A DNA stretch of 32,470 nucleotides from Lachnospiraceae bacterium (GTDB lineage Bacteria > Bacillota > Clostridia > Lachnospirales > Lachnospiraceae), in contig JAHAYJ010000078.1 in the NCBI GenBank assembly GCA_018384375.1, forward strand, positions 1-32,470, given 5' to 3'. The notes beneath the pieces were generated by a model. It ran no database searches. It saw nothing but the letters and a program-made list of their open reading frames with translations, and was not told the origin of the DNA. Made by a program: the position numbers and the translations under genes. This document shows, piece after piece, positions 1-32,470 of this stretch. The first letter of the stretch is position 1, and each line of letters begins with the position of its first letter.

Positions 1-53
1 GTAAAATATTTACATAAAATTCCTAAAAACCGGGAATAAAATTGTAAAAAATA

Positions 54-82
54 TTCACTTTTTGGTAAATATATGGTATACT
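54..82 (+). promoter_or_regulatory. Candidate sigma-A promoter for glgC
   Basis: TTCACT at 54-59 (4 of 6 to the -35 consensus) is followed after 17 bases by TATACT at 77-82 (5 of 6 to the -10 consensus). The surrounding sequence is very AT-rich. It would start a leader of about 60 bases before the glgC ATG. It is inferred from consensus only. Confidence 0.5.
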
Positions 83-151
83 ATTCATACATTTTATGAT
101 TGGTACCTATATCAAAAATAAAGTACAAAACTACTTGTAAGAGGTGATGAC

Positions 152-1426
152 ATGATTAAGAAGGAAATGATTGCCATGTTACTGGCAGGAGGTCAGGGAA
201 GCAGGCTTGGCGTTCTGACATCCAAGGTAGCTAAGCCGGCGGTTTCTTTTGGTGGAAAATACCGGATTATTGACTTCCCGCTAAGCAACTGTATCAATTC
301 AGGAGTTGATACGGTAGGAGTGCTGACACAGTATCAGCCCCTTAGACTGAACACGCATATCGGTATCGGTATTCCGTGGGACCTTGACAGAAACATCGGT
401 GGTGTGACAGTGCTTCCTCCCTATGAAAAGAGCACGAACAGCGAATGGTATACGGGTACAGCCAATGCAATCTATCAGAATCTGGATTATATGGAGAGCT
501 TTAATCCGGAATATGTTCTGATTCTTTCGGGAGATCATATCTATAAAATGGATTATGAGGTGATGCTGGATTTTCACAAGGAGAAGGGTGCTGATGTGAC
601 GATCGCAGTTATGCCTGTTCCTATAGAAGAAGCAAAGCGTTTCGGTATTATGATTACCGATGAGAACAGAAAAATCACGGATTTTGAAGAAAAGCCGGCC
701 AATCCCAGGAGCAATCTGGCATCCATGGGAATTTACATATTTAACTGGAAAACCTTAAAGGAAGCGCTTTTAGCCAATGCAGAGCAGCCGGGACTTGATT
801 TTGGTAAGCATGTGATTCCGTATTGCCACAGCAAGGGTGATCCCCTTTATGCATATGAATTCACGGGCTACTGGAAGGACGTAGGAACCCTGAATTCTTA
901 CTGGCAGGCAAACATGGAACTGATTGATATTGTTCCTGAATTCAACCTGTATGAGGAATACTGGAAAATCTATACGAGAAGTGAGATCCTGCCGCCTCAG
1001 TACATTGCTGACAATACGGTTGTGGAGCGCAGTATTATCGGAGAAGGCTCGGAAATTTACGGGAAGGTCTACAATTCCGTTATCGGTTGTGGCGTTACCA
1101 TCGGCAAGGATACGATTGTGCGGGATTCCATCATCATGAATAATACAGTGATCGGCGAAAATTGTGAGCTTTATAAAGCAATTGTGGCAGAAAATGTGGA
1201 TATCGGAAATTACGTGAAGCTTGGAATCGGAGATGAGGTACCAAATGAAACGGATCCGAACATCTATAACAGCGGTATTGTCACGATCGGTGAAAAGAGC
1301 GTGATTCCTGACGGTATTACAGTGGGCAAGAATTCCTGCATATTCGGAGTTACTTCGGTTGATGATTTCAAGGACAAATATCTTGCAAGTGGAAAAACAT
1401 TAATTAAGGCAGGTGACGACAAGTGA
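152..1426 (+). CDS. glgC: Glucose-1-phosphate adenylyltransferase, catalytic subunit
   Basis: This enzyme makes ADP-glucose from glucose-1-phosphate and ATP, the committed step of bacterial glycogen synthesis in the cytoplasm. The 424-residue product has the nucleotidyltransferase signature [10 protein letters not shown] at residues 10-19, the [11 protein letters not shown] segment at 28-38 and [10 protein letters not shown] at 126-135, where D128 matches the catalytic aspartate of the family. The last third has the isoleucine-rich hexapeptide pattern of a left-handed beta-helix. Length is normal for GlgC. The ATG at 152 has a GAGGTG ribosome site at 141-146. The stop overlaps the glgD start in GTGA, so the two are translationally coupled, as expected for a GlgC/GlgD pair in Firmicutes. 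Confidence 0.95.
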
Positions 1427-2541
1427 GAGCAATCGGTATAGTATTAGCAGGTGGAAACAGTTTCAGAATGAAGGAACTCTCGCAGAAGAGAGCCGTGTGC
1501 GCAATGCCCATCGCAGGCAGTTATCGAAGCATTGACTTTGCACTCAGCAATATGTCCAATTCTCATATTCAGAAGGTTGCTGTGTTTACACAGTATAATG
1601 CAAGAAGCCTGAATGAGCATTTAAGCTCCTCAAAATGGTGGGACTTTGGGCGTAAACAGGGTGGCTTGTATGTGTTCACACCGGCAGTTACGGCAGAGAG
1701 CAGTTCCTGGTACAGGGGAACAGCAGATGCCATTGCCCAGAATTTGTCCTTCCTTAAAAATAGCCATGAGCCTTATGTGGTAATTGCTTCCGGTGACTGC
1801 GTCTATAAGATGGACTACAATAAGGTGTTGGAGTATCATATAGCCAAAAAGGCTGATATCACGGTTGTGTGTAAGGACATGGGACCGGAGGTAAATGTAG
1901 ACCGGTTTGGCACCATTAAAATGAATGAGGAAAGCCGGATAGAGGAATTTGAAGAGAAGCCTGTGGTGGCGAAATCCAATACCATATCCTGTGGTATTTA
2001 CGTGGTCAGAAGAAGACAGCTGATTGAGATGATTGAGAAATGTGCGGAGGAAGACAGATATGATTTCGTTAAGGACATCCTGATCCGCTATAAGAATATG
2101 AAGAGGATTTATGGTTACAAGCTGCAGGATTATTGGAGAAATATCGCGACAGTAGAGGATTATTTCAATACCAACATGGATTTTCTCAATGCAGATATCA
2201 GAAACTACTTCTTTAAGCAGTATCCGGATATATACTCAAAGGTGGATGACCTTCCGCCTGCAAAGTATAACGTAGGGGCTAAGATCAAGAACAGTCTGAT
2301 CTCCAGTGGCTGTATCATTAATGGTACAGTAGAGGATTCTGTTATCTTTAAGAAGACCTATATTGGAAATAACTGCTATATTAAGAATTCTATTATCTTG
2401 AATGATGTTTACATCGGAGATAATACACATATTGAAAACTGTATTGTGGAAAGCAGAGATACGATTCGCGCGAATTCCTATCATGCAGGTACCGATGGCA
2501 TCAAGATTGTGATAGAACGAAATGACAGATATGTGATCTAA
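1423..2541 (+). CDS. glgD: Glucose-1-phosphate adenylyltransferase, GlgD subunit
   Basis: This 372-residue GlgC paralogue is the GlgD type found next to glgC in Firmicutes, where it forms a mixed complex with GlgC and modulates it. The N-terminal loop is degenerate: LAGGNSFRM at residues 8-16 replaces GGxGxRL, and [15 protein letters not shown] at 21-35 lacks the Lys-Pro-Ala-Val seen in Glg[10 protein letters not shown] at 124-132 keeps the aspartate. A beta-helix tail follows. These changes fit a mainly regulatory role, which is family knowledge and not shown here. The GTG start at 1423 overlaps the glgC stop by 4 bases, with AGGTGA at 1411-1416 as ribosome site. Confidence 0.93.
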
Positions 2542-2567
2542 AGGAATACGATTAAGGGGGAAAGGAA

Positions 2568-2840
2568 ATGCAAATTACTGATGTACGGGTGAGGAAAATT
2601 ACAAAAGAGGGGAAAATGAAAGCGATTGTCTCAATCACAATTGATGATGAATTTGTAATTCACGACATTAAGGTGATTGAGGGAGACAAGGGATTATTCA
2701 TTGCAATGCCGAGCAAAAAGGCAACAGATGGTGAATACAGGGATATTGCCCATCCCATTAATTCATCTACCAGGGAACGGATCCAGAATACAATTCTGGA
2801 CAGCTACCAGAAGGCACTCCTTGAGCCGGATGAGGAATAG
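2568..2840 (+). CDS. spoVG: Septation/sporulation regulator SpoVG
   Basis: SpoVG is a small nucleic-acid-binding regulator. In Bacillus it acts in septation and sporulation, and in other Gram-positives it affects surface polysaccharide and virulence genes. The 90-residue product is collinear with the family: [10 protein letters not shown] at the start, [20 protein letters not shown] at residues 29-48, and a conserved [11 protein letters not shown] segment. The ATG at 2568 follows a GGGGGAAAGG purine tract. Only 26 bases separate it from glgD, so it is probably co-transcribed with glgCD. A strong terminator follows directly. Confidence 0.95.
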
Positions 2841-2851
2841 GAACTATAAGG

Positions 2852-2887
2852 AAGAGGCTGCTTTACTTGAAAAGCAGCCTCTTTTTT
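2852..2887 (+). terminator. Rho-independent terminator after spoVG
   Basis: A perfect 13-base-pair stem pairs 2852-2864 with 2871-2883 around the loop ACTTGA. It runs into six T at 2882-2887. It would end the glgC-glgD-spoVG transcript. Confidence 0.88.
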
Positions 2888-2895
2888 AGTATGAT
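2867..2895 (+). promoter_or_regulatory. Candidate promoter for pth-mfd inside the spoVG terminator
   Basis: TTGAAA at 2867-2872 (5 of 6 to the -35 consensus) and TATGAT at 2890-2895 (5 of 6 to the -10 consensus) are 17 bases apart. The -35 covers the loop and first stem bases of the terminator, and the T-tract lies in the spacer. The start would fall near 2902, ahead of the GGAGG at 2914. Confidence 0.5.
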
Positions 2896-2929
2896 GATTC
2901 TGTAAATTTTTGTGGAGGGATCATGGAAA

Positions 2930-3532
2930 ATGTTTGTGATTGCAGGACTTGGAAATCCCAAAAAGGAATATGATAATACCAGGCATAATATAGGATTTGC
3001 ATTTATTGATGCGTTGGCTGAAAAATATAGCATTTCAGTTATGGATGTAAAGCATAAAGCACTTACCGGAAAGGGCATCATAAACGGACAGAAGGTTATT
3101 CTGGTGAAGCCTCTGACCTTTATGAATTTGAGCGGAGAGAGTATCAGGCCCATAAGTGATTACTATAAGATTGATACAGCAAAAGAATTGATCGTGATTT
3201 CGGATGATATCAGTTTGCCGCCCGGACAGATTCGGATACGGAAGAAGGGGAGTGCCGGCGGGCATAATGGTCTTAAGAATATCATTCAGCATTTGGGAAA
3301 TGAAGAATTTCAGAGAATTCGGATCGGTGTTGGAGAGAAGCCGAAGGGATATGATCTTGCAGACTATGTACTGGGACATTTCTCTAAGGAAGAGCAACCG
3401 CTTATGCAAGAGGGTATCAAAAGGGCAATGGAAGCAGCCGCAATGATGCTGGAGGGCGATATTGACCGGGCGATGAACGAGTTTAACAGGAAAGGATATA
3501 TTTCACATGAGGGCATTGACGGCACCCCTTGA
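2930..3532 (+). CDS. pth: Peptidyl-tRNA hydrolase
   Basis: Pth recycles peptidyl-tRNA released from stalled ribosomes by cutting the ester bond. The product from the ATG at 2930 is 200 residues. It shows AGLGNP at 5-10, the catalytic histidine H19 in NTRHN, N66 in LTFMNLSGES, D92/D93 in ISDDISLPPG and N113 in GSAGGHNGLKN, all matching the known active-site set. A GTG at 2912 is in frame six codons upstream, but it overlaps the GGAGGGA ribosome site (2914-2920) that serves 2930 at 9-base spacing, so 2930 is preferred. The end overlaps mfd by 26 bases, a pth-mfd pairing common in Firmicutes. Confidence 0.95.
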   Translation: MFVIAGLGNPKKEYDNTRHNIGFAFIDALAEKYSISVMDVKHKALTGKGIINGQKVILVKPLTFMNLSGESIRPISDYYKIDTAKELIVISDDISLPPGQIRIRKKGSAGGHNGLKNIIQHLGNEEFQRIRIGVGEKPKGYDLADYVLGHFSKEEQPLMQEGIKRAMEAAAMMLEGDIDRAMNEFNRKGYISHEGIDGTP

Positions 3533-6500
3533 GGAACTGGGAGAGCTTGAAGAAATAAAAAAACAACTGAAAAAGGATCAGATCTGTGTCAGTCTTACAG
3601 GCTGTGTGGAATCCCAGAAGCTTCACATGATTTATGGTCTGGGAGAAGAATTCCGCAATAAACTGATCGTAACCTTTAGTGACCTTCGGGTGAAGGAACT
3701 GATGGAGGATTACCGTTTCTATGACAGAAATGTAGTGGCATATCCATCCAAGGATTTGATCTTTTATCAGGCGGATATTCATGGGAATCAACTGATAAAA
3801 GAGAGAATCAAATGTCTTCGGCGAATGCTGGAGGGGAAACCGGTTACGGTCATTACCACCTTTAGCAGCCTGATGGCTCCGCAAATTCCACTTTCGGCAT
3901 GGCAGAAGCATCTGCTGAAAATTGACGGAAATACTTCCGTGGATGAGGGAAAGCTGGCAGAAACGTTAGTGGAAATGGGATACGAAAAGAACTACCAGGT
4001 AGAGGCACCGGGGCAGTTCAGCATCCGTGGCGGTATTATAGATATTTTTGACTTGACGGAGGAGAACCCCTACCGCATTGAACTATGGGGAGACGAGGTG
4101 GAGTCTATCCGCAGCTTTGATGTATTGAGCCAGCGCTCAGTGGAAAAGCTTTCTGGTATTACCATCTATCCTGCAAGCGAAATGCTGCTTTCCAGCAGAC
4201 GGTTGCAGAAGGGGATGGAGAGCATTGAGAAGGACGCTGTGGCCTTCTCTGCAAAGCTTCGTAAGGAATTTCATACGGAAGAAGCACATAGAGTGGAGCT
4301 CCAACTGAAGGAACTGAAAGAGCAGGTATTTGAGTTCCGCAACCTGGTGAATCTGGATGCCTATGTCCATTATTTTTACGAGAATACCGTATCGTTTTTG
4401 GAACTGTTTGATAAAGACAAAACCTGTGTCTTTGTGGATGAACCGGCGAGAGTGCTGGAGCATGCACAAGCAATAGAACTGGAATTCCGGGAAAGTATGA
4501 TGCACAGGCTGGAAAAGGGCTATATCCTGCCGGGACAGATGGATCTTTTATATTCCCGCCAGCAGATCGCTGCGAAATTGGAGAACTGCCGTGTTGCCAC
4601 AGTAGCAGCGCTGGAACTGAAAAACACGCTCTTTAAACCGGAGAAAAGAGCGGATATTTCCGTGAAGAGTATTTCTTCCTATAATAATAGCTTTGAGGCA
4701 TTGGTACAGGATCTGAAGCGTTATCGGAAAAATGGTTTCCGGGTGCTTCTTTTGTCCGGTTCAAGAACCAGGGCAGAGAGACTTGCTGCAGATCTGAGGG
4801 ATCATGAACTGACAGCCTTTTATTCTGAAGATCCTGACAGAGAAGTGCAACCCGGCGAGATCATGACCTTTTACGGAAGAGCGTTAAAGGGCTTTGAGTA
4901 TCCGCTTCTTAAATTTGCTGTCATCTCAGAAAGTGACATTTTCGGCTCTGACAAAAAGAAGAAAAAAAAGAAAAAGACTTATGAAGGAAGAAAGATTAAT
5001 GATTTTAACGAACTGCAGATTGGAGATTATGTGGTTCATGAAAATCATGGTCTTGGAATCTATCGGGGAATTGAAAAGGTTGAGGTTGAAAAGGTTGTCA
5101 AAGATTATATCAAGATAGAATATCGGGATGGTGGAAATCTTTATGTTCTGGCAACCGGTCTTGATGTGATCCAGAAGTATGCTTCAGCAGATGCGAGAAG
5201 ACCTAAGCTGAACAAGCTGGGAAGTCAGGAATGGAACAAAACCAAGAGCAAGGTTAGGGAAGCAACTGCGCAGGTGGCGAAAGATCTGGTGGAGCTTTAT
5301 GCCATCCGGCAGCAGAAAAGCGGATTTCAATACGGAAAGGATACGGTCTGGCAGAAGGAGTTTGAAGAAATGTTTCCCTTTGAGGAAACGGAGGATCAGC
5401 TGGCGGCGATTGCTGCTACCAAGAAGGACATGGAGAGCAGCAAGATCATGGATCGTCTGATCTGCGGTGATGTGGGCTACGGCAAGACGGAAATTGCCAT
5501 AAGGGCAGCCTTCAAGGCAGTGCAGGAGGGAAAACAGGTCGTTTATCTGGTTCCTACCACGATTCTGGCGCAGCAGCACTATAATACCTTTGTGCAGAGG
5601 ATGAAGGATTTCCCGGTGAGGGTAGACCTGCTTTGCCGATTCCGCACAAGCGCAGAACAGAAGAAGACGGTGGAGGATCTGAAAAAAGGGTTTGTGGATA
5701 TCGTGATCGGCACGCATAGAGTTCTTTCAAAGGATGTGGTATTTAAGGATCTGGGCCTTTTGATCATTGACGAGGAGCAGAGATTCGGGGTTGCTCATAA
5801 AGAAAAGATCAAGAAGATGAAAGAGGATGTTGATGTACTGACGTTGACGGCAACACCCATTCCCCGAACCCTTCACATGAGTCTGATCGGAATCAGGGAT
5901 ATGAGCGTGTTGGAGGAGGCACCCGGGGATAGAATGCCAATCCAGACCTATGTGATGGAATATAATGAAGAAATGGTTCGGGAAGCAATTGTCAGGGAGC
6001 TATCCAGAAACGGACAGGTCTATTACGTCTATAACAGAGTGAATCATATTGCGGATGTAACAGCATCTATAAAGGCGCTGGTACCGGAGGCAAACGTTGC
6101 TTTTGCCCATGGGCAGATGCAGGAGAGAGAACTGGAACGGATCATGTATGATTTCATTAACGGGGAGATCGATGTTCTCGTGTCCACCACAATTATTGAA
6201 ACTGGGCTGGATATCTCAAATGTGAATACCATGATCATTCATGACTCCGATAATATGGGCCTTTCCCAGTTGTATCAGTTGAGAGGCCGGGTGGGTAGAA
6301 GCAATCGGACGGCATATGCTTTTCTGATGTATCGGAGAGACAAGATGCTGAAGGAGGTGGCAGAAAAGCGCCTTTCTGCGATCAAGGAATTTACAGATCT
6401 GGGAAGCGGTTTTAAAATTGCCATGCGGGATCTGGAAATCCGCGGCGCAGGCAATCTGCTTGGGGTAAAGCAGCATGGGCATATGCAGGCGGTCGGCTAT

Positions 6501-7028
6501 GATCTATATTGCAAAATGCTGAATGAGGCTGTTAAGAATTTGAAGGGTATTGATACTATTGAGGATTTCAGCACAACGGTAGATCTGGATGTAGATGCGT
6601 TTATTCCTCCTTCCTATATTGTGAATGAGATTCAAAAGCTGGATATTTATAAGCGCATTGCAGGACTGGAAAATCAGACAGAGTGCGATGACATGAAGGA
6701 TGAGCTTTTAGACCGCTTTGGAGAGATACCTGCTGCGGTCCAAAACCTGTTCCGTATTTCCATGATCCGCGTGCAGGCGCATAAGCTTTATGCTACAGAG
6801 GTGAAGGGAAAGAATGGCGAGATCAGGATTACCTTAAAACCGGATGCAAAGATCCGGGCGGAGCAAATTCCGGAGCTTCTAAAAAAACAGGAGAAGCTTA
6901 CCTTTAATTACAAGATGCTGTGCTTCCTGAAGCATTACAAAAAATGTGGAATGGTAGAGAGGGATGCGCAACAGCTTTTAAATTTAACAGAGGAGCTGCT
7001 TAATGCAATGCAAGAAGAACTGCTGTAA
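3507..7028 (+). CDS. mfd: Transcription-repair coupling factor Mfd
   Basis: Mfd is an ATP-driven DNA translocase that removes RNA polymerase stalled at lesions and recruits UvrA. The 1173-residue length is typical. The N-terminal part is the UvrB-like homology region (GGIIDIFD near 175). The polymerase-interaction domain follows near 500-570 (GDYVVHENHGLGIY). Helicase motifs are complete: Walker A GDVGYGKT at 654-661, DEEQ at 755-758, TATPIPRT, STTIIETGLD and QLRGRVGR at 924-931. A run of eight lysines at 483-490, encoded by an A-rich stretch with A8 at 4962-4969, lies in the linker before the polymerase-interaction domain. The ATG at 3507 has AGGAAAGG upstream inside pth. Confidence 0.96.
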   Translation: MRALTAPLEELGELEEIKKQLKKDQICVSLTGCVESQKLHMIYGLGEEFRNKLIVTFSDLRVKELMEDYRFYDRNVVAYPSKDLIFYQADIHGNQLIKERIKCLRRMLEGKPVTVITTFSSLMAPQIPLSAWQKHLLKIDGNTSVDEGKLAETLVEMGYEKNYQVEAPGQFSIRGGIIDIFDLTEENPYRIELWGDEVESIRSFDVLSQRSVEKLSGITIYPASEMLLSSRRLQKGMESIEKDAVAFSAKLRKEFHTEEAHRVELQLKELKEQVFEFRNLVNLDAYVHYFYENTVSFLELFDKDKTCVFVDEPARVLEHAQAIELEFRESMMHRLEKGYILPGQMDLLYSRQQIAAKLENCRVATVAALELKNTLFKPEKRADISVKSISSYNNSFEALVQDLKRYRKNGFRVLLLSGSRTRAERLAADLRDHELTAFYSEDPDREVQPGEIMTFYGRALKGFEYPLLKFAVISESDIFGSDKKKKKKKKTYEGRKINDFNELQIGDYVVHENHGLGIYRGIEKVEVEKVVKDYIKIEYRDGGNLYVLATGLDVIQKYASADARRPKLNKLGSQEWNKTKSKVREATAQVAKDLVELYAIRQQKSGFQYGKDTVWQKEFEEMFPFEETEDQLAAIAATKKDMESSKIMDRLICGDVGYGKTEIAIRAAFKAVQEGKQVVYLVPTTILAQQHYNTFVQRMKDFPVRVDLLCRFRTSAEQKKTVEDLKKGFVDIVIGTHRVLSKDVVFKDLGLLIIDEEQRFGVAHKEKIKKMKEDVDVLTLTATPIPRTLHMSLIGIRDMSVLEEAPGDRMPIQTYVMEYNEEMVREAIVRELSRNGQVYYVYNRVNHIADVTASIKALVPEANVAFAHGQMQERELERIMYDFINGEIDVLVSTTIIETGLDISNVNTMIIHDSDNMGLSQLYQLRGRVGRSNRTAYAFLMYRRDKMLKEVAEKRLSAIKEFTDLGSGFKIAMRDLEIRGAGNLLGVKQHGHMQAVGYDLYCKMLNEAVKNLKGIDTIEDFSTTVDLDVDAFIPPSYIVNEIQKLDIYKRIAGLENQTECDDMKDELLDRFGEIPAAVQNLFRISMIRVQAHKLYATEVKGKNGEIRITLKPDAKIRAEQIPELLKKQEKLTFNYKMLCFLKHYKKCGMVERDAQQLLNLTEELLNAMQEELL

Positions 7029-7045
7029 AAGGCAGTTCTTTTTTT
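7015..7045 (+). terminator. Rho-independent terminator at the end of mfd
   Basis: AAGAACTGC at 7015-7023 pairs with GCAGTTCTT at 7032-7040 around an 8-base loop, followed by T at 7039-7045. The left arm and loop contain the last codons and stop codon of mfd. The T-tract overlaps the first Pho-box-like repeat of the next gene. Confidence 0.82.
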
Positions 7046-7107
7046 ACATAAATCTTACAAACAACTTACGCAAATGTGATATTTTCTTTTTCTTACAAAT
7101 GCTAACA
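7043..7107 (+). promoter_or_regulatory. Pho-box-like direct repeats upstream of pstS
   Basis: TTTACA (7043-7048), CTTACA (7054-7059) and CTTACG (7065-7070) recur at exactly 11-base spacing. A second pair, CTTACA (7092-7097) and CTAACA (7102-7107), is 10 bases apart. Known PhoB and PhoP sites are 6-7-base direct repeats with an 11-base period. TATTTT at 7080-7085 could be the -10, placed 9 bases after the third repeat, the geometry of activator-dependent pho promoters. The cognate regulator is probably the response regulator encoded at the end of this operon. Confidence 0.6.
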
Positions 7108-7178
7108 TGAGCAAAGAGATGAGGAAAGAAAAAGAAAGCAACCCATCAAAATATTTTATATAAGAGGAGAAATGAAAA

Positions 7179-8117
7179 ATGATCAAGAGTAAGAAAATTT
7201 TAGCACTCATTTGTGCAGTAGCAATGACCGCCGGATTAATGGCATGCGGATCTAAGGAAGCTGAGGCTGAGAGTACGGCACAGGTATCAAATGAGACAGT
7301 AGTAGAGACAAAGGAAGAGACAAAGACGGAAAGTACAAATGCAGAGGAGCCGAAGGCAGAGGAAACAGGGTCAGCAGATATCAGCGGAACGGTTTCCATG
7401 GCAGGCAGCACCTCCATGGAGAAACTTGCAAACGCTGTGGCAGAAAGCTTTATGGCAAAATATCCTGAAGTGACTGTAACAGCAGAATTTACAGGTTCGT
7501 CCGCAGGAATTGAATCCGTGACTGCCGGAAGCGTAGATATCGGTAACTCGTCAAGAGCACTGAAGGATGAGGAAAAAGCCGCAGGAGTTGTAGAAAATAT
7601 TGTAGCAATTGATGGAATTGCTGTCATCGTAGATCCTGCAAACACGGTCAAGGACCTGACAAAGGATCAGCTGATCAGCATTTATACGGGTGAAACAAAG
7701 AACTGGAGCGAGCTTGGCGGCGAGGATGCACCGATCGTAGTTGTCGGGCGTGAAGCAGGGTCCGGTACCAGAGGTGCTTTTGAAGAACTTCTTAAGATCG
7801 AGGATGCGTGTGCATATGCAAGTGAGCTTGACAGCACCGGTGCAGTGATCGCAAAGATAGCTTCTACTCCCGGAGCAATCGGTTATGCTTCTCTGGATGC
7901 AGTGAATGATACGGTCAAAGCGGTTGCATTGGAGGGCGTTGAACCTACAGTTGAGAATATCAAGGCGGGAAATTATTTCTTGAGCAGACCTTTTGTAATG
8001 GCTACCAAGGGAGAGATTTCAGAACAGAGCGCAGCGGTTCAGGAGTTATTTGCATACCTTGCATCTGATGAAGGCAAGGAAGTCATCAAGGGTGTAGGAC
8101 TGATCACAGTAGACTGA
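7179..8117 (+). CDS. pstS: Phosphate ABC transporter, substrate-binding lipoprotein PstS
   Basis: PstS captures inorganic phosphate outside the membrane and hands it to PstCA. The 312-residue product starts with a lipoprotein signal: KSKK, a hydrophobic stretch, and the lipobox LMAC with C23 as lipidated residue. An acidic, low-complexity linker (about 24-65) follows. The binding domain has AGSTSMEKLA, TGSSAGIESV and the phosphate-loop-like REAGSGTRGAFEEL. Its proximal position behind Pho-box-like repeats fits induction by phosphate starvation. GAGGAG at 7164-7169 serves the ATG at 7179. An ATG at 7172 is out of frame. Confidence 0.95.
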   Translation: MIKSKKILALICAVAMTAGLMACGSKEAEAESTAQVSNETVVETKEETKTESTNAEEPKAEETGSADISGTVSMAGSTSMEKLANAVAESFMAKYPEVTVTAEFTGSSAGIESVTAGSVDIGNSSRALKDEEKAAGVVENIVAIDGIAVIVDPANTVKDLTKDQLISIYTGETKNWSELGGEDAPIVVVGREAGSGTRGAFEELLKIEDACAYASELDSTGAVIAKIASTPGAIGYASLDAVNDTVKAVALEGVEPTVENIKAGNYFLSRPFVMATKGEISEQSAAVQELFAYLASDEGKEVIKGVGLITVD

Positions 8118-8147
8118 TCGATCGGTTCAGTGGAAGTGAGGTAAACT

Positions 8148-9083
8148 TTGAACGGACAGGAAAGCTTTTCAATCATAGGCAATCATAAAAATAAGTCCGC
8201 AGTGGAAAAAACAGCACAGGGTATCTTTACCCTGTGCGCGTTTATTGCAATACTGGCGGTCATTTCTATCACGGTATATATGGTTATCAACGGAATACCG
8301 GCGTTCTTTGACGTGGGAATAAAGGAGATCCTATTTGGAACAGTGTGGAAACCGGCAGCAGAGGACCCCTCCTTTGGTATCCTGTATGTCATTCTGACTT
8401 CTATTGTGGGAACGACAATGGCAGTATTGCTTGGTGTTCCCATTGGCCTTCTCACAGCAGTGTTTCTTGCTGAGACAGCTCCGAAGAGGCTGGCGGCGGT
8501 GGTAAAGCCTGCAGTGGAACTGCTGGCGGGAATTCCCTCCGTCATCTATGGTCTGTTGGGACTTATGGTATTAAACCCGCTGATGTACAAACTGGAGATG
8601 GCAGTATTTAAGGGTTCCGACACTCACCAGTTTACCGGAGGTGCGAATCTGCTTTCGGCGGTAATCGTGCTGGCAGTAATGATTCTGCCTACTGTAATTA
8701 ATATTAGCGAATCGGCGATCAGAGCAGTGCCCTCTCAATTAAAATCTGCTTCATTGGCACTTGGCGCCTCTCATATCCAGACGATTTTTAAAGTGATCCT
8801 TCCGGCTGCAAAATCCGGCATCATCACAGCGATTGTTCTGGGCGTAGGACGTGCCATCGGTGAGGCCATGGCAATTACCCTGGTGTCCGGAAGTTCAGTC
8901 AATATGCCTCTTCCCTTTAATTCTGTCAGATTCCTGACCACTGCAATTGTCAGTGAAATGGGATATGCGGCCGGTCTGCACAGACAAGTACTGTTTACCA
9001 TAGGCCTGGTACTCTTTGTATTTATCATGGTCATTAATATTACACTGAGCAGGATTCTGAAGAAGGGAGATCGGGAATCATGA
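8148..9083 (+). CDS. pstC: Phosphate ABC transporter permease PstC
   Basis: PstC is one of the two membrane permeases of the high-affinity phosphate importer. The 311-residue product has an N-terminal transmembrane helix near 22-44, then about five more. The cytoplasmic loop ASLALGASHIQTIFKVILP, followed by GVGRAIGEAMAI, is the binding-protein-dependent permease (EAA-type) signature. The start appears to be TTG at 8148, with GAGG at 8138-8141. The next in-frame ATG lies within or after the first membrane helix and would damage it. The stop overlaps the pstA start (ATGA). Confidence 0.93.
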   Translation: MNGQESFSIIGNHKNKSAVEKTAQGIFTLCAFIAILAVISITVYMVINGIPAFFDVGIKEILFGTVWKPAAEDPSFGILYVILTSIVGTTMAVLLGVPIGLLTAVFLAETAPKRLAAVVKPAVELLAGIPSVIYGLLGLMVLNPLMYKLEMAVFKGSDTHQFTGGANLLSAVIVLAVMILPTVINISESAIRAVPSQLKSASLALGASHIQTIFKVILPAAKSGIITAIVLGVGRAIGEAMAITLVSGSSVNMPLPFNSVRFLTTAIVSEMGYAAGLHRQVLFTIGLVLFVFIMVINITLSRILKKGDRES

Positions 9084-9949
9084 GCAGCATTATGAATGAG
9101 AAGAGAAAAGTATCGGATAAGGTTATCAAAGTCCTGATCAATATGGCTGCAGGTATATCGGTTCTGCTTCTGGTTGGTATTTTGGCATATGTTTTTGTGA
9201 AGGGAATCGGGAGTGTGAATTGGAGATTCCTGACGACGGTTACCAGTACGCTGAATAACACGGTGGGGATTGCCGGAAATATTGTCAACACACTGTACAT
9301 CATTGTGATCACACTGCTCATTGCAACCCCTGTGGGAATCGGCTCTGCCATTTATCTGAATGAGTATGCAAAGCCCGGCAGACTGGTTCGGGCAATCGAG
9401 TTTACGACAGAGACTCTTTCGGGAATACCATCCATCATATTTGGATTGTTCGGCATGGTTTTCTTCGGGAATGCGCTGGGACTTGGCTATTCCATACTGA
9501 CGGGTTCCCTTACCCTTACCTTAATGGTGCTTCCTCTTATCACCAGGAACACGCAGGAAGCTCTCAAAACGGTGCCTGACAGCTATCGCAGTGGTGCCCT
9601 TGGGATGGGGGCGACAAAATGGTATATGATCAGAACCATTCTGTTGCCTTCGGCAATGCCCGGAATTATCACCGGCGTGATTCTGGCAATCGGAAGGATC
9701 GTGGGGGAATCGGCAGCATTGCTTTTCACAGCAGGAAGCGGATATCTGCTCCCCAAGGGGGGAATGGGATTGCTGAAAAAGATTATGGAATCAGGCGGAA
9801 CGCTCACGATTCAGCTGTATCTTAGCATGGCAAAGGCAGAATATTCCACCGCATTTGGAATAGCGGTGATACTTCTTCTTATCGTGCTTTGCATTAACGG
9901 TCTGACAAAATTCTTGGCAAAAAGGCTGGACGTGAACGGCAGGGATTAA
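9080..9949 (+). CDS. pstA: Phosphate ABC transporter permease PstA
   Basis: PstA is the second permease of the phosphate importer. The 289-residue product has about six transmembrane helices, the first near 19-38. The EAA-type loop GALGMGATKWYMIRTILLP is followed by GRIVGESAALLF. The segment ETLSGIPSIIFGLFGMVFF is typical of PstA. It overlaps pstC by 4 bases, and a 30-base gap separates it from pstB, so translation is tightly linked in the operon. Confidence 0.93.
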   Translation: MSSIMNEKRKVSDKVIKVLINMAAGISVLLLVGILAYVFVKGIGSVNWRFLTTVTSTLNNTVGIAGNIVNTLYIIVITLLIATPVGIGSAIYLNEYAKPGRLVRAIEFTTETLSGIPSIIFGLFGMVFFGNALGLGYSILTGSLTLTLMVLPLITRNTQEALKTVPDSYRSGALGMGATKWYMIRTILLPSAMPGIITGVILAIGRIVGESAALLFTAGSGYLLPKGGMGLLKKIMESGGTLTIQLYLSMAKAEYSTAFGIAVILLLIVLCINGLTKFLAKRLDVNGRD

Positions 9950-9979
9950 TAGTTTGCAAAGTGAGATAGGAGCAATCAG

Positions 9980-10744
9980 ATGAGTGAAAATAATTATAAA
10001 ATTGTAACAGAGCACCTGAACCTCTACTATGGGGATAATCATGCACTGAAAGATATCAATATGAATATTTCTCCCGGGGCGGTGACTGCATTCATAGGTC
10101 CTTCGGGTTGTGGAAAGTCCACATTTCTTAAAACTTTAAACAGAATGAACGACCTGGTGGACTGCGTTAAGATAGACGGAAAGGTTATGCTGGACGGGGA
10201 AGATGTCTACGATCCTAAGGTGGATACTACTCTGCTTCGCAAGAAAATGGGAATGGTGTTCCAACAACCCAATCCGTTTCCCATGAGCATTTATGACAAC
10301 ATTGCATATGGGCCAAGGATTCACGGCATTAAGAATAAGACGAAATTGGATGAGATCGTGGAAAACTCCCTGCGGGGAGCGGCTATCTTTGATGAAGTGA
10401 AGGACAGATTGAAAAAGTCTGCTCTCGGTTTGTCCGGCGGGCAACAGCAAAGGCTGTGTATCGCAAGAGCGCTTGCCGTTGAACCGGAAATCCTTTTGAT
10501 GGATGAACCCACTTCAGCATTAGACCCGATCTCTACCCTGAAGATAGAAGAACTGATGGAAGAACTGAAGAAAAAGTATACTGTAGTTGTGGTGACCCAC
10601 AATATGCAGCAGGCAGCCAGAGTCTCTGATTATACCGCGTTTTTCCTTGTTGGGGAAATGGTAGAATTTGATACCACTGACAACATTTTTTCCCGCCCCA
10701 AGGATAAGAGAACAGAAGACTATATTACAGGACGGTTCGGTTAA
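9980..10744 (+). CDS. pstB: Phosphate ABC transporter ATP-binding protein PstB
   Basis: PstB powers phosphate import by ATP hydrolysis. The 254-residue product has Walker [10 protein letters not shown] at 40-48, the Q-loop in [10 protein letters not shown] near 94, the signature LSGGQQQR at 151-158, Walker B ILLMDEP at 171-177 and the switch histidine H207. [14 protein letters not shown] and the length are diagnostic for PstB. The ATG at 9980 has an AGGAG ribosome site at 9968-9972. Confidence 0.97.
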
Positions 10745-10757
10745 CAGGAGGTAAGAA

Positions 10758-11420
10758 ATGTCACCAAGAATCACATTTGAAAATGAACTGAAAGTTTTGC
10801 GGAAAAATGTCTCGGAAATGGCACAAAAGGTGGAGGAAAGCTATGTGACGCTTTTTGAAGCGCTGGAAAGTCAGGATGAAGAGGTTATCCATAAACTGAA
10901 AAATAACAGCAAAGCATTCAGCAAAAGACAGAGGGAAATTGAATCCCAGTGTCTGTTTTTGATCACGAAGCAGCAGCCAATTGTAGGAGATCTGCGCGTG
11001 GTAACAGCCAGTCTTAAGGTAGTTACTGACATTGAGCGGGTCGGAGACCATGTTTCGGATATGGCAGAATTGCTGCTCCGTCTTAATATGAAGGATTTAT
11101 CCTTGTATTCCGTTCATGTGAAGACAATGATCCTGGCAACCAAAGAAATGATCCATAATGCTGTAAATGCATTCGTTGAGAGGGACATGGAAAGCGCAAG
11201 AGAATTGATTAAGTCGGATGACGTGGTAGATGAATGCTTTAATAAGGTGAAAAAGGATTTAATTGAGTCTCTGAAAAAGGAAGTAAAGGATGCCGATGAG
11301 TGTGTGGATGTACTGATGCTTGCCAAATATCTGGAAAAGATCGGGGATCATGCAGTTAATATCTGCGAATGGGAGATCTTTCAGGAAACCGGAAATATCA
11401 GTGATATGAGATTATTATGA
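10758..11420 (+). CDS. phoU: Phosphate signalling protein PhoU
   Basis: PhoU links PstB transporter state to the phosphate sensor kinase, repressing the Pho response when phosphate is plentiful. The 220-residue all-helical product has the two tandem PhoU repeats. Each carries the metal-site motif, seen as ERVGDHVSDMAE in the first half and EKIGDHAVNICE near the end. It starts 13 bases after pstB with AGGAGG at 10746-10751, so it is in the same operon. Confidence 0.95.
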   Translation: MSPRITFENELKVLRKNVSEMAQKVEESYVTLFEALESQDEEVIHKLKNNSKAFSKRQREIESQCLFLITKQQPIVGDLRVVTASLKVVTDIERVGDHVSDMAELLLRLNMKDLSLYSVHVKTMILATKEMIHNAVNAFVERDMESARELIKSDDVVDECFNKVKKDLIESLKKEVKDADECVDVLMLAKYLEKIGDHAVNICEWEIFQETGNISDMRLL

Positions 11421-11508
11421 AATTCCCTATACCCAAAAAGGATGAAATAGTGTAAAATAATGAACATGTAGGTTCATTTGCATTTTTGTATCATCCGGAG
11501 GGCAGGAA

Positions 11509-13281
11509 ATGGATATCTTTAGTATACTGACGATGATAGGCGGGCTGGCACTGTTCTTATATGGAATGGAAGTCCTGGGAGACGGTCTTAAGAAAGCTTC
11601 CGGCGGTAAGCTGGAAATGATTCTGGAAAAGCTTACAAGCAATAAGCTGATGGCTGTGCTTCTGGGTGCCGGTGTTACCGCTGTGATTCAGTCTTCTTCT
11701 GCAACGACAGTTATGGTGGTAGGTTTTGTCAATTCGGGGATCATGAAACTGTCGCAGGCGGTAGGGGTTATTCTGGGGGCCAACGTGGGTACGACGATCA
11801 CTGCATGGCTGCTCAGCCTTACGGAGGTAGAGGGAACCGGTCTTATACTAAAGTTACTCAAGCCAACCTCTTTTTCTCCCATATTGGCAATTGTCGGTGT
11901 GGCAATGCTGATGACGGGAAAAAAAGAAAAGCATAAAAATATTGCTACGATCATGATAGGCTTTGCGGTGCTGATGTTTGGGATGGATACCATGTCAAAT
12001 GCGGTGAAGCCGCTGGCGGATATGCCTGAATTCCAAAATATCCTGCTGATGTTCTCCAACCCTGTACTTGGTATGCTGGTGGGACTTGTCCTCACAGCGA
12101 TCATTCAATCTTCTTCAGCTTCTATCGGTATTCTGCAGGCACTTTGCATTTCGGGTGCAGTCAGCTATTCCACCGCGATCCCGATTATTATGGGACAGAA
12201 CGTGGGTACCTGTGTGACAGCGTTGCTTTCCTGCGCAGGTGCAAGTAAAAATGCAAAAAGAGCAGCACTGATTCATTTGTATTATAATATCATTAAAACA
12301 GTAACCTTTATGGTGATCTTCTATGCACTGAATGCGGCCCTGCATTTTACGTTTCTGGATGAGGCGGCAAGTGCTCTGGGGGTTGCGGTAATTCATACAG
12401 CCTTTAATGTGGCGGCGGTCATTTTAATTTTCCCATTTACTTTTATCCTGGAAAAGCTGGCATTTATGACCATACCGGAAAGTCCCGAGGAGACAAAGCA
12501 GGAGGAAGCCGGAAAGAAGGAAATCCAGATTTTGGATGCAAGATTCTTAGACACGCCCGGCCTTGCATTGGAGCAATGTAAGAATGCGGCAATTGATATG
12601 GTAGGTTATGCAAAGGAAGGCTTGTTCCTTGCAATACAGCTGATTGACAAATTTGACGAGAAGGCAGCGGAAAAAGTCATTGAATTAGAAGAACTGGTAG
12701 ATCATTATGAGGATGAGATTGGTTCTTACCTGGTAAAGCTCAGCAGCAAGCATCTGTCTGAGAAGGACAGCCAGGAGCTTTCGGTCCTTCTTCACTGTAT
12801 CGGTGATTTTGAACGGATATCGGACCATGCAATCAACATTATGGAATCTGCCAAGGAAATGTTTGAAAAGGAGCTTTCCTTCTCCAAAAAGGCACAGGAG
12901 GAGCTGGCGGTATTCACCGGTGCAGTAAAGGATATTGTTAACACGTCAATTCTGGTATTTCAGGAAGAGGATCTTAAGCTTGCTTCTATGGTAGAACCCA
13001 TGGAAGAGGCGATTGACTATTTGAATTCGGAGATCAAAAAGCGTCATATTAAGAGGCTGCGCAAAGGAAAATGCACCATTGAAATGGGATTCGTTCTCTC
13101 GGACATTACTACCAATTATGAGAGAGTTTCCGATCACTGTTCCAATATAGCGCTTTGCCTTTTACAGTTGAATGAAGAGAACTTCGATACCCATGAATAT
13201 CAGGATAATCTGTCCAGCAAGGATAATATTGCATTTGTGACAGAGGTGAAGAGGCTGAAGGAGCATTATCAGCTGCCCTGA
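11509..13281 (+). CDS. Na+/phosphate cotransporter with C-terminal PhoU-like domain
   Basis: This is a NptA/PNaS-family sodium:phosphate symporter of the bacterial long form. The 590-residue product carries the inverted-repeat signature twice, QSSSATT at 61-67 and QSSSAS at 200-205, each followed by a GxNVGT motif (GANVGTT and GQNVGTC). The membrane part covers about 1-325. The rest (about 350-575) is a helical PhoU-like domain with ERISDHAINIMES and ERVSDHCSNIALC. Family knowledge gives sodium-driven phosphate transport with control by the PhoU tail; the direction is not shown by sequence. It follows phoU after 88 bases and precedes the regulators, so it looks like part of the Pho regulon. 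The ribosome site is GGAGGG at 11496-11501. Confidence 0.9.
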   Translation: MDIFSILTMIGGLALFLYGMEVLGDGLKKASGGKLEMILEKLTSNKLMAVLLGAGVTAVIQSSSATTVMVVGFVNSGIMKLSQAVGVILGANVGTTITAWLLSLTEVEGTGLILKLLKPTSFSPILAIVGVAMLMTGKKEKHKNIATIMIGFAVLMFGMDTMSNAVKPLADMPEFQNILLMFSNPVLGMLVGLVLTAIIQSSSASIGILQALCISGAVSYSTAIPIIMGQNVGTCVTALLSCAGASKNAKRAALIHLYYNIIKTVTFMVIFYALNAALHFTFLDEAASALGVAVIHTAFNVAAVILIFPFTFILEKLAFMTIPESPEETKQEEAGKKEIQILDARFLDTPGLALEQCKNAAIDMVGYAKEGLFLAIQLIDKFDEKAAEKVIELEELVDHYEDEIGSYLVKLSSKHLSEKDSQELSVLLHCIGDFERISDHAINIMESAKEMFEKELSFSKKAQEELAVFTGAVKDIVNTSILVFQEEDLKLASMVEPMEEAIDYLNSEIKKRHIKRLRKGKCTIEMGFVLSDITTNYERVSDHCSNIALCLLQLNEENFDTHEYQDNLSSKDNIAFVTEVKRLKEHYQLP

Positions 13282-13315
13282 TCAGCGCACATAACAGTAA
13301 CGGAAGGTGTTTGAT

Positions 13316-13990
13316 ATGGCATTAATCTATGTGGTGGAGGATGACAAGAATATTCAGGAAATCGAGACAATTGCCTTGAAAAATTCCGGTTATCAGATTG
13401 AAGCATTCGGATGTGCCAGGGATTTTTTGGATGCAATGGAAAGGCAGATGCCTCAGCTTTTGCTGCTTGACATCATGCTTCCCGATATGGATGGCTTAAG
13501 TGTGCTCGAAAAGCTTCGAAACCAGCCTTCCACAAGAAAGCTCCCGATTATTATGGTGACAGCGAAAACAACCGAAATTGATAAGGTGAGAGGACTGGAT
13601 ATGGGGGCTGATGACTATCTTACCAAGCCCTTTGGCATTATGGAACTGATTTCCAGGGTGAAAGCACTTCTTCGAAGAACAAATGCGGGACTCTCAGAAA
13701 AAGTACTTACTATCGGCAATGTCTGCCTGGATGAAGAAAAACATAAGGTAACAACAGCAGGAGTAAGCTGTGAGCTTACCTATAAAGAATATGAACTTTT
13801 GAAGCTTTTGATGATGAATGCCGGAATTGTGACCTCCAGGGAAGAGATTCTTGAAAAGGTATGGGGAACCAATTTTGAGGGGGAATCCAGAACCTTGGAT
13901 ATGCATATCAAGACATTACGGCAGAAGCTTGGAGAATCAGGCAGTATGATTAAGACAGTCAGAAATGTAGGATACATTTTTGATTCATAA
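13316..13990 (+). CDS. PhoB/OmpR-family response regulator
   Basis: This is a 224-residue two-component regulator. The receiver has the acidic pair at E8-D9-D10, phospho-acceptor D52 in LLLLDIMLPDMDG, T82 and K104. The winged-helix DNA-binding domain covers about 130-224, with SRTLDMHIKTLRQKLG as recognition region. Position after pst-phoU and before a PhoR-like kinase suggests PhoB/PhoP function, binding the 11-base repeats upstream of pstS; this is inferred. The ATG at 13316 is chosen because GGAAGGTG at 13302-13309 is its ribosome site. An in-frame GTG at 13307 lies inside that site. Confidence 0.93.
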   Translation: MALIYVVEDDKNIQEIETIALKNSGYQIEAFGCARDFLDAMERQMPQLLLLDIMLPDMDGLSVLEKLRNQPSTRKLPIIMVTAKTTEIDKVRGLDMGADDYLTKPFGIMELISRVKALLRRTNAGLSEKVLTIGNVCLDEEKHKVTTAGVSCELTYKEYELLKLLMMNAGIVTSREEILEKVWGTNFEGESRTLDMHIKTLRQKLGESGSMIKTVRNVGYIFDS

Positions 13991-14003
13991 GAGGAACAGC
14001 TTT

Positions 14004-15347
14004 ATGAGAAGAAAAATTAATATCAGACTCATTCAGACAGCCGCGCTGGCAATTTTTGCAACATTATTGCTCACAGTGGCTGTCTGTTATCATATTTTAA
14101 GAAATCAGGTTTTGGATGATCTAAAGAGCTACGCCGGAATCGTAAAGTATATCGTAACGGAAGGATTTTCCGAAGAAGAGAAGGAGGAGCTTGAGCAAAA
14201 TCATATCCGTGTTACACTGATCGCTTCGGACGGAACGGTTCTTTCAGACACCCGTGCAAATCCTGACAGCATGGAAAATCATGGAGACAGGCCGGAAGTG
14301 GAAAGGGCTTATGCGCAGGGAGAAGGAAGTATTGTCCGTCAATCGGATACCATGGGAAAAAGCACTTATTATTATGCGATGCGGCTTAACGATGGCCAGG
14401 TGCTCAGAGTTGCCAAGGATGCGGACAGCATATACCGGATTATGGAGCTGGCGGTTCCGTACATTCTTGTGTTTGTGACGGTACTGTTCGGCATTTGCTG
14501 CGTTTTGTCCTATTATCTATCTGAAGGACTGATCAGACCGATCAGGCTGATCGCGCAGGATGTTGATAATATTGGGAGAACGGAAGCCTATGAGGAATTA
14601 AAGCCTTATATTGAAGCGATTAAGAGCCAGCATGAGGATGTGCTGCAGAATGCCAGAATGCGTCAGGAATTTACCGCCAATGTGTCTCATGAGCTGAAAA
14701 CGCCGCTTGCGGCAATTTCCGGTTATTCGGAGCTGATTGAAAACGGGATGGCATCCTCGGAGACTGAGACAAAACGTTTTGCGAAAGAAATTCATACCAA
14801 TGCGAATCGTCTTCTTACCCTGATCAATGATGTGATTCGTCTTTCGGAGCTTGACAATGGGGAGGGAGAGGAACCGCTTGAGCTGGTGAATCTGAAGGAG
14901 ATTGCGCAGACCTGTGTGAATATGCTGCAGATCAATGCGGAAAAGCACCATGTTTCTACCTGCTTTGAAGGGGAAAATGTGGTCATCATGGCAACCAGAC
15001 AGATGGCTGAGGAGGTACTGTATAATCTCTGCGATAATGCGATTCGCTATAACCGGGAGGGAGGAACCGTTCTGGTTACGGTTAAAGACAGGCTGGATAA
15101 GGCGGTTCTCACTGTGAAGGATACGGGAATCGGGATCCCGAAAGAGCATCAGGATCGGGTTTTTGAGCGGTTTTATCGTGTAGATAAAGGAAGGAGCAAG
15201 TCTACCGGCGGAACGGGGCTGGGGCTTGCAATTGTAAAGCATATCCTGCTTCGTCTGGAAGCGGAAATCACCCTTGAGAGTGAGCCGGGGGAAGGAACAG
15301 AAATTACGGTTACCTTTCCGGCAGTGAGGGGAGCGCAGTTTAGATAG
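14004..15347 (+). CDS. PhoR-like membrane sensor histidine kinase
   Basis: This 447-residue sensor kinase has membrane helices near 11-32 and 151-172 that flank an extracytoplasmic sensor of about 118 residues with PAS-like character. Then come a short HAMP-like linker, a HisKA domain with H229 in FTANVSHELKTPL, and an ATPase domain with the N-box NLCDNAIRYN, G1 DTGIGIP and G2 GGTGLGLAIV. All catalytic motifs are present. The ATG at 14004 has AGAGGA at 13990-13995. A TTG at 13980 in the same frame overlaps the regulator's end and lacks a site. It is the likely partner of the preceding regulator. Confidence 0.92.
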   Translation: MRRKINIRLIQTAALAIFATLLLTVAVCYHILRNQVLDDLKSYAGIVKYIVTEGFSEEEKEELEQNHIRVTLIASDGTVLSDTRANPDSMENHGDRPEVERAYAQGEGSIVRQSDTMGKSTYYYAMRLNDGQVLRVAKDADSIYRIMELAVPYILVFVTVLFGICCVLSYYLSEGLIRPIRLIAQDVDNIGRTEAYEELKPYIEAIKSQHEDVLQNARMRQEFTANVSHELKTPLAAISGYSELIENGMASSETETKRFAKEIHTNANRLLTLINDVIRLSELDNGEGEEPLELVNLKEIAQTCVNMLQINAEKHHVSTCFEGENVVIMATRQMAEEVLYNLCDNAIRYNREGGTVLVTVKDRLDKAVLTVKDTGIGIPKEHQDRVFERFYRVDKGRSKSTGGTGLGLAIVKHILLRLEAEITLESEPGEGTEITVTFPAVRGAQFR

Positions 15348-15419
15348 AGTCCGTTTTATGGGACTGCCTGCATGTTATTCTGGAAATAGTAAAGGAACAG
15401 ATGATTGGAGGCAGTTAAG

Positions 15420-15521
15420 ATGAAGGGCTATTTTGTGAATAACGGATATATGGGAATGGTAGAGGGAAGATATATGCTTTTTGCAAGTGAAGAGGATTAT
15501 CTGGATTATCTGGAAAATTAA
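15420..15521 (+). CDS. Unrecognised 33-residue small protein
   Basis: An ATG at 15420 is preceded by a perfect GGAGG (15407-15411) at 8-base spacing and opens a 33-codon frame ending with TAA at 15519-15521. The product starts MKGYFVNNGYMGMVEGRYML and continues with an acidic FASEEDYLDYLEN tail. It is rich in aromatic residues (six Tyr, two Phe) and acidic, with no membrane segment. I do not recognise a named family and assign no function. It overlaps a long in-frame extension of the next gene, but that extension has no ribosome site. The clean ribosome site and regular composition make a real small gene likely. Confidence 0.6.
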   Translation: MKGYFVNNGYMGMVEGRYMLFASEEDYLDYLEN

Positions 15522-15588
15522 TGCGGACAGGTGTATACTGTTTAGGACGGAATGCACGGAGACAGAAGGTCCGTTATGGAGGCAGAAT

Positions 15589-16752
15589 ATGAACCAGGAA
15601 AAGTTAAAAAAGCTAAACGATCTTTTTGATCGGGAAATGAAAGCAGAGCGGGTAAAGGGAGCTTCCCTTCTGGTGGAGCATAAGGGAAAAGTAGAATTTC
15701 GTAATGTTTACGGATGTGACCGGGAGGACAGTATTTACAAGATCTATTCCATGACCAAGCCGATTACCACGATTGCGGTTATGATGCTTTATGAGCAGGG
15801 CCTGATCGATCTGTATGATCCGGTTGATAAGTATTTAAAGGGCTATGCCAATATGAAAGTGGCTACGACAAAGGGGCTTGTGGATGCCAAATCCAAAATT
15901 ACGATCCGTCAGCTTCTGAATATGACCTCAGGGCTTGTATACCCGGGGGAAGCGTCTGAGCCGGAACGGATCATGGAGGAAATCCGAATTGAACTGCATG
16001 AGCGTGCGGTTGGCGGTGGGAAATTCAGCAATGTGGATATCTGCAATGAACTGGGAAAGGCACCGCTATTGTTTCATCCGGGGGAAGGATGGAGATATGG
16101 CATTTCTGCGGATGTGGCGGCAGGAATTGTGGAGGTCGTGACAGGAGTTCCTTATGGAGAATATCTGAAGAAAGAAATTTTTGAACCACTTGATATGAAG
16201 GATACCGGCTTTTTTGTGGAGGAAAGTCAGATTGGGAGATTGGCTACCATGTACTCCCGGATTGATGCCCAGGGACATCTTCGTGAATCGGATGAAAAGG
16301 CGCTGGAATGGCTGAATCTTTATGCACCGACAAAACCCCCTTATATTGAGTCCGGTGGTGGTGGACTTTATTCCACGCTGGAGGATTATACTCATTTCGT
16401 TAGAATGCTTGCTGCTGACGGCTGCTATCAGGGGAAACGCTTCATTGGAAGGAAGACCATGGAATATATCAAGCAGAACCAGCTGGACGAACTGCAGATG
16501 GGCTGGGTTGATTTTGACAGCATGGAGGGATACGGATACGGTAATTTTATGCGTATCATGCTTAAGCCTGAAATGGCGGGGAGCAATGGAAGCGTTGGAG
16601 AATATGGCTGGGATGGGCTGCCGGGAACCTATTTCATGGTAGATCCGAAGGAAGAACTGATCCTGGTTTATATGCAGCAGATCGAACAGGGAGCAGATCT
16701 TGCACTCCGCAGAAAGATGCGTCAGATTGTTTACGGTGCAATTGAGGATTGA
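15589..16752 (+). CDS. Serine hydrolase of the beta-lactamase/esterase (class C) family
   Basis: This 387-residue protein belongs to the beta-lactamase-related (PF00144) group of esterases, DD-peptidases and lactamase-like hydrolases. The nucleophile motif SxxK is SMTK at 54-57. The tyrosine motif is probably Y170 in WRYGIS. GGGGLYSTLEDY and the C-terminal YGWDGLPGTYF take the place of the third motif. No signal peptide or membrane helix is visible, so the enzyme looks cytoplasmic, and esterase activity is more likely than antibiotic resistance. The substrate is unknown. The ATG at 15589 has GGAGG at 15578-15582. The frame is open upstream to 15481, but that part overlaps the small gene and has no ribosome site. 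Confidence 0.85.
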   Translation: MNQEKLKKLNDLFDREMKAERVKGASLLVEHKGKVEFRNVYGCDREDSIYKIYSMTKPITTIAVMMLYEQGLIDLYDPVDKYLKGYANMKVATTKGLVDAKSKITIRQLLNMTSGLVYPGEASEPERIMEEIRIELHERAVGGGKFSNVDICNELGKAPLLFHPGEGWRYGISADVAAGIVEVVTGVPYGEYLKKEIFEPLDMKDTGFFVEESQIGRLATMYSRIDAQGHLRESDEKALEWLNLYAPTKPPYIESGGGGLYSTLEDYTHFVRMLAADGCYQGKRFIGRKTMEYIKQNQLDELQMGWVDFDSMEGYGYGNFMRIMLKPEMAGSNGSVGEYGWDGLPGTYFMVDPKEELILVYMQQIEQGADLALRRKMRQIVYGAIED

Positions 16753-16754
16753 GT

Positions 16755-17288
16755 ATGGGAAAACGATTGGGACGGAATTACTTCAGCCGGCCGGCTACAG
16801 AGCTTGCGCCGGAACTGATCGGGAAGCTTCTCTGCCGGAGAGTGGAAGAAGAGATTTACAGATATCGAATCACGGAAACAGAATGCTATTTTGGTGAGGA
16901 GGATACCGCCTGTCATGCCAGTAAAGGGAGGACAGAGCGGACGAAGGTGCTGTATGAACAGGGGGGAACGGCATATGTTTACCTTTGTTATGGAATGCAC
17001 TCTCTGTTTAATGTGGTTACCGGTAAGAAGGGACATCCGGAAGCGGTTTTGATCCGGGGAATCACAGGATACAACGGACCGGGAAAGCTGACACGTGCCA
17101 TGATGATCAATCGGGATCTGAACGGGGAGGATCTGGTAGAATCTAGCAGACTTTGGGTGGAGGATGATGGATACCGCCCGGATTATACGGTGGCAAAAAG
17201 AGTCGGAATTGATTATGCCACGCCGGAGTATCGGGATATTTTGTGGCGCTATGTTATTGCGGATGGAAGCTATAAACCGGCAAAATAA
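16755..17288 (+). CDS. 3-methyladenine DNA glycosylase, AAG/MPG type
   Basis: The enzyme excises alkylated or deaminated purines to start base-excision repair. The 177-residue product matches the AAG fold family: NYFSRPATELAPELIGKLL at 8-26, then RITETECYFGEEDTACHA, where E43 and Y45 align with the catalytic Glu125 and intercalating Tyr127 of the human enzyme. GGTAYVYLCYGMHSLFNVV and the conserved PEAVLIRG strand follow. It begins 2 bases after the hydrolase stop, with GAGG at 16744-16747. An in-frame TTG at 16749 is less likely. It is slightly shorter than many homologues but complete. Confidence 0.92.
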   Translation: MGKRLGRNYFSRPATELAPELIGKLLCRRVEEEIYRYRITETECYFGEEDTACHASKGRTERTKVLYEQGGTAYVYLCYGMHSLFNVVTGKKGHPEAVLIRGITGYNGPGKLTRAMMINRDLNGEDLVESSRLWVEDDGYRPDYTVAKRVGIDYATPEYRDILWRYVIADGSYKPAK

Positions 17289-17303
17289 TATTGGGAGATT
17301 TCA

Positions 17304-17960
17304 GTGGAACTAATATACGGGACTGGAAATGATGCAAAGCTTGCCTATATGCGGCGGACGCTTTCTGATCTGCCGCTTCAGATCACAGGGCTTTTGGATG
17401 CGGCAAAAATAAGGGGAATAGAGCTTCCGGAGGTGGAAGAGAACGGGAATACTCCTCTTGAAAATGCAAGGCAGAAGGCGGAGGCTTACTTTGCGTTGTT
17501 TCACAGTCCCGTTTTTTCCTGTGACAGTGGACTGTATCTGTATGATCACCTGACGGGAGAACTGCTTCCTGAGGAGGTTCAACCCGGTATTCACGTCAGA
17601 GGACGGGGAGAAAAGCGCCTGTCTGATGAGGAACTGCTCACGCATTATGTCGGACTGGTAAAGAAATATGGCAGGATCCGTGCCAGATACCAAAATGCGA
17701 TCTGCCTGATCTTTAATGAGGAAATCAGGCAGGAGAGCATGGAGGAAAATTTGTGGGGGGAACCCTTTCTTCTCACAGATGTGCCTCATACGAAAAAGGT
17801 TCCGGGATTTCCGCTTGACGGAATCTCCATTGATATTAAGACCGGAAGATATTTTTATGATCTTGAAAATAATTCTCAGGACGAAATTGTGTCGAACAGT
17901 GGATTTTCTTTGTTTTTCTGTCACTTTCTGGAGAAATATCCCTTTTTGCTGCAGCTTTAG
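17304..17960 (+). CDS. Divergent Ham1/RdgB-family nucleotide pyrophosphatase
   Basis: This 218-residue protein resembles the ITPase/Ham1 family, which cleans the nucleotide pool of dITP and XTP. T7, N9 and K12 match the T-x-N-x-x-K start. ENARQKAEAYF at 53-63 and CDSGLYL at 73-79 match the family's N-x-x-x-K and D-D-S-G-L motifs. It departs from the canonical form later: PGIHVRGRGEKR replaces PGVYSARYAG, and the usual final Ser-His-Arg is not visible. A changed substrate is therefore possible. The start is GTG at 17304 with GGGAG at 17293-17297. It sits 15 bases after the glycosylase gene, so the two may form a small DNA- and nucleotide-repair operon. Confidence 0.75.
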   Translation: MELIYGTGNDAKLAYMRRTLSDLPLQITGLLDAAKIRGIELPEVEENGNTPLENARQKAEAYFALFHSPVFSCDSGLYLYDHLTGELLPEEVQPGIHVRGRGEKRLSDEELLTHYVGLVKKYGRIRARYQNAICLIFNEEIRQESMEENLWGEPFLLTDVPHTKKVPGFPLDGISIDIKTGRYFYDLENNSQDEIVSNSGFSLFFCHFLEKYPFLLQL

Positions 17961-17984
17961 ATGTTTTGTGCGGTGAAATACAAC

Positions 17985-18013
17985 TTTTCATGCGAAAGAG
18001 CATCCTCTATACT
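17985..18013 (+). promoter_or_regulatory. Candidate promoter for the Spo0A-like gene and pse operon
   Basis: TTTTCA at 17985-17990 and TATACT at 18008-18013 are 17 bases apart. A start near 18020 would leave a 35-base leader with AGGAGA at 18042-18047. Motif match only. Confidence 0.4.
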
Positions 18014-18054
18014 GGAGGAAGGCGTGATGAATAAGAGTAACAGGAGACTTTTGC

Positions 18055-18423
18055 ATGTGGGATGAAATGTCGAGAAAAAAGGAGCAGTTAACTACCGGAA
18101 TGCTGCTTGATATGGGGGTGCCTGCGCATTTAAAGGGTTATCGTTATGTGAGGACAGCAGTGATCATGGCGGAAGAAGATATGAGAATTGTCAGCAGTGT
18201 GACGAAGCTTCTTTACCCGGAGGTGGCAAAGCGTTATAATACAACTGACGGCAAGGTCGAGAGAGCCATTCGAAATGCAATAGAGGTATCCTGGGAAAGA
18301 GGAAACAGGGACACCTTTGAAAAGCTTTTCGGTTACTGTGCCGAGAATGGTACAGGCAGACCGACAAACAGTGAATACATAGCAGCTGTTGCGGATGCTG
18401 TCAGAATACAGATGAATCAGTAG
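18055..18423 (+). CDS. Stand-alone Spo0A C-terminal DNA-binding domain protein
   Basis: The 122-residue product aligns over nearly its whole length with the effector domain of the sporulation master regulator Spo0A. Telltale segments are MGVPAHLKGYRYVRTA at 20-35, VTKLLYPEVAKRYNTT and the recognition-helix region VERAIRNAIEVSWERGN, then PTNSEYIAAVAD. The phospho-receiver is missing; the upstream DNA belongs to another gene, so nothing suggests a recent deletion. A receiver-less form cannot be switched by phosphorylation and might bind 0A boxes constitutively or compete with Spo0A; this is inference. ATG 18055 has AGGAGA at 18042-18047. It is 43 bases upstream of pseC and could be co-transcribed with it. 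Confidence 0.88.
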   Translation: MWDEMSRKKEQLTTGMLLDMGVPAHLKGYRYVRTAVIMAEEDMRIVSSVTKLLYPEVAKRYNTTDGKVERAIRNAIEVSWERGNRDTFEKLFGYCAENGTGRPTNSEYIAAVADAVRIQMNQ

Positions 18424-18466
18424 GTGCCTTGCAGAAACTGCCAGGCGCTTGAGAATGGAGGACATT

Positions 18467-19660
18467 ATGGAAAAGCCGGCAATATGCGGAGGAACTCCTG
18501 TCCGTGATACAAAAATTTTTTACGGACATCAATATATTGATGATGATGATATCAAAGCAGTAGTCGATGTCATGAAAAGCGATTATCTGACCTGTGGACC
18601 CAAAATCGCTGAACTGGAACAGAAGCTGTGCAGGGTGACAGGTGCTAAATATGCGGTGGTCTGCAGTAACGGTACAGCTGCGCTGCATATTGCGGCACTG
18701 GCAGCGGGGGTACAGCCGGGGGATGAAGTGATCACCACACCCATTACCTTTGCGGCGTCGGCGAACTGTGCCCTTTACTGTGGAGCCAGACCGGTATTTG
18801 CCGATATCAATGAGGAAACCTATAACATTGATCCTGCCTGCGTGGAGGCACTTACCACGAAAAAGACGAAGGCAGTGGTGGCAGTAGATTATACCGGACA
18901 GTCAGTGGAACTTGACAGACTTCTTGCGCATTGCCACAAAAATAATATTGTTCTTATAGAGGATGGAGCACACGTGATCGGAACCCGTTACAATGGAAAG
19001 TTTAACGGTTCCATAGCAGATATGACGACACTGAGCTTTCATCCGGTGAAGACAGTAACCTGCGGTGAGGGCGGTGCGGTTCTGACGAACAGCGAAACGT
19101 TTTATAAGAAACTGCTTTTGTACCGTTCACATGGAATTACCAGAGATGAGGCACAGATGGAGCATGAACCGGATGGGTCCTGGTATTATGAGCAGATCGC
19201 GCTGGGCTATAATTACCGCATGACGGATATGCAGGCGGCTCTTTTGATCAGTCAGCTTGATAAGCTCCCTGCCTTTTCGAAGAGACGCAAGGAAATTGTA
19301 AAGGCTTATAATGAGGCCTTTTCGAAGCTTCCGCAGCTCGTGGTACAGAAAGAGATTCCTGAATCGGATACGACAAGACATCTATATATTTTACGGCTGA
19401 ATCCGGACAGGCTCACGATTGGAAGAAAAGAATTCTTTGACGCACTGGCTGCCGAAAACATATGTTGCAATGTGCATTATATTCCAACCTATTATTTCCC
19501 CTATTATGAGAAACTTGGATATCACAGAGGGCTTTGCCCGAAGGCGGAGAAGCTGTATGAGGAGATTATCAGTCTGCCGCTTTATTATGCGATGAGTGAT
19601 CAGGATGTGCAGGATGTGATAGAAGCGGTAACGAAAATAGCAGAATACTATAAGGCGTAG
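18467..19660 (+). CDS. pseC: UDP-4-amino-4,6-dideoxy-N-acetyl-beta-L-altrosamine transaminase (PseC)
   Basis: PseC transfers an amino group, PLP-dependently, to UDP-2-acetamido-4-keto-2,6-dideoxy-L-arabino-hexose, the second step of pseudaminic acid synthesis. The 397-residue product is a DegT/DnrJ/EryC1 aminotransferase. SNGTAALHIAALAAGVQPGD at 67-86, PITFAASANCALYCGA and the PLP lysine K195 in FHPVKTVTCGEGGAV are characteristic of PseC. The ATG at 18467 has GGAGG at 18457-18461. In-frame TTG 18449 and ATG 18455 lie before or inside that site. No pseB or pseH is adjacent, and the other pse genes are on the opposite strand 5.9 kb away. Confidence 0.88.
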   Translation: MEKPAICGGTPVRDTKIFYGHQYIDDDDIKAVVDVMKSDYLTCGPKIAELEQKLCRVTGAKYAVVCSNGTAALHIAALAAGVQPGDEVITTPITFAASANCALYCGARPVFADINEETYNIDPACVEALTTKKTKAVVAVDYTGQSVELDRLLAHCHKNNIVLIEDGAHVIGTRYNGKFNGSIADMTTLSFHPVKTVTCGEGGAVLTNSETFYKKLLLYRSHGITRDEAQMEHEPDGSWYYEQIALGYNYRMTDMQAALLISQLDKLPAFSKRRKEIVKAYNEAFSKLPQLVVQKEIPESDTTRHLYILRLNPDRLTIGRKEFFDALAAENICCNVHYIPTYYFPYYEKLGYHRGLCPKAEKLYEEIISLPLYYAMSDQDVQDVIEAVTKIAEYYKA

Positions 19661-19669
19661 AGGTTCGGA

Positions 19670-20467
19670 ATGAATAAGGTATATATCTGCTTTCCGCAGG
19701 GAAAGCATAAAGCTCTTACCATGAGCTATGACGATGGTAAGGAAGAAGACAGAAGGCTTGTAAAAATTTTTAATCAACACGGGATTAAGGGAACCTTTCA
19801 CATCAATTCCGGGATTCGGGATCAGGTTCGGATTCCTTTTGAGGAATATGCAGGACTGTATGAAGGGCATGAGATTGCCTGTCATACCCTGACCCATCCT
19901 ACCATTGAACGCTGTCCGCTTGAGAAGGTGGTCTATGAGGTTTTGGAGGACAGGAAGCGTCTTGAAAAGCTAACCGGAATGCCTGTCAGAGGGCTTTCCT
20001 ATCCCAACGGTTCCTATAATGAGGAGATCAAACGGCTTCTCCCGGCACTGGGCATCCGATATTCCAGAATTGTGGGAGATACCCATGACTTTAAGCTTCC
20101 TACAGATTATTATGAGTGGAAGGCAACCTGTCATCACAACAATAACCTTTTGGAGGACGGGAAGCGCTTTGTGGAACTGAACAAGAAGCAGTATTTATAT
20201 CTGATGTATGTCTGGGGGCACAGCTATGAATTTTCCAGGGATGACAACTGGGAGGTCATGGAGCAGTTCTGCCGGCTGGTGGGTGGAAGAGACGATATCT
20301 GGTATACCACCAATATAGGCTTTGTAGATTACATGGAGCGGGCAAAAGGTCTGCAGTTTGGTGCAGATAATACCTTTGTATATAATCCCTATGCGGCTTC
20401 TGTGTTTTTAAGTGTGAATGACAGGATTGTGGAGGCAAAGGGCGGAGAACTGACACGATTTGAATGA
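19670..20467 (+). CDS. NodB-type polysaccharide deacetylase, cytoplasmic
   Basis: This 265-residue protein has the carbohydrate esterase 4 (NodB) motifs. TMSYDDG at 17-23 has the catalytic and metal aspartates D21/D22. CHTLTHP at 71-77 gives metal ligands H72 and H76. RGLSYPNGSY at 107-116 is motif 3. WGHSYEF near 184 supplies the late histidine. There is no signal peptide or membrane anchor, unlike cell-wall deacetylases, so the substrate is probably a cytoplasmic sugar or nucleotide-sugar. The position between pseC and a glycosyltransferase supports a glycan-precursor role; the exact substrate is unknown. It starts 9 bases after pseC and overlaps the open frame of the next gene. Confidence 0.85.
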   Translation: MNKVYICFPQGKHKALTMSYDDGKEEDRRLVKIFNQHGIKGTFHINSGIRDQVRIPFEEYAGLYEGHEIACHTLTHPTIERCPLEKVVYEVLEDRKRLEKLTGMPVRGLSYPNGSYNEEIKRLLPALGIRYSRIVGDTHDFKLPTDYYEWKATCHHNNNLLEDGKRFVELNKKQYLYLMYVWGHSYEFSRDDNWEVMEQFCRLVGGRDDIWYTTNIGFVDYMERAKGLQFGADNTFVYNPYAASVFLSVNDRIVEAKGGELTRFE

Positions 20468-20481
20468 ATGGAGAACGGCAG

Positions 20482-21519
20482 ATGAAGTTAAGTGTGATCG
20501 TACCGGTTTACAATATGGCAGCAGATGACAAGCTGACCTGGTGCCTGAATTCCCTGGTGGGACAGACGATTTCCGATTATGAGATCATAGCGGTGGATGA
20601 CCATTCTACGGACAATTCCCTTACGATTCTCAGAGAATATGAAAAGAATTATCCGGACAGGTTTAAGGTGATCGCATCGCCCGATAACAGGAAGCAGGGC
20701 GGGGCGAAGAACCTGGGACTTGCTGTTGCTTTGGGGGAGTGGATTGGCTTTATTGACAGTGATGACTGGATCACACCGGACTTTTATGAAAAGCTCCTTA
20801 CAAAGGCGGAAGAGACAGGGGCAGATATGGTCGGCTGTGATTATCATCTCACAGGCGAGCACAGTATGAAGATCGGTCAGATCGTGCACAACAATACATC
20901 GGAACAGTCGGGAGAACTGACTGTGGAAAAGTATCGTTCCCTGATACTGGATGGCGGCAGTCTGGTGGTGAAGATCTATCGGCGCCATATCATTCTGGAT
21001 TATCCCAATCGTTTCCCGGAGCATATTTTTTATGAGGATAATGCCATCAGTAATTCCTGGATGCTCAGGGCAAAGCATTTTGAGTATATCGAAGAACCTC
21101 TTTACTATTATTATCAGCATGATACTTCTACGGTCCACACCATTACGAAAAAGAGGTGTGAGGACAGGATGGAAGCGGCGAGAGTGATGGTTCGGGAGGC
21201 AAGGCAGTTTGATTTCCTAAAGGATTACTATCCGGAGATTGAGAGCAGCTTTACCACCTTGTTTTACGTAAATACCCTTTTTTCCTACATGGCAGGTGTG
21301 AAGAATAAGAGCTATCGCTTCGTGAAGGCGCTGGGCAAAGAAATGAAAGAGACCTTTCCCGGCTTCATGGAGAACAGATATTATACACAGCGGGTTCATG
21401 AGGAGGAACGGAAGCTGATCAGCATGCAGCAGAAATCCACGCTGTATTTTATGTTGTATTATAAACTGCTGTGGAGCTATCGGAACTTTAGAAAGAAGCT
21501 CGCATCTAGGAGAAATTAG
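20482..21519 (+). CDS. Family 2 (GT-A) glycosyltransferase
   Basis: This 345-residue inverting glycosyltransferase has the GT2 start LSVIVPVYN at 3-11, the nucleotide-binding IIAVDDHSTDNS at 35-46, GGAKNLGLAVALGEWIGFID and the metal-binding DSDD at 92-95. The C-terminal part is basic with aromatic residues and may associate with the membrane, but no clear helix is seen. Sugar donor and acceptor cannot be told. The ATG at 20482 with GGAGA at 20470-20474 is preferred to the ATG at 20464, which overlaps the deacetylase stop and lacks a site. It is presumably part of the surface-glycan locus. Confidence 0.88.
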   Translation: MKLSVIVPVYNMAADDKLTWCLNSLVGQTISDYEIIAVDDHSTDNSLTILREYEKNYPDRFKVIASPDNRKQGGAKNLGLAVALGEWIGFIDSDDWITPDFYEKLLTKAEETGADMVGCDYHLTGEHSMKIGQIVHNNTSEQSGELTVEKYRSLILDGGSLVVKIYRRHIILDYPNRFPEHIFYEDNAISNSWMLRAKHFEYIEEPLYYYYQHDTSTVHTITKKRCEDRMEAARVMVREARQFDFLKDYYPEIESSFTTLFYVNTLFSYMAGVKNKSYRFVKALGKEMKETFPGFMENRYYTQRVHEEERKLISMQQKSTLYFMLYYKLLWSYRNFRKKLASRRN

Positions 21520-21528
21520 GAGGAAATC

Positions 21529-22047
21529 ATGCAGAATATCTTAATTGTAGTAGATATGCAGAATGACTTTATTGACGGTGCACTGGGAACAAAAGAAGCA
21601 TTGGAAATTGTGCCAAGAGTTGTAGAAAAAGTGAAGGCTTTTCCCGGAAAAATCCTTTTTACCAGAGATACCCATGAGGAAAATTATCTGAATACACAGG
21701 AGGGGCAGAAGCTTCCCGTTCCGCATTGCATCAAAGGTACATCCGGCTGGGAAATCTGTCCGGAGCTTGAAGCACTGAGAAAAGAAAATGCTGTTGATAA
21801 GCCCACGTTTGGATCTGTGGAACTGGGTGAAAAGCTGAGAAAAATGCAGGAGGAGGAACCAATCGGATGCATTACGCTGGTGGGATTGTGTACGGATATC
21901 TGCGTAATCTCCAATGCAATGCTGGTCAAAGCATTTTTGCCTGAAATCAGGATCTGTGTGGATGCCTCCTGCTGTGCAGGGGTTACACCGGAAAGCCATG
22001 AAACGGCACTGAGAGCCATGAAAATGTGTCACATAGATGTGATCTGA
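21529..22047 (+). CDS. Isochorismatase-family cysteine hydrolase, nicotinamidase-like
   Basis: This 172-residue protein carries the catalytic triad of the family: D9 in VVDMQNDF, K91 in VDKPTFGS and C125 in GLCTDICV. The metal-site residues that mark nicotinamidases are also present: D47 and H49 in RDTHEENY and H66 in PVPHCIKGTSGWE. It is therefore more like PncA (nicotinamide to nicotinate, NAD salvage) than isochorismatase. Its place inside a sugar-biosynthesis gene row is unexpected. It may be a passenger NAD-salvage gene or an amidase for another small amide. AGGAGGA at 21518-21524 gives a strong ribosome site 9 bases after the glycosyltransferase stop. Confidence 0.85.
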   Translation: MQNILIVVDMQNDFIDGALGTKEALEIVPRVVEKVKAFPGKILFTRDTHEENYLNTQEGQKLPVPHCIKGTSGWEICPELEALRKENAVDKPTFGSVELGEKLRKMQEEEPIGCITLVGLCTDICVISNAMLVKAFLPEIRICVDASCCAGVTPESHETALRAMKMCHIDVI

Positions 22048-22112
22048 GCGGAACTCCTCGATAAAGCATGGGGCGTGAAAACGCAGTACTAACAGTAAAG
22101 GATGGAAACAAT

Positions 22113-23309
22113 ATGGAGAGACCTACTCCTTATTTTGAGATTAATGAAAGTAAGCTGCAAAGAGATTTTGATAAACTAACAACCTCACTGAAGGAAAACT
22201 GGAGTAATTACAGGATCGGTTACTCCTTTAAGACCAATTCGCTCCCCTGGCTTGTCCGCTTTTATCAGAAGCAGGGAGTCAGTGCGGAGGTAGTGTCCCA
22301 GGATGAATACAGCCTTGCCAGATACATGGAGTTTCGGGATGATGAGATCATCTATAACGGTCCCTATAAGAGCAGACAATCCTTCCGGGACGTCGTGCTG
22401 GCTGGCGGAATCGTCAATATGGATTCGCAGTTTGAACTTGACTGGCTTACGGAGCTTTCAAAAGAGTACCCGGAGAAGACCTTAAATGTTGGAATCCGTG
22501 TAAACTTTAATCTGGAGGCTATGTGTCCGGGAGAGACCACCATGGGAGAGGAAAGCGGCCGGTTTGGCTATTCCTATGAGGATGGAACATTTGCAAAGAT
22601 ACTTGAGCAGGTGCGGGCGATTCCCAACGTAAGAGTAAACGGCATTCACCTGCATTCCAGCTCCAAATCCAGAAGCGTGGCTATTTTTAAGAGCATTGCC
22701 GATATGGCCTGCAGGCTGAAAAGGGAGTTCCAATTATGCCTTGATTATGTAGATATCGGCGGCGGTTATTGCGGGGGGCTGAAGGGAAGGCCGGAGTTTC
22801 CCGACTATTTTCCTGTGGTTGCCGAGGTGCTTTCTGAGGAGTTTAAACCGGAGGAGACAACCCTTGTAGTAGAACCCGGTATTTCTCTTTTGTCAAGTGC
22901 AACCACCTTTACCACAAGCATCATTGATGTACGGGATATCAGAGGCAGCAGATATCTGATCTCGGACGGAAGCCGGTTTAACATCGACGCAACGATGATC
23001 AAAAACTCCTATCTTTATCATACCGAGCTTCAGTCGGGAAAAGAGCGGAAAATAATGGAAAATCAGACCATCACAGGATATACCTGTATGGAATGCGATC
23101 GCTTGTTTGAAATGAAAGATCTGCCGGAACTGTTTGTGGGAGATCGAATCGTATATGAAAATGTGGGTGGCTATACCCTGAGCCTGAATCCGCTTTTTAT
23201 CCAGTATTTCCCGGATGTGTATGTAAATAGGGGTGAGGAGACCGTAAAGGTCAGAGAAAAGTGGACGCCCAAAGAGTATGTGCAGAACTGTGTGTGGGAG
23301 CGGAAGTAG
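22113..23309 (+). CDS. Fold-type III PLP enzyme, diaminopimelate/ornithine decarboxylase-like
   Basis: The 398-residue product has the alanine-racemase-like barrel and C-terminal sheet of the DapDC/ODC family. PLP lysine K40 is in IGYSFKTN. H181 in GIHLHSSS, the phosphate loop DIGGGYCGG near 214-222 and EPGISLL at 254-260 match. Late motifs are altered: CMECDRLF from C325 stands where decarboxylases have C-E-S-G-D, and NVGGYTLSLNP replaces the usual GAY. It is more divergent than a housekeeping lysA, so the amino-acid substrate is unknown. An ATG at 22068 is in frame but has no ribosome site. AAGGA at 22098-22102 favours 22113. It lies between an amidase and an ATP-grasp ligase. Confidence 0.8.
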   Translation: MERPTPYFEINESKLQRDFDKLTTSLKENWSNYRIGYSFKTNSLPWLVRFYQKQGVSAEVVSQDEYSLARYMEFRDDEIIYNGPYKSRQSFRDVVLAGGIVNMDSQFELDWLTELSKEYPEKTLNVGIRVNFNLEAMCPGETTMGEESGRFGYSYEDGTFAKILEQVRAIPNVRVNGIHLHSSSKSRSVAIFKSIADMACRLKREFQLCLDYVDIGGGYCGGLKGRPEFPDYFPVVAEVLSEEFKPEETTLVVEPGISLLSSATTFTTSIIDVRDIRGSRYLISDGSRFNIDATMIKNSYLYHTELQSGKERKIMENQTITGYTCMECDRLFEMKDLPELFVGDRIVYENVGGYTLSLNPLFIQYFPDVYVNRGEETVKVREKWTPKEYVQNCVWERK

Positions 23310-23330
23310 TGTGAGAGGTGTGAAAACGAA

Positions 23331-24296
23331 ATGAACCTTCTGATTTTAAGCTGTGGAACCAGAAATATGCTGGTGCGCTTTTTCAAGGAAAGCGGATTTG
23401 ATAAAGTTGTGGGGACAGATTGCAGCAGCCTTGCACCGGCGCTGTATGAAGCGGATGCTTATTATCTCGTGCCGAGAATGAGTGAGCCCGGCTATCTTGA
23501 TGAAATTCTTTCCATCTGCAAAAAGGAAAAGATCCATGCGGTTTTGCCGTTGCAGGAGGATGAGCTTCATCTGATCGCACAGAAGAAAGCACTCTTTCTG
23601 GAAAACCGGATCGTTCCCATTGTTTCGGAGGTGGACAGTATTGATCTTTGCCGCGACAAGATGAAGTTTTATCACCATTTGAAGAATGCCGGAATTCCGG
23701 TACTTCCCTCTTATGATAGTCTGGAGGAGTTTCAGAAGGCATATGAAGGCGGAGAGGAGTGCTTTCCGGTTTTTGTGAAGCCGATTGCAGGAGCCGGGAG
23801 TATCGGTGCCATGAAGGTAAACAGCATGGAGCTTTTGACTGCGCTGATGAAGGATAGCGAAGAACCTTTGATGATTCAGAGGTTTTCCCATGGAAAAGAG
23901 TATGGTGCTGACATCTATGCAGATTTGCTGACCGGAAGGGTTACAGATATCTTCCTGAAGGAAAAGCTTCGTATGAGAGCAGGAGAAACAGAGAAATCGG
24001 TATCAGTAAAGAAGCCCGAGATATTTGAATTGATACTAAGAACCCTGCAGCAGCTTTCACTGCGTGGTCCTGTTGACATGGATATTTTTGAAAGCAACGG
24101 TACTTTTTTCGTGTCGGAGATCAATCCCAGATTTGGTGGGGGATACCCCCATGCTTATGCCTGTGATGTCAGCTTTCCACAAAATATTTTAGCGAATTTA
24201 GAGGGCACGGAGAATGAGGTGAGGATCGGAGCTTATGAGGAAGGAGTTTATGTGCTGAAATACTCTGACATCAAAGTGCAGCGTTTCTTACAATAA
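23331..24296 (+). CDS. ATP-grasp domain ligase
   Basis: This 321-residue protein has the layout of carbamoyl-phosphate-synthetase-like ATP-grasp enzymes: an N-terminal pre-ATP-grasp Rossmann part (LLILSCGTRN at 3-12), ATP-binding K150 in VFVKPIAGAGSIGA, a hinge at PLMIQRFSHGKEYGADIY, and the magnesium-binding SEINPRFGGGYP at 262-273. Such enzymes join a carboxylate to an amine or other nucleophile via an acyl phosphate. No second catalytic domain is present, and the substrates cannot be read from sequence. Lying last in the pseC operon, after the PLP enzyme, it may couple an amino-acid-derived group to a sugar or lipid; this is inference. It converges on pseG with only 22 bases between, with no clear terminator. 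Confidence 0.85.
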   Translation: MNLLILSCGTRNMLVRFFKESGFDKVVGTDCSSLAPALYEADAYYLVPRMSEPGYLDEILSICKKEKIHAVLPLQEDELHLIAQKKALFLENRIVPIVSEVDSIDLCRDKMKFYHHLKNAGIPVLPSYDSLEEFQKAYEGGEECFPVFVKPIAGAGSIGAMKVNSMELLTALMKDSEEPLMIQRFSHGKEYGADIYADLLTGRVTDIFLKEKLRMRAGETEKSVSVKKPEIFELILRTLQQLSLRGPVDMDIFESNGTFFVSEINPRFGGGYPHAYACDVSFPQNILANLEGTENEVRIGAYEEGVYVLKYSDIKVQRFLQ

Positions 24297-24318
24297 GTTC
24301 TGTGATAAGGTCGGACTT

Positions 24319-25347
24319 TTAGAGGTCGGTAATTGCCCTTGCAATGCGGTCAGCGCCCTGACCGTCCACAAATTGTTTCATGTAAGCGGAAAGCTCCTTC
24401 CTGCGGGTAGGATTTTCCGCTATTTCTATGCCCATGGAAAGAAGCTTTTCATAAAAGGCATCTCCCTCTCGGACATCTCCGGCATAAGGGATAATACCAG
24501 CCTTCTCAAAGGCGTGGACGCAAGGATGCTGGACATCGGAAATCGAAAAGCTGACAGCAGGAACACCAACAGCGCAAAGCTCAAACAGAGTGGTTCCTCC
24601 GGCAGAAAATGCAAGGTCACAGGAAGAGATCAGCCCAGCCATTTCCGTCACATTTTCATGCAGAATCATCCGGGCATTTTTTTCTGCAAGGTGATACAGG
24701 GAGTCTTTATTGGAATTCATGTTTCCGGTTAAAACATGAAAGGTGGCTTTGCATTTTGTAAAATAATCAGAGCCTGCCAGCACTTCAAAGATGCGGGAAG
24801 CAGCATTGTAAATATCAGAGCCTCCGGTGGAGATCAGTACGGTGGAAACCCTTTCTTTTACAGAGTAAGGAACGGAAAGGAACTGTTCCCGAAGCGGTGT
24901 GTAGGAAGCTCCCAGCAGTGCGGGCGTATCGCTGTAGAAGGAAGCATCCGCAGTGAGATCATAGTTGATGACAAGATCCACCGGATAGGAAAACTGCTGC
25001 AGGTCATCCAGATAAACCAGTCTGCACAGCTTCCTTACTGCCTCCATGTAGCGGGCAGAGGCAAAATAGGAATCCAGAAGAAAGACATCGGGCTTTCTTT
25101 CGGAAAGAAGGGAAAGAAGCATAGGAAGCTCTTCCTCCAGACACCTATAATTGCTCTCAAGACATAGAAAAGAAGTCTCACCCCGTATGGTCAGTGCGCT
25201 TTCGCTGTCGTGATCGGATACCAGAAAGGTGACAGAGTGTCCCTGCCTGCGGAGCGCACCGGCTATGGTAAGGCAGCGCATAATATGTCCGGATGCAATT
25301 TGTTCATTGGCATCTGCCCGAATAAAGATCACTTTACCAGTTCCCAT
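24319..25347 (-). CDS. pseG: UDP-2,4-diacetamido-2,4,6-trideoxy-beta-L-altropyranose hydrolase (PseG)
   Basis: PseG removes UDP from the diacetamido sugar to give the free substrate of PseI. The 342-residue product has a GT-B-like fold. It starts with KVIFIRADANEQIASGHIMR, where H21 in the G-H-x-x-R motif matches the catalytic histidine of known PseG. STGGSD and FSAGGTTLFELCAVGVP form the nucleotide-binding C-terminal half. It overlaps the pseI end by 19 bases and is the last gene of the minus-strand pseF-pseI-pseG operon. It has no fused acetyltransferase domain, so PseH function must come from elsewhere. Confidence 0.9.
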   Translation of the reverse strand: MGTGKVIFIRADANEQIASGHIMRCLTIAGALRRQGHSVTFLVSDHDSESALTIRGETSFLCLESNYRCLEEELPMLLSLLSERKPDVFLLDSYFASARYMEAVRKLCRLVYLDDLQQFSYPVDLVINYDLTADASFYSDTPALLGASYTPLREQFLSVPYSVKERVSTVLISTGGSDIYNAASRIFEVLAGSDYFTKCKATFHVLTGNMNSNKDSLYHLAEKNARMILHENVTEMAGLISSCDLAFSAGGTTLFELCAVGVPAVSFSISDVQHPCVHAFEKAGIIPYAGDVREGDAFYEKLLSMGIEIAENPTRRKELSAYMKQFVDGQGADRIARAITDL

Positions 25348-26378
25348 GAAAGAGGTGTTCCTTTCTCAATATCCTTTGTGGCGGTTTTCCCTAAAATCTC
25401 TTCATAATATTTGGTGTGAAGTCCGATTCCCGGACGGATGGAACGACAGTTGTCCGGCGTGAAGGTATCCCCTTGTTTCATGTCCTTTACCACAAACAGG
25501 GAGCGGGACTCTTTTCGTTCGTCTATCTGCTGGGGTGTCAACTGATAGGTGGAGGAGCCAAGCGCTTTCTCCACAATGCGGATATCCTTGCACATTTGTT
25601 TGAATTCCGCGGGCTCCATGGAAAAGGCGCCGTCAGGACCGCCGTCAGCCCGGGAAAGGGTTAAGTGCTTTTCCACCATGCGTGCCCCCAGGGCGACAGA
25701 AGCAACTGCTACTGCGCTCCCCATGGAGTGATCGGAAAGCCCCATGAGGCAATTGTACTTTTCAGCAAGTGTGGGGATGGTGTTTAAATTAATTAACTCA
25801 TAGGGAGTCGGGTAGGCGGACACACATTTCAGGAGCATTACATCCTCGTTGCCTTCCTCCCTGCAGACGGAAAGCGCCAGGTCAAGATCCTCAAATTCCG
25901 CAATCCCCGTTGCAAAAATAATGGGCTTATGGAGCTTTGCAATTTTACGGATCAGGGGAATGTCGTTGATCTCATAGGACGCAATCTTATAGGCCGGCAT
26001 ATTCATCTTTTCCATAAAGTCCACGGCAGTAAAGTCAAAGGGTGAGGAAAAGCAGATAAGACCAAGCTTTTCGGCCTCCTCCATAAGCTTTGGCTGCCAA
26101 TCCCAGGGGGTATAGGCCTCCTCATAGAGCTTGTGAAGTGACATGCCGTCCCAGATGGAACCGTGAATGTGAAAGCAATCATTGGTACCGTCAACGGTAA
26201 TGGTGTCTGCGGTATAGGTTTGCAGCTTGATGGCATCCGCGCCTGCTTCCTTGGCAGCGTGAATGATGCGGATGGCACGGTCATAATCCTGCAGATGATT
26301 GCCGGACATTTCCGCAACAATAAAGGTGGGTGAAGATGCCCCCACCGTGGCTGATCCGATCTTGATCGTTTTGTTCAT
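25329..26378 (-). CDS. pseI: Pseudaminic acid synthase (PseI)
   Basis: PseI condenses phosphoenolpyruvate with 6-deoxy-2,4-diacetamido-altrose to give pseudaminic acid. The 349-residue product has the NeuB-family barrel: FIVAEMSGNH near 19-28, DAIKLQTYT, FSSPFDFTAVDFME, PAYKIASYE, LSDHSMGS and EKHLTLSRADGGPDGAFS. The C-terminal part (about 285-345) is an SAF/antifreeze-like domain (ESRSLFVVKDMKQGD, RPGIGL). The motifs resemble PseI more than sialic or legionaminic synthases, but the exact substrate stereochemistry is inferred from the pseC/pseG context. It starts 24 bases after the pseF stop. Confidence 0.92.
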   Translation of the reverse strand: MNKTIKIGSATVGASSPTFIVAEMSGNHLQDYDRAIRIIHAAKEAGADAIKLQTYTADTITVDGTNDCFHIHGSIWDGMSLHKLYEEAYTPWDWQPKLMEEAEKLGLICFSSPFDFTAVDFMEKMNMPAYKIASYEINDIPLIRKIAKLHKPIIFATGIAEFEDLDLALSVCREEGNEDVMLLKCVSAYPTPYELINLNTIPTLAEKYNCLMGLSDHSMGSAVAVASVALGARMVEKHLTLSRADGGPDGAFSMEPAEFKQMCKDIRIVEKALGSSTYQLTPQQIDERKESRSLFVVKDMKQGDTFTPDNCRSIRPGIGLHTKYYEEILGKTATKDIEKGTPLSWELVK

Positions 26379-26402
26379 ATCGCAATAAAATCCTTTCTCG
26401 TG

Positions 26403-27095
26403 CTATTCCTGCGGATGAAGGAGTTTATATTTCATCTCCGCAATTGCCCAATCCTCGAAAGTATCAATGTCCTGCACCTCGGTGTCATTTAAGACCATGG
26501 GCTTCATACGGACGGTATCGGTCGTTCCCTCCCGGTAAAATGCCTCTGTGCGGCAGGCATAAAATTGTCCCACATCATGATAAAAGGGCTCTAAATCCTG
26601 GGAGCGGCTGTTTGCATACTCCGGCCATTTGCGTTTCAGCTCTCCGTCTTCGATCACAACAGCGCGCTGCACCGGATAGGAAAAGGCAACCACCGGCATG
26701 ACAGAATCAGTTTCTTTCAGCAAAGCCATTGCTTCCTTTAACCTTTCGGGAGTAATAAAAGGGGCTGTAGGGTAAATACAGCAAAAGGTGTCAAATTGCT
26801 GTCCACGATTCTTATAGTTGTCAAGAACCTCCCGGATCACGTCGTCAGTGGAAGCGTAATCGTTGGCTGTCTCGGCGCTCCTCATGAAGGGAACCTGTGC
26901 CCCTGCCTTTATGGCAAGCTGCGCAATCTCCTCATCATCCGTGGATACCATCACCTCATCAAAAAGTCCGCTGCGAAGAGCGGCATCAATAGAATACAGG
27001 AGGATGGGCTTTCCACAAAACGCTTTCTTATTCTTTCCGGGAATCCGTTTACTGCCGCCCCGGGCAGTGATGATTGCAAGGGAATGTTTTTTCAT
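26403..27095 (-). CDS. pseF: CMP-pseudaminic acid cytidylyltransferase (PseF)
   Basis: PseF activates the nonulosonic acid with CTP to give the CMP-sugar donor. The 230-residue product is a CMP-NeuNAc synthetase family member: AIITARGGSKRIPGKNKK at 7-24 binds CTP. DEVMVSTDDEEIAQLA, IYPTAPFITPERLKEAM, GQFYACRTEAF and DTEVQDIDTFEDW follow the family order. The frame is open to an ATG at 27119, but the promoter at 27135-27163 would leave that start only a few leader bases and the family begins at MKKHSLAII, so 27095 is chosen. GGTG at 27103-27106 is a weak site, so the start is not certain. It is first in the operon with pseI and pseG. Confidence 0.9.
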   Translation of the reverse strand: MKKHSLAIITARGGSKRIPGKNKKAFCGKPILLYSIDAALRSGLFDEVMVSTDDEEIAQLAIKAGAQVPFMRSAETANDYASTDDVIREVLDNYKNRGQQFDTFCCIYPTAPFITPERLKEAMALLKETDSVMPVVAFSYPVQRAVVIEDGELKRKWPEYANSRSQDLEPFYHDVGQFYACRTEAFYREGTTDTVRMKPMVLNDTEVQDIDTFEDWAIAEMKYKLLHPQE

Positions 27096-27134
27096 GAGCT
27101 GCACCAGTCCTTTGTACATAATTTACTGCTCTTA

Positions 27135-27163
27135 ATTATACACGATATCCGGTAGTATTCCAA
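27135..27163 (-). promoter_or_regulatory. Sigma-A promoter for pseF-pseI-pseG
   Basis: On the minus strand TTGGAA (27163-27158) and a perfect TATAAT (27140-27135) are 17 bases apart. Transcription would start near 27128. The -35 box ends one base from the outer end of the long palindrome. Confidence 0.62.
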
Positions 27164-27638
27164 GTTGCAGTTTGCTTTATGAAAAGTGAGAGAATGTGTA
27201 AAGTTGCGATGGGTTCCCCTCGTGCCAGATAATAGATTTTGGAATTTTATGAACCCAGCTGGCACAAATACCTATTAACTGCCCTCGCGGTAAACTCGAA
27301 GTTTCCACCGGAATATCTGCGACGAGGCCTTAAAGCGCGATGAGAAAAATCGCATGGCCCATTTCAGAAAATGGGCAGCCGGATTTCTTTGTCCGAAGCG
27401 AAGCAAGTTTGAAATCCGGCTGCTGATCATATCTCTGAAATGAGCCACGCAGATTTTTCCTGAGCACTTTATCGACCCTCGAGCAGATATTCCGGTGGAA
27501 ACTTCTCAGACACCCGCTCGCGCAGTTGTATTATTGTGCCAGCTGTTTCTATAAAATTGTCCAAAATCTATTAATGCCCCAGCGAGAAATCCCATCGCAA
27601 TTCTACACAGTACTTCTTTTTATAAAGCAAACTGCAAC
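27164..27638. repeat. Long imperfect palindrome, about 475 bp, non-coding
   Basis: The two halves are inverted copies. Perfectly paired blocks are 27164-27180/27622-27638 (17 bp, the outer ends), 27204-27213/27591-27600 (10), 27230-27243/27560-27573 (14), 27256-27267/27534-27545 (12), 27298-27320/27483-27505 (23) and 27375-27387/27411-27423 (13). They are collinear around a 23-base centre at 27388-27410. The left arm also has local hairpins: 27222-27228/27258-27264, and 27357-27364/27369-27376 with loop CAGA. No plausible gene lies inside, and no target-site duplication is evident at the ends. It fills most of the gap between the divergent pseF and GT52-like genes. It may be a MITE-like or interspersed palindromic repeat, or a large structured RNA. 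Confidence 0.85.
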
Positions 27639-27662
27639 CTTGTGAACAATAGGATGAAAGGA

Positions 27663-27691
27663 TTGACAGATAATTCTCTATGAGCGAAAAT
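27663..27691 (+). promoter_or_regulatory. Candidate promoter for the GT52-like gene
   Basis: A perfect TTGACA at 27663-27668 is followed after 17 bases by GAAAAT at 27686-27691 (4 of 6 to the -10 consensus). It lies 25 bases outside the palindrome and points away from it. Confidence 0.42.
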
Positions 27692-27725
27692 AAACGAGAG
27701 AGTTTGGAAACGGAGAAAGCAGAAG

Positions 27726-28796
27726 TTGAAAAAGAGAGTTTATGTGTGTCACACATTCTATCATGTATATGTAGCCTGTCTGAAGGAGTGTTATCTTCCG
27801 ATATCCGAGCGGGGGAATGCGGATCTGGTGCTCAGCACGATGTCAAACGACTTTGGTGATCTCAAGGAGCGGGTTGTAGAATCAGAGCTTTTTGATGAAG
27901 TATTTTTGTTTGAGGAAAAGGAGGATGTACAGTTCCCGGAGCTTACCAAATACCATGTGGACAGGGGGAATCTGTTGATCAATATGCTTGCCCGCATCCG
28001 TTACACAAAGCTGCTCGGAAAGCTGCAGGAGCCCTATGTGCCGGTGGATTTCAGGAGCTATGAGGATGTGTATGTCTTCTGTGATTCAGATCCCATCGGC
28101 TATTATCTGAGTTATAAGAAAATACGTTATCATGCACTTGAGGATGGACTTGACTGTATCCGCTATTATGACACGGCGAGATACGATAACAAGGGACATT
28201 TTAGGCTGAAAGCCTTTCTGTCCTCTATCAATTTGATATTTATCCAAAACGGTTATGGAAAATATTGTATTGACATGGAGGTCAATGATATTTCCGTCTG
28301 CCCTTATCCCTGCCCGAAATATGTGGAGCTTCGAAGGGAGCTTCTGGTGGAGCATCTTTCACAGGATGACAAGGATCAGATTGTGAAGCTGTTCTTAAAA
28401 AATATTGATGAGCTGAAGGAAAGGTTTATAAGCGGGGAAAATCATGAGCATAAGGTTCTTATTTTGACGGAGCCGCTCTGCAGTCTGGAAGTGAGGGAAA
28501 AGATCTTCAGGGACGTAATATCGGAGCAGGGACAGAATGCCCAGGTGATCCTGAAGCCGCACCCCAGAGATGTGCTGGATTATGAAAAGCTGTTTCCGGA
28601 GTACATTGTGCTTTCAGGGAAATTCCCCATGGAGATCATGAACTTTATCCCGGAGCTGCAGGTGGATAAGGTGGTATCCATTTTGACGGTGCCGGATGGC
28701 ATTCACTTTGCCAAGGAAGTGGTCTTTCTTGGAGAGGACTATATGGATCGCTACGAGGCAAGAGAGCTTCACAGCCAGAACGAATATTTGGAATAA
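27726..28796 (+). CDS. GT52-like (sialyltransferase-type) glycosyltransferase
   Basis: The 356-residue product resembles bacterial GT52 and related sialyl-transferases. It starts KKRVYVCHTFYHVYVAC, has YVFCDSDPIGYYL in the middle, a VLILTEPL strand opening the second Rossmann half, and KPHPRD at 277-282, the His-Pro CMP-binding motif of this superfamily, then SGKFPMEIMNF. These features and the neighbouring CMP-nonulosonate genes suggest transfer of the CMP-activated sugar to a surface glycan; donor and acceptor are inferred. No membrane helix is visible. The start is TTG at 27726, with GGAGA at 27712-27716; a downstream start would remove the conserved first strand. It is transcribed away from pseF. 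Confidence 0.7.
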   Translation: MKKRVYVCHTFYHVYVACLKECYLPISERGNADLVLSTMSNDFGDLKERVVESELFDEVFLFEEKEDVQFPELTKYHVDRGNLLINMLARIRYTKLLGKLQEPYVPVDFRSYEDVYVFCDSDPIGYYLSYKKIRYHALEDGLDCIRYYDTARYDNKGHFRLKAFLSSINLIFIQNGYGKYCIDMEVNDISVCPYPCPKYVELRRELLVEHLSQDDKDQIVKLFLKNIDELKERFISGENHEHKVLILTEPLCSLEVREKIFRDVISEQGQNAQVILKPHPRDVLDYEKLFPEYIVLSGKFPMEIMNFIPELQVDKVVSILTVPDGIHFAKEVVFLGEDYMDRYEARELHSQNEYLE

Positions 28797-28832
28797 ACAG
28801 CAAAATTTACGTAAGGCGAGAGTAAGGTTTAT

Positions 28833-30830
28833 ATGGAAGAAAACAGAAAAACACTGACCTGGGTGTCGCTTGCAGGAGTTTTGATCCTTGCTATGATGAT
28901 CGTGTATCCGGGTGTTATGGATAGAATAAGTGAATACAGGAAGGAAGAAATATCTCTTGCCGGAGAACAGAAACTAAGTGCTCCACAGCAAGGGGAGGCA
29001 GGAACGCCGCAGAAGCTGCAGACCGAAGAAATGCCGGAAATACTTTTGTCGGTAGAGGGTGAAAACGAAAACACCAAGGTTCTGCTGTGGCAGAGTGAGG
29101 ATGGAACCGGATACTTTTTCCTGCCCGGATATGCCAGAAACCGTGGGCTTGTCCTTGAAAAGGCCGATGGCGGCAGTATTCAGATTGGAAGCAGGCATGT
29201 GAAGGAAGGGGATGTGCTCCTTGATGTTGCCGAGGAAGAAACTTATCAGATAACTTATTTAGACCGCAGGGGTGAAACGGTTTTCAGTATGCCGCTGGTT
29301 TTTCTTTACTCTGCTGACCTTCCGGTACTCAGTCTTACCACAAAATCCGGGGAAATGACCGCAATCGAGGAAGAAAAGGGGTATGAGGAAAGCGGAACGG
29401 TGCAGCTCCTTGACTTAAATGGCGGCGAACTCTATGAAGGAACGGCTGAAAGCATCCGGGGAAGAGGAAACACTACCTGGACGCTTGCGAAGAAGCCATT
29501 CCAGTTTAAGCTGGATAAGGAGGCAGATCTGTTGGGATTTGGAGAGGCAAAGACATGGAATCTGATTGCTAACGGTTATGATGAGACCAGGCTGCGAAAC
29601 CGGATTACCATGGAGCTTGCCAGGGAGCTTGACATGAGCTATGTGCCGGAGAGCCAAATGATTGATTTGTATATCAATCATGTTTATTACGGAAACTATT
29701 ATCTTTTTGAAAAAGTTGAGGTTGGAGAAGAACGTGTTGCCATTCGGGATATGGAGGAAACGCTGAACACCGCGTACGGAGATACTGAACTGGGAAAGCT
29801 TAAAAGCATTGAGAATCCGGAAGGAACAAGAAAGTGGACCGGGGCGGTCTGCGAGGAAGAAAATCTATCCGGCGGCTATCTGCTGGAACGGGAACTTCCG
29901 GCAAGATATGCAGGGGAACTCAGCGGTTTTGTAACAAGCCAGGGGGACTGCTATGTTTTGCAGAGCCCGCGATATGCATCAAAGGAACAGGTGGATTACA
30001 TTGCAGATTTGATGCAGGAATTCCAGGATGCGGTGAGCACCGAAGATGGTATTCATCCACAGACGGGGAAGCATTATTCTGATTATATTGATATGGATTC
30101 CTTTGTCCGGAAGTATTTGGTAGAGGAGATATCCAAAAATTATGACGGCGGTGTCACAAGTAGCTTCTTCTATAAACCGCAGGACACAGTGAGCGATAAA
30201 ATATTTGCAGGACCGGTATGGGATTTTGACGTGGCATTTGGAAACTGCAATTTGGATGAGATCGCCAGCAATCCTGTGGGAATCACCAGGTTGAGCGATC
30301 ATGTCTACGGCACGGAAGTATTCGCCAGGTTATATGAGAAGGAAGACTTTTACAGTGACATGGTTATGCTCTATGAGCAGAAGGCGCTTCCTTATCTTAA
30401 GTCACTTCTTGCAGGGGGGATCGACCGGATGGTGGCAGAGAGCAGACAGTCGGCTAAATTGGATAGTATCCGGTGGGAAAATCTGGAAAATCGATATCAA
30501 TATTACAAAGACTATGACAATGATGTCAGATACTTAAAATATTTTATACAGGAAAGGGTTAATTTCCTGAACAGTGTGTGGCTGAATGAAGAAAGCTATC
30601 ACAACGTTACCTTTGTCGTGGACGGGGAGGCTTGGCAGATCTTCTGCGTGAAGGATGGACTGATCTCGGGAGATGAGCCGATTCCTGCCAGATACAGTTC
30701 GCTGTTCATGGGATGGGTTACGGAAGCAGGCGTTCCTTATGACCGTTATAAGCCGGTTTATGAGGATATGACCTTTTATGCAATCTGGCAGGAGCTGCCG
30801 GTGGAGGATGTGGTGCTGACAGAGCCTTAA
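28833..30830 (+). CDS. Membrane-anchored CotH-family kinase
   Basis: This 665-residue protein has an N-terminal membrane anchor (about 10-28), so the rest is probably outside the cell. A flexible Gln/Glu-rich segment and a beta-rich domain (about 70-165) precede a CotH kinase domain: RGRGNTTW at 209-216, GYDETRLRNRI at 248-258, GNYYLFEKVEV at 287-297, GGYLLERE, and the catalytic-type metal motif GPVWDFDVAFGN at 460-471. CotH proteins are atypical kinases first found phosphorylating spore-coat proteins. The last 70 residues look like a Listeria-Bacteroides (Flg_new) repeat, with FMGWVTEAGVPYDRYKP and MTFYAIW. The substrate is unknown. The ATG at 28833 has AAGG at 28824-28827. Confidence 0.87.
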   Translation: MEENRKTLTWVSLAGVLILAMMIVYPGVMDRISEYRKEEISLAGEQKLSAPQQGEAGTPQKLQTEEMPEILLSVEGENENTKVLLWQSEDGTGYFFLPGYARNRGLVLEKADGGSIQIGSRHVKEGDVLLDVAEEETYQITYLDRRGETVFSMPLVFLYSADLPVLSLTTKSGEMTAIEEEKGYEESGTVQLLDLNGGELYEGTAESIRGRGNTTWTLAKKPFQFKLDKEADLLGFGEAKTWNLIANGYDETRLRNRITMELARELDMSYVPESQMIDLYINHVYYGNYYLFEKVEVGEERVAIRDMEETLNTAYGDTELGKLKSIENPEGTRKWTGAVCEEENLSGGYLLERELPARYAGELSGFVTSQGDCYVLQSPRYASKEQVDYIADLMQEFQDAVSTEDGIHPQTGKHYSDYIDMDSFVRKYLVEEISKNYDGGVTSSFFYKPQDTVSDKIFAGPVWDFDVAFGNCNLDEIASNPVGITRLSDHVYGTEVFARLYEKEDFYSDMVMLYEQKALPYLKSLLAGGIDRMVAESRQSAKLDSIRWENLENRYQYYKDYDNDVRYLKYFIQERVNFLNSVWLNEESYHNVTFVVDGEAWQIFCVKDGLISGDEPIPARYSSLFMGWVTEAGVPYDRYKPVYEDMTFYAIWQELPVEDVVLTEP

Positions 30831-30841
30831 TGCTCCTTTAT

Positions 30842-30885
30842 TTGCGCTCAGCCTGCAATTATGATAAAATATAATGATATTTTAT
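30842..30885 (+). promoter_or_regulatory. Candidate promoter with AT-only inverted repeat
   Basis: TTGCGC at 30842-30847 and TAAAAT at 30865-30870 are 17 bases apart. The -10 lies in a perfect 9-bp inverted repeat, 30864-30872/30877-30885, with spacer AATG, which could be an operator. A second -10-like TATAAT sits at 30870-30875. The match is moderate. Confidence 0.35.
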
Positions 30886-30914
30886 TTCAAAAATAAGAGC
30901 CTGAAAGAGGAAAT

Positions 30915-32470
30915 ATGAAGAAAATAATTAAGAAGCTGATGGTGCTGTTGGATGGACGGCAGAAGAGAATCATGGTACTGTTGGTTTCCCTGATGCTGAT
31001 CGGAGCAGTGCTGGAAACCTTAGGGGTTTCGCTGGTGATTCCGGTCATGAATGTTGTGATGGATGAACACGCAGTTGAAAATAATAAGTACCTGCAGGTG
31101 ATCTGTGATATTTTGCGCATTGAATATAATGATACACGGAAGCTGATGATCTTTACCATGCTGGCACTGATCGGCGTGTTTGTGGTGAAGAATGTTTTTC
31201 TGTTCTTTCAACAGAAGGCGCAGCTTAAATTTGTCTATACCAACCAGTTTGCCACCTCCAGAAGGATGATGATCAACTTTATGGAGCGCCCCTACGAATA
31301 TTATCTGAATGCGGATACCTCGGTGATCCAGAGAAGTATTACGTCGGATGTCAACAATATGTACGGTCTGATCCTGGCTCTTTTACAGCTTTTCAGCGAG
31401 GCCATTGTGTTTGTGTGTCTGGTACTGGTGAGTCTTGCCACCGATGTGTGGATGACGGTTACGGTAACCCTGCTCCTGGTGGTTGTCCTGGCAATTATTA
31501 AGGGGATTTTGAAGCCCATTATGAAAAAGGCCGGTGAGGAAAACCAGGATTATTACAGCGGACTGTATAAGTGGATCGACCAGTCAGTAATGGGAATCAA
31601 GGAAATTAAGGTCGCAAACAAAGAAAACTATTTTATCAATGAATATGCCAAATGTGGTGCCGGCTATGTCAGCGCCGTACAGAGATACAATCTGTATAAT
31701 GCAACGCCCCGGCTCCTGATCGAGACAGTTGCCATTGCCGGAATGATCTTGTATATGATGTTCCAGATCCTGCAGGGAACAGCAGTCTCAGAGATCGTTC
31801 CTCAGGTTGCGGCCCTTGCGGTTGCGGCAATGAGGCTGATTCCCTGTGCTAACAGGATCAATAACCATCTGACTTCCATTTCCTATTTTGAGCCCTTCTT
31901 TATGGGGGTCAGTGATAACCTGCAGGAGGAAATCAGGGATGAAAGCATTAATTATGATGAAAATGCTTATAAACAGAAGGTAAGTGTGGATAAGCTTGAG
32001 ATTAAAGAAAAAATAGAGCTTAAGGACATCGTATATAAGTACCCGAACACGGAGGTGCTGATCTTTGACCATGCAGGCATGGAAATACCGGTGGGAAAAT
32101 CAGTGGGGATTGTGGGAACCTCCGGTGCGGGTAAAACGACGGTGGTGGATATCCTGCTTGGGCTTTTGCAGCTGCAGAACGGGGAAATTCTGGCAGATGG
32201 TGTGGAGGTGCGGGAGCATTATCAGTCCTGGCTGAAAAACATCGGTTATATACCCCAGAGCATCTTTATGATTGATTCTACCATCCGGAAAAATGTAGCC
32301 TTCGGCTATGCGGATGAGGATATTGATGATGAAAAGGTGTGGAGGGCTTTAAAGGAAGCCCAGCTGGATGAGTTTGTAAGAGGACTTCCCGAAGGACTTG
32401 ACACCAGCATTGGGGAAAGAGGAATCCGTATTTCCGGCGGTCAGCGCCAGAGAATCGGTATTGCAAGAGC
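30915..32470 (+). CDS. ABC transporter, permease-ATPase fusion, flippase-like (partial)
   Basis: The frame opens at ATG 30915 (GAGG at 30907-30910) and runs off the window after 518 codons, so it has no stop here. The N-terminal 330 residues hold about five to six membrane helices of the type-I exporter fold. The ATPase begins near 375: Walker A GTSGAGKTT at 401-409, the Q-loop in IGYIPQSIFM, and the signature ISGGQRQR just before the edge. Walker B and the H-loop lie outside. The half-transporter layout and glycan context resemble PglK-type flippases that move lipid-linked oligosaccharide across the membrane, but a generic exporter cannot be excluded. Confidence 0.85.
   Translation, partial: MKKIIKKLMVLLDGRQKRIMVLLVSLMLIGAVLETLGVSLVIPVMNVVMDEHAVENNKYLQVICDILRIEYNDTRKLMIFTMLALIGVFVVKNVFLFFQQKAQLKFVYTNQFATSRRMMINFMERPYEYYLNADTSVIQRSITSDVNNMYGLILALLQLFSEAIVFVCLVLVSLATDVWMTVTVTLLLVVVLAIIKGILKPIMKKAGEENQDYYSGLYKWIDQSVMGIKEIKVANKENYFINEYAKCGAGYVSAVQRYNLYNATPRLLIETVAIAGMILYMMFQILQGTAVSEIVPQVAALAVAAMRLIPCANRINNHLTSISYFEPFFMGVSDNLQEEIRDESINYDENAYKQKVSVDKLEIKEKIELKDIVYKYPNTEVLIFDHAGMEIPVGKSVGIVGTSGAGKTTVVDILLGLLQLQNGEILADGVEVREHYQSWLKNIGYIPQSIFMIDSTIRKNVAFGYADEDIDDEKVWRALKEAQLDEFVRGLPEGLDTSIGERGIRISGGQRQRIGIAR

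Follow-up and report, generated by a model that had tools for sequence, protein, structure and literature searches.

Integron attC sites recombine as folded single strands with variable stems; judged by their general description, from which any likeness is drawn here, they are smaller than the element of interest and come with defined boxes and an integrase. REP elements and REPINs with RAYT (TnpA-REP) are palindromic, intergenic and multi-copy, and they are described as recognised in the form of folded single-stranded DNA through loop and bulge determinants (PMC8266576) and as sequences of 20-40 bp with tags such as GTAG (PMC3733652). ERIC, Correia and similar repeats are intergenic and non-coding and vary in copy number by taxon, and inversion of Correia elements is reported (PMC10969869). 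Template switching between inverted repeats, described for short repeats in yeast genes (PMC8604942), is reported to homogenise the arms and to invert the spacer.

An element that resembles these systems in part was found in a stretch of 32,470 nucleotides of Lachnospiraceae DNA (hereafter the window, meaning the whole stretch that was analysed). By all appearances it is neither a gene nor an RNA but a fold-back DNA repeat, interspersed and non-coding, that has no name yet. With REP elements it shares a palindromic, intergenic and multi-copy nature, but it is about 475 bp long (long copies across the family measure ~400-500 bp), and no common tag was seen by eye at its copy-specific ends. It differs from ERIC and Correia repeats, by description only, in being longer and in having copy-specific ends, hypervariable helices that covary and a tip that recurs in distant bacteria. 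Arm homogenisation and spacer inversion recall the template-switched quasi-palindromes, but here they concern a dispersed family with conserved loops. The family is larger and stranger than REP or, going by published description, ERIC-type elements.

The copy in the window is an imperfect palindrome of 475 bp, detected in self-comparison as one inverted self-match of 73% identity. Its parts and neighbours, in window coordinates, are the following.

27164..27638, no strand: entire palindromic element, a subfamily A copy, 475 bp
27164..27180, + strand: left outer end, 17 bp, of copy-specific sequence, perfect complement of the right end
27622..27638, + strand: right outer end, 17 bp
27243..27267, + strand: left member of the conserved block pair with internal loop GAACCC / GTTTCT (partner 27534-27558)
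27534..27558, + strand: right member of that block pair
27298..27320, + strand: left strand of the hypervariable helix, 23 bp and perfect here; in other copies the sequence differs and the pairing is kept
27483..27505, + strand: right strand of the hypervariable helix
27324..27479, + strand: apical part, 153 bits against covariance model R1
27390..27410, + strand: conserved tip TGTCCGAAGCGAAGCAAGTTT
26403..27119, - strand: left neighbour, cytidylyltransferase (PF02348), start codon 44 bp from the element
27726..28796, + strand: right neighbour, glycosyltransferase family 52 (PF07922), divergent from the left neighbour

Perfect arm-arm blocks measure 23 bp (27298-27320 / 27483-27505), 14 bp and 13 bp; the 17-bp outer ends, GTTGCAGTTTGCTTTAT / ATAAAGCAAACTGCAAC, pair perfectly within a 40-nt block that pairs at 78% overall, and another three blocks pair at 71-89%. 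The original prediction of an imperfect palindrome of about 475 bp with perfect 17-bp outer ends is thereby borne out; the six perfectly paired blocks that it listed hold in outline, not in exact number. It had also been right to place no gene inside the palindrome, as the ORF list contains no frame of at least 100 aa within the element, and the nearest ORF on the left stops at 27155, just outside. When window 27130-27660 was folded and compared with dinucleotide shuffles, z was -18.1 and -20.1 on the two strands, and none of 100 shuffles folded as well on either strand. A NeuB gene lies one gene away. Just right of the element, TTGACA and GAAAAT with 17-base spacing were noticed by eye at 27663-27691, so the promoter of the right gene may be intact.

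A BLAST search of the element against its own genome (G000) returned 11 rows, two for the element itself, one per strand, and nine that fall at eight further places; across 98 genomes there were matches in 11, own included, all in one genus. From 19 copies we built a covariance model of the apical 156 nt; it located 22 distinct places in the own genome (28 rows, of which six were reverse-strand duplicates) and matched 12 of the 37 genomes of the genus, own included. One additional copy in the own genome, on contig C119, is devoid of the apical part. The own-genome copies fall into two subfamilies, A, which includes the window copy, and B. In the tree of copies grouping follows species group, a clustering that fits lineage-specific amplification. 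These many dispersed copies, in the own genome and its congeners, and their lineage-specific subfamilies bear out the predicted interspersed palindromic repeat, for which BLASTN had been proposed as the check. Palindromy is found at 74 of the 79 places compared (arm score >10), the other five appearing truncated, and a remnant of two inverted insertions, also proposed originally, does not explain this. Internal deletion derivatives are present, with junctions at short direct repeats (by eye). Contigs often stop at or near a copy (G000:C60, C74 and C51; G028:C59 and C28; G027:C8, C9 and C40; G015:C224), so draft assemblies may under-count the family. A short TAAAACCAAATGCC-like repeat (query 272-301) occurs at many places in both the own genome and a sister genome, G025. 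Among the records listed from a largely open-access literature, no title or abstract opening pointed to a published family of such palindromes; the tip string had no verbatim match in the literature searched, and the listed papers that contain variant strings are unrelated by title.

Internally, the element alternates between conserved blocks, which contain unpaired internal loops, and helices that are copy-specific in sequence but remain complementary. The loops are GAACCC opposite GTTTCT and AAACTC opposite a TCAGACA-like stretch. Among 52 copies, eight subfamily B copies being omitted, the share of the commonest base was 0.83 in the apical internal loop, 0.83 in the tip, 0.76 in helix columns and 0.67 in a further outer loop. 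The tip is TGTYCGAAGCGNAGCAAGTTT, with variants such as GAGCGTTAGCGAG or GAGGTATACCGAG that alter an inner two-pair stem on both sides. DNA of the form d(GCGNAGC) makes very stable mini-hairpins. The outer inverted ends differ from copy to copy (by eye); some B copies end in a GGAACTGTTGCA-like stretch, and some outer ends are A-tract/T-tract hairpins resembling two-way terminators.

The two arms covary strongly. In alignment A3, which holds 60 of the 79 copies used for arm pair counts, 93.2% of cells were paired as opposed to 71.2% in shuffles, 35 of 39 pairs had changed on both sides, and the covariation score was 0.576 versus 0.182 in shuffles; sliding the pair partners lowered the paired cells to at most 57.2% and the score to 0.188. 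Pair counts in the 79 copies, taken from an arm alignment without preference for wobble, gave 10316 Watson-Crick pairs, 271 G.T, 294 A.C and 895 other mismatches (G.T versus A.C, p 0.35). In the 39 best-paired columns G.T numbered 84 and A.C 64, a lean to G.T that is not significant (p 0.12), and a small control of four tRNAs gave seven G.T and no A.C. As G.T does not outnumber A.C, the coupling between the arms would seem to operate at the level of DNA, or of both strands together, and not on a one-strand RNA. An Rfam scan with E up to 10 returned two hits only, with E 6.1 and 6.9, far below gathering scores. We therefore reject a one-strand structured RNA family, there being no wobble excess and no credible Rfam match, and with it the very large structured RNA of the original prediction: the covariation check suggested for it did reveal strong covariation, but the RNA reading failed on the G.T count.

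Positional counterparts in different species show directly that copies flip and that sequences turn over while the slots stay fixed. In 20 positional pairs with both flanks homologous, copies being oriented by the tip, 12 had the same direction and 8 were inverted, namely 5 of 10 pairs between G000 and G025 and 3 of 10 from other species combinations; two triplets share loci, so that some of the pairs depend on each other. Seven pairs with one homologous flank only were omitted, as was L143/L141 (G000/G025, same direction), in which L143 missed the profile cut-off, and the inverted pair L151/L166 is weaker, with one flank 1.1 kb further off; without it the count is 7 of 19. In five alignments, most clearly that of L113/L133, the flanks match up to the palindrome ends and the interior is reversed. 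The five inverted G000/G025 pairs comprise ten copies, in which exact matches between the arms extend to 23 bp at most, and in eight of them to no more than 18 bp, making misassembly an unlikely source of the inversions. We considered insertion into terminator loops as a source of the copy-specific ends and rejected it, as the inverted counterparts L148/L157 have matching flanks and different palindromic ends (by eye). In-place inversion, concerted evolution and a tip common to other phyla were absent from the options first proposed.

Changes were compared on two time scales. In nine pairs of close orthologues, paired positions showed 102 one-sided and 6 double changes; mostly one-sided changes imply that rewriting of the arms is slow relative to flipping. 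The 14 pairs of nearest paralogues had 103 one-sided and 35 double changes (p 2.4e-5 for the contrast with orthologues), a contrast inflated by the greater divergence of the paralogue pairs and by their more numerous double mismatched changes, 13 in paralogues versus 1 in orthologues. Paralogue pairs of <0.88 identity or with <40 unchanged pairs were omitted and poorly aligned stretches masked. All three close pairs that were checked had the positional counterpart as nearest copy, which speaks against fast turnover. In ten positional pairs from less related species, with flanks 67-82% identical, both palindromes persist and 84-92% of aligned pairs are Watson-Crick. Within the 60 copies of alignment A3, at least one member was nearer to a copy of its own genome than to its counterpart in all ten of these deeper pairs, and both members were in nine; in the deeper pairs, then, either copies at fixed slots evolve in concert or elements have arrived more than once at one slot. 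The notion that copies simply decay in place is weakened by the persistence of palindromes at the same slots over deep divergence, the contrast between paralogues and orthologues being partly one of divergence.

Comparison of twelve sites between G000 and G025 suggested recent movement of the element but did not prove it, since only two (L122 and L126) looked cleanly empty in the sister genome, and clean empty sites could also be deletions. L122 lies right behind a terminator hairpin and has no target duplication, and L126 is a half element with GCCGG at both ends. L142 has an ordinary terminator in G000 and a half element in G025; L134 is nearly empty in G000; in G025 the L112 and L121 sites, perhaps L120 too, retain only remnants of a deletion; L115 and L128 have other DNA after one flank; and L125 and L138 are occupied in both genomes, L138 being split over contig ends. 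Clean examples of the empty sites anticipated for a mobile repeat are limited to these two, the remaining sites being deletion remnants, other DNA or occupied. The G000 counterpart of L138 is divided between two contigs, as L226 (C51) and L227 (C106), beside a reading frame resembling an IS66 accessory gene. On its left side the window element has a flank that matches G025 as far as window position 27113, and on its right side the match resumes at 27640; the G025 counterpart retains GTTGCAGTTTGCTTT beside 2.7 kb of other genes and is either a pre-insertion site or a deletion remnant. There, at L248 (G025:C80:48300-51600), ORFs of 492 and 387 aa, presumably an acyltransferase pair, lie between the genes that flank the window element. 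No consistent target duplication, transposase or autonomous copy was found.

The gene context was counted for copies scoring at least 60 with ORFs on both sides, using simple ORF calls and counting orthologues apart. These 39 long copies, in 6 of which an ORF of at least 90 codons overlaps the element by >30%, have convergent neighbours in 16 cases, tandem ones in 20 and divergent ones in 3, the window copy being among these three. At 13 of the 16 convergent sites both element ends lie within 27 bp of the stops, a figure that has no background rate beside it.

The tip also occurs outside the genus. When 84,980 species genomes were scanned for it, 62 stretches were returned: 26 titled Lachnospiraceae, 15 Bacillota (from two assemblies) and 21 others. 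The last comprise 8 contigs of one Clostridia MAG, 5 of a Desulfuromonadaceae MAG, 2 of a Clostridium MAG and single stretches from Desulfuromonas, Bacteroidales, Proteiniphilum, Flavobacterium, Clostridium celatum and Cellulosilyticum ruminicola. Tests covered 24 tips, 22 of them in the 21 other stretches plus L040 and L053, both from Lachnospiraceae; at 19 the flanking stems outscored every one of 60 local controls. In scattered bacteria outside the genus the 21-base tip is thus likewise found on hairpin stems, though unrelated ones. In the Clostridia MAG copies the stems vary and the pairs are kept (by eye). The 18-base tip was found in 3 of 398 genomes drawn evenly from the phylum, one being the own genome. 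A phage or plasmid origin was considered and rejected: the tip pattern had no matches in viral contigs, and a 36-nt tip query matched five plasmid and two phage records weakly (E 4-5). Away from annotated features, four Rhizobium plasmids (hits H1-H4) carry a near-tip sequence that differs from the tip at one of 21 bases. With a relaxed variant of the tip, two scans of viral contigs yielded 9 and 5 stretches; among these 14 the hairpin scores, taken without controls, were 9-21 in four and at most 5 in ten. Hairpins in the viral contigs L260, L261, L262 and L264 carry the tip variant TGTTTGAGCGNAGCGAGTTT, and GCGAAG-like internal loops are present in some of them; they perhaps represent a wider hairpin family.

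The explanation that we favour, with a probability of roughly 55%, is a non-coding fold-back DNA repeat, interspersed in the genome, that passes through hairpin or cruciform stages in which its arms are rewritten and flipped. The arms would meet on single-stranded DNA or as a cruciform, where polymerase template switching, or repair of the folded stem, would copy one arm onto the other and flip the centre; hairpin breakage and repair from another copy would homogenise the copies within a genome. Arm-to-arm copying should erase the conserved unpaired loops, so that selection or protein binding must be added. A DNA-binding protein probably reads the conserved tip and loops on the folded strand and may have driven the lineage-specific amplification; against selection on loops as a general rule, the outer loop at 0.67 versus 0.76 in helices means that not every unpaired stretch is conserved. 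Between convergent genes the element probably also terminates transcription from both sides. More speculatively, and with the odds clearly against it as a whole, the family might represent a new class of self-maintaining DNA palindromes, giant elements of folded single strands with a protein-read tip that several phyla have in common, in which a hairpin stage rewrites the two arms jointly, flips the element and spreads it, so that covariation on DNA imitates that of a structured RNA.

A competing explanation, which we consider doubtful, is that the element is the folded single-stranded substrate of a transposase or recombinase, like REP or attC and some ten times larger; selection would maintain its palindromy because the enzyme has to recognise it when it moves, and resident copies would be passive. 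The conserved tip, its inner two-pair stem changing on both sides, the conserved internal loops, the tips on unrelated stems in other bacteria and the excess of double changes in paralogues all agree with it, but that excess is inflated by divergence, the palindromes persist at fixed slots over deep divergence, and no enzyme was found. The Y1/HuH transposase domain PF01797, present in 21 of the 37 genus genomes, was detected in six of the 12 carrier genomes and undetected in the other six, drafts being liable to miss genes; this, with the size of the element and its want of a common tag, led us to reject RAYT/REP membership in particular.

Wobble-free pairing could also arise from selected RNA of both strands, and a bidirectional structured RNA or giant two-way terminator in which wobble is not tolerated would account for the copies whose ends abut the stops of convergent genes, the A-tract/T-tract outer ends and the site at which one genome has a half element and its sister an ordinary terminator. 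It is nevertheless unlikely: most of the 39 copies lie between tandem or, as in the window, divergent genes, no Rfam match is credible, and termination needs neither 475 bp nor conserved unpaired loops. Very improbable is a classical MITE, that is, two long terminal inverted repeats of an insertion sequence that lost its gene. The dispersed non-coding copies, the inverted ends and the GGAACTGTTGCA-like ends of some B copies would suit it, but terminal repeats are not common to all copies (by eye) and the element is not a MITE in the strict sense, which was one of the options in the original prediction; moreover, the variable helices covary between copies, no parent element was seen among the loci read and there is no consistent target duplication. 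An artefact of metagenome assembly can scarcely be credited even though the genus genomes are drafts with several copies at contig ends, as elements occupy the same places in different assemblies and exact arm-arm matches of at most 23 bp in the copies checked are probably too short to misjoin at usual k-mer sizes. For the window element itself, other copies inside other contigs and flanks that match G025 rule out the contig-joint artefact against which the prediction was to be checked.

A tip common to distant bacteria offers concrete bait for the protein that probably reads it. The family also constitutes a set of natural replicates for the survival of long palindromes in bacterial chromosomes, the homogenisation of their arms and the concerted evolution of dispersed repeats. 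Covariation is the usual proof of conserved RNA structure, to which this family, covarying strongly with no wobble signature and flipping in place, would be a clean counter-example, and it suggests the comparison of G.T with A.C as a quick control for RNA discovery.
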